From: Psychroserpens damuponensis
GTDB lineage: Bacteria > Bacteroidota > Bacteroidia > Flavobacteriales > Flavobacteriaceae
Assembly: GCF_000826655.1 (NCBI RefSeq)
Contig: NZ_JXJO01000004.1
Coordinates: forward strand, 1-64,000
Length of the DNA: 64,000 nucleotides
Direction of reading: 5' to 3'
Shown here: positions 1 to 64,000 of the stretch, piece after piece
How positions within the stretch are numbered: position 1 is the stretch's first letter
Layout of the letters: each line of letters starts with the position of its first letter
The notes under the pieces: model-generated
Databases searched by the model: none
What the model was told of the DNA's origin: nothing
The model's input: only the letters and a program-made list of their open reading frames with translations
Translations under genes and position numbers: made by a program

Positions 1-3000
1 TACCATCTGGTGTACCATCGTCACAAACTTCTAAGGCTGTTGGATCAGCGATGATAGGCTGAGAATATGATGTTACTGTTTGAGTAGTTGTCGTAGGACA
101 AGTTCCATTATTTGTAGTATAATCAACAGTATACACAGCGTCAAATGGACCTCCAACTATGGCTCCTGTTGCAGGATCAATAGTTGCTCCATTAGCAGGA
201 TTTGGATTAAATGTAAAAGTTCCTCCTGTTAATCCCGTTACTGTTGCAATAGCTCCATCACAAGTTGGTGTAAGTGTAAAACTAGAATCATCTTCAGGGA
301 ATACAGTTACATTTTGAGTTACAGTCACAGGGCAGTTACCTGTGGTAGTATAATCTACAGTATAAGTTGTACCTGAAACTCCATTAGTAATTTCTCCTGT
401 AGTAGCATTTAGCGATTCACCATTTCCAGGAATTGGATTAAATGTGAATACACCTCCTGTATCACCAGTAATTGTAGCTGTAGCTCCAGTACAACTTGGA
501 GTATATGTAAACGAAGCATCTTCCGAAGGAAAAACAGTTACCGTCTCACTTGTTGTTTCAGGACAAGGTCCAGGAGTCGTGTATTCTACAGTATAAGTTT
601 CACCAGATTCTCCAGTAACTAATCCCGTATCTGCATCAATAGTTGCAGTATCTGTAGGCAAAGGATTAAAAGCAAAAGTTCCTCCTGCATCTCCTGTAAC
701 AACTGCTGTAGCTCCCTGGCATGTTGAAGTCAATGTAAAACTAGCATCTTCAAATGGTAATACTGTTACTGTTTCTGAACTCATAGCAGGACAAGCTCCT
801 GAAACTAAATACTCAACAGTATATGTTGCGCCTTGAGTCGCGTTTGTTATAGTTCCTGTAGTAGAATTTAAAACAGCTCCATCTGTTGGGATTGGATTAA
901 AAGTAAAAACTCCACCTGTATCTCCTGTAATTGTTGCTATTGCGCCATCACAGGTTGGAGTTAAATCAAAAGGTGCATTAGCTGAAGGCAACACCGTTAC
1001 TGTTTGTGTTGTACCTGGACTACATGCACTTGCAAATTCATATAGAATTGTATAAGTCGTGTTTGAGATTCCACCTGTCACTGTTCCTGAACTAGAATCT
1101 ATAACGGCTCCATCAGTAGGCTGAGGGTCTTCAAAAGAAAAAATGCCTCCTGTATCTCCTGTTACAGTTGCTGTACCTCCATCACACGTTGGAGTCATAG
1201 TAAATGCTGTATCAAATACTTGACCAACAGTTATAGTCTCGGTATCATCTATAAGTACTGTACATAAGTTACCAGGAATTGTATACTCTAGACCATCAAT
1301 CCATAATTGACCTTCATCTCTTGTAAACGTTAATGTATTAGTTGACGCTCCTGTAGTAAACGTAATTCGCTCTAAAACATCTTCAGTACCTGTATTGTAT
1401 GTTAAATTAGCAACACCATCTGAAATAACCATATTACCTGTAACGTTATTTCTAGCCAAACTTATTGTAATATCTGTACCAACAGGCACATTTTCATCTA
1501 AAGTTAATGTTAATAACGGTTCTGCGGAAGTTATTCTAGCACAATTAGCATCTGAAGCTGCTGTACCAATTGGGTCTATAGGACCAGTTGCATTAATAGA
1601 ATCAAAACCACCAACAGCTGTTTGTGCATTTCCTATTACATCTGGTGTACCTAATGAGACATCAATAACATCTAAAGTTTGGTCTGTGGTTGGCGCAGTA
1701 ACAGTAACAGTACCATTACCTGTTCCATCCAAAGTGACAGATTGAACTGCTCCTCCATTTAAAGTGTAAGTCACAGTGGCATTTGCAGTTCCTGTTATAT
1801 TAAAAATGGCATCTTCACCGTTACAAACAGTATCCGTATCTGGTGCACTATCTGCTGTGATATCTTCTGCCATAGTAATACATACTTCTTCAGTATATTC
1901 ACATCCAAAATCATCAGTCACTCTATATGTATAACAATGAGTACCGGCTGTTAAAGGTGCAACAGTAATCGTAGAACCCGTAATATTTGTAATGGAAGGA
2001 TCTGTATCCCAACCCTCAGTAACTATAACTGGTGTAAATGATAATTCTGGTGGTTGAATATTTGGATCAAAGTTTAATCCCCAAGAAAACACATAACCAT
2101 TATCAACACTAAGATTATCAACAATTTCAATACACCATTGTCCGTTTAATGGACTACCAAGTAATGAAGCGAAAGAATCAACAGGCAAATATGTTCCAGG
2201 AGCCCAAGAATTATTTGGTGGATTTGTACCTGCCGTAATTGTATTAGCATTTTCTAAAAGTGTTGTTGCAGACATAGAGAAACAATAATCTGCTCCTACT
2301 CCTGCGTCATTACCTCCATCATCATTAGCACCACCAAAATAAGTACCTCCTCCTGCTTGAGTAAATAAATCGGCTTCTTGTCCATTTGGAGAAATAATTC
2401 TAATATCTAAATCACCGGAATAAGAATGCTCCATATTCACACAGATATCAAGAAGTTGATTAACATCAGTTAGTACTTGATTTGATTCAAAACAATCTAC
2501 AGTAATACATGTTGTATACACTGCTCCAGATCCATCTGGTAAAAATGTTGTTCCACTTACAGGTGGTGTACAATCATTAGCAAACAATGTTGGTGTTACA
2601 ACACCATCTATTGTCGTTGTTTCTCCAAAACATAAATCTGTATTAGCAGCTCCTGTTCCTGAAAAACTAGGTAAAGTTGCTACTTGAATAACCTGATTTA
2701 TTAAGTTTGTATTTGAACAGCCTAGCGGATCAGAATCTGTATTTGCATCTCTAATATTTAAGTTTACAATATAAACTCCAGGTGTTGCATATGAAAATGT
2801 TGCTGATTGACCTGCAATCGTATTTCCATCTCCCAAATCCCATTCATATGTAGCTCCTGTACCATCAAATTCAAAAACACCACTACCTGTTAAAGTAATA
2901 TCTTCACCAGGACATACTCTTATATAGTCATCTGCGTTTGCGGCTGGTGTTGAAGAATCTAATTGAGACACTATAGTTTGACAGGGTGTAAAACATGAAA

Positions 3001-3403
3001 CATCTGCAGCCCAACCAGTAGTTGTCCCTGAAGCATCTGAAACGAATTGAATTGTTAAACAACCAGATCCATTATCTTCTGTAGCGGTTACTGACCCTGG
3101 AGAATTTGCACCATCAAAGGTTCCAAAAACAGGTGACGCTACACTATCTCCATTATAAATAGTCATGACATCAGCTCCTAACTGTGTATTAAACTCTGTA
3201 AATTGTAATGTAACTAATTGTCCTGGCATATCTGGACAAATGGTTAATACTAAATCTTCATTACTAGAATAAGCTCCTCCTGAACCTCCTGAATCATAGA
3301 ATGTTCCTGAACAACCTGTAACGTTACCACTTTGCATGATAATATCCTGAGCGTAAGTACTAAAAGAAAATAAAGTAAAAATTATGAGTAATGCCTTTTT
3401 CAT
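1..3403 (-). CDS. Giant secreted multidomain protein, 5' part only (CUB-like, PKD, P-domain, Ig-like repeats)
   Basis: The frame is open from the ATG at 3403 to the left edge, about 1134 codons, so the C terminus is missing. Residues 1-19 form a Sec signal peptide ending in TYAQ. A CUB-like domain follows (glycine-rich, with GADVMTIYNG), then a PKD domain (YEWDLGDG), then a proprotein-convertase P-like domain (SYSGDLDIRIISPNGQEADLF). After a linker come at least five Ig-like repeats of about 76 residues, each starting near TVTV and containing a TG(D/G)TGG turn. The last visible residues (ADPTALEVCDDGTPDG) are typical of flavobacterial T9SS type B, gliding-motility-associated proteins. I infer a surface adhesin or matrix protein. 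The sorting domain itself lies outside the window. Confidence 0.85.
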   Translation of the reverse strand, partial: MKKALLIIFTLFSFSTYAQDIIMQSGNVTGCSGTFYDSGGSGGAYSSNEDLVLTICPDMPGQLVTLQFTEFNTQLGADVMTIYNGDSVASPVFGTFDGANSPGSVTATEDNGSGCLTIQFVSDASGTTTGWAADVSCFTPCQTIVSQLDSSTPAANADDYIRVCPGEDITLTGSGVFEFDGTGATYEWDLGDGNTIAGQSATFSYATPGVYIVNLNIRDANTDSDPLGCSNTNLINQVIQVATLPSFSGTGAANTDLCFGETTTIDGVVTPTLFANDCTPPVSGTTFLPDGSGAVYTTCITVDCFESNQVLTDVNQLLDICVNMEHSYSGDLDIRIISPNGQEADLFTQAGGGTYFGGANDDGGNDAGVGADYCFSMSATTLLENANTITAGTNPPNNSWAPGTYLPVDSFASLLGSPLNGQWCIEIVDNLSVDNGYVFSWGLNFDPNIQPPELSFTPVIVTEGWDTDPSITNITGSTITVAPLTAGTHCYTYRVTDDFGCEYTEEVCITMAEDITADSAPDTDTVCNGEDAIFNITGTANATVTYTLNGGAVQSVTLDGTGNGTVTVTAPTTDQTLDVIDVSLGTPDVIGNAQTAVGGFDSINATGPIDPIGTAASDANCARITSAEPLLTLTLDENVPVGTDITISLARNNVTGNMVISDGVANLTYNTGTEDVLERITFTTGASTNTLTFTRDEGQLWIDGLEYTIPGNLCTVLIDDTETITVGQVFDTAFTMTPTCDGGTATVTGDTGGIFSFEDPQPTDGAVIDSSSGTVTGGISNTTYTILYEFASACSPGTTQTVTVLPSANAPFDLTPTCDGAIATITGDTGGVFTFNPIPTDGAVLNSTTGTITNATQGATYTVEYLVSGACPAMSSETVTVLPFEDASFTLTSTCQGATAVVTGDAGGTFAFNPLPTDTATIDADTGLVTGESGETYTVEYTTPGPCPETTSETVTVFPSEDASFTYTPSCTGATATITGDTGGVFTFNPIPGNGESLNATTGEITNGVSGTTYTVDYTTTGNCPVTVTQNVTVFPEDDSSFTLTPTCDGAIATVTGLTGGTFTFNPNPANGATIDPATGAIVGGPFDAVYTVDYTTNNGTCPTTTTQTVTSYSQPIIADPTALEVCDDGTPDG

Positions 3404-3434
3404 AGCTTATAGTTATAAATGGAGAATTAAAATT

Positions 3435-3896
3435 TTATTTATGTTGAGATTTGATAATGATAAAGTAATTGGTATTATCTACTCTATACATATGAGTTCC
3501 GTAAGAATTATAATTAAATAAATATTTTAACGGATTGAAATTTTGAGGATTAAAATTAATGTCACGTTGTAGCCCAGAAACATAATAGTTCATTAATGAA
3601 ACTTCAGACAATAATGTACAAGCTTTTTGATCACTAGCATTAGGAACATTTTTAATTTCAACTCTATTTCTTAGAATATTTTTAATGTCCTTTAAGCGCT
3701 GAGGCTTATCTAATACATTAGCATTTACAGTGTTACCATATACCTCATTAACAAAAGCTAATTCTGCAGGTGTTAATGGCGAATTCACATTAGTATTATA
3801 CGTTACTGTTTTTTGCTTTCTCGATTGGGAAAAAAGTGAGGTTGAAATTAACAAAGTACCTACTAGTATTAGAGGGAACAGAAATTTTGGATTCAT
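3435..3896 (-). CDS. Small exported protein of unknown function
   Basis: A 153-residue protein with a clear signal peptide (about residues 1-23, ending SLFSQ) and no membrane segment afterwards. I do not recognise the family. The middle is charged and helical (AELAFVNEVYG, RLKDIKNILRNRVEI) and holds one cysteine. The C-terminal third is rich in Asn, Tyr and Phe. The stop lies about 30 bp upstream of the start of the giant secreted protein on the same strand, so the two are probably co-transcribed. A role in secretion or anchoring of that neighbour is only a guess from position. Confidence 0.7.
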   Translation of the reverse strand: MNPKFLFPLILVGTLLISTSLFSQSRKQKTVTYNTNVNSPLTPAELAFVNEVYGNTVNANVLDKPQRLKDIKNILRNRVEIKNVPNASDQKACTLLSEVSLMNYYVSGLQRDINFNPQNFNPLKYLFNYNSYGTHMYRVDNTNYFIIIKSQHK

Positions 3897-4042
3897 AGTT
3901 GTCTTTTTTTAAGATGCGGAATTTAAGAAAATTTTTACAAACAAACTGTTAAATTGGTTGTCATGTAACCTCATTCCGATTACAAGCATATAACATGTCA
4001 AATTTAAAAACTCCTACCCTTTATTCATTTTTTTTTATTGCT

Positions 4043-4050
4043 TATCTTTG
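4043..4050 (+). promoter_or_regulatory. Candidate -7 promoter box for folE
   Basis: TATCTTTG matches the Bacteroidota -7 consensus TAnnTTTG. It lies 72 bp before the folE ATG. No clear -33 TTG at ideal spacing was found. Confidence 0.5.
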
Positions 4051-4122
4051 CAGTCTTCATTTTAAAAATGAAAAATTATAATTTTAATTAAAAGTAATTA
4101 CGATTACTTCGACAAATAACAA

Positions 4123-4800
4123 ATGAAAATAGAAAAAGACATACAAGGTCATGATGCTATTGGTGACGATCATATTGGCACATCATCTGAAACCCCTTTA
4201 CGAAAAGATGCTTTTGAACTAAGTGCATCTGAAAAAATCGATCTTATTAAAGACGATGTCAAACACATATTAGAAACTTTAGGTTTAGATTTAACCGATG
4301 ATAGCCTTCAAGGAACTCCAAATAGAGTTGCTAAAATGTTTGTAAACGAAATTTTTGGTGGTTTAGATCCTAATAAAAAACCTAGCGCATCAACCTTCGA
4401 TAATAAATATAAATATGGTGAAATGCTTGTTGAAAAAAATATAACTGTCTATTCAACTTGTGAGCACCACTTATTACCTATTGTAGGGAAAGCTCACATC
4501 GCTTATATATCAAATGGTTCTGTTGTTGGTCTTTCAAAAATGAATCGTATTGTAGATTATTTTGCAAAGCGTCCGCAAGTACAAGAACGACTTACCATAC
4601 AAATTGTAAAAGAACTTCAAGAGGTTTTAAATACAGAGGATGTAGCTTGCGTTATTGATGCAAAGCATTTATGTGTTAATTCTAGAGGCATTAAAGATGT
4701 AGCAAGCAGTACGGTAACTTCAGAATTTGGTGGTGTTTTTAAAACTAAGGAAACGAAAAGAGAGTTTTTAGACTATATTAGTTTAGACACTACTTTTTAA
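4123..4800 (+). CDS. folE: GTP cyclohydrolase I
   Basis: FolE converts GTP to 7,8-dihydroneopterin triphosphate in the cytoplasm, the first step of folate and other pterin pathways; it also feeds 7-deazaguanine synthesis, for which queE is present near 21 kb. The 225-residue length is normal. Zinc-site motif CEHHLLP starts at Cys113. The signatures GLSKMNRIVDYFAKRPQVQE and KHLCVNSRGIKD are intact and supply the second zinc cysteine. The N-terminal 35 residues are variable and acidic, as in other Bacteroidota FolE. The gene stands alone, with its own candidate promoter. Confidence 0.97.
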   Translation: MKIEKDIQGHDAIGDDHIGTSSETPLRKDAFELSASEKIDLIKDDVKHILETLGLDLTDDSLQGTPNRVAKMFVNEIFGGLDPNKKPSASTFDNKYKYGEMLVEKNITVYSTCEHHLLPIVGKAHIAYISNGSVVGLSKMNRIVDYFAKRPQVQERLTIQIVKELQEVLNTEDVACVIDAKHLCVNSRGIKDVASSTVTSEFGGVFKTKETKREFLDYISLDTTF

Positions 4801-4834
4801 GTATTAAAATTTCCGAAGAAGAAAAATAAAATGC

Positions 4835-4842
4835 TAGCTTTG
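4835..4842 (+). promoter_or_regulatory. Candidate -7 promoter box for cysS
   Basis: TAGCTTTG fits TAnnTTTG and lies 46 bp before the cysS ATG. A TTCCGAAG motif (4811-4818) sits just upstream, where a -33 element would be expected. Confidence 0.45.
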
Positions 4843-4888
4843 ATTGCTTAAAAGATATTTTAAAACAACACATTAAATACTTAAACCT

Positions 4889-6370
4889 ATGCACTTGTAC
4901 GAAGAGCAGACTTTACAAATTTACAATACACTTAGCGGAAACAAAGAGATTTTCACACCTATTGAAAAAGGCTACATTGGTATGTATGTGTGCGGACCTA
5001 CGGTTTATAGTAATGTACATTTAGGTAATGTAAGAACGTTTATGTCGTTTGATATGGTGTTTAGGTATTTGAAGCATCTAGGCTATAAAGTACGTTATGT
5101 AAGAAATATTACAGATGCTGGACATTTAGAAAATGATGCAGATGTTGGTGAAGATAAAATCACAAAAAAAGCACGTTTAGAGCAAATTGAACCCATGGAA
5201 GTTGTGCAGCGCTATACTGTAGATTTTCATAACATTTTAAATACATTTAACTTTTTACCACCAAGCATTGAACCTACTGCTACAGGACATATTATTGAGC
5301 AAATTGAATTAATTAAAACCATCATTGATAATGGTTTTGGTTATGTGGTTAACGGATCTGTATATTTTGATGTTCATAAATTTAATGAAACTAATAACTA
5401 CGGCATTTTAAGTAAGCGTAAACTAGAAGACCTTATTCATAACACAAGGGCTTTAGATGGGCAAAGTGATAAAAAAAATCCGCAAGATTTTGCCCTTTGG
5501 AAACGTGCCGAACCTCAACACATTATGCGTTGGCCTTCACCTTGGAGTGACGGTTTTCCTGGTTGGCATTTAGAATGTACTGCGATGAGCACAAAATATT
5601 TGGGTGATAACTTTGATATTCATGGTGGTGGAATGGATTTAAAATTCCCACATCACGAATGTGAAATTGCTCAAAGTGAAGCCGCAAAAGGAACGGCTCC
5701 TGTAAATTATTGGATGCATGCTAATATGTTACAACTAAACGGACAACGTATGTCTAAATCTACAGGTAATATTATTAATCCTGCGGAATTAATGTCTGGA
5801 AACAACACTATCATGTCTAAAGGATTTAGCCCTAGTGTCATCAGGTTTTTTAACGCACAATCGTCTTACCGAAGTGTTTTAGATTTAACCAATGATGGCT
5901 TATTAGCTAGCGAGAAAGGATTTTACAGACTTATGGATGCCATCAACCTTCTTGACGAGCTCAAACCTGGAGCTACCTCAACATTTAATGTTAAAGAATG
6001 GCGTCAAAATTGTTATGACGCGATGAATGATGATTTTAATTCACCAATATTAATTGCTCACCTATTTGAAGCTTCAAAACATATTAATCAATTAAAAACA
6101 GAAACTGCTACATTAACTGCTGAAGATCTAGAACTACTAAAAAAGACAATGTTAGAATTTACTTATGATGTTTTAGGATTAGAAAATACTAAAACAGCTT
6201 CATCTGGCACTGATAAATTAGTAGGCGCTGTAGAATTATTAATCCAATTGCGTCAAGATGCTAGAGCGAATAAAGATTTTGCTTTATCTGATAAAATTCG
6301 TGATGAATTAGCTGCAAAAGGCATACAGTTGAATGATGGAAAGGATGGAACTAGTTTTTCGACTAATTAA
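4889..6370 (+). CDS. cysS: Cysteinyl-tRNA synthetase
   Basis: Class I aminoacyl-tRNA synthetase charging tRNA-Cys in the cytoplasm. At 493 residues it is full length. Seen: zinc-binding Cys in [14 protein letters not shown]-type motif HLGNVRT right after it; further zinc-site residues in WHLECTAM and [17 protein letters not shown] loop as RMSKSTGNI; and a helical C-terminal DALR-type region ending in the typical [12 protein letters not shown]. The gap to folE holds a candidate promoter, so it is probably transcribed separately. Confidence 0.97.
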
Positions 6371-6512
6371 GTCGATTGTCTCAGTTATAGCATTGGCAAA
6401 AATAAAATGTATTTTATTTGAAGGTAGCTAGCGTAGCCATGAGAGAACTATTAAATTTAGGTTTCGACTGTGCTCAAACTGACACTCTAATTGCTTTTAA
6501 GTTTAGTGTAAA
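6371..6512. other. Intergenic gap holding a dispersed TCGACT-type repeat copy
   Basis: A 142-bp spacer between cysS and yidD. Around 6463-6487 it carries a sequence close to TTTCGACTGTGCTCAAACTG, which resembles copies near 13486 and 29118-29194. No ORF, tRNA or clear terminator was seen. Confidence 0.4.
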
Positions 6513-6746
6513 ATGAAAAAACTACTTATTGCTCCTTTCATATTTCTTATTAAGATTTACCAAACGGTAATATCTCCATTGACTCCTGCAACGTGTCGTT
6601 TCCAACCCACTTGTTCTCATTATACAAAAGAAGCTCTAGAAAAACACGGATTTTTAAAAGGAGGAAAACTAGCTATTATTAGGATTTTTAGTTGTCACCC
6701 ATGGGGACGAAGTGGTTATGATCCAGTTCCAGAAAAAGAAGATTAA
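6513..6746 (+). CDS. yidD: Membrane protein insertion efficiency factor YidD
   Basis: A 77-residue member of the YidD (DUF37) family, small membrane-associated proteins thought to help YidC insert inner-membrane proteins. The N terminus is an amphipathic or membrane helix ([20 protein letters not shown]). The family motif is intact, with three Cys: [10 protein letters not shown], then [14 protein letters not shown]. In many bacteria yidD sits between rnpA and yidC; here it is next to lgt, so the link to envelope assembly is kept but the classical cluster is not. Confidence 0.95.
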
Positions 6747-6813
6747 AACTATCATAACAACCAACTTTAGTTGATCCAAAACTAGTATCTTTATCCCATC
6801 AAAATAAAATATT

Positions 6814-7641
6814 ATGCTTGCTCTTGGTATCGTTTGGGATCCTTCAAAAGGATTAGATTTAGGTTTTTTTACATTACATTATTACAGTGTGATGTGGATT
6901 GTCGCGTTCGTTCTTGGATTACAAATCATGAAACGTATTTACAAAAATGAAGGTCAAAGTGATGAGTCTTTAGATTCTTTATTTATCTATGCTGTTATTG
7001 GAATTATGCTTGGCGCAAGATTAGGTCACGTTATTTTTTATCAACGAGAGCTTATTACCGAAGACTTTTTTAGCATCTTCTTACCCTTTAAATTTAAAGG
7101 CGGATTTGAATTTACAGGTTTCATGGGATTAGCAAGTCATGGTGCAGCAATTGCCATGATTATCGCTATGTATTTATACAACAAAAAAGTATTACACAAA
7201 TCAGTACTTTGGATTTTAGATCGCGTCGTCATACCTGTGGCTTCTGGAGCTGTATTTGTAAGGCTAGGTAATTTTATAAATTCGGAAATTATAGGTAAAC
7301 CAACAGGTGGCGATTTTGGTGTCATTTTTAAACAGTTGGGTGAAGATTTCTCTAGACATCCTGCACAACTGTATGAAGCCATCAGTTATATTTTTGTTTT
7401 CATTGCCTTGTGGTATTTCTACTGGAAAACTAAAAAAAGTGAGCAAGAAGGCTTCTTATTTGGTTTATTTATGGTGCTATTATGGACCGTAAGATTCTTT
7501 GTAGAATTTGTAAAAGAAGCTCAAAATCCAGAACGTGCAGACTGGCTTTTAAACACAGGCCAACTACTTAGTATCCCAATGATTATAGTTGGTTTATACT
7601 TTATGTTTGCTTATAAGTCAAAAGTAAAAACAACTAAATAA
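6814..7641 (+). CDS. lgt: Prolipoprotein diacylglyceryl transferase
   Basis: Lgt moves diacylglycerol from phosphatidylglycerol to the lipobox cysteine of prolipoproteins in the inner membrane. The 275-residue protein has about seven hydrophobic segments. Conserved elements seen are the region with RLGHVIFYQ, the SHGAAIAM segment (the usual HGG-type motif), and the signature RLGNFINSEIIG. The stop overlaps the next start by one base (TAATG), so lgt and the DUF192 lipoprotein gene are translationally coupled. Several lipoproteins in this window would be its substrates. Confidence 0.96.
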   Translation: MLALGIVWDPSKGLDLGFFTLHYYSVMWIVAFVLGLQIMKRIYKNEGQSDESLDSLFIYAVIGIMLGARLGHVIFYQRELITEDFFSIFLPFKFKGGFEFTGFMGLASHGAAIAMIIAMYLYNKKVLHKSVLWILDRVVIPVASGAVFVRLGNFINSEIIGKPTGGDFGVIFKQLGEDFSRHPAQLYEAISYIFVFIALWYFYWKTKKSEQEGFLFGLFMVLLWTVRFFVEFVKEAQNPERADWLLNTGQLLSIPMIIVGLYFMFAYKSKVKTTK

Positions 7642-8144
7642 TGAAACGTTTTATACTTCGCTTTATTATTGTTTTATGCTTCGGAAATGTAACATTGCTA
7701 GTCACATCTTGTAAAGAAGAACCTAAATCTAATAAGGTCACAACAGTAGAAGTCAAATTCAAAAAGGAAGGTGAACTACAATTAAAAAAAGCCATTTCAG
7801 ATTCTCTGTTAGCATCCATAAATATTGAAATTGCAGATGACGAATATTCTACACAAACAGGTTTAATGTACCGTAAAAGCATGCAAAACAATCAAGGCAT
7901 GTTGTTTGTTTTCCCTAATGTAGATTATCGTGCGTTTTACATGAAAAATACCGAAATTCCTTTAGATATTATATTTATTGCTGAAGATAAAACCATTGTG
8001 AGTATTCAAAAAAATGCACAACCCATGGACGAAACGTCTTTGCCATCTGAAGCTCCTGCAAAATATGTACTAGAAGTCAATGCTGGACTAAGTGATGCTT
8101 GGACGCTTGAAAAAGGCGATGTTATTAAGTATTCTTCAAATTAG
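7641..8144 (+). CDS. DUF192 family lipoprotein
   Basis: A 167-residue lipoprotein: signal segment followed by lipobox VTSC (Cys about residue 24). Residues 60-165 match the DUF192 fold: GLMYRKSM, GMLFVFP, AFYMKNTEIPLDIIFI and YVLEVNAG. DUF192 proteins are small beta-rich domains of unknown biochemical role, often exported. The start overlaps the lgt stop by one base. The coding strand holds one CTTCGGAA motif (7679-7686). Confidence 0.88.
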   Translation: MKRFILRFIIVLCFGNVTLLVTSCKEEPKSNKVTTVEVKFKKEGELQLKKAISDSLLASINIEIADDEYSTQTGLMYRKSMQNNQGMLFVFPNVDYRAFYMKNTEIPLDIIFIAEDKTIVSIQKNAQPMDETSLPSEAPAKYVLEVNAGLSDAWTLEKGDVIKYSSN

Positions 8145-8305
8145 AGCATAGCTGCTTAAAAACGCAACGCTATTTAATCGATTTTAAAGGCCATGCCATT
8201 ACCAAATTATGGAGCAACTGAATGATTACGGTTATCTCTTAAATTTGGCTCTACCTCTACCTCTAGCTTAACAACCTAATAATTATATTGTTTCGTTTGT
8301 TTTGT

Positions 8306-8580
8306 GAGATTCCTCCTCGTTCCTCGTTCGGAATGACAATACTTATACATTTCTAAAGTTGCATTAAGTATACGCCTCTTGAGATTCTTCCTTGTTCCTC
8401 GTTCGGAATGACAATACTTACACATTTCTAAAGTTGCAATAAGTATACGACTCTTGAGATTCCTCCTCGTTCCTTGTTCAGAATGACGATACTTATACAT
8501 TTCTAAAGTTGCAATAAGTATACGACTTTTGAGATTCCTCCTCGTTCCTTGTTCGGAATGACAATACTTATACATTTCCG
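8306..8580. repeat. Four tandem copies of a 75-bp repeat
   Basis: Copies begin at 8306, 8381, 8456 and 8531, each with GAGATTC(C/T)TCC at the left, an exact 75-bp period and only a few differences by eye. The last copy is truncated at about 8580. Each unit holds CGTTCGGAATGAC (or a close variant) and inverted octamers ATACTTAT/ATAAGTAT. Since 75 is a multiple of three, frames stay open through the array; the 124-codon minus-strand ORF here has no homology I recognise and I treat it as spurious. The array lies between the convergent 3' ends of the DUF192 gene and secDF. The rest of the gap (8145-8305) shows nothing I can name. Confidence 0.9.
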
Positions 8581-8602
8581 AAGAAAAAACTATTGAAAAC
8601 AA

Positions 8603-8632
8603 AAAAAGCCATTTCCGAAGAAATGGCTTTTT
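8603..8632 (-). terminator. Rho-independent terminator of secDF
   Basis: Stem AAGCCATTTC / GAAATGGCTT with loop CGAA, flanked by A and T runs, so it can work on both strands. It lies 19 bp past the secDF stop. The stem tip itself is a TTCCGAAG motif. Confidence 0.9.
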
Positions 8633-8650
8633 AATAGCTATAAAAAACAA

Positions 8651-11635
8651 TTATTCTTTGTCTTCCTCATTCTTAGCTAAAGGATCAACACCTTTATTCT
8701 TTAAAGTATCATACATAATTGGTGTTGCGATAAATACTGAAGAGTATGTACCAACTACCACACCAACAATTAATGCGAATAACAAGCCTCTAAGAGACTC
8801 TGCACCAAAAATGAACATGGCTAATAATACCACTAATGTTGTTAGAGATGTATTTAATGTTCTACTCAATGTACTATTAATTGCTGAGTTAATGTTTTTA
8901 CCTCCTTTGAAGCCACCACGTTCTGCAAGTTCTTCTCTAATTCTATCAAATACAACAACGGTATCATTTAAAGAGTAACCAATTACGGTCAAAATTGCTG
9001 CGATGAAGGCTTGATCAATTTCCATACTAAATGGCATGAATTTGTATAATAATGAGAAGATACCCAATACGATAATCACATCATGGAATACTGCAGTTAC
9101 AGCACCAATTGAGAATTGCCATTTCTTGAAACGGAATAAGATATATAAGAATACCACTAATAAGGATCCTAAGACTGCTAGTAATGATTCTCTTTTGATA
9201 TCATCTGCAATAGTTGGACTCACTTTACTAGACAATACAATACCTACATCATCTTTTGCTTCAGAAAAATCTTTGAAAGTTTCTCCTGCTGGTAAGTAAG
9301 GTTTTAAACCTTCAAACAACATCATTTTTACTTCCTCATCTACCTCAACAGAGTTTTCATCAACTTTATATTTAGTAGAAATCTTTAATTGATTATCACC
9401 ACCAATAGTTTTTACTTCTACACTTTCAAATTTAGCTATTAAATCTTCAGCAACTTTCTCAGAGCTAACTGCATCTACAAAACGAACTTGGTACGTTCTA
9501 CCTCCAACAAAATCAATACCTTGATCTAGTTTATTTGTAAATAAAGATACTAAACTCACTAAAATTAAAATACCAGAAATCACATAAGCAACTTTACGTT
9601 TGCTGATGAAGTTGATGTTATTATTTTGGAATAAGTTTTTAGTAATAGATGTTGAGAAATCTAATTTTTTACCACTATTTACGTACCAATCCACTAATAA
9701 ACGTGTAATAAAAATTGCTGTAAATAATGATGTAACGATACCTATTAATAAGGTCGTTGCAAAACCTTTAATTGGTCCTGTACCAAATACAAATAATATT
9801 AATGCTGTTAAGCCTGTAGTAATATTGGCATCTAAAATTGAAGATAATGCATTAGCAAAACCATCTTTTACTGCTTCTTTTTGTGTTTTACCTTTACCGA
9901 GTTCTTCTCGTATCCTCTCAAATATAAGTACGTTTGCATCAACAGACATACCAATTGTTAAAACAATACCAGCTAAACCAGGTAATGTTAATACAGCTCC
10001 TAATCCTGATAATACACCAAATATTAATAAGATGTTTAATAATAACGCTATATCTGCAAAGATACCAGCCTTACCGTAATACATAATCATCCAAAGTAAT
10101 ACTAATGATAATGCTAATAAGAATGACGTTGTACCACTATCAATAGCTTCTTTACCTAAAGAAGGCCCAACTTGATCAGCTTGTACAATTTCTGCTCTAG
10201 CAGGTAATTTACCAGCTCTTAATACGTTTGCTAAATCTTCGGCTTCTTTAACTGTAAAGTTTCCAGAGATTTCAGTGTTACCTCCAGAAATTGCTCCACT
10301 TGAAGCTGTAGGTGCAGAATACACGATATCATCTAATACAATGGCAATTTGCGTTCCTTGAGCGTTTGCTCTACCAGTAATTTCTTCCCAGATTTTAGAT
10401 CCTTTTGCATTCATCTGCATAGATACAGATGGCTTATTTGCTTGGGTATATGATTGACGAGCATCTGTTACAACACCTCCACTTAATTCTGGTTCGTTGT
10501 CTCTATTTCCTTTTAAAGTATATAAATCTACATACTCTACTCCTGTTTCTGCATCAATAGTTGGTAATCCAAAAGCAAATCTAGTATAACGACCATCAGC
10601 AGGAATAAGAGATTTAACTTCTGGCATTGCTAAATAAGCCTTAAGTGTTTCTCTGTCTTCTAATTTTAACCCTAACATACCTCCAGATCTTGGCACACTA
10701 AATAAATCAAAAATTGGATTTACTTGCGTTATCGCTGTAGAATCTGTAGTTGTATCTCCTAATAAATCATCAACTGTACTATCTGTAGATGTTGAATCTT
10801 GAGCAGTAACAGCTTCTGCTGTTTCGTTTACACCTAATTTTGTTTTAAGCGCTTCGTTTGCTAATGCAAAGAAACCACCTAATTCTTGTCCGTTAGTAAC
10901 GTCCCAAAATTGTAATTGTGCTGTTTTAGTAATTAAATCTGTAGCACGTTTAACATCTCTAACTCCTGGTAATTCTACTAATACACGTCCTGAGTTTCCT
11001 AAACGTTGAATATTTGGTGAAGTTACACCAAACTGGTCAATACGTTTACGTAATACTTCAAAAGCAGATACGATAGACTCGTCTACTTTTTCTTCTAATT
11101 TGCTTTTTACTTCTGCATCTGTCATTGAGATGTTGATCACATCATCTAAATCTCTATTTGCAAAAATATCTGGCGATGCTAGTTTTTGGTCACCTTTTAC
11201 AGCATCCCAAGCAGAAAAGAAAGACTCTAAATAAGACTCTTGAGCATCTTTTTGAATTTCTTCGGCATCTAATAATGCTTTGTTAAAAGCAGGATCTTTA
11301 CTTTTATTAGATAAACCTACTAAGATATCTTTTACTGAAATTTGAAGAATTACATTCAAACCTCCTTTAAGGTCAAGACCAAGGTTCATTGATTTTTCTT
11401 TCACTTCTTTACCTGTGAAACTTGCAATTCCCATGTTGTAAGCCTCTATATTAGATAACGAATCTATATAGTGAATTTCACCTGCACTTATGGCATCTGA
11501 AGTATCGTACTTACTTTCTGCATATGTTTTTGCAGCATTGTCAATTTGGTTGTTTTTGAATGTAAATGATAATTGGTAAATACTCACCAATCCAAATAGC
11601 ACTGCAAAAAGCTTTACTAGTCCTTTGTTTTGCAT
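8651..11635 (-). CDS. secDF: Protein translocase subunit SecDF (fused)
   Basis: Proton-driven inner-membrane motor that helps the Sec channel release proteins into the periplasm. I chose the ATG at 11635 (MQNKGLVKLF), which gives about 994 residues; a start at 11671 would add 12 residues. SecD half: first membrane helix, LGLDLKGGLNV, a large periplasmic P1 domain containing IVYSAPTASSGAISGGNTEISG, then SVDANVLIFERIREE in the membrane part. SecF half: FVGGRTYQVRF, and GYSLNDTVVVFDRIREE. Fusion is usual in Bacteroidota. A low-complexity Thr/Ser/Asp insert lies in P1 (DSTSTDSTVDD). Two exported SecD-like genes lie upstream on the same strand. Confidence 0.97.
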   Translation of the reverse strand: MQNKGLVKLFAVLFGLVSIYQLSFTFKNNQIDNAAKTYAESKYDTSDAISAGEIHYIDSLSNIEAYNMGIASFTGKEVKEKSMNLGLDLKGGLNVILQISVKDILVGLSNKSKDPAFNKALLDAEEIQKDAQESYLESFFSAWDAVKGDQKLASPDIFANRDLDDVINISMTDAEVKSKLEEKVDESIVSAFEVLRKRIDQFGVTSPNIQRLGNSGRVLVELPGVRDVKRATDLITKTAQLQFWDVTNGQELGGFFALANEALKTKLGVNETAEAVTAQDSTSTDSTVDDLLGDTTTDSTAITQVNPIFDLFSVPRSGGMLGLKLEDRETLKAYLAMPEVKSLIPADGRYTRFAFGLPTIDAETGVEYVDLYTLKGNRDNEPELSGGVVTDARQSYTQANKPSVSMQMNAKGSKIWEEITGRANAQGTQIAIVLDDIVYSAPTASSGAISGGNTEISGNFTVKEAEDLANVLRAGKLPARAEIVQADQVGPSLGKEAIDSGTTSFLLALSLVLLWMIMYYGKAGIFADIALLLNILLIFGVLSGLGAVLTLPGLAGIVLTIGMSVDANVLIFERIREELGKGKTQKEAVKDGFANALSSILDANITTGLTALILFVFGTGPIKGFATTLLIGIVTSLFTAIFITRLLVDWYVNSGKKLDFSTSITKNLFQNNNINFISKRKVAYVISGILILVSLVSLFTNKLDQGIDFVGGRTYQVRFVDAVSSEKVAEDLIAKFESVEVKTIGGDNQLKISTKYKVDENSVEVDEEVKMMLFEGLKPYLPAGETFKDFSEAKDDVGIVLSSKVSPTIADDIKRESLLAVLGSLLVVFLYILFRFKKWQFSIGAVTAVFHDVIIVLGIFSLLYKFMPFSMEIDQAFIAAILTVIGYSLNDTVVVFDRIREELAERGGFKGGKNINSAINSTLSRTLNTSLTTLVVLLAMFIFGAESLRGLLFALIVGVVVGTYSSVFIATPIMYDTLKNKGVDPLAKNEEDKE

Positions 11636-11834
11636 TATTTTATTATTTAGGTCAATTTTTTTAACGCGCAAATATAGTATTTACGGTTTATTTGACAATT
11701 ATTTTTTAATGTTATATGTGTTGTTGTGTAGCTTTTACAGCCATACCTAAAATGTGATATACATTATATTAAGCTGTATATCTTCGGAAGTATTTTGGGA
11801 ACTCTTTTTGCGTTATCGCTAAAAAATTAAATCC

Positions 11835-12449
11835 CTAGATCATAGGTCCTGCTCGAACCTCTGGAATTTTGTAAGCATTATGATCTATCGCGATTGAAAC
11901 CGAACTACATAATGTATATGTAACTTTTTCAATGCATTGTTTAGTTTCAATCTTAACTCTGTGATTAGAAGCAAACACATTTGGATTAAAAATCCTATCG
12001 TCTTGTGCTTTAACCTCTAAAGCCAATTTCCCATCTAACTCAGAAACATCATCACCCTGTTGAATTTCATAAACATCGAAATTGTATGCGATACTTTTTT
12101 CTTCGGAAGGTGTATGGTCTTGTTTATTGCGTTTTGAAATATAACCTAAATCTAAATCACATTCATTAGATAGTAATGCTTTAATGCTATCAACATCAGT
12201 GTTACTGTAATATGATAGTTTTAATTGACCGTCTCTAAGTGTCTGAACCTTAATTTCTTTTACACCTGCAACCTCTAGTTGTTCTTTTAGACTGGTTATG
12301 GCGTTTTGTGTATCTTGAGTAGAGACATTTGTTGAAGAAAACTGAAGTACAATTTCCTGATTAGGTGTTGCAACTTGCTGTGTGCTAGCTATGCTACCTA
12401 AAAAGGTTAGAGTTATAATGAGAATACTAATGTACCATCTCGAGTTCAT
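11835..12449 (-). CDS. Exported protein of unknown function, possible SecD-P1-like fold
   Basis: A 204-residue protein with an N-terminal signal peptide (about 1-23) and no lipobox. I cannot assign a family with certainty. Residues about 32-95 follow the order strand, helix, strand, strand seen in the base of the SecD P1 domain: EIVLQFSS, then AITSLKEQLEVAGV, then IKVQTLRDGQLKLSYYS, then VDSIKALLSNE. The adjacent 310-residue lipoprotein shows the same order with clear SecD homology. The C-terminal half has three Cys and is unlike SecD. It lies between secDF and the SecD-like lipoprotein on the same strand, with its own candidate promoter. One TTCCGAAG motif encodes PSEEK. Confidence 0.6.
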   Translation of the reverse strand: MNSRWYISILIITLTFLGSIASTQQVATPNQEIVLQFSSTNVSTQDTQNAITSLKEQLEVAGVKEIKVQTLRDGQLKLSYYSNTDVDSIKALLSNECDLDLGYISKRNKQDHTPSEEKSIAYNFDVYEIQQGDDVSELDGKLALEVKAQDDRIFNPNVFASNHRVKIETKQCIEKVTYTLCSSVSIAIDHNAYKIPEVRAGPMI

Positions 12450-12453
12450 GCGC

Positions 12454-12461
12454 CAAATATA
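12454..12461 (-). promoter_or_regulatory. Candidate -7 box immediately before the start at 12449
   Basis: On the minus strand this reads TATATTTG, a full match to TAnnTTTG. Only four bases separate it from the ATG, so the mRNA would start at or next to the start codon (leaderless). Confidence 0.5.
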
Positions 12462-12482
12462 TAAAAAATAAAGAAAACAGGT

Positions 12483-13415
12483 TTACGGTTTGTCGTTTAT
12501 AGAAGATGAGTCAACGAACTTTAGCTTTGGGATTCGTTTTTGAGAGTTAAAAACTAAGGCTAAGTCTTTAGCTTCTTGTGCCGAAAAACTCCCTGAAACC
12601 TCTGTTCTACCACCTGTAATTGCTCCTGACGCAACGGTTGGTGCTGAATAAACAATATCATTTAAAGTTACAGCTATTTGTGATTGGTTTTGATAAGCTA
12701 AGGCTGTCATACGCTCCCATCGTTCTGCCCCTTTTTTATTCATACTAATTGATACAGACGGACGATTATTACTTGAGTACGTTTGACTTGCATTTGTTAT
12801 ATGGGTTTCATTTACAAGTGCGAGGCCATTGGTTGGTGTTTTAACTAAATATAATGGCATAAAGCCATCTTCATTTGGTAAGCCAAATAAATATTTTGAA
12901 TGTTTTACAGCTAATGGCAGTAATTGTTTAACACCTTTATTTTCTAGTAAAGTCCTCATTTTAAGCGTATCCTTAATGGCTACTGAAAACAAACCAGTAT
13001 AATTATGAACGTTGGGTTGTATTAAATCCATTAATGGGTTAATTGCGTCAGCGTTCGTATCTTTTTTATGGTAATTATTGGCTTCTATTATAAAACTCAC
13101 TAATTCTTCTCTTTTAACAACTTCCCAAAACTCTAATTTTCCTTGATTAGTAATTACAGAATTTACAGCGTCAAAATCATAGTTGGTGAGCAATTTTACT
13201 TCAATTTGCTGCTTATTATTTAAGCTCACTTCATAGTTTGATGCTAATTGATCTAGGCGTTTCTTTAAAACCTCAATAGTAGCTAACTTTTCATTACTGG
13301 TTACTTTATCTAGGTTTTCAAATTTATAAATTATAGCGAATTTGTGTTTTGGTGTTACATTTCCGCAGGAAAAAAGAACACATAATACGATTAACACTAG
13401 AGCATTTTTATTCAT
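12483..13415 (-). CDS. Lipoprotein homologous to the SecD P1 periplasmic domain
   Basis: A 310-residue protein with a type II signal peptide (lipobox LFSC, Cys17) and no later membrane helix. By eye it aligns with the P1 domain of the neighbouring SecDF over most of its length: KLEFWEV with QLQFWDV, NPLMDLI with NPIFDLF, KYLFGLP with RFAFGLP, NRPSVSISMNKKGAERWE with NKPSVSMQMNAKGSKIWE, and NDIVYSAPTVASGAITGG with DDIVYSAPTASSGAISGG. All SecD transmembrane parts are absent, so it cannot be a proton-driven motor. I infer a membrane-anchored chaperone-like or SecDF-modulating protein. Calling it a SecD paralogue is secure; the function is not known. Confidence 0.85.
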   Translation of the reverse strand: MNKNALVLIVLCVLFSCGNVTPKHKFAIIYKFENLDKVTSNEKLATIEVLKKRLDQLASNYEVSLNNKQQIEVKLLTNYDFDAVNSVITNQGKLEFWEVVKREELVSFIIEANNYHKKDTNADAINPLMDLIQPNVHNYTGLFSVAIKDTLKMRTLLENKGVKQLLPLAVKHSKYLFGLPNEDGFMPLYLVKTPTNGLALVNETHITNASQTYSSNNRPSVSISMNKKGAERWERMTALAYQNQSQIAVTLNDIVYSAPTVASGAITGGRTEVSGSFSAQEAKDLALVFNSQKRIPKLKFVDSSSINDKP

Positions 13416-13544
13416 ATTAAAAAGTAAGTTATGAAAAAATAGAAAACGGAATCGAATTACTTTTAAGATTTCATCTTTTAAAGCATTTCGACTCCGCTCA
13501 ATGTGACAGATTGCTCTGCCAATATATTAAAAAAAGTATTGGGA
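13416..13544. other. Intergenic gap with a dispersed TCGACT-type repeat copy
   Basis: A 129-bp spacer downstream of mdh. Around 13486-13508 it contains TTTCGACTCCGCTCAATGTG, a relative of the inverted repeat near 29118-29194. No gene seen. Confidence 0.4.
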
Positions 13545-14471
13545 TTATAGTTCTAATAATCCGTTTGTTGCTTTTACACCTTCAGCAGATTCTGCTAATT
13601 TAGCTTTTTCAGCATCTGTTAAGCTAATTTCAACAATGTTTTCAATTCCGTTAGCACCTAAAACACAAGGGACTCCAATTGATAAATCTTTTAAACCAAA
13701 CTCTCCATCTAATAAAGCAGAACATGGGAAAATCTTTTTAGTATCACAAGCAATAGCTTGTACCATTGCAGATACTGCTGCACCTGGAGCATACCAAGCA
13801 GATGTACCTAATAAACCTGTAAGTGTAGCTCCACCTACTTTAGTATCTTGTACTACTTGATCCATACGTTCTTCTGATAAAAACTCAGAAACTTTTACAC
13901 TGTTTCTTGCTGCTTTACCAATTAATGGCACCATACCTTTATCTGAGTGACCACCAATTACCATACCGTCAACATCGCTAATAGGAGCTCCTAAGGCTTC
14001 GGCTAATCTATATTTAAAACGTGCAGAATCTAAAGCTCCACCCATACCAATAATTCTATTTTTTGGTAAACCTGTCGTTTTATGCACTAAATATGTCATT
14101 GTATCCATTGGGTTAGACACCACAATAATAATTGTATTTGGAGAGTGCTCTATTAGGCTAGAAGATACCATTTTTACAATTCCTGCATTGATACCAATTA
14201 ACTCTTCTCGAGTCATACCTGGTTTTCTAGGAATTCCAGACGTAATTACACAAACATCTGAACCTGCTGTTTTAGCATAATCGCTTGTGCTTCCGGTTAT
14301 TTTTGTATCAAAATTATTTAATGATGCTGTTTGCATTAAATCCATAGCTTTACCTTCGGCAAAACCTTCTTTAATATCTAAAATTACAACTTCACTAGCA
14401 AAGTCTTTAATTGCAATATATTCTGCACAACTTGCACCTACTGCTCCTGCTCCAACTACTGTTACTTTCAT
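13545..14471 (-). CDS. mdh: Malate dehydrogenase
   Basis: NAD-dependent oxidation of malate to oxaloacetate in the TCA cycle. The 308 residues match the LDH-like MDH type usual in Bacteroidota. Seen: N-terminal Rossmann motif GAGAVGASCAEY, acidic residue in VVILDI for NAD preference, GIPRKPGMTREEL with substrate-binding arginines, VSNPMDTMTY, and the catalytic histidine in IGGHSDKGMVP. The gene is single, in the same direction as the genes on both sides. Confidence 0.97.
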   Translation of the reverse strand: MKVTVVGAGAVGASCAEYIAIKDFASEVVILDIKEGFAEGKAMDLMQTASLNNFDTKITGSTSDYAKTAGSDVCVITSGIPRKPGMTREELIGINAGIVKMVSSSLIEHSPNTIIIVVSNPMDTMTYLVHKTTGLPKNRIIGMGGALDSARFKYRLAEALGAPISDVDGMVIGGHSDKGMVPLIGKAARNSVKVSEFLSEERMDQVVQDTKVGGATLTGLLGTSAWYAPGAAVSAMVQAIACDTKKIFPCSALLDGEFGLKDLSIGVPCVLGANGIENIVEISLTDAEKAKLAESAEGVKATNGLLEL

Positions 14472-14621
14472 TTGTTATTTATGGTTTAAAATTAGTGTCA
14501 AAATGGAATTCGCAAAAAGATGCTCATTTCATTTATTATAATGTTTTATTTATGCCTACCTATTAAGCAGACAGGTTGTTAATTAGATTGTAAAATTACG
14601 AATTTTAACAGTGTTAAAGAA

Positions 14622-14650
14622 AAAAGCACAAGAGAAAATCTTGTGCTTTT
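14622..14650 (-). terminator. Terminator after the DUF6588 gene
   Basis: Perfect 12-bp stem AAAAGCACAAGA / TCTTGTGCTTTT around a 5-base loop, with T runs on either strand. It lies just past the stop at 14679. Confidence 0.9.
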
Positions 14651-14678
14651 AGAAAATTTTATGAGTTGTTATATGATT

Positions 14679-15692
14679 TTAGAATTTGAAGTTTATCCCA
14701 AGTGTAGCACTATCAAATTCTGCTACGGTATAATCTGCATTTAAACCAAAGAATCCTAATTGTAAATTAGCACCAACAGTACCTCTTATACCTGAAATAT
14801 CATTCTCTATAGAAAATGGATCTACGATATCCTCAGCAAATAGTAAACCATCTGTCACTCTATAGGTTCCTAATAAATCTGTAGTAGACGTTCCTGTCAC
14901 ATAACCAATGGCTCCATAGAAATTGATAATTTTTAAATTTGTGCCTACTATGAGTTCAAACAATAAAGTACTCACATCAGTCTCGACACGTTGATTGTCT
15001 CCTTGCACAAATTCGGCATCGGTAAAATCATAGCTTGCATCTAAATGCGTATAAGCAATAAGGCCAGAAACAGCTACTGGTAAGACTTTATTTGCTGGTA
15101 ACCAACTCGTAAATTCTTGTTGAAGACCAAAACCGTATAAACCTAATTCAGCGTCATCTGTTGCAATTTTAGGAATAAAGCGTCCTTTAATTTGCGTACC
15201 TTTAAATGGAGAAAAACTGGCTTGTAAAAATCCGGTAGGTATTAGATCTACACCTTCTGATCCTATTCCTGTAGGCAATACAAGAGTAGCTTCTTGATTT
15301 CCAAAGACTGGGTCATCATAGGTTATAATTACTCTAATATCTGGATCATTATGACCTAAGGCTGTGGCTACCATTTTTGATGAGCTACCATCTTCAAATC
15401 TTATATTTTCATAATCGGCTACATTCATTTGAAAAGATTTTTTTTCATCTTTTATAAAACCAACGTTTCCTATTAACGATAATTCAAAACTAAACACTCT
15501 AGGTGATTTTGCGTTATTAAACCAACCATTATTAATTGAAAAACCTAATCCTTCGGAAGCTGGAGCGATATAATCTTTTGTAAATCTTTCGGCATCTGAG
15601 ATACCTGCAGCTAATAAATCATTTACATTTTCTTGAGCTTTTACTGCGGTTACAGTTAAAACAACTATTGTTAAGATGATTAGTTTTTTCAT
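14679..15692 (-). CDS. DUF6588 family exported protein (predicted outer-membrane barrel)
   Basis: I place the start at 15692 (MKKLIILTIVVL), giving about 337 residues; the longer frame from 15719 adds an unlikely nine-residue leader. A signal peptide of about 20 residues ends in VKAQ. The body alternates polar and hydrophobic residues in strand-like stretches, and the last residue is Phe (LGINFKF), as in outer-membrane beta-barrels. The sequence resembles the DUF6588 family, conserved in Bacteroidota with no known role. One CTTCGGAA motif (15551-15558) encodes ASEG. It has its own terminator. Confidence 0.75.
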   Translation of the reverse strand: MKKLIILTIVVLTVTAVKAQENVNDLLAAGISDAERFTKDYIAPASEGLGFSINNGWFNNAKSPRVFSFELSLIGNVGFIKDEKKSFQMNVADYENIRFEDGSSSKMVATALGHNDPDIRVIITYDDPVFGNQEATLVLPTGIGSEGVDLIPTGFLQASFSPFKGTQIKGRFIPKIATDDAELGLYGFGLQQEFTSWLPANKVLPVAVSGLIAYTHLDASYDFTDAEFVQGDNQRVETDVSTLLFELIVGTNLKIINFYGAIGYVTGTSTTDLLGTYRVTDGLLFAEDIVDPFSIENDISGIRGTVGANLQLGFFGLNADYTVAEFDSATLGINFKF

Positions 15693-15827
15693 AAGATTTC
15701 TAGGTTGAATGAATTTCAAAATTAATAAAAGTTATTGACAAAACGCATTTTAACGATAAATATTACGTTTTGTCGGATTTTTAATACAATAACGATGTAA
15801 TTGAATTTGTTACATTTCTGAATAAAA

Positions 15828-15863
15828 AAAAAGCAACTACGATTAAATACGTAATTGCTTTTT
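15828..15863 (-). terminator. Terminator downstream of gyrB
   Basis: Stem AAAAAGCAACTACG / CGTAATTGCTTTTT with one C/A mismatch and an 8-base loop. It lies 70 bp past the gyrB stop. Confidence 0.85.
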
Positions 15864-15932
15864 ATATGGTTTTACTTTAATATAATTACGACCACTTTGA
15901 CAAGCATTGTGACCATAATTTATTAATTACTG

Positions 15933-18023
<2,091 letters not shown>

Positions 18024-18043
18024 TTAATTGAATGCAATAATTA

Positions 18044-18098
18044 TTAACATTTGTTAATTACTTAAAACGCGCTTAAATGAGCTTAAAACAATCTTAAA
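18044..18098. promoter_or_regulatory. Inverted repeat and helically phased CTTAAA repeats upstream of gyrB
   Basis: TTAAC-ATTT-GTTAA (18044-18057) is a perfect 5-bp inverted repeat. It is followed by four direct copies of CTTAAA at 18061, 18072, 18082 and 18093, spaced 11, 10 and 11 bp, one helical turn each. The block is 50-110 bp upstream of the candidate gyrB promoter. It could be an operator array or a curved-DNA element. The rest of the 429-bp gap between gyrB and asnB holds only the asnB terminator. Confidence 0.45.
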
Positions 18099-18256
18099 AC
18101 AGGTTTTGATGAATTTTAACATCTTCAGAAATGTAACTTTACAAGAAACGTCATTAGAACTCAAATTTGAACATCTATTTAAAATTTAAATTGAGCCATT
18201 TACGTCATTTTACTAACGAGGTTTTGAGCATGCCAATTTCTGAAGAAAACATAAAA

Positions 18257-18284
18257 AAAAGACCTTTGTTTCCATAGGTCTTTT
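18257..18284 (-). terminator. Terminator of asnB
   Basis: Stem AAAAGACCT / AGGTCTTTT around a 10-base loop, with A and T runs on both sides. It lies 28 bp past the asnB stop. Confidence 0.85.
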
Positions 18285-18311
18285 CTTACTATAATTCACA
18301 TTACAACTTGT

Positions 18312-19982
18312 TTATGCTTTTACATAAGCCTTATCATGTACGTTTGAAATGGCTCTTCCACTTGGCTCATTCATGTTTTTAAAGGCCTCATCCCATTCTA
18401 GAGCGGTTGCTGTGCTGCAAGCTACACTTGCTTCTTGAGGCACACTTTTTGCTGCTGCATCACTAGGAAAATGTCCTTCAAAAATAGAACGGTAATAAAA
18501 CTCCTCTTTGTTTTTTGGTGTTTGTATTGGGAAACGAAATTTAGCATTTTTCATTTGCTCATCACTAACTTCTTTCTCAACAATTTCTTTTAAAGTGTCT
18601 ATCCAACTGTAACCTACACCATCGCTAAACTGTTCTTTTTGTCTCCAAGCTACGCTGTCTGGTAGCATGTCTTCAAAGGCTTTTCTAATTACCCATTTTT
18701 CCATGCGTTCTCCATTTATCATTTTATCTTGTGGGTTAATACGCATCGCTACATCCATAAATTCTTTATCTAAAAATGGCACACGACCTTCAATTCCCCA
18801 AGCTGCTAAACTTTTATTAGCTCTTAAGCAATCGTACATATGAAGTTTGTCTAATTTACGTACGGTTTCTTCATGAAATTCTTGTGCATTTGGTGCTTTA
18901 TGAAAGTATAAATAGCCTCCAAAAATTTCATCGGCACCTTCACCAGACAAGACCATTTTAATTCCCATAGATTTAATAACTCTTGCCATTAAATACATTG
19001 GTGTTGAAGAACGAATTGTAGTAATATCGTAAGTTTCAATATTATAAATAACATCTTTAATGGCATCTAATCCTTCTTGGATTGTAAATTTGATTTCGTG
19101 GTGTACAGTACCAATGAAATCTGCCACTTTTTGCGCTGCTGCTAAATCTGGCGACCCATCTAGACCAACTGAAAAACTGTGTAATTGTGGATACCAAGCA
19201 TCTGATGTGTCATCGCTCTCAATACGTTTTTGAGCATATTTTTTAGCAATAGCAGACGTTACAGAAGAATCTAAACCACCAGAAAGTAAAACTCCATAAG
19301 GCACATCGCTCATTAATTGCCTGTGAACTGCTGCTTCTAAAGCTTCTTTTATTTCGGCAATACTAGTTTCATTGTCTTTTACAGCCTCGTAATCTGTCCA
19401 ATCGCGCTTATACCATTTTACGAACTGTCCATCTTTGCTTGACATGTAATGCCCTGGAGGAAATAGTTCAATTTTAGTACATACACCTTCTAGCGCTTTC
19501 AATTCTGAAGCAACATAAAAAGTGCCATTTTGATCCCAACCTATATATAATGGAATAATTCCCATATGGTCACGAGCTACGAAATATTCATCCTTTTCGG
19601 CATCATAGATTGCAAAACCAAAAATACCGTTCATTTCATCTACAAAATTAACTCCTTTTTCTTGATATAAAGCTAATATAACTTCACAATCGCTTTCGGT
19701 TTGAAAGGCATAATCTGGAAATTGTTTACGTAATGCTCTATGGTTATAAATTTCACCATTAGCAGCGAGAACAAGTTTATTATCTGGACTAAAAAGCGGT
19801 TGTTTTCCCGAAGTAGGATCAACAATAGCTAAACGTTCATGCGCTAGTATTGCTTTTTCGTCACTATAAATTCCGCTCCAATCTGGTCCTCTATGACGAA
19901 TAGCTTTTGCCATTTCAAGGATTTGAGGTCTTAAATCTTCTGATTTTTGTTTTAGGTCAAACGCACATACAATTCCGCACAT
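18312..19982 (-). CDS. asnB: Asparagine synthase B (glutamine-hydrolysing)
   Basis: Makes asparagine from aspartate, ATP and glutamine. At 556 residues it is close to E. coli AsnB. The class II glutaminase nucleophile Cys2 is at the N terminus (MCGIVCAFD), followed by RHRGPDWSG and NGEIYNH. The synthetase domain has the ATP pyrophosphatase loop SGGLDSS, GEGADEIFGGY and RVPFLDKEFMDVA. The start is fixed by Cys2. It is transcribed alone, divergent from the DUF2911 gene, and has a strong terminator. Confidence 0.97.
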   Translation of the reverse strand: MCGIVCAFDLKQKSEDLRPQILEMAKAIRHRGPDWSGIYSDEKAILAHERLAIVDPTSGKQPLFSPDNKLVLAANGEIYNHRALRKQFPDYAFQTESDCEVILALYQEKGVNFVDEMNGIFGFAIYDAEKDEYFVARDHMGIIPLYIGWDQNGTFYVASELKALEGVCTKIELFPPGHYMSSKDGQFVKWYKRDWTDYEAVKDNETSIAEIKEALEAAVHRQLMSDVPYGVLLSGGLDSSVTSAIAKKYAQKRIESDDTSDAWYPQLHSFSVGLDGSPDLAAAQKVADFIGTVHHEIKFTIQEGLDAIKDVIYNIETYDITTIRSSTPMYLMARVIKSMGIKMVLSGEGADEIFGGYLYFHKAPNAQEFHEETVRKLDKLHMYDCLRANKSLAAWGIEGRVPFLDKEFMDVAMRINPQDKMINGERMEKWVIRKAFEDMLPDSVAWRQKEQFSDGVGYSWIDTLKEIVEKEVSDEQMKNAKFRFPIQTPKNKEEFYYRSIFEGHFPSDAAAKSVPQEASVACSTATALEWDEAFKNMNEPSGRAISNVHDKAYVKA

Positions 19983-20163
19983 ATCTATAATATTTATATT
20001 CTAATGTTATTTTCTTATTCTAATTGATATAACAAATATGATATTAGTATTACATATATAAAACACAAACAGCATTATTAGTTACAACTTAAAACTAAAA
20101 ACACAATTTTTAAACATATTTAAAACCAAACAACTTTAATTCTACACTATTTCACTTCATAAT

Positions 20164-20185
20164 GTAAACTTTAACATCAGTTTAC
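20164..20185. promoter_or_regulatory. Inverted repeat between asnB and the DUF2911 gene
   Basis: GTAAACT, 8 bases, AGTTTAC: a perfect 7-bp inverted repeat in the 273-bp gap between divergent genes, about 70 bp before the DUF2911 start. It could be an operator, but this is inferred only from symmetry and position. Confidence 0.35.
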
Positions 20186-20255
20186 GACTTTAAACATCAT
20201 AATTAAACCAATGAGGTTTATCTTTATAACGTTAAAAAAAAACTAAAATCAAATC

Positions 20256-20801
20256 ATGAAAACACAATCAATTATTTCAACTGTAGCAATGGCATTTGTA
20301 ATGCTTATTTCTTTAAATGTTAATGCTCAAGACTTTGCTCCTTTAGACAAAAGCCCAATGGATGGCGCTTCGTTTCCTTCTCATTATAAAGAATCAAACA
20401 AATTAATTAAAGTTATTTATGGTAGACCTCAACTTAAAGGTCGTACATTAGAAAAATTAGCACCAAACGGAGACGTTTGGAGAACTGGAGCTAATGAAGC
20501 AGCAGAATTAACGCTGTACACAACTATGGTTTTAGGTGATACAAAAATCCAGCCTGGAACTTATACATTTTATGTTATTCCTGGAGAAAAAGAATGGACA
20601 GCAATCGTTAGTAAAGACTTAAACGTTTGGGGAAGTTATTTTTACAATGAGGATAATGATGTTGCTAGAATCACTGTACCTGTAACAAAAGGAAAAGAAT
20701 CATTAGAAGCATTTAGTATTGCTTTTACAGAATCTAAAGATGGTGTTCACATGAATTTAGGATGGGATACTGTTAGAGTTGCTGTACCTTTTAAGAAGTA
20801 A
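20256..20801 (+). CDS. DUF2911 domain exported protein
   Basis: A 181-residue protein with a signal peptide of about 24 residues ending NVNAQ. Residues about 40-180 match DUF2911: VIYGRPQLKGR, VWRTGANEAAELTLYTT, GTYTFYVIPGEKEWTAIVSKDLNVWG, and the C-terminal LGWDTVRVAVPF. DUF2911 proteins are common in Bacteroidota and have no established biochemical role. The gene is monocistronic, followed by a strong bidirectional terminator shared with queE. Confidence 0.9.
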   Translation: MKTQSIISTVAMAFVMLISLNVNAQDFAPLDKSPMDGASFPSHYKESNKLIKVIYGRPQLKGRTLEKLAPNGDVWRTGANEAAELTLYTTMVLGDTKIQPGTYTFYVIPGEKEWTAIVSKDLNVWGSYFYNEDNDVARITVPVTKGKESLEAFSIAFTESKDGVHMNLGWDTVRVAVPFKK

Positions 20802-20821
20802 TACAGCTAGCTAAAACAATC

Positions 20822-20860
20822 AAAAATGCGCTATAATTAAAATAATTATAGCGCATTTTT
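20822..20860. terminator. Bidirectional terminator between the DUF2911 gene and queE
   Basis: A near-perfect 18-bp stem (AAAAATGCGCTATAATTA and its complement) with a 3-base loop, A/T runs at both ends, placed between convergent stops. Confidence 0.95.
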
Positions 20861-20887
20861 TTATGAATACACAACACTAAAAACCGA

Positions 20888-21520
20888 TTAAGGTATATTT
20901 AAGTATTTATGCGTTTGAAGTGAAACCTTCCATTTAGGGTTTTCCATGACATAGTCTACTATTTGCGGAACGACCTTATCGCGCTTACTCCATTCTGGCT
21001 GTAGATATAAAATGCAATCTTTATTTACTTTAGCTGCTTGCTCTTCGGCAAATTTAAAATCGTCTTTATTATATATGATGCATTTTAGTTCATGAGCTTT
21101 TTTATAAACTCTCTCTGTTGGCAATTTCATCTTTTTTGGTGAGAGACAAATCCAATCCCAAGTACCAGATAATTCGTAAGCACCAGAAGTTTCAATATGT
21201 GTTTGTACACCTTTTGCTTTTAATTGTGAAGTTAACGGATTCATATCCCACATTAAGGGTTCTCCACCTGTAACGACAATTGTATTGCTGTACTTTACAG
21301 CATTTTCAACAATCTTTTCGGTATGAGTTGGAGGATGTAATTCTGCTAACCAGCTCTCTTTAACATCACACCAATGACAACCTACATCACATCCACCAAT
21401 TCGCACAAAATATGCTGCTGTTCCTTTATGATACCCTTCGCCTTGAATGGTATAAAATTCTTCCATTAAAGGTAAAAGCAAACCTTTATCAATTAGTTCT
21501 TGTCGTTCTGTTCTTGTCAT
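20888..21520 (-). CDS. queE: 7-carboxy-7-deazaguanine synthase
   Basis: Radical SAM enzyme that converts 6-carboxytetrahydropterin to 7-carboxy-7-deazaguanine in preQ0/queuosine synthesis. About 210 residues from the ATG at 21520; a TTG three codons upstream overlaps a promoter box, so I reject it. The N-terminal FYTIQGEG is typical. The radical-SAM cysteines are in GGCDVGCHWCD (CX3CX2C). TGGEPLMW is the SAM-binding glycine motif. No queC or queD neighbours are seen; FolE at 4.1 kb could provide the upstream precursor. Confidence 0.95.
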   Translation of the reverse strand: MTRTERQELIDKGLLLPLMEEFYTIQGEGYHKGTAAYFVRIGGCDVGCHWCDVKESWLAELHPPTHTEKIVENAVKYSNTIVVTGGEPLMWDMNPLTSQLKAKGVQTHIETSGAYELSGTWDWICLSPKKMKLPTERVYKKAHELKCIIYNKDDFKFAEEQAAKVNKDCILYLQPEWSKRDKVVPQIVDYVMENPKWKVSLQTHKYLNIP

Positions 21521-21526
21521 AGCGTG

Positions 21527-21534
21527 CAAATGTA
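21527..21534 (-). promoter_or_regulatory. Candidate -7 box immediately before queE
   Basis: The minus strand reads TACATTTG (TAnnTTTG), six bases before the queE ATG, implying a leaderless or nearly leaderless mRNA. Confidence 0.5.
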
Positions 21535-21774
21535 TTAAATAGTAAGCAGTATTTAGTATATTTTAATCACTAGATTTCTGTTACCATCTTAAGGCTACCC
21601 TATTTTGCTAGCCGTATCATTAGTTTATCATAACTAAATTATAATGTATATTCTAGTGGTCATATGTGGACGATTTCCGAAGAAAAAAATGTCATCATAT
21701 AATTTAGATCTTTTTCAATTTAGTTCATTTTATACTTGATTAAAATTACACTATTTTTATGCAAATTTTGAAAG

Positions 21775-23313
21775 ATGAGTAGAAAGGACGATTTTTTAAA
21801 GGAAATCACAGACGGAAATACCAATAAAGGCGAATTTATCACCTTAGGATCGGCAATGCTAGATGGAGAAACATTAACCAATGCCTTTGTTAATGTGCCT
21901 CTAAAAACAATGAATAGACATGGTTTGATTGCTGGCGCTACTGGTACTGGAAAAACCAAAACGCTACAAGTGCTTGCTGAGAATTTGAGTGAAAAAGGTG
22001 TACCTGTATTATTGATGGATATTAAAGGAGATCTTAGTGGTTTGGCAAAACCAAGTCCTGGACATGCTAAGATTGATGAACGTCATGAAAAAATTGGATT
22101 ACCGTTTGACCCAAAATCTTTTCCTGTTGAAGTCATGACATTATCTGAGCAAGATGGTGTAAGACTTCGTGCTACGGTTAGTGAGTTTGGCCCTGTGTTA
22201 TTATCTCGTATTTTAGATTTAACCGAAACTCAATCTGGAGTTGTTGCCGTTGTATTTAAATATTGTGATGATCACAAATTACCTTTACTCGATTTAAAAG
22301 ATTTTAAGAAAATACTACAGTACGCAACTCAAGAAGGCAAAAAAGAATTTACTGAGGCTTACGGACGAATTTCAACAGCTTCAACTGGTGCTATTTTAAG
22401 AAAAGTAGTTGAAATTGAACAACAAGGAGGTGAACTCTTTTTTGGCGAAACCTCCTTTGAAGTTGACGACTTACTGCGTGTAAACGATCAAGGTAAAGGG
22501 TATATTAATATTATTAGATTAACAGATATACAAGACAAACCAAAATTGTTTTCTACATTTATGTTAAGTCTTCTAGCCGAAATATATTCTACATTTCCTG
22601 AGCAAGGTGATAGTGGTAGACCAGAACTTATTATGTTTATAGATGAAGCGCATTTAATTTTCAATGAAGCATCTAAAGCATTACTTAGTCAAATTGAGAG
22701 CATTGTAAAACTCATACGTAGTAAAGGTGTAGGTTTATATTTTGTAACACAAAACCCTACTGATGTTCCTGAATCTGTTTTAGGTCAATTGGGATTAAAA
22801 GTCCAACATGCCTTAAGAGCGTTTACTGCAAAAGATAGAAAAGCAATAAAATTAACAGCTCAAAATTATCCGGATACAGATTTCTATGACACAGCAGATG
22901 TATTAACCTCTTTAGGTATTGGAGAAGCACTAGTCTCTGCTTTAGATGAAAAAGGAAAACCTACACCTTTGGCAGCTACAATGATGCGTGCACCAATGAG
23001 TAGAATGGATATACTCACAGATTTAGAACTAGCTGATTTACTCGGAAAATCTAAACTTGCAAAAAAGTATAACGAAGAAGTAGATAGAGAAAGTGCTTAT
23101 GAAATGCTCAATAAAAAAATTGAAATAGCAGAAGCCGAAGAGGCTAAAGAAAAAGCACGAAAAGAAAAAGAAGCACTTGAAAAAGCCGAAAGCAAACGAA
23201 AATCATCAAACTCTAGAAGTAGAAGCACACGTCAAAACCCAATAGTTAAAGTTTTGACAAGTCCTACAGTAATTAGAAGTGTTCTTGGTATTTTAACCAA
23301 AATGCTTAAATAA
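21775..23313 (+). CDS. HerA-like ATPase, DUF853 (YjgR) family
   Basis: A 512-residue FtsK/HerA-superfamily ATPase of the DUF853 group. Walker A GATGTGKT lies at about residues 54-61 and is followed by the family-typical LLMDIKGDLSGLAKP. Walker B LIMFIDEAH is at about 286-294, followed by the RSKGVGLYFVTQNPTDVP sensor-like block. The C-terminal 70 residues are a charged coiled coil rich in Lys/Glu/Ala, then a short basic and hydrophobic tail. The role is unknown; DNA translocation is inferred from the superfamily. No NurA-type nuclease is nearby. The bases before the ATG (TTTTG, 4 nt, ATG) again suggest a very short leader. Confidence 0.9.
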   Translation: MSRKDDFLKEITDGNTNKGEFITLGSAMLDGETLTNAFVNVPLKTMNRHGLIAGATGTGKTKTLQVLAENLSEKGVPVLLMDIKGDLSGLAKPSPGHAKIDERHEKIGLPFDPKSFPVEVMTLSEQDGVRLRATVSEFGPVLLSRILDLTETQSGVVAVVFKYCDDHKLPLLDLKDFKKILQYATQEGKKEFTEAYGRISTASTGAILRKVVEIEQQGGELFFGETSFEVDDLLRVNDQGKGYINIIRLTDIQDKPKLFSTFMLSLLAEIYSTFPEQGDSGRPELIMFIDEAHLIFNEASKALLSQIESIVKLIRSKGVGLYFVTQNPTDVPESVLGQLGLKVQHALRAFTAKDRKAIKLTAQNYPDTDFYDTADVLTSLGIGEALVSALDEKGKPTPLAATMMRAPMSRMDILTDLELADLLGKSKLAKKYNEEVDRESAYEMLNKKIEIAEAEEAKEKARKEKEALEKAESKRKSSNSRSRSTRQNPIVKVLTSPTVIRSVLGILTKMLK

Positions 23314-23353
23314 TAAATCATAATAATTAATACATTCATTTTTAAAACACTAC

Positions 23354-23911
23354 ATGAAACACCTAGTTACCATTATTATTCTCACCGGATTATTTTTTAG
23401 TTGTACTTCGGAAAAAGAAAAAAATCCATTCTTGATACAAAAACAAAGTATTGGCCTGTTATCAGACTCTACACAAGTTAAGGATTTAGACTTAATTTTT
23501 GCTAAAGACTCCATAGTAAAACCATCTATAAAAGGAGATGAGTTCACTGGTCAAAACAATGATTTTGATATTTATACGTCAGGAGGAGAAAAATTATTAA
23601 GCCTTACTCCTAGTCAAGCTTTAGATTCTACCGCTGTAATTGAAAGTGTTAGAATTTTAAGTGAAAAATATAAAACCGAAAAGAATATTTCTACCTTAAG
23701 TACTTTTAAAGATATCAATGAAGCCTATAAGATTTCAAGCATTAATAATCTTATCAATTCTATAGTAATTTCTGTTAATGAAATTAATGCTTCATTTACT
23801 ATAGATAAAAAAGAATTACCTGCAAATTTAAGATTTGATATGACTATCAATATTGATCCTGTTCAAATTCCTGATGCTGCAAAAATTAAGTATTTTATTA
23901 TACATTGGTAA
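23354..23911 (+). CDS. Lipoprotein of unknown function
   Basis: A 185-residue protein with a lipobox at LFFSC (Cys17). I do not recognise the family. It has a repeated-looking design of short strands, including the segment KDLDLIFAKDSIV, a Gly-rich GEKLLSLTPSQ, and a C-terminal IKYFIIHW. It follows the HerA-like gene by 40 bp on the same strand and may be co-transcribed. One CTTCGGAA motif encodes TSE right after the lipobox. Confidence 0.7.
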   Translation: MKHLVTIIILTGLFFSCTSEKEKNPFLIQKQSIGLLSDSTQVKDLDLIFAKDSIVKPSIKGDEFTGQNNDFDIYTSGGEKLLSLTPSQALDSTAVIESVRILSEKYKTEKNISTLSTFKDINEAYKISSINNLINSIVISVNEINASFTIDKKELPANLRFDMTINIDPVQIPDAAKIKYFIIHW

Positions 23912-23999
23912 TGTAAAATTAGACGTATAGATATACATGATGCATTTATACTAGTCTAAAACTGTAACAAAAGCTAAATATCATACCAGATTACACACT

Positions 24000-24971
24000 A
24001 TGAATCCATTTATTTCTAAAATACTGGTTAATATAGCTCAAAAGCGTATTGTAGATAAGACACTTTCTAAAGCGGCTACACCTACCCAAATTGCTCCAAT
24101 AGTGAACAGTTTAAAAGTAGAATTAGTTCATGCTGTAAAAGAATATATTTTTATTTTTATAGGTGTTATTGCTGCAGGATTTGGACTTAAAGGATTTCTA
24201 CTACCAAATCATTTTATTGATGGAGGAGCCACAGGAATCTCATTATTACTGCAAAATGTCACCAATTTACCACTTGGTATATTGTTGGTCATTATTAACC
24301 TTCCTTTTATTTTATTAGCAACAAAAACTATAAATAAAAAGTTTGCATTAAGAAGTATCATTGCCATTACATGCTTAGCGATAGTTGTACATTTTGTTAA
24401 TTATCCTGTAATTACAGAAGATAAATTATTAATAGCTATTTTTGGCGGATTCTTTTTAGGATTAGGTATAGGATTAGCCATTAGAGGTGGTAGTGTAATA
24501 GATGGCACAGAAGTACTTGCTATTTTTTTAAGTCGGAAATTAGGCATCTCCATTGGAGATGTACTTTTATTAATTAATGTCATTATATTCTCCTTTGGAG
24601 CTTATATTTTATCTATTGAAACAGCCATGTACGCTATTCTAACCTATTTAGCTGCTGCCAAAACTGTAGATTTTGTGGTTGATGGTGTTGAAGAATATAT
24701 TGGAGTAACAATCATTTCAGATTTTCATGATGATATAAGAAAAGTTTTAACCGAAAAATTAGAAAGAGCTTGCACAATTTCTCCAGCAAAAGGCGGTTAT
24801 AAAAACAATAGTACTACGTATGATAAATCTGTTATTTATATTATAATAACACGATTAGAATTACCAAAGCTAAATACAGAAATTGATAAAATAGACAAAA
24901 ATGCGTTTATCATCATGAATGTTGTAAAAGATTTAAGAGGAGGAACCATAAAAAAGAAACCTTTAAAATAA
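24000..24971 (+). CDS. YitT family membrane protein with DUF2179 domain
   Basis: A 323-residue inner-membrane protein. After a 45-residue cytoplasmic N-terminal extension there are about five or six hydrophobic segments (residues about 50-230) with the YitT signatures GATGISLLLQ and GGSVIDGTEVLAIFLSRK. The C-terminal 85 residues form the soluble DUF2179 domain (KAGGYKN-like block, here AKGGYKN, then a beta-alpha fold). The substrate is unknown; the family is widespread in Firmicutes and Bacteroidota. It is not tightly linked to its neighbours. Confidence 0.88.
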   Translation: MNPFISKILVNIAQKRIVDKTLSKAATPTQIAPIVNSLKVELVHAVKEYIFIFIGVIAAGFGLKGFLLPNHFIDGGATGISLLLQNVTNLPLGILLVIINLPFILLATKTINKKFALRSIIAITCLAIVVHFVNYPVITEDKLLIAIFGGFFLGLGIGLAIRGGSVIDGTEVLAIFLSRKLGISIGDVLLLINVIIFSFGAYILSIETAMYAILTYLAAAKTVDFVVDGVEEYIGVTIISDFHDDIRKVLTEKLERACTISPAKGGYKNNSTTYDKSVIYIIITRLELPKLNTEIDKIDKNAFIIMNVVKDLRGGTIKKKPLK

Positions 24972-25060
24972 AAAACAAACTACGACCTCATATAGCTATT
25001 AGGTAGTAGCATTTTAAATAATTAATAAATTAATAGTTTAAGGAGAACACATCATATTAA

Positions 25061-25423
25061 ATGAAAACATATAAAATTCAAAACTCTCCATTCCTCTTTC
25101 CTACAGATGATGGAAAAATCATCAAAGAACATTTTGGTAATGCTACAGATGGAAATTCTCAAATAAGCATTGCACATATGACTGCTCCTGCTGGTTGGAG
25201 TGAACCTTTTCAAACTCCAGCTTTTGATGAATACACATTTATTATAAGTGGCAAAAAGCAGTTTATAATAGATGATGAAATTATTATACTTGAGGCTGGT
25301 CAATCCATAAAGATTGAGAAAAATACGAGAGTACAATACTCTAACCCATTTACAATTGCATGTGAATACATAGCCATATGCACACCTGCTTTTTCTATGG
25401 ACCTTGTTAATAGAGAAGAATAA
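25061..25423 (+). CDS. Small cupin-domain protein
   Basis: A 120-residue single-domain cupin. The first strand block contains GWSEPFQTPAFDEYTFIISG, where a metal-binding motif normally sits; the usual histidines are replaced here, so metal binding is doubtful. The second block has EAGQSIKIEKNTRVQYSNPF. The stop is directly followed by the ATG of the alpha/beta hydrolase gene (no gap), so the two are one operon. A sugar or small-molecule binding role is possible but not shown. Confidence 0.8.
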   Translation: MKTYKIQNSPFLFPTDDGKIIKEHFGNATDGNSQISIAHMTAPAGWSEPFQTPAFDEYTFIISGKKQFIIDDEIIILEAGQSIKIEKNTRVQYSNPFTIACEYIAICTPAFSMDLVNREE

Positions 25424-26251
25424 ATGAAGAATATCATCATAAAAATAGTAGGTACATATATCAACATAATTAGTTATATTTCATCTAAACATGCAGGAAA
25501 AACAGCATTAAATATATTTTCTAAACCACGCAAAATCAAATTAAAAGAATTAGAAAAAGACTTTTTACAAACTGCTTTTTTAGAAGATGTTGATTACCAA
25601 GACATCAATATAATGACTTATAGATGGTTAGGCAAAAAAGAAACAGTATTATTGGCACATGGCTGGGAAAGCAATACAGTACGTTGGAAACATCTTATTA
25701 CAAAACTAAAAGACTTAGATTATAATGTAGTGTCTCTAGATGCTCCTGCTCATGGTAGAACAAGTGGTCGTGTATTTAATGCAATCTTATATTCAGAATG
25801 TATTAATGTTGTTGCCAAAAAATTTAAAGCCAATATCATTATAGGACACTCGGTTGGAGGAATGGCTACCGCTTTCTTTCAAAAAAAATACCAACTTCCT
25901 ACTGTCAATAAATTAATTTTACTAGGAGCTCCTTCAAATTTTGTTGGCGTTTTTAGTAGATATGTAGACATGATGAATTATAATACTCGTGTTTCAAATT
26001 CAATGAATGAACTTATATATGAACGCTACAAACAAAAACCAGATTACTTCAATGCTGCTCGTTTTTTAGAAGAAACAACAATTGATGGTTTATTGATTCA
26101 TGATAAAAAAGATAAAATCATTCCATATAATGATGCCGAGGATTTTAAAAATTTCTATAAAACATCTAAACTTATTACTACAGAAGGTTTTGGTCACGGA
26201 TTGAGACATGACGATGTAAACAATCATATAATCGATTTTATTACTTCTTAG
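25424..26251 (+). CDS. Alpha/beta hydrolase
   Basis: A 275-residue hydrolase. The oxyanion-region motif LAHGWESN is at about residues 76-83. The nucleophile elbow is GHSVGG, the acid is likely the Asp in LLIHDKKDKIIPY, and the catalytic His is in GFGHGLRHDD. There is no clear signal peptide; residues 1-25 are hydrophobic and could associate with the membrane. It is translationally coupled to the upstream cupin gene. The substrate is unknown. Confidence 0.88.
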   Translation: MKNIIIKIVGTYINIISYISSKHAGKTALNIFSKPRKIKLKELEKDFLQTAFLEDVDYQDINIMTYRWLGKKETVLLAHGWESNTVRWKHLITKLKDLDYNVVSLDAPAHGRTSGRVFNAILYSECINVVAKKFKANIIIGHSVGGMATAFFQKKYQLPTVNKLILLGAPSNFVGVFSRYVDMMNYNTRVSNSMNELIYERYKQKPDYFNAARFLEETTIDGLLIHDKKDKIIPYNDAEDFKNFYKTSKLITTEGFGHGLRHDDVNNHIIDFITS

Positions 26252-26256
26252 TTTTG

Positions 26257-26264
26257 TAATTTTG
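26257..26264 (+). promoter_or_regulatory. Candidate -7 box immediately before rluF
   Basis: TAATTTTG (TAnnTTTG) ends four bases before the ATG at 26269, the geometry of a leaderless transcript. Confidence 0.5.
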
Positions 26265-26268
26265 CCAC

Positions 26269-27018
26269 ATGTCAGATAACTTAAAACGAATTAACAAATT
26301 TCTTAGCGAAGTAGGCTACTGCTCTAGACGAGAAGCAGACCGACTTATTGATGCAGGACGCGTTACAATAAATGGTACTGTGCCAGAAATGGGCACCAAA
26401 ATCGCACCTACAGATGACGTCCATGTCGATGGAAAACTCATAGTTAATACAAAGCAAGAGTTTGTGTATTTAGCATTTAATAAACCCGTTGGTATTGTTT
26501 GTACTACAGATACTCGTGTAGAAAAAGACAATATCATAGACTTTATAAATTACCCAAAACGTATTTTCCCAATAGGTCGATTAGATAAACCAAGTGAAGG
26601 TTTAATTCTATTAACAGATGATGGAGATATCGTAAACAAAATTTTGAGAGCAAGTAACAATCACGAAAAAGAATATATCGTTACTGTTGACAAACCCATT
26701 TCTCAAACATTCTTATCTCGAATGTCTGGAGGCATCTATCTAGAAGACTTAAATAAAACCACTAAAAAATGTGAAGTCAAACGTATAGACTCACAAACCT
26801 TTAGTATCATTCTAACCCAAGGTTTAAATAGACAAATTCGTCGTATGTGCGAATATTTAACCTATGAAGTAGAAACTCTAAAACGTGTACGCATCATGAA
26901 TATTCCCTTAGATGTGCCAATTGGAGAATATAGAGAATTAACCAAACAAGAATTCACAGACTTAAACAACCTCCTCGCCTCTTCTACTAAAACGTATTTA
27001 GACAACAAGACACAATAG
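26269..27018 (+). CDS. rluF: Pseudouridine synthase, RluF-type
   Basis: A 249-residue RNA pseudouridine synthase of the RsuA/RluBEF family. The N-terminal S4 RNA-binding domain (RINKFLSEVGYCSRREADRLI) is followed by the catalytic domain with GRLDKPSEGLILLTDDG; the Asp in GRLDK is the catalytic residue. The C-terminal GLNRQIRRMCEYL block fits RluF, which modifies U2604 of 23S rRNA. The assignment to RluF over RluB/E is by similarity only. Confidence 0.9.
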   Translation: MSDNLKRINKFLSEVGYCSRREADRLIDAGRVTINGTVPEMGTKIAPTDDVHVDGKLIVNTKQEFVYLAFNKPVGIVCTTDTRVEKDNIIDFINYPKRIFPIGRLDKPSEGLILLTDDGDIVNKILRASNNHEKEYIVTVDKPISQTFLSRMSGGIYLEDLNKTTKKCEVKRIDSQTFSIILTQGLNRQIRRMCEYLTYEVETLKRVRIMNIPLDVPIGEYRELTKQEFTDLNNLLASSTKTYLDNKTQ

Positions 27019-27036
27019 AGTATTTCTCAACTAATC

Positions 27037-27462
27037 ATGAGTACAACAATGTCTCCGTTTCATATCGCTATTCCAGTTCATAATCTAAAGGAATGTAGAA
27101 CATTTTACAGAGACGTTCTCAATTGTCCAGAAGGTCGAAGTAGCGAGCATTGGGTAGATTTCAATTTCTTTGGTCACCAACTCGTTATTCATTATAAAGA
27201 AAAATCTCAAGAAAACAACCATACTAACCCTGTAGACGGTAAAGCCGTTCCTGTGCCACATTATGGTGTGGTTTTAAATTGGAGTGATTTTCACAACTTT
27301 GCTGATAATTTACGTTTAAAAAACATCAAATTTATCATAGAACCTTATGTGAGATTTAAAGGTTTAGTTGGAGAACAGGCAACAATGTTCTTTCTCGATC
27401 CTGCAGGAAACGCATTAGAATTTAAAGCCTTTAAGGATCGCAATCAATTATTTGCTAAGTGA
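27037..27462 (+). CDS. VOC (glyoxalase/bleomycin resistance) family protein
   Basis: A 141-residue protein with the paired beta-alpha-beta-beta-beta units of the VOC fold. The first unit has [19 protein letters not shown] with a conserved metal-site His. The second has [19 protein letters not shown] and ends in [16 protein letters not shown] with the Glu metal ligand. The substrate is unknown. It follows rluF by 18 bp and overlaps the 3' end of the convergent membrane-protein gene by 15 bp. Confidence 0.9.
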
Positions 27463-28167
27463 TTTTTTTCTTACTTCGGAAATGTAAAACGGCAAGTAAA
27501 TTAAGAGAAAAAACGGTATTATTATCAACTGAGCAACAATAATATAATAAGGCCAATCACCAAAGTAATCTAACAATGAAGCAGATTCTGGTTTTCTATT
27601 CAAATAAAAGTAATTAGCGTCTAATAGATAATTAATAGCTATAATCATCACAACATACAACTGTAAGGCAAAAAAAGATTTAAAAACACTGTTAAACTTA
27701 GGCTTCAATTTAAAGACAATAATATTATAAAATATAATAGTCAACAATCCCAAATGTACAATCCAATATCTAAAATAATCCAGACTTGGGAAACCTTCAG
27801 CAATGTCTGGAGTCATAACCCCTTGCAACGTTCCTGCAATGATCCAAAACACTAGAATTTCAAACATCCAATACTTTCGGTAAAAGGTGAAGATTGGTAT
27901 TATAATTGCTAGGAGACTACATAAATATAATGGCAAGTCTGTTCTCAAATTATAGTTTGTAGTAACCATATTATACATATGAAATATAATAACCGTAACT
28001 GAAATAAATATAGCAATATGATGAATGATACGTTGCTGACTTTCCGAAGAAATAATTCTAGCATGTCTAATCAAAACTACTGTGAATACAAAAGCTAATC
28101 CAATTGGGATAAGATGCTCTAAACTTAAAATTTGAACGCGATTTAAAGCAGTCATTAATGCAATCAT
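27448..28167 (-). CDS. YwaF-like (TIGR02206) membrane protein
   Basis: A 239-residue integral membrane protein with about seven hydrophobic segments and short loops. Features typical of the family are HHIAIF near the N terminus, [14 protein letters not shown], and [21 protein letters not shown]. The function is unknown. A TTCCGAAG motif lies within the C-terminal codons (FYISEVR) and a CTTCGGAA motif near the N terminus (ISSES). The 3' end overlaps the VOC gene by 15 bp. Confidence 0.85.
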
Positions 28168-28228
28168 ACTGCAATATAAAATTTAATCCTAAAATAGATT
28201 AGTCGCTTTACTTTGAATGACCATAACA

Positions 28229-29104
28229 TTACATACGTTGCTCGCGAGCCAATAACGTATTTTTGAGAAGCATAGCAATTGTCATTGGTCCAACACCTCC
28301 AGGAACTGGAGTAATATAACTTGCTTTTTTACTCACATTTTCAAAATCTACATCACCTGTAATTCTATAACCTTTAGGTGTAGTATCATCTGGCACTCTA
28401 GTTATCCCAACGTCAACGATAACGACGTCGTCTTTAACCATTTCGGCTTTTAAGAAATTTGGCACACCTAATGCAGAAATAATAATATCTGCTTGCGATG
28501 TGATTTGTGTAATATTTTTTGTGTGACTGTGCGTTAAGGTCACTGTAGAATTTCCAGGAAATCCTTTACGTCCCATTAAGATACTCATTGGTCGTCCAAC
28601 AATATGGCTTCTTCCAATAACAACGGTATGTTTTCCTTTGGTTTCAACACCATAACGTTCCATAAGTTCTAAAATACCAAAAGGCGTTGCAGGAATAAAT
28701 GTACTCATATCTAAGGCCATTTTTCCGAAGTTCTCAGGATGAAATCCATCAACATCTTTACTTGGGTCAACAGCCATCAATACTTTTTGAGTATTAATTT
28801 GAGGAGGCAATGGCAATTGGATAATAAAACCATCAATGTCATCATTTTGGTTTAATTCTTCAATTTTATCTAACAATTCAATCTCACTAGTTGTATTTGA
28901 CATACGCACCATTGTAGATTCAAAACCAACACGCTCGCAAGCACGAACTTTACTACCAACATAAGTTAAACTGGCTCCATCATTACCAACAATAACAGCA
29001 GCTAAATGAGGTACTTTCTCATTTTTAGCTATCATTTTATCAACTTGCGCTTTGATTTCATTTTTGATATCATTGCTTACTTTTTTTCCGTCTAAGATTG
29101 TCAT
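28229..29104 (-). CDS. folD: Methylenetetrahydrofolate dehydrogenase/cyclohydrolase
   Basis: Bifunctional FolD interconverts 5,10-methylene-, methenyl- and 10-formyl-tetrahydrofolate. The 291 residues are full length. Seen: the Tyr-containing substrate block SLTYVGSK with Lys, QLPLPPQI, DPSKDVDGFHPENFG, NADP-binding GRSHIVGRPMS, and the C-terminal signature PVPGGVGPMTIAML. It lies downstream of ffh on the same strand, separated by an inverted repeat. Confidence 0.97.
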   Translation of the reverse strand: MTILDGKKVSNDIKNEIKAQVDKMIAKNEKVPHLAAVIVGNDGASLTYVGSKVRACERVGFESTMVRMSNTTSEIELLDKIEELNQNDDIDGFIIQLPLPPQINTQKVLMAVDPSKDVDGFHPENFGKMALDMSTFIPATPFGILELMERYGVETKGKHTVVIGRSHIVGRPMSILMGRKGFPGNSTVTLTHSHTKNITQITSQADIIISALGVPNFLKAEMVKDDVVIVDVGITRVPDDTTPKGYRITGDVDFENVSKKASYITPVPGGVGPMTIAMLLKNTLLAREQRM

Positions 29105-29117
29105 TGTTGGTTGTGTT

Positions 29118-29194
29118 GTCAGCTCGAGCGCAGTCGAGACCTAAATTAGAATCTCTATATTTAAAAAAGACCTCTCGACTGCGCTCGAGGTGAC
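29118..29194. repeat. Inverted pair of TCGACTGCGCTCGAG-type repeats between ffh and folD
   Basis: Left arm 29118-29139 and right arm 29173-29194 are inverse complements with a perfect 17-bp core (29123-29139 and 29173-29189) and one mismatch in the outer part. The loop is 33 bases. Related single copies lie near 6463 and 13486. The hairpin could also help end ffh transcription, but there is no T run. Confidence 0.75.
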
Positions 29195-29234
29195 TCAGTT
29201 TAATTCTATTAAATTTTAAGAACGTACAACGTTA

Positions 29235-30563
29235 CTATCTCGCACCTTTCATGGCTTGCATCATCGCTTTTCCTTTACCACCTTGCATCATTTTCATCAT
29301 CTTGCTCATTTGGTTAAATTGCTTTAAAAGCTGGTTCACCTCTTGAACTGAAGTTCCAGATCCTTTACCAATACGTTTTTTTCTACTGGCATTAATTAAT
29401 GCAGGTGTAGCACGTTCGGCAGGCGTCATAGAATGAATAATAGCTTCAATACCTTTAAAGGCATCATCATCGATATCAACATCTTTCATCATTTTTCCTG
29501 CTCCAGGAATCATACCGATTAGATCTTTCATGTTACCCATTTTCTTGATTTGCTGTATTTGCTTCAAGAAATCGTCAAAACCAAACTGGTTCTTCGCAAT
29601 TTTTTTCTGGATTTTACGAGCTTCCTCTTCATCATATTGTTCTTGGGCTCTTTCAACAAGAGACACCACATCACCCATTCCTAAAATACGATCTGCCATA
29701 CGTGACGGATAGAACACATCAATAGCTTCCATCTTCTCACCTGTACCAATAAATTTAATTGGTTTATTTACAACAGATTTAATAGAAATTGCTGCTCCAC
29801 CTCGTGTATCACCATCGAGTTTAGTTAGGATAACACCATCAAAATTTAAAATATCATTAAAGGCTTTTGCCGTATTTACAGCATCTTGACCTGTCATAGA
29901 ATCTACAACAAATAACGTCTCTTGCGGCTGGATGGCTTTATGAATATTTGAAATTTCAGTCATCATCGCCTCATCAACGGCTAAACGACCAGCTGTATCA
30001 ATAATAACAACGTTATGACCATTTTGTTTTGCATGCGCTATACCAGCTTGAGCAATGGCCACAGGATCATTATTCCCTTTATCACTATACACCTCAATTT
30101 TTAATTGATCTCCTACAACATGTAATTGATCAATCGCAGCAGGACGATACACATCACAAGCTACCAATAAAGGTTTTTTAGTTTTCTTGTTTTTTAAGTA
30201 ATTGGCTAATTTACCAGAGAACGTTGTTTTACCAGAACCCTGTAAACCAGACATTAATATAACACTTGGGTTGCCAGACAGGTTGATACCTTCGGCATCG
30301 CCACCCATTAATTCAGTTAGCTCATCTTTAACAAGTTTCACCATTAATTGTCCTGGCTGTAAACTCGTCAATACGTCTTGACCTAATGCTTTTTCCTTTA
30401 CTCTGTTAGTAAATTCTTTTGCAATTTTAAAGTTAACATCGGCATCTAAAAGTGCTCTACGAACTTCTTTTAAGGTTTCTGCTACGTTTACTTCTGTAAT
30501 GCTACCATGACCTTTTAGTACGTGTAACGCTTTATCTAACTTTTCACTTAAATTATTAAACAT
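29235..30563 (-). CDS. ffh: Signal recognition particle protein Ffh
   Basis: GTPase that, with SRP RNA and FtsY, targets nascent membrane proteins. I place the start at 30563 (MFNNLSEKLDKAL), giving 442 residues; the open frame reaches 30668, but the extra 35 residues are unlike Ffh. Seen: N domain, P loop in GLQGSGKTTFSGKLA, DVYRPAAIDQL, DTAGRL, TKLDGDTRGG, and a methionine-rich M domain with the RNA-binding block RIGKGSGTSVQEVN. The intact RNA-binding block implies an SRP RNA is encoded, but I did not recognise one in the window. Confidence 0.97.
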   Translation of the reverse strand: MFNNLSEKLDKALHVLKGHGSITEVNVAETLKEVRRALLDADVNFKIAKEFTNRVKEKALGQDVLTSLQPGQLMVKLVKDELTELMGGDAEGINLSGNPSVILMSGLQGSGKTTFSGKLANYLKNKKTKKPLLVACDVYRPAAIDQLHVVGDQLKIEVYSDKGNNDPVAIAQAGIAHAKQNGHNVVIIDTAGRLAVDEAMMTEISNIHKAIQPQETLFVVDSMTGQDAVNTAKAFNDILNFDGVILTKLDGDTRGGAAISIKSVVNKPIKFIGTGEKMEAIDVFYPSRMADRILGMGDVVSLVERAQEQYDEEEARKIQKKIAKNQFGFDDFLKQIQQIKKMGNMKDLIGMIPGAGKMMKDVDIDDDAFKGIEAIIHSMTPAERATPALINASRKKRIGKGSGTSVQEVNQLLKQFNQMSKMMKMMQGGKGKAMMQAMKGAR

Positions 30564-30586
30564 ATTCTTGTTGAATTTTAAAGGCA

Positions 30587-30594
30587 CAAATTTA
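30587..30594 (-). promoter_or_regulatory. Candidate -7 promoter box for ffh
   Basis: The minus strand reads TAAATTTG (TAnnTTTG), 23 bases before the ffh ATG and downstream of the terminator at 30641-30676, so ffh would be transcribed from its own promoter. Confidence 0.5.
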
Positions 30595-30640
30595 GCAATT
30601 TGTGATGTATTTATGAAGTGCATTTGAAGAAATAAAACAC

Positions 30641-30676
30641 AAAAAAAAAGGATTGCTATGACCAACAATCCTTTTT
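30641..30676 (-). terminator. Terminator between divergent ffh and sigma-factor genes
   Basis: Stem AAAAAGGATTG / CAATCCTTTTT with a 10-base loop. The minus strand ends in nine T, the plus strand in five T. It lies upstream of both neighbouring genes, so it does not terminate either of them. Confidence 0.85.
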
Positions 30677-30796
30677 AACCAACTAAAAACTAAAACTAAC
30701 TGTTAAGTTTACTTAACGATCACTTATATTTCTTATAAAACAATTAAAAAGATAAAACTCCTACTAATTACTTCGGAAATCTTAAAAACTAAAATA
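30641..30796 (-). ncRNA. Candidate small RNA upstream of ffh
   Basis: On the minus strand a TTG/TACTTTTG promoter (30802-30830) is followed about 155 nt later by a strong terminator. The transcribed stretch has no sizeable ORF. It contains a perfect palindrome GTTAAGT-AA-ACTTAAC (30702-30717) and one TTCCGAAG. It lacks the GGAAG-type tetraloop region of SRP RNA that I would expect, so I do not call it ffs. The existence of the RNA is inferred from its signals only. Confidence 0.4.
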
Positions 30797-30801
30797 ACCA
30801 C

Positions 30802-30830
30802 CAAAAGTATTGACATCCTGATATTTACAA
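30802..30830 (-). promoter_or_regulatory. Complete candidate promoter (-33 and -7) for the small RNA
   Basis: The minus strand reads TTG, 18 bases, TACTTTTG: both Bacteroidota promoter elements at normal spacing. It is one of the few in the window where the -33 box is also clear. Confidence 0.55.
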
Positions 30831-30908
30831 CACAAGAAGCGTTCTCCCTTGAGATTTCATTTCAAATTCGATTTCATTTTCCTAACTTAGCCACAACCAA
30901 AAACACAA

Positions 30909-31424
30909 ATGTCAAAACCACTTAAGGACCATATTTGCGAGGAACGACTGTTCTCGTCAATTTTTAGAAAATATTCTAAAGACCTTCATGATTTTCTATA
31001 TTACAAATTTGGTAATCACTTAAATCCGCAAGATAAAATGCAAGAAGCATTTGTGAAGTTATGGGAAAATTGTGCAAAAATACCTCAAACTAAAGCCAAA
31101 AGTTTTTTATTTACCACGGCTAATAACTTAATGCTAAATGAGTATGCACATCAAAAGGTCGTATTAAAACATCGCAAAATAATTCCAAAAAATAGCACGA
31201 ATATAAATCCAGAATTTCTACTTCAAGAAAAAGAATATAAACACAAATTAGAAAAAGCTATTGCTGGATTGACAGAAGCGCAACGCGTTGCTTTTTTAAT
31301 GAACAGAGTTGAAGGTAAACGGTTTAAGGAAATAGCTCAATTACTAGACATTTCAACAAAAGCAGTAGAAAAACGAATTTATGGAGCCTTAAAAAAGTTA
31401 CGTAAAGATATTGATGAGCTTTAA
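30909..31424 (+). CDS. ECF-type RNA polymerase sigma factor
   Basis: A 171-residue sigma-70 family protein of the ECF class. Region 2 includes FRKYSKDLHDFLYYKFG and QDKMQEAFVKLWEN. Region 4 has the helix-turn-helix LTEAQRVAFLMNRVEGKRFKEIAQ followed by STKAVEKRIYGALKKLRKD. It is followed by a FecR-type anti-sigma factor and a TonB receptor, the usual surface-signalling trio. The 148-bp gap before fecR may hold a promoter recognised by this sigma factor. Confidence 0.93.
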   Translation: MSKPLKDHICEERLFSSIFRKYSKDLHDFLYYKFGNHLNPQDKMQEAFVKLWENCAKIPQTKAKSFLFTTANNLMLNEYAHQKVVLKHRKIIPKNSTNINPEFLLQEKEYKHKLEKAIAGLTEAQRVAFLMNRVEGKRFKEIAQLLDISTKAVEKRIYGALKKLRKDIDEL

Positions 31425-31572
31425 AATGAATTAACAGTAGTTAGATTGCAGTTTCGCACTCTTGCAACCATAAAACAACCACAACTTCACAACGAATACT
31501 AAATACTCAATACAAAACACAAAAGGGTAGGAATTTTAAATAGTAAGCTGTTATATAGTTGAATAGAATACA

Positions 31573-32469
31573 ATGAACAAAGAAGACCTCATACAAAAAT
31601 GGTTAGATCATAACCTCAGCCCTACAGAACTTGAAGCTTTTAAACAGCTTGAAGACTACCCAAGTCTAATTAAATTAGACCAAGAACTAACTGGCTTTAA
31701 AGCTGATACAACAAATGAAGATGAAGCTCTAGAACAAGTTTGGCAATCTATTAATACAATAAAAAAGAAACCAAAACGACTATTAGCTACATTAACAAAA
31801 ATAGCAGCAATGTTGGTGGTTTGCTTTGGCATTTATTTTTACACCACAACTTTAGATACGACGTCCAACACCATTGCATCACAACAAAAATCAGTTATTT
31901 TACCAGATGCCTCTCAGGTTCAATTAAATGCGATGTCTACAATGACATTTAACACATCAAGTTGGGACGACAATCGTCATTTAACCTTAAATGGAGAAGC
32001 TTTTTTTAAGGTTGCTAAAGGAAAAAAATTCGCTGTAAAAACCACAATGGGAACCGTAACTGTTCTAGGTACACAATTTAATGTGAAGCAACGTAATAAC
32101 TTTTTTGAAGTTATTTGCTACGAAGGAAAAGTTGGCGTGACTTCCGAAGAAAAAAATACAACACTCCTTCCAGGAGATTCGTTTTTAATTATTGATGGGA
32201 AATATATTGCTACCGAAAAAGAAAATACACAACACCCTTCTTGGTTAGATCACAAAAGTACTTTTAAAAGTATACCTTACAGCAAGGTTATTGCTGAGTT
32301 TGAAAGACAATACAATGTGTCAATAGAATATAACACAATTAACACATCTCAACATTTTACTGGAAGTTTTATACATAATGATATTGAAATTGCCTTAAAA
32401 TCTATTACTTTACCTTTGCAATTAAAGTATAGTAAAACGGATAATATCATTAGCCTGAAACGTGAATAA
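31573..32469 (+). CDS. FecR-type anti-sigma factor
   Basis: A 298-residue single-pass inner-membrane protein. Cytoplasmic residues 1-70 would bind the sigma factor; the membrane helix is near residues 77-96 (IAAMLVVCFGIYFY). The periplasmic FecR domain includes VILPDASQVQLNA, LNGEAFFKVAK and VTVLGTQFNVKQ. The C-terminal STN-like/DUF4974 domain has IPYSKVIAEFERQYNVSIEY. The receptor gene starts 8 bp before its stop. A TTCCGAAG motif encodes SEE in the FecR domain. Confidence 0.93.
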   Translation: MNKEDLIQKWLDHNLSPTELEAFKQLEDYPSLIKLDQELTGFKADTTNEDEALEQVWQSINTIKKKPKRLLATLTKIAAMLVVCFGIYFYTTTLDTTSNTIASQQKSVILPDASQVQLNAMSTMTFNTSSWDDNRHLTLNGEAFFKVAKGKKFAVKTTMGTVTVLGTQFNVKQRNNFFEVICYEGKVGVTSEEKNTTLLPGDSFLIIDGKYIATEKENTQHPSWLDHKSTFKSIPYSKVIAEFERQYNVSIEYNTINTSQHFTGSFIHNDIEIALKSITLPLQLKYSKTDNIISLKRE

Positions 32470-34777
32470 AAAAAGTGTACGCTATCTTTTTATAATCTTG
32501 TTATTTTTAAGTTTGAATAGCACTTTTGCGCAATCAAATTTAAAAACAAAACTTCCGCTTGCAGAAATTCTTACGCAATTAGAATCTCGATTTAGCATCA
32601 ATTTCACCTTTTTAGATCAAACCATTGTTGATAAACATATTATTGTTCCCTCGGAAACTTTAACGCTTGAAGCCACATTAGAGTATTTAAAATCTGAAAC
32701 AAATCTCGATTTCATCGTCCTTAATGATACCAGCGTTGTCATTTCTAAACGCTCAAATCCATTTAGTAATTTTATCACTCAAAAGCTCGAAGAGGTCGTT
32801 ATAACCAACTTTTTAACCAAAGGCATTTCTAAACGAAGTGATGGTAAAATTAATATTAAAACTGAAGATTTCGGGATCCTTCCTGGACTTATAGAGCCCG
32901 ATGTTTTACAAAGTATCCAAGCCTTACCTGGAGTAATAAGTATTGATGAACGTGTATCTAATATCAATGTACGAGGAGGAACTCACGATCAAAACTTAAT
33001 ATTATGGGATGGCATTAAAATGTATCAATCTGGACATTTTTTTGGTTTAGTATCAGCTTTTAACCCGTATTTAACTCAAGAAGTTAATGTCTCAAAAAAT
33101 GGAACTAGTGCAAAATTTGGTGATGGTGTTTCTAGTGTTATAGATATGCAACTCTCAAATAGTTTGGATCAAGAGTTTAAAGCAGGAGCTGGTTTTAATC
33201 TTATAAATGCCGATGGTTTTGCTAAAGTTCCGCTAGATGACAATGCCGAAATTCAAATTTCTGCAAGGCGTTCAATAACCGATTTTATTTTTACACCAAC
33301 TTATGATCAATACCTGCAACGTGTGTTTCAGGATAGTGATTTTTCTAATCCGCAACAAGGCAATTCCGAAGTGATTTCAAACAACGAGCGCTTTTACTTT
33401 TATGATATTGCTACTAAATTTTTGTATGATATTACAGATCAAGATCAGTTTCGATTTAATTTTTTAACCATAAATAATAGATTAAGCTATGATCAACATG
33501 CCAATGATGATTTTGGAACTCCATTAAAAAACGAATTAGAACAAAGTAATTTTGCTACTGGATTTGAATATTTGAAATACTGGAATAGTAAAATCACAAC
33601 AACCGCTCAATTTCATTATACAAGTTACGACTTAAAAGCCACCAACTATAATATTGCAAATGACCAACGCACCAACCAAGATAATAAAGTAACCGATTTA
33701 GGGATAAAAATAAACGCAACAAATCATATCGATGATAATTTAAAACTACATGGTGGCTACCAATTTAGTGAAGTAATTATTAGCAATGTAGAAGATACCG
33801 AAAACCCAAACACCGAAGACTTTGTTAGAGAAGTTGTACGAACCCATTCTATTTATGGCGAAGCAGAATTCACCTCAGTTAATAAAAATACTTATGCAAG
33901 AATTGGTTTAAGAACTAACTTTATTGAGAAATTCTCAGAGTTTTTTACTGAACCACGATTATCTGTAAGTCATAAATTAAATAATGATTTTAGATTAGAG
34001 TTTTTATCCGAATTAAAAAGTCAAACCACATCTCAAATTATAGACTTACAAAATGATTTTCTAGGGATTGAAAAACGACGATGGATTTTATCTAACAACG
34101 ACAATATCCCAATTATTAAAAGTGCTCAAGCAGCAGCTGGTATTCATTACAACAAAAATAAATTACTAATAAGTATAGAAGCCTTTATAAAGGATGTAGA
34201 AGGTATTACAACTCAAAGTCAAGGGTTTCAAAATCAGTTTCAATTTGTTGAGGAGATTGGCAAATATCAAGTTAAAGGTATTGACTTTTTAATCAATAAA
34301 CAGTTTGATTATTTCAGCACATGGTTAAGTTATTCTTTTAGTAAAAACGATTATATTTTTGATAATTTAAATGCAGGTAATCCGTTTCCAAATAATATTG
34401 ATGTACGTCATGCTGTGACCTTTGCAAGCACTTATGATTTAGATAATTTAAAATTTGCTTTCGGGTTTAATTGGCACTCTGGCAGACCACAAACCATTCC
34501 TTTAGAAACTCAAAATCAATCAACTACACAAATTGATTATGGGACACCAAACAGGTCGCGATTAAGTGATTATTTTAGAACAGACATCTCTGCAACTTAT
34601 AAGCTAAAATTCACCAATAAATTAGATGCATCAATTGGAGCCTCTATCTGGAACCTCTTTGATAGACAAAACATTATCAACACATATTATATAGAAAACA
34701 CTGATGGTGACATCATTTCTATAGATAATTTATCTTTAGGTATAACACCAAATATTAGCTTTAGATTACGTTTTTAA
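32462..34777 (+). CDS. TonB-dependent receptor with N-terminal STN signalling domain
   Basis: A 771-residue outer-membrane receptor. The start is GTG at 32462, overlapping fecR by 8 bp. A signal peptide ends near STFAQ. The STN domain (about 35-100) would contact the FecR partner. The plug has LQSIQALPGV, INVRGGTHDQNLILWDGI and GVSSVIDMQLS. The barrel ends in the usual aromatic residue (SFRLRF). No SusD-like gene follows, so glycan uptake of the SusCD type is unlikely. The ligand is unknown. Confidence 0.92.
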   Translation: MNKKSVRYLFIILLFLSLNSTFAQSNLKTKLPLAEILTQLESRFSINFTFLDQTIVDKHIIVPSETLTLEATLEYLKSETNLDFIVLNDTSVVISKRSNPFSNFITQKLEEVVITNFLTKGISKRSDGKINIKTEDFGILPGLIEPDVLQSIQALPGVISIDERVSNINVRGGTHDQNLILWDGIKMYQSGHFFGLVSAFNPYLTQEVNVSKNGTSAKFGDGVSSVIDMQLSNSLDQEFKAGAGFNLINADGFAKVPLDDNAEIQISARRSITDFIFTPTYDQYLQRVFQDSDFSNPQQGNSEVISNNERFYFYDIATKFLYDITDQDQFRFNFLTINNRLSYDQHANDDFGTPLKNELEQSNFATGFEYLKYWNSKITTTAQFHYTSYDLKATNYNIANDQRTNQDNKVTDLGIKINATNHIDDNLKLHGGYQFSEVIISNVEDTENPNTEDFVREVVRTHSIYGEAEFTSVNKNTYARIGLRTNFIEKFSEFFTEPRLSVSHKLNNDFRLEFLSELKSQTTSQIIDLQNDFLGIEKRRWILSNNDNIPIIKSAQAAAGIHYNKNKLLISIEAFIKDVEGITTQSQGFQNQFQFVEEIGKYQVKGIDFLINKQFDYFSTWLSYSFSKNDYIFDNLNAGNPFPNNIDVRHAVTFASTYDLDNLKFAFGFNWHSGRPQTIPLETQNQSTTQIDYGTPNRSRLSDYFRTDISATYKLKFTNKLDASIGASIWNLFDRQNIINTYYIENTDGDIISIDNLSLGITPNISFRLRF

Positions 34778-34787
34778 AACAGCGCTC

Positions 34788-35333
34788 ATGACGACACAAG
34801 ATTTATACAAATTACGCTTTCCAATTGGCGAATTTAAAAAGCCAAATTGTATATCTTCTGAAACGATACATATATGGATTTCAGATATTGAGCATTTCCC
34901 TTCGGAAATTGAAAAAATCACAAAAAATCTATCCACAAATAGTTTAAATTGGCAATACAGACCAGAAGGCTGGAACATCAAACAAGTGGTGCATCATTGT
35001 GCAGATAGCCATATGAATTCTATAATAAGATTTAAATTAGCGCTCACCGAAGATGATCCCATCATAAAACCGTACTTTGAAGATCGTTGGGCACATCTTA
35101 TCGATGGTAACGATGACAATATAGACCATAGTTTAAATTTATTAAAAGGGCTACATGCTAAACTAGGTCAATTATTAAAGCACATTTCTAAAGAAGAACT
35201 CTCAAGAGAATTTATACATCCTGAGCATGGGAAACGCTTTAGAATCGATGAAACTATTGGCATTTATGCTTGGCATAGCAATCATCATTTAGCACATGTG
35301 AAACAAGCAATTGCTCATAAAGGTCAATTTTAA
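34788..35333 (+). CDS. DinB/YfiT family protein (putative metal-dependent hydrolase or bacillithiol transferase)
   Basis: A 181-residue four-helix protein. The family's metal-site histidines are visible in VVHHCADSHMNS and in WHSNHHLAHVKQA. Also typical are RPEGWNIKQ and the C-terminal helix. YfiT from Bacillus is annotated as a metal-dependent hydrolase, and related proteins transfer low-molecular-weight thiols; which applies here is unclear. It starts 10 bp after the TonB receptor and may belong to that operon. Its 3' end overlaps the convergent LpxR-like gene by 4 bp. Confidence 0.88.
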   Translation: MTTQDLYKLRFPIGEFKKPNCISSETIHIWISDIEHFPSEIEKITKNLSTNSLNWQYRPEGWNIKQVVHHCADSHMNSIIRFKLALTEDDPIIKPYFEDRWAHLIDGNDDNIDHSLNLLKGLHAKLGQLLKHISKEELSREFIHPEHGKRFRIDETIGIYAWHSNHHLAHVKQAIAHKGQF

Positions 35334-36292
35334 AACGTAAATCCAATACGAATTCCACCCCATTTTGCAGTATCTCCAGAGCTAAATTCTTTTGTAATAC
35401 TAGAACGTGTGTATTCAAAATAAAGAGTTTTGGTGTGTATAATTACACCATAATTAAACTGAAATGTAAAACGTTCAATAGCGTTAGATGAAATTGTATA
35501 CGCACTTTTTCTATTCCATACACCACCTTGCAAAGTCGCATCATAACCTACAACATTAAAAATGGGTTGCGCATACGTGTAGATTTGAAAATTTTTCTTT
35601 TTTTCTTCGGAATTAAATGAATTATTAAACTTTCCGAAGATCACATTAGACCCAACCGAAGCGTTTGTAAACAAAGTTCCTATATTTAGATTAGATTGAA
35701 CTTGCATCGCAATCATATTGCTAAAATTTAATAACTGTTTTTCAATTCCTACGTTATAATTTAGAACCAGGTCATTTTTAATTTGATGTTTCCAACCTAG
35801 AGGAATGGTATTACCTGTAGCTTCATGAATTCCGACTTGCATTTCCTCACCAAAAGCTCCAGGACCAATTAAACCTAAATTTAAAGACGAATGCAGCCTT
35901 AGTTTTTTATCTGTACTCCTACCAATCACAGCGCTTTTAATCATAATTGCTGCTGCAAAAGGACGATCTCCAAATTGAATATCTGGCAGTTCATATTCAT
36001 CTGGAGTAAAACCAATATGCTCAATTGCTAATCCATATTTTATAGTAAAGTCTTTTGGTTTAATTAAAATTGAATTTACAGGATTCTTTATAAAAAAAGG
36101 AGATATAAACTCTAAGCTATAGCCTTGTGTATAATTTTTATCACTTGATGCAAAATAATCATTGTCGTAATTAAATCTAAAATAACGATCACTATCCAAA
36201 TCCCTATAAGACACAAGGTTATCAATTTTTTGACCGTATGCACTATTTATAAACAGTACCCAAAACATAATAAAGCTAAGTTTTTTCATCAT
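35330..36292 (-). CDS. LpxR-like lipid A deacylase family protein
   Basis: A 320-residue outer-membrane protein (DUF2219/LpxR family). A signal peptide of about 20 residues ends in AYGQ. Family features seen: the N-terminal YDNDYF block, corresponding to the catalytic Asn-Asp of LpxR, KNYTQGYSLEF, FGDRPFAAAI, and the conserved His in GIHEATGNTIPLGWKHQ. It ends in Phe, as outer-membrane barrels do. In Salmonella LpxR removes the 3'-acyloxyacyl chain of lipid A; activity in this organism is inference. Two TTCCGAAG-type motifs lie in the gene. Confidence 0.85.
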   Translation of the reverse strand: MMKKLSFIMFWVLFINSAYGQKIDNLVSYRDLDSDRYFRFNYDNDYFASSDKNYTQGYSLEFISPFFIKNPVNSILIKPKDFTIKYGLAIEHIGFTPDEYELPDIQFGDRPFAAAIMIKSAVIGRSTDKKLRLHSSLNLGLIGPGAFGEEMQVGIHEATGNTIPLGWKHQIKNDLVLNYNVGIEKQLLNFSNMIAMQVQSNLNIGTLFTNASVGSNVIFGKFNNSFNSEEKKKNFQIYTYAQPIFNVVGYDATLQGGVWNRKSAYTISSNAIERFTFQFNYGVIIHTKTLYFEYTRSSITKEFSSGDTAKWGGIRIGFTF

Positions 36293-36336
36293 AAATATTT
36301 ACGTTATTAACCAAACATCAGTTTTATGATATACAT

Positions 36337-36366
36337 AAAAAAGAGAGCCACCTTTCGGTAGCTCTC
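36337..36366 (-). terminator. Terminator of the giant beta-helix gene
   Basis: Stem GAGAGCCACC / GGTAGCTCTC with one C/A mismatch, loop TTTC, followed by six T on the minus strand. It lies 32 bp past the stop. Confidence 0.9.
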
Positions 36367-36397
36367 AAACAAAATTTAGCTAGTGAGGACTAAGCCA

Positions 36398-39300
36398 CTA
36401 TTCTAAAATAAGTTTATGTGTCACAGAACTATTATCTGAAGTTAAATTCAAAATATAAAGTCCTGAAGCCATACCATTTATATCAATTGTATTTAATCCT
36501 GTATTTAAAGTTGTTTCTTTTACAAGTTGCCCTGTAATAGAAATTACTTTTAGGTTTATGTTTCCTGAGATATTATTTCCAATTTCAATATTGAAAACTC
36601 CTTTTGAAGGATTAGGATATACACTTAAGACATCTGTTTCATTAAAATCATTAACTGATAATGCAACTTGAGCTTCGTAGGCTCCAATGTCACGAGACAT
36701 ACCAAATACAGCTTGACCAATTTGATCTGTAAACGTATCTAAAGAATCACCAGCATCAAATGCAGGAGAACCATCAAGTAATTGGTGCGTCATTGTTGTA
36801 CCTCCATTATTTTGTAACGGTCCAACAACAGGATCAACACCTACAATATCATTAGTCTGTGCTGTGAATATTGCTAAATCGTCTGTACCAATTAAATTAT
36901 AATCGTTAGAGGTCAATGTTCCTGAAACATCAGTTCCAGAAGCAGCCGTATTTAAAGCGACAATAGTATTTTTAATACTTACTTCATTAACAGCATCAAT
37001 ACCTCCAGCTACTCCTGTAGAAGAATTCATCACAACTGTCACAGCATTTAAATCAAGACTAGCACCATTATTAGTTAATCCACCTCCTGATATAGTTGCA
37101 GAATTACTAGAAATTGTACTTGTCATTACAGTGGTGATAGCACCAGAGTTATTGTAGATTCCTCCACCTTCTCCAGCAGTATTATTATCTATTGTAGAGG
37201 TAGCTACATTCATTACAGTTCCATTTTGGTTCCATAATCCGCCTCCTTCATTTGCAGCAGCATTACCTGTGATTGTACTTGTAGAGATAGTAACTGTACC
37301 TGAAGTTCCAGTAACATGTAATCCACCACCATTTCCAGGTGCTGGAGTTCCTGCTCCTCCATTAACATCATTACCACTCATTACAGAATTTGTAAATGTT
37401 AAAGTTCCATCAATGATTTCTATTGCTCCACCAGCTCTATTTGCTGAGTTAGAATCAAAAATAGAATTTGTAACCGTTACATCACCAGCAGTACTTAACA
37501 ATCCACCACCAGAAGCTGAAGCTCCATTAGATATATTGTTAGAAATTACGGTTCCGTTTGATACATTTAAAGTTCCACCATTATTAAATACTCCTGCTCC
37601 TCCACGATTTGCATCTGGACCTTGAGCGATATTTGAATCTATAGTTACAGCATCTAATGTCATAACACCAGCACCATTCCATAAACCACCACCTTCTCTT
37701 GCTGCAGTATTACCATTTACCATACCTCCAGTAATAACAGAATCACCAGGTCCTGTTATATGTAAACCTCCTCCATTTCCTGGAGCAGCACCTGTAGTGT
37801 TATTAAGAAGATTAGTATTTGTTATTGTTAAAATACTTCCAGAGATTGAATTTTCTTCAATAGCTCCACCTGCTCTAACAGATGAGTTATTGCTTATTTC
37901 AGAATCCATAACAGTTAGTGTTCCCATATCATTTAAGATTCCACCACCTGATCCCAAAGCACCTGCAGCATCATTATTACTAATTACTGTACCGTTTTGA
38001 ACAATTACTATTCCTTCAGCGTTGAAGATACCTCCTCCACCTTCGTTTGCCATTGCTCCGTTTGCGGTATTGTTATCAATAGTTACATTATCAACTGTCA
38101 TAGTACCAGCTTCATTCCATAATCCACCACCTTCTAAAGCAGCAATGTTTCCATTTACTGTTCCTCCAGTTATTGTAGAATTTCCAGGGCCTGTCATATG
38201 CAATCCACCACCATTTCCTGGCGCACTACCTGTTGTATTGTTATCTAAAGTAACATTAGTAAGTGTTATTGTACCTACTCCATTAGACGAGTTATCTTCA
38301 ATACCTCCTCCTGCTCTATTAGAAGAGTTTCCAGAAATTTCAGAATCTGAAACTGTTACAGATCCACCATCTACATTTTGAATTCCGCCACCAGAACCTG
38401 AAGTACCATCAGCTAAATTACTTGTAATTAATACACCATTTTGAATGATTAGTGTACCACCATTATTAAAGATTCCTGCTCCTCCATTATCGGCATCATC
38501 ACCACTTGCTGTGTTGTTTTCTAGAGTTGAACTGTCTATAGTCATTGTTCCAGAACCATTCCATAATCCACCACCTTCTGAAGCAGCAGTATTACCGTTT
38601 GTAGTTCCTCCTGTAACATTAACTATACTGTTTCCACTTACATGTAATCCACCACCATTTCCTGGTGCACCTGGTCCAGTAACTACTCCAGCATCATTAG
38701 AATCTAAAGTCACATTGGTAAGCATTACTGCTCCACCTCCATTAGTTTCTATTCCTCCACCTGCACGATTTGCTTGATTATCCATAATAGTGGCACCATT
38801 TGCAGTTAAAGTACCTGCAGCATTTAAAATACCACCACCTGTTGATTGAGCACCATTTGCACTATTATTAGTAATTGAAGTTGCTCCTGAAATATCAAGT
38901 GTACCACCTTCATTAAAAATTCCACCACCACCTGCAGCACCTGCAACTGTATCGTCATTACCTGACGCTATATTTCCATCAATTGTATGATCAATAATTG
39001 TCATCAAACCAGATCCATTCCACAGACCTCCACCTTCATTAGCAGCAGTATTTCCATTTGTTGTTCCTCCTGAAATTGTAGCATTACCAGGACCTGTTAT
39101 ATGTAAACCACCACCATTTCCTGGTGCACTTCCTGTTGAATTATTATTTAAAGTAACATTTGTGAAAATTAACGTACCTGATGCCATCGTAGAATTATCT
39201 TCAATTCCACCACCTGCTCGGTTAGCCGTATTTCCTGAAATTGTAGTGTTAGAAACAGTAACATTTCCTCCTGATACATTTTGAATACCACCTCCAGAAC

Positions 39301-42300
39301 CAGAAGTTCCGTCAGCCATATTATTTGTAATTAATGTTCCGTTTTGAACTATTAACGTCCCACCATTATTAAAGATTCCTGCTCCACCATCATCTGCTGC
39401 TGGACCACTTGCAATATTCGCATCTATTTCTGTTCCATCTACAGTCATTATTCCAGATCCATTCCATAATCCACCACCTTCTCTGTTAGCAGTATTACTA
39501 TTAAATGTTCCTCCAGTAATATTAGAATTAGCTGCACCTGTAATATGAAGTCCTCCACCATTTCCTGGAGCTGAACCTGTAGTATTAGAGTTTACTATTG
39601 AATTGGTAACGTTTAATGTACCTTCAATAATTTCAATTCCACCACCTGCTCGATTTGAAGTGTTAGTTGATATTTCCGAAGCATCAATAGTAACAACACC
39701 ATCTGTAGAGAAAACTCCACCACCAGAACCAGAAGTTCCTGAAGCTGTATTATTAGTAATTGTTGTTCCGTTTTGAACATTTAAAGTACCTCCATTATTA
39801 AAAATTCCTGCTCCACCATCATCTGCTGCTGCACCTTGAGCTTCGTTACTATCTATCACAGTACCACTTACAGTCATGGTTCCTAAACCATTCCATAATC
39901 CACCACCTTCACGAGTAGCAACATTACTGTTTACGGTACCTCCTAAAATGACTACATCTGCTGATCCTGAGATGTGTAAGCCACCTCCATTTCCTGGGGC
40001 TGAACCTGTTGTATTGAAATCTAGAGTAGTATTTATAAGGTTTAAATCTCCTTCAATTAACTCTATTCCTCCACCAGCACGATTTGATGTATTGTAAGCA
40101 ACCCATGAGGTGTTTACAGTTACATTTCCGTCGGTAGAGAAAATTCCACCACCAGAACCTGAAGCTCCAGAAGCTAAATTATTTGTGATTGTTGTTGAAT
40201 TTTGCACAACCAAAGTTCCTCCATTATTGAAGATCCCTCCACCACCATTATCTGCTGGATCACCTTGAGCATCGTTAGCATCAATTAGAGTATTATCAAC
40301 AGTCATGGTACCTAAATTATTCCATAGACCACCACCTTCTGATGCTGCTAAATTTAATGTAATTGTACTGTTATTTATTGTGGCGCTTGTTGTTCCTGAT
40401 AAGTGAATTGCTCCTCCATTTCCTGGATTTGGAGTAATTGTGTTACCTAAACCAATATCAACACCTGCGGCATTTGCTGTTAAAATAACACCATCTAAAG
40501 TTAATGTTCCATTTGAACTGTCTTCTATTGCTCCACCAGCTCTACTTGCGAAATTTCCAGAAATAGTTAAGCCAGTTGCTAGATTTAGACTTCCTCCTGT
40601 ATTATTGAAGATTGCTCCTCCACGTCCGCCAGGAGTTGCAGCACTTGCTATATTTCCTGTAAGTGTAGTTGTAGCATCAACGTTTAATGTTCCTCCATTA
40701 TTGAATAATCCACCACCACCTGTAGCGTCTCCGTTTGCTGTGTTTCCTGTGATTGTTGTTCCATTTACAGACATTGTACCAACACTGTTCCATAAACCAC
40801 CACCTTCAAAGGCTGTATTATTTGTTACTGCACCAGAATTATAAACCACATCTCCTGCTCCAGAAATATGAAGTCCACCACCATTTCCAGGTGCTGGTCC
40901 ATTTACTGTGTTTGCATTTAATGTTACATTATTAAAGGTATATGTTTCTCCAGATGCTGAATTTATTTCAATTCCTCCACCTGCTCTGTTTGCTGTATTA
41001 TTTTCTATGGTTAATCCATCAACATTTAATGTTCCTGGTGTTAATGTGAAAATTCCACCACCAGAACCCAATGTTCCTGAGGCTGTATTGTTTGTTATTG
41101 TTGTTCCTGGCAATACGATTAAAGCACCTCCATTATTGAAGATTCCTCCTCCACCATCGTCACCTCCTGCACCTTGTGCATCGTTTGAATCGATAGTTGT
41201 ACCATCAACAGTCATTGTTCCAACATTATTCCAAAGTGCTCCACCTTCACGTGAAGCGACATTGTTGTTAAATGATCCGTCTGTAATAGTTGCATCTGCA
41301 TTACCACTAATGTGCAACCCACCTCCATTTCCTGGCGCTGAACCTGCATTATTTGAACTAATATTAAAGTTTCCGAAGATATTAATAGAACCATCAATAA
41401 TTTCTATTGCTCCACCTGCTCTATTTGCACTGTTAAAAGCTAAAACAGCATCTGAAATTGTTACAACACCATCTGTACTAAAAATTGCTCCACCAGAACC
41501 TGATGTCCCATTAGCAACGTTATTAGATATTGCGTTTCCACTACCAACAATAAGTGTTCCGCCATTGTTGAAAATTGCTCCTCCACCATCGGTAGCATCA
41601 TTACCTGAGGCAATGTTACCATCCATGATTGTTAAACTAACATCCATAGTTCCTTGGTTATTCCAAAGTCCACCACCTTCTTGAGCTGCTAGATTATTAG
41701 AAATTTGACCAAATCCAAAAACGGTAGCACTAGTTGTTCCTGATAAGTGAACACCTCCACCATTACCTGGATTTGCAGTAATTGTATTACCTAAACCAAT
41801 ATCAACACCTGCAGAATTCCCTAATAAATTAACTCCATTAAGAATTAATAATCCATTTGAAGAATCTTCTATCGCTCCACCAGCTCTACTTGCGAAATTT
41901 CCAGAAATAGTTAAGCCAGTTGCTAGATTTAGACTTCCTCCTGTATTATTGAAGATTGCTCCTCCACGTCCGCCAGGAGTTGCAGCACTTGCTATGTTTC
42001 CTGTAAGTGTAGTAGCAACATCAACATTTAGTGTTCCTCCATTATTGAATAATCCACCACCACCTGTAACGTCTCCGTTTGCTGTGTTTCCTGTGATTGT
42101 TGTTCCGTTTACAGACATTGTACCAATGCTGTTCCATAAACCACCACCTTCAAAGGCTGTATTATTTGTTACTGCACCAGAATTATAAACAACATCTCCT
42201 GCTCCAGAAATATGAAGTCCACCACCATTTCCAGGTGCTGGTCCATTTACTGTGTTTGCATTTAATGTTACATTATTAAAGGTATATGTCTCTCCAGATG

Positions 42301-43306
42301 CTGAATTTATTTCAATTCCTCCACCTGCTCTGTTTGCTGTATTATTTTCTATGGTTAATCCATCAACATTTAATGTTCCTGGAGTTAATGTGAAAATTCC
42401 ACCACCAGAACCCAATGTTCCTGAGGCTGTATTGTTTGTTATTGTTGTTCCTGGCAATACGATTAAAGCACCTCCATTATTGAAGATTCCTCCTCCTCCA
42501 TTATCACCACTATCACCTTGCGCATCGTTTCCGTCAATCATCATTCCGTCAACAGTCATTGTTCCCATGCCATTCCATAAGGCTCCACCTTCTAGAGCTG
42601 CTATATTTCCACTTGCATTTCCTCCATTAATAGTTACAGAACCATTACTAGACACGTGAATTGCACCACCATTTCCTGGCGCTGCTGTTGCTGGTGCAAC
42701 TCCTGCATTGTTATTTAAGAGCGATACATTATTTAATGTTGTTGTAATTGTTGCTCCACCAGCAGTTTTATCTTCAATTCCTCCACCAGCTCTGTTTGCT
42801 GTGTTAGAAGATATTTCGGTATCATTAACCACAAGAATTCCTCCTACGTCATTAAAAATTCCTCCTCCAGAACCTGCTGGAGACCCTGTAGCATTAGCAA
42901 CATTATTTGTAATAATACAATCGTTGATGGTAACATTAGAAGTTGTCATATAAATAGCACCACCATCTGGAGCTACTCCATTTGTAAGTGTTAAGTTGTT
43001 TAATACTACATTTCCTGCGGAAATGTTAAAAACCCTACCATTAAAATTAGCATCAATTGTTACAGTAGTTACAGATGTACCTTCTATAGTAAGATCGTTA
43101 CTTATTGTTAATTCACTATTTAAAGTTACTGTAGTTACTGCTGGCGCAAAGGTGATTGTTCCGCCAGGAGCTGTGTCTGCGATTTCGTTTCGCAATGTTC
43201 CGTCAGATCCATCATCCAAACCGCTAGTTACAACTTGCGAGAATGAATTAAATGAAACAAGTAAAGTTACTGCGAATGCAATAACAAGAGTAATTTTGTT
43301 TTTCAT
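36398..43306 (-). CDS. Giant T9SS-secreted beta-helix repeat protein (2302 residues)
   Basis: Signal peptide about residues 1-23 (ending SFSQ). The body is 13 modules of about 145 residues, each with GGGIFNNGGTL, NRAGGGIE, PGNGGG(L/I)H and EGGGLWN, a spacing typical of right-handed parallel beta-helices with polymorphic-outer-membrane-protein-like repeats. Near the C terminus is a choice-of-anchor Q-like segment (NTIVALNTAASGTDVSG, NNGGTTMTHQLL). The last 75 residues are a T9SS type A sorting domain (VYPNPSKGVFNIEI to KLILE). I infer an extracellular, surface-attached adhesin. The long plus-strand frames inside are composition shadows. Confidence 0.93.
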   Translation of the reverse strand: MKNKITLVIAFAVTLLVSFNSFSQVVTSGLDDGSDGTLRNEIADTAPGGTITFAPAVTTVTLNSELTISNDLTIEGTSVTTVTIDANFNGRVFNISAGNVVLNNLTLTNGVAPDGGAIYMTTSNVTINDCIITNNVANATGSPAGSGGGIFNDVGGILVVNDTEISSNTANRAGGGIEDKTAGGATITTTLNNVSLLNNNAGVAPATAAPGNGGAIHVSSNGSVTINGGNASGNIAALEGGALWNGMGTMTVDGMMIDGNDAQGDSGDNGGGGIFNNGGALIVLPGTTITNNTASGTLGSGGGIFTLTPGTLNVDGLTIENNTANRAGGGIEINSASGETYTFNNVTLNANTVNGPAPGNGGGLHISGAGDVVYNSGAVTNNTAFEGGGLWNSIGTMSVNGTTITGNTANGDVTGGGGLFNNGGTLNVDVATTLTGNIASAATPGGRGGAIFNNTGGSLNLATGLTISGNFASRAGGAIEDSSNGLLILNGVNLLGNSAGVDIGLGNTITANPGNGGGVHLSGTTSATVFGFGQISNNLAAQEGGGLWNNQGTMDVSLTIMDGNIASGNDATDGGGAIFNNGGTLIVGSGNAISNNVANGTSGSGGAIFSTDGVVTISDAVLAFNSANRAGGAIEIIDGSINIFGNFNISSNNAGSAPGNGGGLHISGNADATITDGSFNNNVASREGGALWNNVGTMTVDGTTIDSNDAQGAGGDDGGGGIFNNGGALIVLPGTTITNNTASGTLGSGGGIFTLTPGTLNVDGLTIENNTANRAGGGIEINSASGETYTFNNVTLNANTVNGPAPGNGGGLHISGAGDVVYNSGAVTNNTAFEGGGLWNSVGTMSVNGTTITGNTANGDATGGGGLFNNGGTLNVDATTTLTGNIASAATPGGRGGAIFNNTGGSLNLATGLTISGNFASRAGGAIEDSSNGTLTLDGVILTANAAGVDIGLGNTITPNPGNGGAIHLSGTTSATINNSTITLNLAASEGGGLWNNLGTMTVDNTLIDANDAQGDPADNGGGGIFNNGGTLVVQNSTTITNNLASGASGSGGGIFSTDGNVTVNTSWVAYNTSNRAGGGIELIEGDLNLINTTLDFNTTGSAPGNGGGLHISGSADVVILGGTVNSNVATREGGGLWNGLGTMTVSGTVIDSNEAQGAAADDGGAGIFNNGGTLNVQNGTTITNNTASGTSGSGGGVFSTDGVVTIDASEISTNTSNRAGGGIEIIEGTLNVTNSIVNSNTTGSAPGNGGGLHITGAANSNITGGTFNSNTANREGGGLWNGSGIMTVDGTEIDANIASGPAADDGGAGIFNNGGTLIVQNGTLITNNMADGTSGSGGGIQNVSGGNVTVSNTTISGNTANRAGGGIEDNSTMASGTLIFTNVTLNNNSTGSAPGNGGGLHITGPGNATISGGTTNGNTAANEGGGLWNGSGLMTIIDHTIDGNIASGNDDTVAGAAGGGGIFNEGGTLDISGATSITNNSANGAQSTGGGILNAAGTLTANGATIMDNQANRAGGGIETNGGGAVMLTNVTLDSNDAGVVTGPGAPGNGGGLHVSGNSIVNVTGGTTNGNTAASEGGGLWNGSGTMTIDSSTLENNTASGDDADNGGAGIFNNGGTLIIQNGVLITSNLADGTSGSGGGIQNVDGGSVTVSDSEISGNSSNRAGGGIEDNSSNGVGTITLTNVTLDNNTTGSAPGNGGGLHMTGPGNSTITGGTVNGNIAALEGGGLWNEAGTMTVDNVTIDNNTANGAMANEGGGGIFNAEGIVIVQNGTVISNNDAAGALGSGGGILNDMGTLTVMDSEISNNSSVRAGGAIEENSISGSILTITNTNLLNNTTGAAPGNGGGLHITGPGDSVITGGMVNGNTAAREGGGLWNGAGVMTLDAVTIDSNIAQGPDANRGGAGVFNNGGTLNVSNGTVISNNISNGASASGGGLLSTAGDVTVTNSIFDSNSANRAGGAIEIIDGTLTFTNSVMSGNDVNGGAGTPAPGNGGGLHVTGTSGTVTISTSTITGNAAANEGGGLWNQNGTVMNVATSTIDNNTAGEGGGIYNNSGAITTVMTSTISSNSATISGGGLTNNGASLDLNAVTVVMNSSTGVAGGIDAVNEVSIKNTIVALNTAASGTDVSGTLTSNDYNLIGTDDLAIFTAQTNDIVGVDPVVGPLQNNGGTTMTHQLLDGSPAFDAGDSLDTFTDQIGQAVFGMSRDIGAYEAQVALSVNDFNETDVLSVYPNPSKGVFNIEIGNNISGNINLKVISITGQLVKETTLNTGLNTIDINGMASGLYILNLTSDNSSVTHKLILE
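40525..41150. repeat. Near-identical internal duplication, copy A
   Basis: Matches 41869-42494 at an offset of exactly 1344 bp (448 codons, three beta-helix modules) with about a dozen differences by eye. Weaker similarity extends further left. Confidence 0.88.
41869..42494. repeat. Near-identical internal duplication, copy B
   Basis: Partner of copy A at 40525-41150. The two copies are far more alike than other modules of the same gene, pointing to recent duplication or gene conversion. Confidence 0.88.
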
Positions 43307-43389
43307 TTGATTAGTGTTTGATTAAAGGTTAATTATTACCTCTTGAGGAAAGGCACAAACACTTACGAGAAAATTATACATGCGGTTTT

Positions 43390-43425
43390 CTAAAATCTTA
43401 ATTTAACATTTTATTAAGATTTTAG
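43390..43425 (-). terminator. Perfect 13-bp inverted repeat between argS and the giant gene
   Basis: CTAAAATCTTAAT, a 10-base loop, ATTAAGATTTTAG. It lies 66 bp past the argS stop and 84 bp before the giant gene's start. It may be an AT-rich terminator of argS or a leader structure of the giant gene. There is no T run, so the role is uncertain. Confidence 0.45.
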
Positions 43426-43490
43426 AGTAAAGCTATTACACTACTATATGATATTTTTCACCTCTTATAAAAATTGTAAAAACAATATAA

Positions 43491-45275
43491 TTACATACGT
43501 TCAGGCACATTAATACCTAATAAGCCAAATGCATTTTTGATTGTATTAGCAACACATTGTGCCAACTGCACCCTAAATACTTTTTCGGTTTCGGTATCTG
43601 CTCCTAAAATGGATACATTTTGATAAAATGAATTAAACTCTTTTACTAAATCGTAAGTATAATTAGCAATTAATGCTGGACTATAATTATCTGCAGCATT
43701 ATGAATAACCTCTGGAAATAGCTCCAGTTGTTTTAAAAGGGCTCTTTCTTTATCATGCAAAGTTACTTCGTTTTCATTAAAATTAACATGAGTATCAACA
43801 TTAGACTTTCTTAAAATAGATTGTATTCTAGCGTATGTATATTGAATAAACGGACCTGTATTACCTTGAAAATCGATTGACTCCTTAGGGTCGAACAAAA
43901 TTCGTTTTCTCGGATCTACTTTAAGTATAAAATATTTTAGAGCTCCTAAACCTATGGTTTTATATAGATCTTGTTTTTCTTGTTGAGAATAGCCATCTAG
44001 TTTTCCTAATTCTTCAGAAATCTCACCAGCAGTCTGTGCCATTTCATCTACTAAATCATCTGCATCTACAACTGTACCTTCTCTACTTTTCATTTTTCCT
44101 GACGGTAAATCTACCATACCATAACTTAAATGGTATAAATTATCTGCCCAATCAAACCCCAATTTTTTTATAATTAAGAATAGTACTTGAAAATGATATT
44201 CTTGCTCGTTACCAACCGTGTAAACCATACCTCCAACATCAGGAAAATCTTTTACACGTTGAATTGCTGTACCAATATCTTGAGTCATATAAACTGCTGT
44301 ACCATCACTACGCAATACAATTTTTTCATCTAGACCTTCTTCGGTTAAATCACACCAAACAGAACCATCTTCTTTTTTTATAAAAACACCTGTTTTCAAG
44401 CCTTCTTCAACAAACTCTTTTCCTAATAAATAGGTTTGACTTTCGTAATATAATGTATCAAAATCTACACCTATACTTTTATAAGTGGCATCAAAACCTT
44501 CGTAAACCCAACCATTCATGGTTTCCCATAATGCATAAACCTCCTTGTCACCTGCTTCCCATTTGCGAAGCATGTTTTGTGCTTCTAATAAAATGGGTGC
44601 ATTTTTTTTAGCATCTTCTTCGGTTTGTCCTTCGGAAATAAGCTGTTGTATTTCAGCTTTGTATTCTTGATCAAATTTCACATAGTAATTCCCAACAAGC
44701 TTATCGCCTTTTAGTCCAGACGATTGTGGAGTTTCCTCATTTCCGAAGCGTTTCCAAGCCAACATACTTTTACAGATGTGAATGCCTCGATCATTAATAA
44801 TTTGAGTTTTATACACTTTTTTACCTGAAGCTTTCAAAATATTAGATACACTGTAACCTAAAATTACGTTTCTAATGTGACCTAAATGCAAAGGTTTATT
44901 GGTGTTTGGTGATGAATATTCTACCATGACTGCTTTTCCTTTGGAATTTGGAGTCACAAATCCATATTGAGAATTAGCTTTTATACTATTAAAAAAGTTG
45001 ATATAATGAGCATCATGTATTTCTATATTTAAAAATCCTTTAACCACATTAAAGGCTTTTACTTCTTCAACATGGTCTACTAAAAACTGTCCAATTTGCT
45101 CACCAATTTGAACAGGATTTCCCTTTACCACTCTCAACATTGGAAATACAACTACAGTAATATCTCCAGCAAATTCTTTACGTGTTGCTTGAAATTCTAC
45201 CGATTCTAATTCTGCGTCAAAAACAGTTTTAATAGCCTGTTTTACGTTTTTTGAGAGTGTCTCCTGAAGATTCAT
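43491..45275 (-). CDS. argS: Arginyl-tRNA synthetase
   Basis: Class I synthetase charging tRNA-Arg. At 594 residues it is full length. The N-terminal Arg-tRNA additional domain (Add-1) precedes the catalytic core. The HIGH motif is in SPNTNKPLHLGHIRN. The KMSKS-equivalent is GKMKSREGTVV, the altered form usual in ArgS. The C-terminal anticodon-binding DALR domain ends in NAFGLLGINVPERM. It has its own promoter, divergent from the GH53 gene. Confidence 0.97.
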   Translation of the reverse strand: MNLQETLSKNVKQAIKTVFDAELESVEFQATRKEFAGDITVVVFPMLRVVKGNPVQIGEQIGQFLVDHVEEVKAFNVVKGFLNIEIHDAHYINFFNSIKANSQYGFVTPNSKGKAVMVEYSSPNTNKPLHLGHIRNVILGYSVSNILKASGKKVYKTQIINDRGIHICKSMLAWKRFGNEETPQSSGLKGDKLVGNYYVKFDQEYKAEIQQLISEGQTEEDAKKNAPILLEAQNMLRKWEAGDKEVYALWETMNGWVYEGFDATYKSIGVDFDTLYYESQTYLLGKEFVEEGLKTGVFIKKEDGSVWCDLTEEGLDEKIVLRSDGTAVYMTQDIGTAIQRVKDFPDVGGMVYTVGNEQEYHFQVLFLIIKKLGFDWADNLYHLSYGMVDLPSGKMKSREGTVVDADDLVDEMAQTAGEISEELGKLDGYSQQEKQDLYKTIGLGALKYFILKVDPRKRILFDPKESIDFQGNTGPFIQYTYARIQSILRKSNVDTHVNFNENEVTLHDKERALLKQLELFPEVIHNAADNYSPALIANYTYDLVKEFNSFYQNVSILGADTETEKVFRVQLAQCVANTIKNAFGLLGINVPERM

Positions 45276-45297
45276 TTTGGTATAGATTTTAAGTCTG

Positions 45298-45305
45298 CAA
45301 AGATA
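45298..45305 (-). promoter_or_regulatory. Candidate -7 promoter box for argS
   Basis: The minus strand reads TATCTTTG, a full TAnnTTTG match, 22 bases before the argS ATG. Confidence 0.55.
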
Positions 45306-45337
45306 GACTTTTTATTAAATTTACGATGTAAATATGT

Positions 45338-45345
45338 TACATTTG
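45338..45345 (+). promoter_or_regulatory. Candidate -7 box at the GH53 start
   Basis: TACATTTG lies inside the first codons of the longest open frame and ends 3 bases before the ATG at 45349. This argues for the later start and for a leaderless mRNA. Confidence 0.4.
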
Positions 45346-45348
45346 AAT

Positions 45349-46482
45349 ATGAAATATATGATGTTTTTACTGCTATCTATTCTAATTACTGCTTGTAGTT
45401 CTTCTGATAATACCATTGATGAAGAGGTATCACCTCCAGATCTAGAACCTATGTTTTATAAAGGAATGGATTTATCGTTTCAATCTGAATTAGAGAATTA
45501 TAATGTAACTTATAGAGACACCAATGGCACTCCTGTTGATTTATTAAACTTTGTCACATCAAAAGGAACCAATCTCATAAGGCTCAAACTATGGCATACA
45601 TCGCATAATGGAGAAAACACGTTAAGTGATGTTAAAGCTTACGCTACTCGAATTAAAAATGCTGGTTCTAGTTTTTTATTAGATTTTCATTACAGCGATT
45701 TTTGGGCAGATCCAGGAACTCAAACTCCTCCTGCAGCATGGCAAAATATGACTCAAGAAGAGTTAAGAACTGCCATTTACTCTTATACAAAAGATGTTGT
45801 TACTCAATTAAAAAATCAAAACACCTTGCCCGAAATTATTCAAATAGGTAATGAAACCGATAGTGGATTTCTTTGGAATCACGGAAAAGTATGGGACGCG
45901 TTTTCTAACAATTGGGGGAATTATGCAGCTCTAGTTCGAGAAGCCATTAGAGCTGTTAGGGAAGTGGATACAGACGGTAACGTCAAAATTATGTTACATC
46001 ACTCTAATGTTGAAGAGTCTACCTACTTTTTTAATGAACTGGCACCTTTTGGAATAGATTTCGACATTATTGGGTTGTCCTATTATCCACAATACCAAAC
46101 CAAAGACCTCAACCTTGTTGCTAATGCGCTTAATATGCTTGCTATTACCTTCGGAAAAGATATTTTATTAGTAGAAGTTGCTTACCCTTTTACATTGCAA
46201 TGGGACGACAACCAAACTAATTATATTGGAAGTTTAAATCAAACGATACCAGAATTCTCACCAACACCAGAAGGCCAAAAAGCATATTTAGAATGGTTGA
46301 TTTCTATCATTAAAAATATCCCAGACCATCGAGGAATAGGATTTTGTTATTGGGCTCCAGACTGGGTTACATTTCCCAATAATGATATAAGTGTATCTGG
46401 CGGAAGTGCATGGGAAAACCAATGTCTATTTGACTTTGACCATAAGGTTTTACCCGCTCTAGATGTATTTAATAACAACTAA
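45349..46482 (+). CDS. Glycoside hydrolase family 53 lipoprotein (endo-1,4-beta-galactanase type)
   Basis: About 377 residues from the chosen ATG; an ATG at 45334 is also possible. The lipobox is LITAC. The GH53 fold is evident: GMDLSF, NLIRLKLWH, SFLLDFHYSDFWADPGTQ, acid/base Glu in IIQIGNETDSGFLW, and the nucleophile Glu in LLVEVAYPF. GH53 enzymes cut beta-1,4-galactan side chains of pectin or arabinogalactan. The lipoprotein form suggests surface or periplasmic action. No other polysaccharide-utilisation genes adjoin it. Confidence 0.93.
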   Translation: MKYMMFLLLSILITACSSSDNTIDEEVSPPDLEPMFYKGMDLSFQSELENYNVTYRDTNGTPVDLLNFVTSKGTNLIRLKLWHTSHNGENTLSDVKAYATRIKNAGSSFLLDFHYSDFWADPGTQTPPAAWQNMTQEELRTAIYSYTKDVVTQLKNQNTLPEIIQIGNETDSGFLWNHGKVWDAFSNNWGNYAALVREAIRAVREVDTDGNVKIMLHHSNVEESTYFFNELAPFGIDFDIIGLSYYPQYQTKDLNLVANALNMLAITFGKDILLVEVAYPFTLQWDDNQTNYIGSLNQTIPEFSPTPEGQKAYLEWLISIIKNIPDHRGIGFCYWAPDWVTFPNNDISVSGGSAWENQCLFDFDHKVLPALDVFNNN

Positions 46483-46790
46483 CTAACAACTAGTAATTTA
46501 TATTTCACACAAACTTTGCCATGCATTTTATCGATAAAAGTGCTGTTTTTCCATGATTTTTACCGTTTATCTATTCGTCGATGTTTTTAATTTTTTCAAG
46601 ACTCACTTTAACTAATTTATAGGTATTAAAACCTAAAAATTAGGGTTTAAGAAGCTTTTTTCACATTTTTGAATTGCTATTAATCAAAGTCCCAAACGTT
46701 GATGAAATTTAATAATCAATCTTTATCGAGATTGACTCTATTATTTTTACACCATAACTACCTAGCTACAAAGGAAGTTTCGTGTGCAAA
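46483..46790. other. Intergenic region before the histidine kinase gene
   Basis: In this 341-bp gap I see a perfect 14-bp palindrome, TTTTATCGATAAAA (46526-46539), followed soon by a short T run, which could be a weak terminator of the GH53 gene or a binding site. No ORF or RNA gene recognised. Confidence 0.35.
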
Positions 46791-46798
46791 TAATTTTG
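46791..46798 (+). promoter_or_regulatory. Candidate -7 promoter box for the TPR-histidine kinase gene
   Basis: TAATTTTG fits TAnnTTTG and ends 25 bases before the ATG at 46824. Confidence 0.5.
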
Positions 46799-46823
46799 CA
46801 ATTGTTGATACCCTAATTAAAAA

Positions 46824-48878
46824 ATGAAGCAGTTAATCACATTAGCTGTTTTATGTATGTCGCTTTTTTGTTTTTCCCAAACAAATGAGATCGACAGTCT
46901 TACTGTGGAATTAGCTTATCAAAAACAAGACTCATCAAAAGTTGAAACCTCTTTACGATTAGTTAAAGCACTCTACGAAGCAAAAAGTTACAAAAAAGCC
47001 CTTACTTATATTGATAATACAGAACGCTTAACTAAGTTTTTAAATCACACCAAAGGCATTGCAGAAGTTAACTATTATAAAGCTTTAATATACGCTTACA
47101 ATGAAGATTATTACAACGCTATAGATGGTTATAATAGATCTCGCAGGTATTATAGTCAATTAGGCGACACCTTAGGAATTGCCAAAGTAAATAACAGTAT
47201 TGGTTTAATTGAAATTAAGCGTGGTAATTATGGTGTTGGTTTACAAAACTCATTATCTGCGATACAAATTTTTGAAACTAAAAATCTTAAAAACGAACTA
47301 AGCTCTGCTTATAACAATCTTGCAGAAGCTTATTATAACACTCAACAAGTAGATAAATCTTTAGAGTTTAATATAAAAGCACTAGGTGTTAGAGAACAAT
47401 TGAAAGACAGTTTAGGCATTAAAACGTCTACTCGTAACATTGCTACATTATATTCTGAAAGAAAAGAACATAGAAAAGCTATTGAGTACTACGAAAAAGT
47501 ATTAAAACTCCTCAACCCAAAAACAGACCAAACACTTAAAGGGGAAATATTACCTCGAATTGGCGCAGAATATTTACGATTTAAAGATTATGATAAAGCT
47601 GCAGAATACTTAGTACAAGGCTTAAAATTTAATAGAAAAATAAAGAATGACGATGGAGTGTTAAGAGCTCTAAATGCTGTTAGTGAATTAAATATTCAAC
47701 AAGGTTATTTAAAAACAGCTACAATCCAGGTGAATGAAGCTTATGCCATTGCTACTAAAATTGATAATAAGCCAGAACTTCTTAAAAACTACAACCTACA
47801 TAAACAACTAGATTCTACAAAAGGTAGGTTTCAAAATGCGTTTTTTTGGCAAAGCAAATACTATAATTTAAAACGTGAACTAGACAAAGAGACTCAGCCT
47901 GTAATTCCTGTAATTACTGAACCTATTGAAGTAGAGCCTGTAGAAGATCTTAAAGACTTTAATACTATAGCAATACAAGAGCAAGATGAAAAAGAAGCCA
48001 TTGAGTTTAAAAAGCTTAAAGCAATTTCATATGTTTTAGGAGCAGCATTTTTAATTGTATCAACGATATTATTATTAATCTATTTGAAACGAAAAAACAC
48101 TATAAAATTTAATCAAGAACTTAGAGATAAGAACAAAGAAATTAACCTAAAAAACAGAGAGTTTGCGCAACAAACCAAACATCTTGAAGAAGTGAACAGT
48201 GTAAAAGATAGATTATTTTCAATTGTATCACATGATTTAAAAGATTCTATTTCTTCTATTAAAGGATTTATAGATTTATTAAAAGAAGATAGCATTTCTC
48301 GAGAAGAGTTTTATGACCTAGTCCCAGAACTCAGTGAAAATGCAGATAGTGCTTCTCAATTACTTTACAATCTTTTAAATTGGTCGAAGTCTCAAATGCA
48401 AAACTTAGAACCTAAAGCTGAACTTTTTAATATTCAAGATATTTTTAGAAACAAAATAAGCTTAGTTGAACAAAAAGTTGAACAAAAACGTATTGTACTT
48501 ATAGATGAGTCGCATAGAGATTTTATCTATGCTGATAAAAGTATGATTGAAATTGTAGTTCAAAACCTAATTACAAATGCTGTAAAGTTTACGCGTGTTG
48601 GTGATACTATTACGGTTTCAAATTCTGACTTAAACGGAAAGAGCTTAATTTGTATTGAAGATACAGGAGTTGGAATTTCTAGAGAAAATATAGACAAGTT
48701 ATTTCAAAGTGGTACGTATACAACAAGAGGTACAAGTAATGAAAAAGGTACAGGTCTAGGCTTAACAATTTGTAAAGAGTTAGTTGAACTTAATAATGGT
48801 AGAATTTGGGTAGAAAGCACGCCTGGAATAGGAACTAAATTTTATGTTGAACTCCCTAAGATAGAGCCTAATAATTAA
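46824..48878 (+). CDS. TPR-domain sensor histidine kinase
   Basis: A 684-residue membrane kinase. A signal peptide (about 1-19) is followed by a periplasmic region of TPR-like repeats (about 35-345, e.g. AYNNLAEAYYN and RKAIEYYEKVLKLL). One membrane helix lies near 395-420 (YVLGAAFLIVSTILLLIYL), then a short coiled coil. The HisKA domain has the phospho-acceptor His470 in IVSHDLKDSIS. The HATPase domain has the N box (NLITNAVKF), G1 (DTGVGIS) and G2 (GTGLGLTICKELV). No response regulator is adjacent, so the partner is unknown. Confidence 0.95.
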   Translation: MKQLITLAVLCMSLFCFSQTNEIDSLTVELAYQKQDSSKVETSLRLVKALYEAKSYKKALTYIDNTERLTKFLNHTKGIAEVNYYKALIYAYNEDYYNAIDGYNRSRRYYSQLGDTLGIAKVNNSIGLIEIKRGNYGVGLQNSLSAIQIFETKNLKNELSSAYNNLAEAYYNTQQVDKSLEFNIKALGVREQLKDSLGIKTSTRNIATLYSERKEHRKAIEYYEKVLKLLNPKTDQTLKGEILPRIGAEYLRFKDYDKAAEYLVQGLKFNRKIKNDDGVLRALNAVSELNIQQGYLKTATIQVNEAYAIATKIDNKPELLKNYNLHKQLDSTKGRFQNAFFWQSKYYNLKRELDKETQPVIPVITEPIEVEPVEDLKDFNTIAIQEQDEKEAIEFKKLKAISYVLGAAFLIVSTILLLIYLKRKNTIKFNQELRDKNKEINLKNREFAQQTKHLEEVNSVKDRLFSIVSHDLKDSISSIKGFIDLLKEDSISREEFYDLVPELSENADSASQLLYNLLNWSKSQMQNLEPKAELFNIQDIFRNKISLVEQKVEQKRIVLIDESHRDFIYADKSMIEIVVQNLITNAVKFTRVGDTITVSNSDLNGKSLICIEDTGVGISRENIDKLFQSGTYTTRGTSNEKGTGLGLTICKELVELNNGRIWVESTPGIGTKFYVELPKIEPNN

Positions 48879-48944
48879 ACCTATTTAATCTCTAATCACA
48901 TATCATTATTTTTGGTATCTTCATCACTGTCAAAACCACTTATA

Positions 48945-49577
48945 ATGTATAGATTAATTTTATTAAGTCTCCTATTTTCTGTGTTTAGCTGTAAAAACAA
49001 AGACACTAAAATTTCCGAAGAAAACATAATTACCAATCACTTACCAGAACTTTTCGCATTGATGCAAGGATCTTTTGATTCTGAAATTCAATCACAGGTA
49101 GATTCTACCTATTTTAATATTTCGCTTCACATGTATCCCATCTGGAAAGACAAAGGAAATTTCTTGTATGTTGAGCAAGCACTTAGCTCAAAACAAGACA
49201 AGCCTTATAGGCAGCGTATATACGAAGTTTCGCAATTAAATGATAGTTTATATAGCTCTGCCATTTACACGATAGAGAACGATTCGCTTTGGATTGGAAA
49301 ATGGAAATCTCCTGAAACATTCGATACACTTACTATGGATGATGTGATCAAAAAGGACGGCTGTGAAGTCATCTTAAAACGTATAGAACCTAATTATTTT
49401 AAAGGAGAAACTGGAAACAAAACCTGTGAAAGCTCTCTTTATGGCGCATCTTATGCCACAAGTGAAGTTGAAATTATGGAAGACAAAATCATCTCTTGGG
49501 ATAGAGGGTTTGACGACAAAGATGAACACATTTGGGGAGCAAAAAAAGGCGGCTACATATTTAATATACGTGACTAA
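48945..49577 (+). CDS. CpcT/CpeT-like lipoprotein
   Basis: Start placed at 48945 (MYRLILLSLLF), 210 residues, because an upstream frame from 48912 would put a leader before the signal peptide. The lipobox is VFSC (about Cys16). The body closely follows the CpeT family: LMQGSFDSEIQS, LHMYPIWKDKGNFLYVEQA, PYRQRIYEV, GCEVILKR, GASYATSEVEI and SWDRGFDDKDEHIWGA. In cyanobacteria CpcT/CpeT attach bilins to phycobiliproteins. No bilin genes are here, so the role must differ. The 3' end overlaps the convergent ctlX-like gene by 4 bp. Confidence 0.88.
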   Translation: MYRLILLSLLFSVFSCKNKDTKISEENIITNHLPELFALMQGSFDSEIQSQVDSTYFNISLHMYPIWKDKGNFLYVEQALSSKQDKPYRQRIYEVSQLNDSLYSSAIYTIENDSLWIGKWKSPETFDTLTMDDVIKKDGCEVILKRIEPNYFKGETGNKTCESSLYGASYATSEVEIMEDKIISWDRGFDDKDEHIWGAKKGGYIFNIRD

Positions 49578-50506
49578 TTTTTAGGTAAAAAAACCTCAGC
49601 CATCATACAACGAGCACTGCCTCCTCCACAAGTTTCAATGGTTTCTAGAGAGCTCGATAAAATTGGACAAAATTTCTCAATATCTGCAATTTGTTTTGGA
49701 GTTAAACTATCATGAGCAGCTTTACTCATTACTAAGTATCGTTGATTGTTAGTTCCTTTTACTTGTAACATATTACCAGCAAATTGGTGCATTTGTTTTT
49801 CGGTAATTTCTATGATTGTTTTACCGTCTTGCTTTAGATTTTTGATCACATTTTTTCGTTCTTTTTTGTCATCAATTGTATCTAAACAAATTACCGAAAA
49901 CCGCTCGGCTAAGCACATCATTACATTGGTATGATAAATAGCTAAACGCTTACCATCAACGTTTTGGTTTGCAGTAAAAACTACAGGAGTATACTCAAAA
50001 TCTTCACAAAACTCAATAAACAACTCTTCATCGGCTCTAGGCGATAAGGCGCAATAGGCTTTTGCATTGGTTCTATCTAGACATAAACTACCTGTACCTT
50101 CTAGAAAAAAGCCTTCGTCTTCTGCGCTTGTATAATCTATAATATTATTAATTTTAAATCCATCTTGTTCAAGTCTTATAAAAACTTCATCTCGTCTTTC
50201 TTGCCTTCTATTTTTGGCAAACATTGGATAAAGTCCAACATCTCCATTTTCATGAAAACTCACCCAATTATTAGGAAAAATTGAATCTGGAGTATCGGCT
50301 AATTTATCATCATGCTCTACAATAACTTGCACACCAACCGCTCTCAACTTATCAACAAAATGATCAAACTCTACTTGCGCCTTTGCGTTAATTTCGGCAT
50401 TTTTGATATCAAGATCTTCTTGAAAATAATTATTAACTGCAGTTTGTTCGTTCATCCTAAAATTAACAGGACGAATCATCAAAATAGTATTTGTAGTTTG
50501 TGACAT
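49574..50506 (-). CDS. ctlX: Arginine-deiminase-fold hydrolase, CtlX type (citrulline utilisation)
   Basis: A 310-residue guanidino-group-modifying enzyme. Seen: N-terminal MIRPVNFRMNEQT with Asn, EGTGSLCLD with the substrate-binding Glu, IYHTNVMM with catalytic His, and the nucleophile Cys in GGGSARCMMAE. This pattern fits the CtlX group, which hydrolyses citrulline-like substrates; the substrate is not certain. A second protein of the same fold lies at the right edge of the window. It stands alone, convergent with the CpeT-like gene. Confidence 0.85.
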   Translation of the reverse strand: MSQTTNTILMIRPVNFRMNEQTAVNNYFQEDLDIKNAEINAKAQVEFDHFVDKLRAVGVQVIVEHDDKLADTPDSIFPNNWVSFHENGDVGLYPMFAKNRRQERRDEVFIRLEQDGFKINNIIDYTSAEDEGFFLEGTGSLCLDRTNAKAYCALSPRADEELFIEFCEDFEYTPVVFTANQNVDGKRLAIYHTNVMMCLAERFSVICLDTIDDKKERKNVIKNLKQDGKTIIEITEKQMHQFAGNMLQVKGTNNQRYLVMSKAAHDSLTPKQIADIEKFCPILSSSLETIETCGGGSARCMMAEVFLPKN

Positions 50507-50553
50507 TGGTATAAATTAAGAAGCCGCTAAATTAAATAAAATAAGTAAAGAAA

Positions 50554-50940
50554 TTACACTACATTTTTTTTATTTGCGTCATTTAACAACCAATCTAAAG
50601 CCTCTTGTCTTTCTTTAAATAGCTTTATATTCCAGTTGTTACCTTTATTGATGTCGATAAGAATTTGAGTTCCCATTTCGGCACTTAAATTATAAATAAC
50701 TACAGCCATAGACTTAACTTCTTTTAAGTTAGCTATTTGAAGTTGCGCATCGAATTTATAAGAATAGGAATGTTCTTTATTAACCAATAAAGAAAAAGGG
50801 CTTTTTAAATTTTCTAATAAAAAATCATGGTAGTGATTTACCATTTTAGTATCCATAACAATACCTTGATTAATGATAATTTCGGCAATATTATCTTGAA
50901 GGATATTTATTTTCCCATAAGGAAGGATAAAAACTTTCAT
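50554..50940 (-). CDS. Small protein of unknown function, STAS/SEC14-like character
   Basis: A 128-residue cytoplasmic protein without signal peptide. The pattern is alternating strands and helices: LPYGKINILQDNIAEIIINQG, then KSPFSLLVNKEHSYSYKFDAQLQIANL, then KSMAVVIYNLSAE, and FKERQEALDWLLND at the C terminus. The end (KLFKERQEALDWL) is typical of small Bacteroidota proteins with a STAS-like fold. I cannot name the family with confidence. It is divergent from the M14 peptidase gene with back-to-back promoter boxes. Confidence 0.65.
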   Translation of the reverse strand: MKVFILPYGKINILQDNIAEIIINQGIVMDTKMVNHYHDFLLENLKSPFSLLVNKEHSYSYKFDAQLQIANLKEVKSMAVVIYNLSAEMGTQILIDINKGNNWNIKLFKERQEALDWLLNDANKKNVV

Positions 50941-50966
50941 TTAGCTATTAGTTTAAAAGGATAAAT

Positions 50967-50985
50967 CAAATTTAGTTTAACTTTG
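50967..50985. promoter_or_regulatory. Back-to-back -7 boxes of divergent genes
   Basis: TAAATTTG on the minus strand (50967-50974) serves the 128-residue protein; TAACTTTG on the plus strand (50978-50985) serves the M14 peptidase. Only three bases separate the two boxes, so the polymerases would compete. Confidence 0.45.
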
Positions 50986-51025
50986 AAATAATTAAAAGTG
51001 ACCACTATAAAGAAATGAACAATAT

Positions 51026-52801
51026 ATGAACAATTCTCACTACTTACATAAAAAACAACACCTTACCTGTTTTGTTTTTAGCATTTTAACCGTATTAACT
51101 TGGTCTTGTTCATCAAATTCTAATCACCATGTTCCCGATTTTACAACTCAATTTGAAAAATCAAAAGGATTAGAGACTGCAACATATAATGAAACCATTG
51201 CATTTTACGAGAACTTAGCTAGTGCATTTTCCGAAGTAAAAATAGATAGTATTGGTGACACAGATTCTGGCAAACCGCTTCATATCATAACCCTCAATCC
51301 TGATGCTAATTTTAATTATTCTGAAATTAGAACCTCCAAGCGCATCCTTTTAATTAATAATGGGATTCATCCAGGAGAATCTGACGGTATTGATGCCACG
51401 ATGATGCTTTTTAGAGATATTGTACAAGGCAAAATTAGCATGCCTAAATCTACTGTATTAGTTACAATACCTATCTATAATGTAGGTGGAAGTTTAAATC
51501 GAAATTCATCAACTAGAACCAATCAAAACGGCCCCGAATCTTATGGGTTTAGAGGGAATGCTCGTAATTTTGATTTGAATAGGGATTTTATAAAATCGGA
51601 CACAAAAAACGCTAGAACTTTTGCAAAAATCTTTCATTTACTCAAACCAGATGTTTTTATTGACAACCATGTAAGCAATGGTGCCGATTATCAATATACT
51701 TTAACGCATTTATTTACACAGCATAATAAATTAGGAGGAGAATTAGGAGATTTTCTCCACACTAAAATGATGCCACAATTAGAACAAAAACTCGCGAAAA
51801 AAGAATGGGATATTACACCTTATGTTAATGTGTTTAATAGAACTCCAGAAGAAGGCTTTAGTCAATTTATGGATTCTCCTCGCTATTCTACAGGTTATAC
51901 TACTTTATGGAATACTTTAGGTATGATGGTAGAAACTCATATGTTAAAACCATATAAACAACGTGTTGAAGGTACTTATGAACTTATGAAAAGTATGATA
52001 GAAATCACTGAGAGTGAAGGTAAGCACATTTCCGCTTTGCGAAAAAACGCTATTACCACCTTGCGTAGTAAAAACACATACCCTTTACAATGGACGATTG
52101 ACACGACTAAAACCTCAACTCTTAACTTTAAAGGCTATGAAGGCGCGATGATTGAAAGTAAATTTACAGGTGCAAAACGATTAAAATATGACGCCTCTAA
52201 GCCATTTACTAAACCAGTGACTTATAAAAATTACATGATGTCGACTTTAGATATTGAGATTCCTGAAGCCTATATAATACCACAAGGTTGGTGGCAAGTG
52301 ATTGAACTTTTAAAACTGAATAACATTGAAATGACTCGTTTCAAAAGAGACACAACAGTTACGGTTAAGTCCTATAAAATTAAAAGCTATGAGACGAGAA
52401 AACAAGCGTATGAAGGTCATTATTCTCATTATAATGTGGCGTTAGATGTTTTCGAAGAACAAAAACTATTTTATAAAGGAGATTATCGTATTGACACGAA
52501 TCAAAATGGCATGAGATATTTATTGGAAACCTTAGAACCTCAAGCTCCAGATTCATTTTTTAGCTGGAATTTTTTCGATACCATCTTACAACAAAAAGAA
52601 GGGTTTTCTCCTTATGTATGGGAAGATAAAGCGCTACAATTATTAAAAAGTCATCCAAAATTGCAAATAGATTTTAATTTAAAAAAATCTTTAAATAAAG
52701 ATTTTGCGGCAAATTGGTATGCACAGCTAGATTGGTTACATAAGCAAAGTGCACACTATGAGAAGTCACATTTACAATATCCTGTATACGTTGTTAAGTA
52801 G
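51026..52801 (+). CDS. M14 family zinc carboxypeptidase-like lipoprotein
   Basis: A 591-residue protein with a lipobox at TWSC (Cys28). The M14 zinc motif HxxE is in NNGIHPGESDGIDATMM; RNFDLNRDFIK carries the conserved Arg/Asn pair. The third zinc ligand is likely the His in FIDNHVSNG, and the catalytic Glu is in MMVETHMLKPY. The C-terminal 250 residues form a separate domain of unknown role. It is probably an envelope-bound peptidase. One TTCCGAAG motif (51229-51236) encodes FSEV. Confidence 0.9.
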   Translation: MNNSHYLHKKQHLTCFVFSILTVLTWSCSSNSNHHVPDFTTQFEKSKGLETATYNETIAFYENLASAFSEVKIDSIGDTDSGKPLHIITLNPDANFNYSEIRTSKRILLINNGIHPGESDGIDATMMLFRDIVQGKISMPKSTVLVTIPIYNVGGSLNRNSSTRTNQNGPESYGFRGNARNFDLNRDFIKSDTKNARTFAKIFHLLKPDVFIDNHVSNGADYQYTLTHLFTQHNKLGGELGDFLHTKMMPQLEQKLAKKEWDITPYVNVFNRTPEEGFSQFMDSPRYSTGYTTLWNTLGMMVETHMLKPYKQRVEGTYELMKSMIEITESEGKHISALRKNAITTLRSKNTYPLQWTIDTTKTSTLNFKGYEGAMIESKFTGAKRLKYDASKPFTKPVTYKNYMMSTLDIEIPEAYIIPQGWWQVIELLKLNNIEMTRFKRDTTVTVKSYKIKSYETRKQAYEGHYSHYNVALDVFEEQKLFYKGDYRIDTNQNGMRYLLETLEPQAPDSFFSWNFFDTILQQKEGFSPYVWEDKALQLLKSHPKLQIDFNLKKSLNKDFAANWYAQLDWLHKQSAHYEKSHLQYPVYVVK

Positions 52802-52967
52802 ATTAATCTAGAATTTTCCTGATTTACTTTTTGAGACTGTTACTAGATTTATGAAGGTAACACACAATTTGTGAACTTTTATCAACGTATTGAAACGAAT
52901 TGGTTGTATTTCCTTGAACACTATTAGGGCTTTAAACGAACAATAAGCAACCAATGTTTACCCAAAT

Positions 52968-53552
52968 TTATTTAACTAAAAATTTAATGTTAGCGTAACT
53001 ATTTTCTAATGCCTTTATACTCGCTTCTGGTGAGAGCCACTCTACTTTAGAGATTCCCTCATTTTCTTGAGGAAACAATTTTCCCTCAAATGTGGTTTTC
53101 ATTTCAAACCAATACGTTACCTTAATTTTATGTTTTCCGTTACGTTTAAAAATGTGATATGTTGTATCAAGAGGCTTAACAATTTCGAGACCTTGTACTC
53201 CTGTTTCTTCCTCTACTTCTCGCAATGAGGTTTCTTCAATAGTTTCCTTTTTTTCAGTTTTTCCTTTTGGTAAATCCCACTTATTATTTCGGAATATAAA
53301 AAGAATCTCGCCTTTAGAGTTATAAACTTTTCCTCCTCCAGCAATAACATTTGGCAGCAGTTTTAAAAACTTACTTAGTAGTTTTTCTTCATTTTTACCA
53401 ATAAGTCTAACAGCTTCTAAATTTGTAGAGTTTAGTTTCTTGATTACTTTACCAATATTAACGCTTTTAAGAAGGTAATTTTTAAAACCATCTTCTTTTT
53501 CAACTTTAGTTGTTAATAGTATTGGCTTATCATTTACAAAAATATATTGCAT
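52968..53552 (-). CDS. Nudix hydrolase
   Basis: A 194-residue protein. The Nudix box reads GKTEKKETIEETSLREVEEE plus TG, keeping the GX5EX7REUXEEXG pattern. An N-terminal extension of about 60 residues (MQYIFVNDKPILL...) precedes it. It follows the pattern of Bacteroidota Nudix proteins encoded divergently from pyrE. The substrate, a nucleoside diphosphate linked to another group, cannot be told from sequence alone. Confidence 0.93.
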   Translation of the reverse strand: MQYIFVNDKPILLTTKVEKEDGFKNYLLKSVNIGKVIKKLNSTNLEAVRLIGKNEEKLLSKFLKLLPNVIAGGGKVYNSKGEILFIFRNNKWDLPKGKTEKKETIEETSLREVEEETGVQGLEIVKPLDTTYHIFKRNGKHKIKVTYWFEMKTTFEGKLFPQENEGISKVEWLSPEASIKALENSYANIKFLVK

Positions 53553-53664
53553 CGTCTAATATATGTAGGATTTAGTATAGTAAAAGTATAATTTTTATAG
53601 AGATGACCGCTTATTTTTAAATTAATTTTATTTTAATTTCTGAAATTCTTTTTCAAAAAAAGCG

Positions 53665-53672
53665 TAGTTTTA
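53665..53672 (+). promoter_or_regulatory. Candidate -7 box immediately before pyrE
   Basis: TAGTTTTA matches TAnnTTTG except the last base and ends four bases before the pyrE ATG. Confidence 0.3.
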
Positions 53673-53676
53673 CAAC

Positions 53677-54321
53677 ATGATTTTTGATAAAGAAACTGCC
53701 AAACAAACCGCTGAAGTTTTATTACAAGTTAACGCTATAAAACTGCAACCTAATGACCCATTTACATGGGCTTCAGGTTGGAAATCACCAATATATTGTG
53801 ATAATAGAATCGTACTTTCATTTCCTCCAATTAGAAATTACATTAGAGAAACAATGGCGAAGCACATCGAATCTCACTACGGAAAAGTAGATGTGATTGC
53901 AGGTGTTGCCACTGGTGCAATTGGAATTGGAATGCTAGTTGCTGAATATTTAGGTTTACCTTTTATTTATGTAAGACCTGAAGCTAAATCTCACGGGCGA
54001 CAAAATCAAATTGAAGGCTTTATAGAGTCTGGTCAAAATGTAGTTGTCGTTGAAGATTTAATAAGTACCGGAAAAAGTAGCCTTAATGCAGTAAAAGCAC
54101 TTAAAGAAGCCAATGTTAACGTCAAAGGCATGGTCGCTATATTTTCATATGGATTTGAAGTGGCTAAAAACAATTTTGAAGAAGCACACATCGATCTTCA
54201 CACATTGAGTAATTATGATAACCTATTAGAGCAAGCTCTAGACACAAAATACATTACAGCAAAAGAACAAGAGGTTTTGGCACTTTGGAATGCAAATCCA
54301 AGTGAATGGAACGCTATTTGA
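53677..54321 (+). CDS. pyrE: Orotate phosphoribosyltransferase
   Basis: Joins orotate to PRPP, giving OMP in pyrimidine synthesis. The 214 residues are normal. Seen: NPFTWASGWKSPIYCDNR-type N-terminal block (here PFTWASGWKSPIYCDNR), GVATGAIGIG, RPEAKSHGRQNQIEG, and the PRPP signature VVVVEDLISTGKSS. The SRPBCC gene follows after 31 bp on the same strand. It is divergent from the Nudix gene. Confidence 0.97.
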   Translation: MIFDKETAKQTAEVLLQVNAIKLQPNDPFTWASGWKSPIYCDNRIVLSFPPIRNYIRETMAKHIESHYGKVDVIAGVATGAIGIGMLVAEYLGLPFIYVRPEAKSHGRQNQIEGFIESGQNVVVVEDLISTGKSSLNAVKALKEANVNVKGMVAIFSYGFEVAKNNFEEAHIDLHTLSNYDNLLEQALDTKYITAKEQEVLALWNANPSEWNAI

Positions 54322-54352
54322 TTATAACATCATAAACAATAATAGTATACAC

Positions 54353-54748
54353 ATGAAATTAGTATCACCTAAAACAACTATAAACAAATCTACTCAAGAA
54401 ACATTTAATTTTTTATCAGATGTTAAAAACTTTGAAAAACTAATGCCTGACAACATTAGTAAATTTGAGGTGTTAGACACAGATAAATTTCTATTTGCAC
54501 TTAAAGGAATGCCAGAAATTGTTCTTAAAAAGAAAGAAGCTGTGGCGCCAAACAAAATAGTTTTAGGAGCTGCAGGTGGTAAATTAGATTTTTCATTAAC
54601 TGCAAACATTACTGAGCCTGAACCAAATAAAAGTGAAGTAGACCTTGTTTTCGAAGGTGAATTCAATGCCATGATGGGAATGATGATTAAAGGACCTATT
54701 AGCAAATTTATAGAAACTTTAGTTACAAATATGCAAACTGCAATCTAA
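54353..54748 (+). CDS. SRPBCC family protein
   Basis: Start placed at 54353 (MKLVSPKTTINKS), 131 residues; the frame open from 54290 overlaps pyrE and adds an unlikely leader. The helix-grip fold is suggested by STQETFNFLSDVKNFEKLMP, alternate strands in the middle, and a long C-terminal helix (GPISKFIETLVTNMQTAI). Proteins of this fold bind hydrophobic ligands in a large cavity. No ligand can be named. The 3' end overlaps birA by 4 bp. Confidence 0.82.
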   Translation: MKLVSPKTTINKSTQETFNFLSDVKNFEKLMPDNISKFEVLDTDKFLFALKGMPEIVLKKKEAVAPNKIVLGAAGGKLDFSLTANITEPEPNKSEVDLVFEGEFNAMMGMMIKGPISKFIETLVTNMQTAI

Positions 54749-55476
54749 TACAGGAGTTGTATTTGCTTTAAGTCAAATTCTTTTAAAATATGGTCTTCTA
54801 ATAACACTTGTAGATGACCAGAATTTGAAACTCCTTTTATAAAACCAGAGAACAAAACGCCTTCTACATCTTTAAATGTAGAAGGTTTTTCTTTTCTAAA
54901 TAATTCGGTTTCATATAACTTTTTAAGTTCCTCAAATCGTTGTTCTTTTAAAAGCGACATATAATACTTTAAGCGCTCAATAACTTTTAGTAGCACATTA
55001 TCAATATTAAAATGTGTACCAGAAACATTTAACATCGAAGATGCTAAGGGTAAATTAGCAAAATGGACTTGATTAATATTAAGACCGATACCAATAATTG
55101 TAGCTTGAAGTGCATTATTTTTTATGACATTCTCAATTAAAATTCCAGAAATTTTCTTCTGGTCTGCCAAAATGTCGTTTGGCCATTTAATCTTTACATT
55201 TCGTATTTGGAAGTCTTTTAAAGTATGAGATAAGGCTAACGAGGTTACCATGCTAATCCAAAAACTATAATCTATAGTCAAATGTGAAACATCTACAAAC
55301 ACACTAGCCATAAGGTTTTTACCAGATTGAGAATCCCAAGTAGTTCCCATTTGGCCTCGCCCTTTTAATTGTGATTCTGCAACAACAACTGTGTAATTAG
55401 GCACCTTTTTTTTACTACTCAATTGTCTTAAAAACGTATTGGTAGAATCGATGGCACTAAGTTTGATAATATGCAT
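54745..55476 (-). CDS. birA: Biotin--[acetyl-CoA-carboxylase] ligase
   Basis: Attaches biotin to the carboxylase carrier protein. A 243-residue, single-domain (class I) form without the N-terminal DNA-binding domain, so it cannot act as a repressor like E. coli BirA. Seen: SIDSTN, biotinyl-AMP loop GRGQMGTTWDS, IKWPNDILADQKKISGIL, and GIGLNIN. It is divergent from rsfS. Confidence 0.95.
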   Translation of the reverse strand: MHIIKLSAIDSTNTFLRQLSSKKKVPNYTVVVAESQLKGRGQMGTTWDSQSGKNLMASVFVDVSHLTIDYSFWISMVTSLALSHTLKDFQIRNVKIKWPNDILADQKKISGILIENVIKNNALQATIIGIGLNINQVHFANLPLASSMLNVSGTHFNIDNVLLKVIERLKYYMSLLKEQRFEELKKLYETELFRKEKPSTFKDVEGVLFSGFIKGVSNSGHLQVLLEDHILKEFDLKQIQLLY

Positions 55477-55544
55477 AATAATGTGTTAAAAAAAATTATA
55501 ATTTTCTTATGACGAATAAGCGTTTATAAGAAGTAAAAAAATAA

Positions 55545-55552
55545 TAACTTTG
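55545..55552 (+). promoter_or_regulatory. Candidate -7 promoter box for rsfS-ftsH
   Basis: TAACTTTG fits TAnnTTTG and ends 20 bases before the rsfS ATG. Confidence 0.5.
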
Positions 55553-55572
55553 CACAAAATTAAATCAATTTA

Positions 55573-55944
55573 ATGGCGAAAAAAAATACAAGTCCAGATC
55601 AACTCATAAGTACAGTGATTGCTGGTATTGAGGATGTAAAAGGAAAAGAAATTACAATTTTAGATCTTAGAGAAATTGAAAATACAGTTTGTGATTACTT
55701 CGTAATCTGTGAAGGTACATCTAATACACAAGTAAACGCCATCGTTAATTCAATTCAGAAAAAAGTTAGTAAAGAACTTAAAGACAACCCTTGGCATGTT
55801 GAAGGAAGCGACAATGCTGAATGGGTATTATTAGATTATGTCAATATTGTTGTTCATGTGTTTCAAAAGCATATACGTGAATATTATGATATCGAAAGTC
55901 TTTGGGGTGATGCTAAAACTACACAAATAGAATCAAGTTATTAA
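55573..55944 (+). CDS. rsfS: Ribosomal silencing factor RsfS
   Basis: Binds ribosomal protein L14 (uL14) and prevents subunit joining when nutrients are low. 123 residues, the usual size. Seen: KGKEITILDLREIENTVCDYFVICEGTSNTQ, WHVEGSDNAEWVLLDY, and VVHVFQKHIREYYDIESLWGDA. FtsH follows after 33 bp, the common order in flavobacteria. Confidence 0.96.
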   Translation: MAKKNTSPDQLISTVIAGIEDVKGKEITILDLREIENTVCDYFVICEGTSNTQVNAIVNSIQKKVSKELKDNPWHVEGSDNAEWVLLDYVNIVVHVFQKHIREYYDIESLWGDAKTTQIESSY

Positions 55945-55977
55945 AAATTAAAAAACCGAATTTACGGTACAACATAC

Positions 55978-57939
<1,962 letters not shown>

Positions 57940-57962
57940 ATTTCTTACATCAAAATTCTTAT

Positions 57963-58000
57963 AAAAAACTTAAATTGACTTCCATTAATTTAAGTTTTTT
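57963..58000 (+). terminator. Terminator of rsfS-ftsH
   Basis: Stem AAAAAACTTAAATT / AATTTAAGTTTTTT around a 10-base loop, with a T run. It abuts the next promoter box directly. Confidence 0.85.
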
Positions 58001-58008
58001 TATATTTG
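58001..58008 (+). promoter_or_regulatory. Candidate -7 promoter box for the LUD-cdsA-psd-ACBP operon
   Basis: TATATTTG is a full TAnnTTTG match. A TTG at 57975-57977 lies 23 bases upstream, inside the preceding terminator hairpin. The -7 box ends 42 bases before the first ATG. Confidence 0.5.
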
Positions 58009-58050
58009 AAACATACATTAATTCAATTAGGTTAATAGCTATCCCTATAC

Positions 58051-58656
58051 ATGAGTCTATTTCGTAAAATCTTCGGTTTAAAAAGTACACCTGAAGACAA
58101 CATAAAAAGCGAACAGCGAGGCAAATACATGCCTGAAATCAAGCTACCTGTTGACGAACAATTCACTATTAATTTTAAAGCAAACGGTGGGAAATTCTTG
58201 TATTGTGAAAATATGCAAGAAATACAAAGTTCACTAAAATCTATTTTAGAAGAAAATAAATGGGAAAATGACAAAGTGTTAATGTTTGACTCGCAATTAG
58301 AAAACCTTTTTAACAATTTTAATTTAGATCAAACAAAACGAATATCAGAAAGTTCATTTTTCTTTTCCACATGCGAATACCTAATTTCAGACGATGGCTC
58401 TTTACTTATCTCATCTAATCAAATAGCTGAAAAGAAATTAAAAGAATTACCTGATAACTTTGTCATCTATGCAACGACTAGCCAATTTGTGCAAACCATA
58501 GGCGAAGGACTAAGAGGCATTAAAGGTAAAAACAAAGAAAGAATTCCTACAAATATTACGACTATCAAACATTTTAAAACGATAGAAGACAAAGACTTCC
58601 TTACCTACGGAAGCAGCTCAAAAAACTTATATTTATTGCTTCTAGAAGATCTATAA
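58051..58656 (+). CDS. LUD domain protein (LutC/YkgG-like)
   Basis: A 201-residue protein with the C-terminal LUD fold: FFFSTCEYLISDDGSLLISS, then LPDNFVIYATTSQFVQTIGEGLRGI, and the final LYLLLLEDL. In LutABC systems such proteins take part in lactate oxidation, but no lutA or lutB is present here. The place at the head of a phospholipid operon is a repeated flavobacterial arrangement. Its function there is unknown. The stop touches the cdsA ATG with no gap. Confidence 0.85.
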   Translation: MSLFRKIFGLKSTPEDNIKSEQRGKYMPEIKLPVDEQFTINFKANGGKFLYCENMQEIQSSLKSILEENKWENDKVLMFDSQLENLFNNFNLDQTKRISESSFFFSTCEYLISDDGSLLISSNQIAEKKLKELPDNFVIYATTSQFVQTIGEGLRGIKGKNKERIPTNITTIKHFKTIEDKDFLTYGSSSKNLYLLLLEDL

Positions 58657-59478
58657 ATGAAAGAAACTTTTACAAGAGCTATCTCAGGATTGTTATACGT
58701 TTGCCTTCTAATCGGATCACTATATTGGCAACACACAACTATTGCACTTTTTTTTATTTTTGGAATCATTTGCATGACAGAATTCAAAAAATTGATACAA
58801 TTAAAAAGTATACTACCTTACATTGTTTTATCAATACTATATTTTGGGTTTGCTTATTGGAATAGCATCGTTAATACCTCAACTGGTTTCAATGAAGCCA
58901 TTCAAATACTATTAGTCCTTACCATATTTGTTCAGCTAATACTTATTAAAGATTTATTTTCAGAAAAAAAGATTCCATTATTTATTTCTAAACGTTTTAT
59001 CATTACAACCTTCTATCTCACTAGTGGTTTTGTATTTTTAATAGGTATCGCAAACCTTGAGCAAACGTTTACTCCTCTACTCCTTCTTGGCTCATTTATT
59101 TTAGTTTGGGTCAATGATACTTTTGCCTATTTAGTTGGTAAAAATTTTGGTAAACAAAAACTATTTCCAAGTATCTCACCTAAAAAAACCGTTGAAGGTT
59201 TTCTTGGCGGTCTATTTTTTGCTTGCATTGCAAGTTATTTCATTTGGTATTTTACAGAAACACTTACCTTTACACATTGGCTAATTCTAGGAATTATTGT
59301 AAGTGTATTTGGTACCCTTGGAGATTTAATAGAATCAAAATTTAAACGTCAAGCTAACGTAAAAGACAGTGGTGTAATTATGCCTGGACATGGCGGTTTA
59401 TTAGATCGATTAGATAGTATTATCTTTGCGGCACCATTTATATTTTTATATTTAAGACTCATTACTTATGTTTCATAA
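58657..59478 (+). CDS. cdsA: Phosphatidate cytidylyltransferase
   Basis: Makes CDP-diacylglycerol from phosphatidic acid and CTP in the inner membrane. 273 residues, about seven or eight hydrophobic segments. The signature near the C terminus is intact: GDLIESKFKRQANVKDSG followed by MPGHGGLLDRLDS, with the metal-binding Asp residues. The ATG directly follows the LUD stop, and the gene overlaps psd by 11 bp. Confidence 0.96.
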   Translation: MKETFTRAISGLLYVCLLIGSLYWQHTTIALFFIFGIICMTEFKKLIQLKSILPYIVLSILYFGFAYWNSIVNTSTGFNEAIQILLVLTIFVQLILIKDLFSEKKIPLFISKRFIITTFYLTSGFVFLIGIANLEQTFTPLLLLGSFILVWVNDTFAYLVGKNFGKQKLFPSISPKKTVEGFLGGLFFACIASYFIWYFTETLTFTHWLILGIIVSVFGTLGDLIESKFKRQANVKDSGVIMPGHGGLLDRLDSIIFAAPFIFLYLRLITYVS

Positions 59479-60127
59479 AGAAGGTTATAAAATAATTCTC
59501 ATTACACTAGTCATCGTCATTGGCTCAATACTAATGATTGATCGATTTATCGATATATCATGGTTAAGATTGCTACTCATGATTGGGATGCTATTTTTAT
59601 TAGTATTAATTCTCCAATTTTTTAGAAACCCAAAGCGATTAACGTCCTTAGACCAATATACTGCAGTCTCGCCTGTAGATGGGAAAGTGGTAGTCATAGA
59701 AGAGGTATTTGAGAAAGAAGTGTTCAATGAAAAACGCATTCAAGTCTCTGTATTTATGTCACCCATTAATGTACACGTGACACGCTATCCTATAGGCGGA
59801 AATGTAACATTCTCAAAATATCATCCAGGAAAGTTTCTTGTAGCTTGGCATCCAAAATCTAGTGAAGAAAATGAACGTACAACAGTTGTTGTAGAAAACG
59901 ATCACTTCGGAAAAGTGCTGTATAGACAAATTGCAGGAGCTTTAGCTAAACGTATTGTAAATTATGCTAAAGTAGATGATAAAGCTGTGCAAGGATCAGA
60001 TTCAGGTTTTATAAAGTTTGGGTCTCGAGTAGATGTATTTTTGCCACTAGATGCAGATATTAAAGTAGAATTAAATCAAAAAGTAAAAGGAGGCGAAACT
60101 GTGATTGCCACAAAAAATGACTTCTAA
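59468..60127 (+). CDS. psd: Phosphatidylserine decarboxylase
   Basis: Converts phosphatidylserine to phosphatidylethanolamine. 219 residues, the short type with N-terminal membrane helices (about 8-50). Seen: SPVDGKV, FMSPINVHVTRYPIGG, and the self-cleaving Gly-Ser in FIKFGSRVDVF, where the pyruvoyl group forms. It overlaps cdsA upstream and the ACBP gene downstream by 11 bp each, so all three are probably translationally coupled. Confidence 0.95.
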   Translation: MFHKEGYKIILITLVIVIGSILMIDRFIDISWLRLLLMIGMLFLLVLILQFFRNPKRLTSLDQYTAVSPVDGKVVVIEEVFEKEVFNEKRIQVSVFMSPINVHVTRYPIGGNVTFSKYHPGKFLVAWHPKSSEENERTTVVVENDHFGKVLYRQIAGALAKRIVNYAKVDDKAVQGSDSGFIKFGSRVDVFLPLDADIKVELNQKVKGGETVIATKNDF

Positions 60128-60383
60128 AGAGCTAGACATAGAATTTGAAAAAGCAGTAGAACGCATCAATGCACATACTGATCCCTTTCCCGCAGATATG
60201 CTCTTGCGGTTATATGCCTATTATAAAAAAGCGAGTAACAATTACGAAAGACCTAGCAGTAGAAAACCCATTATCAATGCATTTAAAACAAATGCACTAT
60301 TTCAAATTAAAGATGTTTCCGAAGATGAAGCCAAGCGCATTTATATCGATTTGGTAAACAACTATTTTTTATATAGAAAATAG
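60117..60383 (+). CDS. Acyl-CoA-binding protein
   Basis: An 88-residue ACBP-like protein. The start is the ATG at 60117; a TTG at 60105 is less likely. The helical fold and ligand motif are visible: LDIEFEKAVERINAH, MLLRLYAYYKKASNN (the YxxYKQA-type acyl-CoA site), and the C-terminal DEAKRIYIDLVNNYF. ACBP binds long-chain acyl-CoA esters. The place after psd suggests supply or buffering of acyl-CoA for membrane lipid synthesis. One TTCCGAAG motif encodes VSEDE. Confidence 0.9.
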   Translation: MTSKELDIEFEKAVERINAHTDPFPADMLLRLYAYYKKASNNYERPSSRKPIINAFKTNALFQIKDVSEDEAKRIYIDLVNNYFLYRK

Positions 60384-60408
60384 AATTTGAATATTAAAAG
60401 CTTAATAC

Positions 60409-61569
60409 ATGAAAAAAATCATCGTTTTACTTCTTACACTTTTACCTTTCCATGTCACCAACGCACAATCCTACAATCCGTTTTACGCCAATATTGTAGC
60501 CAATACATCCCAAGAAAATATTCTTAATGATTTAACAGCTTTTGAGAATTTTGGAATCAAAACCGTAGGATCGAATGCGTTAACAAATACCGAAAATTGG
60601 ATCACTGCTCGTTATCAATCGCTAGGTTATACAGATGTGGTTTTACAGCCTTTTACCTATTCCGCAGGAACAAGTAATAATATTATTGTAACCAAAACGG
60701 GAACATTATATCCAAATACTTTTTTAATTATTGATGCCCATTATGATACTATTAATGGACCAGGAACCAACGATAATGGCACAGGTACCGTTCTGCTTTT
60801 AGAACTCGCAAGACTATTAGAAAATGTAGATACCGAATACTCTATTAAATTTATTCACTTTTCTGGAGAAGAAGATGGTTTAATTGGTAGCAACTATTAT
60901 GTGAATAACACGGTGATTCCGCAAAATTTAGATATCAAACTCGTTTTTAATATTGATGAAGTTGGAGGCGTTAATGGTATGACAAATAACAAAGTTGTTT
61001 GTGAGCGTGATTTAACTAATCCGCAATCAAACAACGAAGCTTCAAATGCAGCCACTAATAGCTTAGCAACTTTAATAGAATTATACTCAAATTTAGATAC
61101 CGAAATATCAAATGCTTACGCTTCAGATTATATTCCTTTTGAAAATAATGGTCACATCATCACTGGTTTATACGAGAGCAATGTGTCACCAGTAAATCAT
61201 ACTATAGACGATGATTTAGCTCATATGGATGTTGCTTATGCTTTTGAAGTAATAAAAGGATCACTAGGAGCTGCTCTAGAATTTGCTGTTGCTTTTGAAG
61301 CCTTGAGCCTTGAAGAAGAGGAACACTATAATGAGATGATAAGTATCTCTCCTAATCCTTCAAGTAATTATATCACGATTAAATTTATAAAGCCCTTGCA
61401 ACAAGTCGTTGACTTTAAAATCATTAATACTTTAGGAAAAGAAGTTTATAAGACAACACTTAGTGAGCAAAGTCAAATAATTGATCTAAACAACATGGCC
61501 TCTGCACACTATTTTGCAGTTTTTAAAATTGGCAACAAGCGTTTTGTAAAAACTATTGTGATAGATTAA
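60409..61569 (+). CDS. M28 family peptidase with T9SS type A sorting domain
   Basis: A 386-residue secreted aminopeptidase-like protein. A signal peptide of about 19 residues ends in NAQ. Zinc ligands and catalytic residues are visible: His in IDAHYDTI, Asp in GTNDNGTG, Glu pair in SGEEDGL, Asp in NIDEVGG and His in VNHTIDDDL. The last 75 residues are a T9SS sorting domain (ISPNPSSNYITIKF to KTIVID). It is probably released or surface-attached. It follows the ACBP gene by 25 bp but is likely separate in function. Confidence 0.93.
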   Translation: MKKIIVLLLTLLPFHVTNAQSYNPFYANIVANTSQENILNDLTAFENFGIKTVGSNALTNTENWITARYQSLGYTDVVLQPFTYSAGTSNNIIVTKTGTLYPNTFLIIDAHYDTINGPGTNDNGTGTVLLLELARLLENVDTEYSIKFIHFSGEEDGLIGSNYYVNNTVIPQNLDIKLVFNIDEVGGVNGMTNNKVVCERDLTNPQSNNEASNAATNSLATLIELYSNLDTEISNAYASDYIPFENNGHIITGLYESNVSPVNHTIDDDLAHMDVAYAFEVIKGSLGAALEFAVAFEALSLEEEEHYNEMISISPNPSSNYITIKFIKPLQQVVDFKIINTLGKEVYKTTLSEQSQIIDLNNMASAHYFAVFKIGNKRFVKTIVID

Positions 61570-61599
61570 TAGATTATATATTAATGGTTGTTTTTACAC

Positions 61600-62306
61600 C
61601 TCTTTTTATTTTTTAAAGCTTGTATTTTAATTGATAAAGCAATTACAATAGGCTCAAAAGATTCTGCTAACAAAGCACTATTAGTGTTCTTTAATGATCT
61701 AGATACTCTTGCATTTGAAAAGAATTCCTACGGAAATATCAAACTAAAAAACCTGAGAATAAAAGGTAATAAGTTTTTACTCTATTAAAAGAACATATGA
61801 CTTCTGCTTATAATGTTTCTGTTACAAATTGTGATATCCAAGATTTTAATGAGGTGATAAAAGCTTATCAAGGTTCATTTGGAGATACTATCCCTTTTGA
61901 AAACACAACTGTTAAAAATTGCTCTAATGGTATCGTTCTTGCGGCAAATTTAAGAGGTGATTATAATGCAGAAATGGTAACGATTAACAATTGTGAATTC
62001 TCAAATGTGCAAAGCAATGTCATTCATTTCTTTAGAGATGGCTGCGATGAATCAACAATTAGTGACGTTTTAACTATCACCAACAGTACCTTCACTGATT
62101 GTGGTGAAGACGAAAAAAGTGATATCTTAATTAAAACAAGAGGTATTATAAATGCATATATTGAAAACACTACTTTTAAATATAATCCTGTAGAATTTAT
62201 TGTAATATTATAGGGAGAAAAAAACAATCATCATATTGACAATACACTTATAAATACTGGAAATATCAAAGTTGAAGCGCAACAAAAACTTAAGATATTA
62301 TATTGA
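61600..62306 (+). pseudogene. Remnant of a PL6-type polysaccharide lyase (C-terminal part)
   Basis: Pieces of one beta-helix protein remain in broken frames. The first (about 61612-61770) has ILIDKAITIGSKDSANKALL and NIKLKNLRIKGNK. After a frameshift near 61770 the second (to 62213) has SVTNCDIQDF and VTINNCEFSNV. An in-frame TAG at 62211-62213 breaks the frame where a Trp would be expected (before GEKNNHH); the frame then runs to a natural-looking stop at 62304-62306. This resembles the C-terminal domain of chondroitinase-B/alginate-lyase-like PL6 enzymes. The N-terminal catalytic part is gone. The remaining gap to 62465 holds nothing recognisable. Confidence 0.7.
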
Positions 62307-62465
62307 GAATAATGAGCAACAATAAAGTCCTAATCTCAAAACAATATTGAGCTACTGCAACTTAATAAACCTTCTTAATTAGCCATTTCAGTATATAAAC
62401 TATTTTTGTTTACCTTTTACATTTCAATTAAGCTGGATTTTTATATATACAATAACAATTAAATT

Positions 62466-63344
62466 ATGCTTCATACTATCGAAAACGAACATCTCATTTG
62501 TAACATTACCTCCAATGGTGCAGAGATTAGGTCTTTAAAAAATAAGAGTAGTAATGAGGAATATATTTGGCAAATAGACAACTCCATTTGGGGAAGCAGT
62601 TCTCCTGTATTGTTTCCTGCTATTGGAAAAATAAAAGACGATAAATTACGCTATGATGGTAAAGAATACACAATGCCAAAACATGGAATTATAAGACACA
62701 ACAACGCACTTAGTTTTGAGCAGCAAGGCACTTCTAAGTGTGTTTTTAACCTTACAAACTCTAATGAAACGCTTAAACAATATCCTTTTAAGTTTTCATT
62801 CTCAATTGTATATACCCTTTTTGAGCACCGCTTAATTATGAACTATTTGATTGAAAATAGAGATACGAAGCCAATGTATTTTTCTTGTGGAGGACATACC
62901 GCTTATGCGTGCCCCTTAAATGCCTCTACAAAGTTATCTGACTATGTTATTGAGTTTCCTACTCATCAAGAGCTTAAAGCAAATACATTAGGAGCCTCTG
63001 GATTACTCACACATCACCAACGAGATATAGAAACTATAAATGGTGTACTTCCGCTTTCAAATACGCTATTTAATGAAGACGCATTAATATTTACTAACAT
63101 TGACTATAATTGGGTGAGACTGCGTAAAAAAAATAAGACAAAAGGAATTATTGTTAGCTTTAAAAACTATCCGCACTTAGCATTATGGTCAAAACCAGGT
63201 GCAGATTATGTATGTATCGAACCATGGTTAGGACTTCCTGATTTAGAAAATGAATCACTAGATATCACACAAAAATCAAGCTATAAAAGGATTGATCCAG
63301 GTGTTCAATTTTCGATCGCTATTGAAACAGAAATTGAGTTGTAA
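62466..63344 (+). CDS. Aldose 1-epimerase-like protein
   Basis: A 292-residue protein of the galactose mutarotase fold (LacX-like group). Seen: LICNITSNGAEIRSLKNK, PVLFPAIGKI, KHGIIRHN, SCGGHTAYACP with a conserved His, and the likely catalytic Glu in VCIEPWLGLPD. It probably interconverts sugar anomers, but LacX-like proteins have unclear specificity. There is no signal peptide. It lies beside the PL6 remnant, which hints that the region may once have been used for polysaccharide breakdown. Confidence 0.9.
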   Translation: MLHTIENEHLICNITSNGAEIRSLKNKSSNEEYIWQIDNSIWGSSSPVLFPAIGKIKDDKLRYDGKEYTMPKHGIIRHNNALSFEQQGTSKCVFNLTNSNETLKQYPFKFSFSIVYTLFEHRLIMNYLIENRDTKPMYFSCGGHTAYACPLNASTKLSDYVIEFPTHQELKANTLGASGLLTHHQRDIETINGVLPLSNTLFNEDALIFTNIDYNWVRLRKKNKTKGIIVSFKNYPHLALWSKPGADYVCIEPWLGLPDLENESLDITQKSSYKRIDPGVQFSIAIETEIEL

Positions 63345-63389
63345 TATAAACCCTAAAATGATTTCAGTAAAAAAGTAAGTTTTAAAATA

Positions 63390-64000
63390 CTAATCTCTAA
63401 TCAATGGCAAGGTACTACATCTTAATAATCCTTCTTGTTTAGCAATTTCAGCATAAGGCACTTCTTCAACTGTGAAGCCTTGCGCTCTTAACCAGGTGTT
63501 TAATCTCGTAAAATTTTGTTCAGAAATAACTACCTCTTCTGAAATTGAAAAAACGTTGCTATTCATATTATACATTTCATCTTTCGAGATGATAAAGCAA
63601 TTCTCTTTTCCGAAGAAATTAAGCAACCATTCATACTCTTCTTCTTCTAGAAAACCTTCTTTATGCAAAATCGCTTTGTTTTTGCCTATAGGTTGAAAGC
63701 AACAATCTAAATGCAACGCATTATCTTTTGGATTCACTTGTGATTTACGCAAATTAAAGCTCTTAATTGTTTTATGAGGAAACTGTTTAGCGATATAATC
63801 TACTCCTTCTACATTTGTTCGTGCCACAATATAATTGGCATAATCTGGCTCACGATAAGTGCCAATAAATATATGATCATTCCAAACGAGAACGTCTCCA
63901 CCTTCTATATGAACGTCTTCTGGAGGACGAATCACTTTCTCAGGATGCATTTGCTCTATAATATATTGTATGGCATCTAACTCTTCTTCTCGATCTGGTA
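63390..64000 (-). CDS. Arginine-deiminase/DDAH-fold protein, C-terminal part
   Basis: The frame is open to the right edge, so the N terminus is missing. About 203 residues are visible. Guanidino-enzyme motifs seen: EGGDVLVWNDHIFIG, the catalytic His in LHLDCCFQPIG, and the nucleophile Cys in GLLRCSTLPLIRD. The pattern fits dimethylarginine dimethylaminohydrolase/amidinotransferase relatives common in Bacteroidota. The substrate is uncertain. A CTTCGGAA motif encodes FFGKE. Confidence 0.85.
   Translation of the reverse strand, partial: PDREEELDAIQYIIEQMHPEKVIRPPEDVHIEGGDVLVWNDHIFIGTYREPDYANYIVARTNVEGVDYIAKQFPHKTIKSFNLRKSQVNPKDNALHLDCCFQPIGKNKAILHKEGFLEEEEYEWLLNFFGKENCFIISKDEMYNMNSNVFSISEEVVISEQNFTRLNTWLRAQGFTVEEVPYAEIAKQEGLLRCSTLPLIRD

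Follow-up and report, generated by a model that had tools for sequence, protein, structure and literature searches.

A lipoprotein and a RAGP-ending small protein, both related to the P1 domain of SecDF, form a probable export-sensing cassette upstream of secDF in Flavobacteriaceae

The window analysed here, 64,000 nucleotides of a contig from Psychroserpens damuponensis (NZ_JXJO01000004.1, positions 1 to 64,000), carries two minus-strand genes upstream of secDF, and the P1 domain of SecDF is almost certainly the ancestor of both their products. The more distant gene encodes a stand-alone, predicted lipid-anchored P1 protein (LP), and the nearer one encodes a small membrane-targeted protein (AP). 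Because AP is a second P1 descendant and has a SecM-like RAGP C-terminus, the locus is a probable export-sensing cassette and not an isolated odd lipoprotein. We give a probability of about 0.68 to this reading as a whole, in which AP is the monitor and LP acts in the same late step of export. It draws on the homology of both proteins to P1, the invariance of RAGP, the gene order, an unrooted split between LPs and SecDFs, purifying selection on LP and conserved promoter-like boxes.

The first-pass annotation of this DNA had described a 310-residue lipoprotein without giving its strand; the corresponding open reading frame, LP, lies at 12,483–13,415 on the minus strand. Its signal peptide spans approximately codons 1–16, and its sequence LFS|C (signal peptide II and lipobox, 13,365–13,415, minus strand) fits the lipobox rule, with Cys17 as the residue predicted to be lipidated. 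Upstream lies a gene (13,545–14,471, minus strand; from the list of open reading frames and a reading of the loci) that appears mdh-like from its sequence and that is the left neighbour in most loci of the genus. The reported alignment of LP with SecDF, including the IVYSAPT, SGAI and GG segments, was reproduced by BLASTP against the P1 region at 10,166–11,071 (minus strand; 32% identity across 304 columns; as one pairwise comparison, E = 1e-44). The profile search that had been proposed also agreed: LP matches the Pfam family SecDF_P1_head over the cut-off (4.2e-20). Its best match is NF009585, the Bacteroidetes-type SecDF model, at 6.1e-43, which is below the cut-off of that model; the SecD_1st profile is sub-threshold (0.062), and profile–profile comparison with SecDF gives E = 9e-61 over 246 columns. 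LP and SecDF are the only P1-head matches in the genome of the window.

The predicted structure of LP (pLDDT 91.2, pTM 0.84) superposes on the isolated P1 of Thermus SecDF (3aqo_C) with a Z score of 19.4 over 203 residues at 2.4 Å, and the fold unlike P1 that had been named as the contrary outcome did not appear. The five top rows of the structural ranking are all SecDF chains, the first row that is not SecDF has a Z score of 9.1, and Foldseek matches the model to SecDF P1 at 5e-14. All 16 LPs share, without exception, the lipobox cysteine (C17) and the head-core residues A258, P259, I266 and G269. Consistent with the earlier statement that SecD membrane segments are absent, LP has a single N-terminal hydrophobic stretch and no match to the SecD/SecF membrane domain (PF02355). 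It is near certain that LP is a true SecDF P1 paralogue; it is stand-alone and predicted to be lipid-anchored. The whole P1 fold is common to LP and the SecDF P1 domain (3aqo, 5yhf and 5xan); LP differs from SecDF in its predicted lipid anchor and in having no membrane translocase domain.

The distance of 1 kb given between LP and secDF stands, but another gene that had been passed over sits between them. The secDF gene occupies 8,651–11,635 (minus strand; 994 amino acids from the ATG, although the mechanical open reading frame begins at a TTG at 11,671) and matches NF009585 over the cut-off. The intervening gene, AP (11,835–12,449, minus strand), encodes a P1-derived protein of 204 amino acids, a candidate translation-arrest export monitor. 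Its C-terminus reads IPEVRAGPMI (the frame ends in SIAIDHNAYKIPEVRAGPMI), and the putative arrest motif, codons P196-E-V-R-A-G-P202, lies at 11,844–11,864 (minus strand), with RAGP as the counterpart of the stall position given for SecM (PMC10951299). The window AP has no Pfam or NCBIfam match over the cut-offs. By eye, its hydrophobic residues span approximately 6–20, and the model places a helix at residues 3–20.

AP is present in 22 of the 23 genomes of the genus (the lone miss is an assembly that is 88% complete) and in at least about 101 of 249 genomes of the family. A sample of 196 genomes of the order yielded four cases (E ≤ 1e-8), all of the same family, in a sample that may itself be partly of that family. 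The set examined further comprises 121 intact copies from 120 genomes; one copy at a contig end (G191) was left out, and one (G086) was dropped from the 120-row alignment. RAGP occurs near the C-terminus of all 121, within IPEVRAGP in 93; it is followed by exactly two residues in 70, and in every copy 2 to 13 residues separate it from the stop codon. Downstream on the same strand is secDF in 120 of the 121 loci, the remaining locus being at a contig end. In an alignment of 26 members, PEVRAGP forms seven invariant columns and the middle of the protein is weakly conserved; in the 120-member alignment, the invariant columns are Q31, L58, Y80 and RAGP. RAGP was also found in 80/80 APs of a named collection, for which candidates were sought with N-terminal patterns excluding RAGP and then confirmed by whole-protein tblastn, and which draws partly on the same organisms as the first set. 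At the DNA level, a search of 397 family genomes for the pattern PEV-R/S-AGP gave sites in 140, usually a single one, and none for the reversed control among the matches listed; some of these sites read serine, and the count may include sites outside AP genes.

Profile comparisons connect AP to P1 in both directions. With HMMER (Z set to 1000), the LP profile matches 116 of 120 APs at E < 1e-3, compared with 0/120 reversed and 0/120 shuffled sequences (one reversed sequence reached 0.096), and the SecDF profile matches 39/120, with none in either control. Conversely, the AP profile matches 15/16 LPs and 9/36 SecDFs, again with none in the controls. Full-profile hhalign gives E = 2.9e-7 for AP against LP and 5.4e-6 for AP against SecDF. 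The C-terminal segment, residues 165–204, scores 32.3 on LP and 33.7 on SecDF, for which the maxima of 60 column shuffles are 16.7 and 19.3. Residues 1–110 score 44.9 on LP (shuffle maximum 20.8, 60 column shuffles); on SecDF the same segment scores 21.3, a value reached in 3/60 shuffles and therefore indistinguishable from them. The claim of homology rests on full-profile hhalign, the column shuffles (60 each) and HMMER with its controls, and on these grounds AP is near certain to be a P1 descendant, one that retains remnants of the P1 base and head and has lost most of the head. Higher hhalign scores from cut profiles (144–196 for AP 1–105 and 25–105) were dropped as an end artefact, as they fell to about 60 once the LP cut was widened by 5–35 columns; one shuffle of AP 165–204 scored 132, which also argues against using such scores.

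The predicted structure of AP (pLDDT 61 overall and approximately 80 for residues 31–95) consists of a membrane helix and a beta-alpha-beta-beta-alpha domain. Such a modelled domain is as would be expected for the P1 base, but is nonspecific: Foldseek found no match in the PDB at E ≤ 0.001, and a further structural comparison placed SecDF P1 (3aqo_C; Z 9.0, 2.7 Å, 84 residues aligned) level with ribosomal protein S6, the ACT domain of SerB and other ferredoxin-like folds.

The register of the alignments places RAGP on the conserved SAPxVxxGP/A-I loop of P1. In many of the 249 genomes, SecDF frames are among the listed matches to the AP profile, and most of these matches end at model positions 204–206 of 209, at or just past RAGP. 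In one locus (L070), AP IAIAIDNGSYKIPEVRAGPCSLG aligns on the SecDF consensus IAIVLDDIVYSAPTVSSGAISGG; the window AP shows the same register with a weak SecDF score (8.7 bits) and scores 32.7 with the LP profile. The loop commonly reads SAPGV-TTGP-I or SAPTA-SNGA-I in SecDF, and SAGP, VAGP, SSGP, SSGA and others in LPs. P, V, G and P of the AP motif are already present in many living SecDFs and LPs. The arginine at the first RAGP place is invariant in AP and occurs in 0/16 LPs and 0/103 SecDF rows (of 116 rows, 103 were parsed and 13 were unparsed). On the variants seen, RAGP is one change from the SAGP or VAGP of living LPs and two from TTGP, the commonest SecDF form. It is tempting to suggest, at odds just short of even, that the arrest peptide arose from the protein that it monitors, as a truncated duplicate of that protein's P1 domain. 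The SAP-G-V-x-x-G-P-I loop would have become IPEV-RAGP, a folded loop turned ribosome-stalling, and the leftover P1 fold, together with LP where present, would serve as sensor parts that tie pulling, and with it the release of arrest, to the P1 of SecDF itself.

Monitors of the arrest type that precede secDF are already known, Flavobacteriales included (PMC10987492). That survey (Fujiwara et al. 2024) covered uORFs of fewer than 300 amino acids with no assigned function upstream of secA, secDF and yidC, and RAGP was among its query motifs; LP, at 310 amino acids, exceeds this length limit. The tested member of the group uDF_RQH_Flavobacteriales stalls B. subtilis ribosomes efficiently in vitro and E. 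coli ribosomes less so (PMC10987492). AP resembles that group in being small and upstream of secDF, with an N-terminal localization signal and a C-terminal RAPP-like motif as described there. It has each of the features listed for RQH arrest peptides, namely a same-strand uORF before secDF, an N-terminal signal or transmembrane segment, the C-terminal motif, and a spacing between signal and motif that is expected to exceed 30 residues and is about 180 in the window AP. From its sequence, AP probably belongs to the group. In the main text of PMC10987492, the terms 'lipoprotein' and 'P1 domain' occur 0 times, and neither the P1 homology nor the LP gene is mentioned.

Among better-known systems, AP shares with SecM the RAGP that forms the final arrest element, the layout of a secretion monitor and a place upstream of a Sec gene; it differs in preceding secDF and not secA, in its P1-derived body and in having no supported masking stem. 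The full SecM motif FxxxxWIxxxxGIRAGP is not present in AP, which has RAGP only, with no WI seen by eye in 26 members. In the stalled SecM complex, Gly165 occupies the P site and Pro166 the A site, and Arg163 and Pro166 are critical (PMC10951299); RAGP is reported to support arrest in further peptides as well (PMC12992588). VemP of Vibrio is likewise an arrest-type monitor, upstream of secD2/F2 as AP is of secDF, but the C-terminus of AP is RAGP, the end of the SecM motif. The phylum also has proline-ended uORFs that precede secDF or secA; these are similar to AP in place and differ in stalling at the stop codon (PMC10987492).

We also observed such frames in a sample of 90 genomes of the phylum, where the Pro-ended uORFs of 30 loci (7 of them without a SecDF frame by the motif used) bear no obvious resemblance to P1 on visual inspection. 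Three uORFs of 113–124 amino acids upstream of secDF (L324, L325 and L327) end in KGP, NAP and QAP at the stop codon and resemble the uDF_NAP-stop class. A further six (L334, L335, L336, L337, L340 and L341), of 182–185 amino acids and two families, lie immediately before secD, end in LPMGP-stop or CPMGP-stop, and are possibly another Pro-stop arrest class.

Promoter-like boxes precede both AP and secDF. Four nucleotides before the AP start codon is TATATTTG (12,454–12,461, minus strand), a Bacteroidota −7-like box; TAnnTTTG lies at most 110 nucleotides upstream of AP in 25 of 26 AP loci (a raw count), and just before the start codon in 24 of these 25. The element TTG-N19-TATATTTG before secDF (11,669–11,698, minus strand) is conserved in an alignment of the loci. 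The pattern TTG-N17-23-TAnnTTTG before the secDF ATG occurs in 24/26 AP loci and in 9/14 loci without AP, compared with a rate of 0.0065 in shuffled sequences. These TAnnTTTG and TTG boxes correspond to the promoter elements of Bacteroidota. Between AP and the secDF element, a stretch with one or two stem-loops (11,713–11,783, minus strand) folds more stably than dinucleotide shuffles (mean z = −2.20 for the AP–secDF stretch; z < −1.5 in 19/26 loci). A similar but not identical window in loci without AP has a mean z of −1.14, with z < −1.5 in 4/14. The stem-loops differ in sequence and are similar in place across relatives.

A SecM-type masking stem noticed by eye, pairing TAACGCAAA after the AP stop codon with TTTGCGCGTTA before secDF, was unsupported by partition-function folding of the 26 loci. 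When the stall site was masked, the modelled accessibility of the secDF start rose by more than 0.1 in one locus, fell in two and hardly changed in 23, and the 3′ arm of the supposed stem overlaps the conserved promoter-like element. With a conserved promoter-like element of its own between AP and its start codon, secDF need not follow a simple bicistronic scheme of the SecM kind. Coupling of AP to secDF by read-through, termination or mRNA stability is possible.

LP is far less widespread in the family than AP. It is stand-alone in 10 of the 23 genomes of the genus, counting that of the window; all 10 copies are intact, with 36–65% identity to the LP of the window. Among 57 sampled relatives, the genome of the window counted, LP is confined to the genus; a profile search of 299 family genomes, AP searches and reading of loci revealed it in at least six further genera (G074, G251, G292, G223, G158 and G242). 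Intact LP in 16 genomes, with three more in the named collection (L233, L266 and L307), answers the concern that it might be a decayed copy in one strain. It is next upstream of AP in 15 of the 16, which is partly a matter of ascertainment, for loci retrieved through AP searches; in the remaining one (G242, L162), the sole such case seen, the gene that follows it is secDF, and AP is missing. Of the 80 loci in the named collection, which were chosen by the presence of AP and come partly from the same organisms, 11 have an intact LP. Two genomes, G116 (L122, and again as L282) and G081 (L129, and again as L312), have an LP split into several frames, with an intact AP immediately downstream. The rarity of LP relative to AP and these two broken copies indicate that it is dispensable. 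Searching plasmids with LP gave matches in five records, all of SecD/SecDF type and not all annotated.

A branch with 100/100 support separates LPs from SecDFs in a tree built from 37 SecDF P1 domains and 20 LP rows, of which one is a duplicate. This is consistent with one origin of LP in a tree that is effectively unrooted and in which several LP branches are very long, with a program warning that some meet. In seven pairs from the genus, dN/dS is 0.16–0.24 for LP, 0.03–0.15 for secDF and 0.06–0.39 for AP; in several pairs, synonymous sites approach saturation. LP evolves fast under purifying selection, is patchily present and has been lost in some lineages. No constant promoter box was found for LP. 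By eye, a terminator-like hairpin (GGCTATCAT..ATGATAGCC with a T run, and variants) lies between mdh and LP in seven loci (L061, L064, L065, L067, L070, L073 and L077), which suggests that LP transcription is more than simple read-through from mdh; it is absent from the 60 nucleotides before LP in the window and in L062.

Plainer explanations can be offered for both proteins. AP could be an ordinary small membrane protein that does not stall ribosomes, in which RAGP is kept for a periplasmic function through its descent from the P1 head loop. The position of RAGP on a loop conserved in P1 would suit this, and stalling is absent for most tested RAPP-like sequences that occur in proteins of E. 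coli and B. subtilis (PMC10987492). We nevertheless consider it improbable, as the rest of the AP head is badly eroded around an invariant RAGP that stays 2 to 13 residues from the stop codon in 121/121 copies, the arginine is peculiar to AP among the LPs and parsed SecDF rows, and AP lies upstream of secDF in 120/121 loci.

Lower still do we rate the idea that LP is a decaying secDF duplicate with no function. Its patchy presence and the broken copies in G116 and G081 would be expected of such a gene, whereas the 10 intact and divergent copies in the genus (36–65% identity), the dN/dS of 0.16–0.24 (synonymous sites being near saturation in several pairs), and the lipobox cysteine kept in 16/16 would not. 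A stronger competitor, to which we give rather less than an even chance, is that LP serves SecDF as an accessory part, or competes with it locally, on exported proteins generally and is unrelated to AP, with their adjacency a result of tandem duplication near secDF. The whole P1 fold and the invariant A258, P259, I266 and G269 (16/16) agree with a role of this kind, and so does G242, in which LP adjoins secDF and AP is missing. Against it, 15 of 16 intact LPs are directly upstream of AP, partly through ascertainment, and most genomes with AP and SecDF do not have LP, which is therefore no general need of SecDF.

The export-sensing cassette remains our preferred reading, and AP within it is very probably an arrest-type export monitor. 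By its motif, its position and its published relatives, AP is highly likely to stall ribosomes, and it is likely, with somewhat less assurance, that the stall feeds back on secDF. We infer a sequence of events in which stalling, release by pulling, control of secDF and every function of LP are proposals. The N-terminal hydrophobic helix of AP would direct the nascent chain to Sec. With RAGP at the peptidyl-transferase centre, the ribosome would stall in the manner of SecM, Gly201 occupying the P site and Pro202 the A site, and pulling on the translocating chain, a step powered by SecDF, would free the stalled AP. Poor SecDF activity would then prolong the stall and favour secDF expression. LP would be a complete P1 domain freed from its membrane protein and lipid-tethered on the periplasmic side, where it would most likely hold or compete for chains emerging near SecDF, AP among these. 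Whether LP acts in the same export step as AP and SecDF is evenly balanced in our judgement, and a link to AP in particular seems doubtful.

The literature searched, which covered few subscription journals, contained neither a lipid-anchored P1 nor an arrest peptide traced to a domain of its own target. Fujiwara et al. 2024 (PMC10987492) ask whether RAPP-like peptides have a common or a repeated origin and favour repeated origin, partly because no similarity was seen outside the motif. AP is still homologous outside the motif, so that for one arrest peptide the source can be identified as a duplicated domain of its target. The ancestral loop of the AP motif is still visible in SecDF and LP, so that the emergence of an arrest sequence becomes open to testing through single-residue changes of the P1 loop placed at the C-terminus of a nascent chain. 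LP, as a natural soluble, lipid-anchored P1, offers a handle on how P1 acts on an emerging chain without the proton-driven membrane part.

Downstream of secDF, at 8,276–8,650 of the window, a minus-strand frame repeats MYKYCHSEQGTRRNLK several times and looks like an intergenic DNA repeat array. A piece between mdh and LP near 13,490, TTGAGCGGAGTCGAAATG, resembles these repeats.
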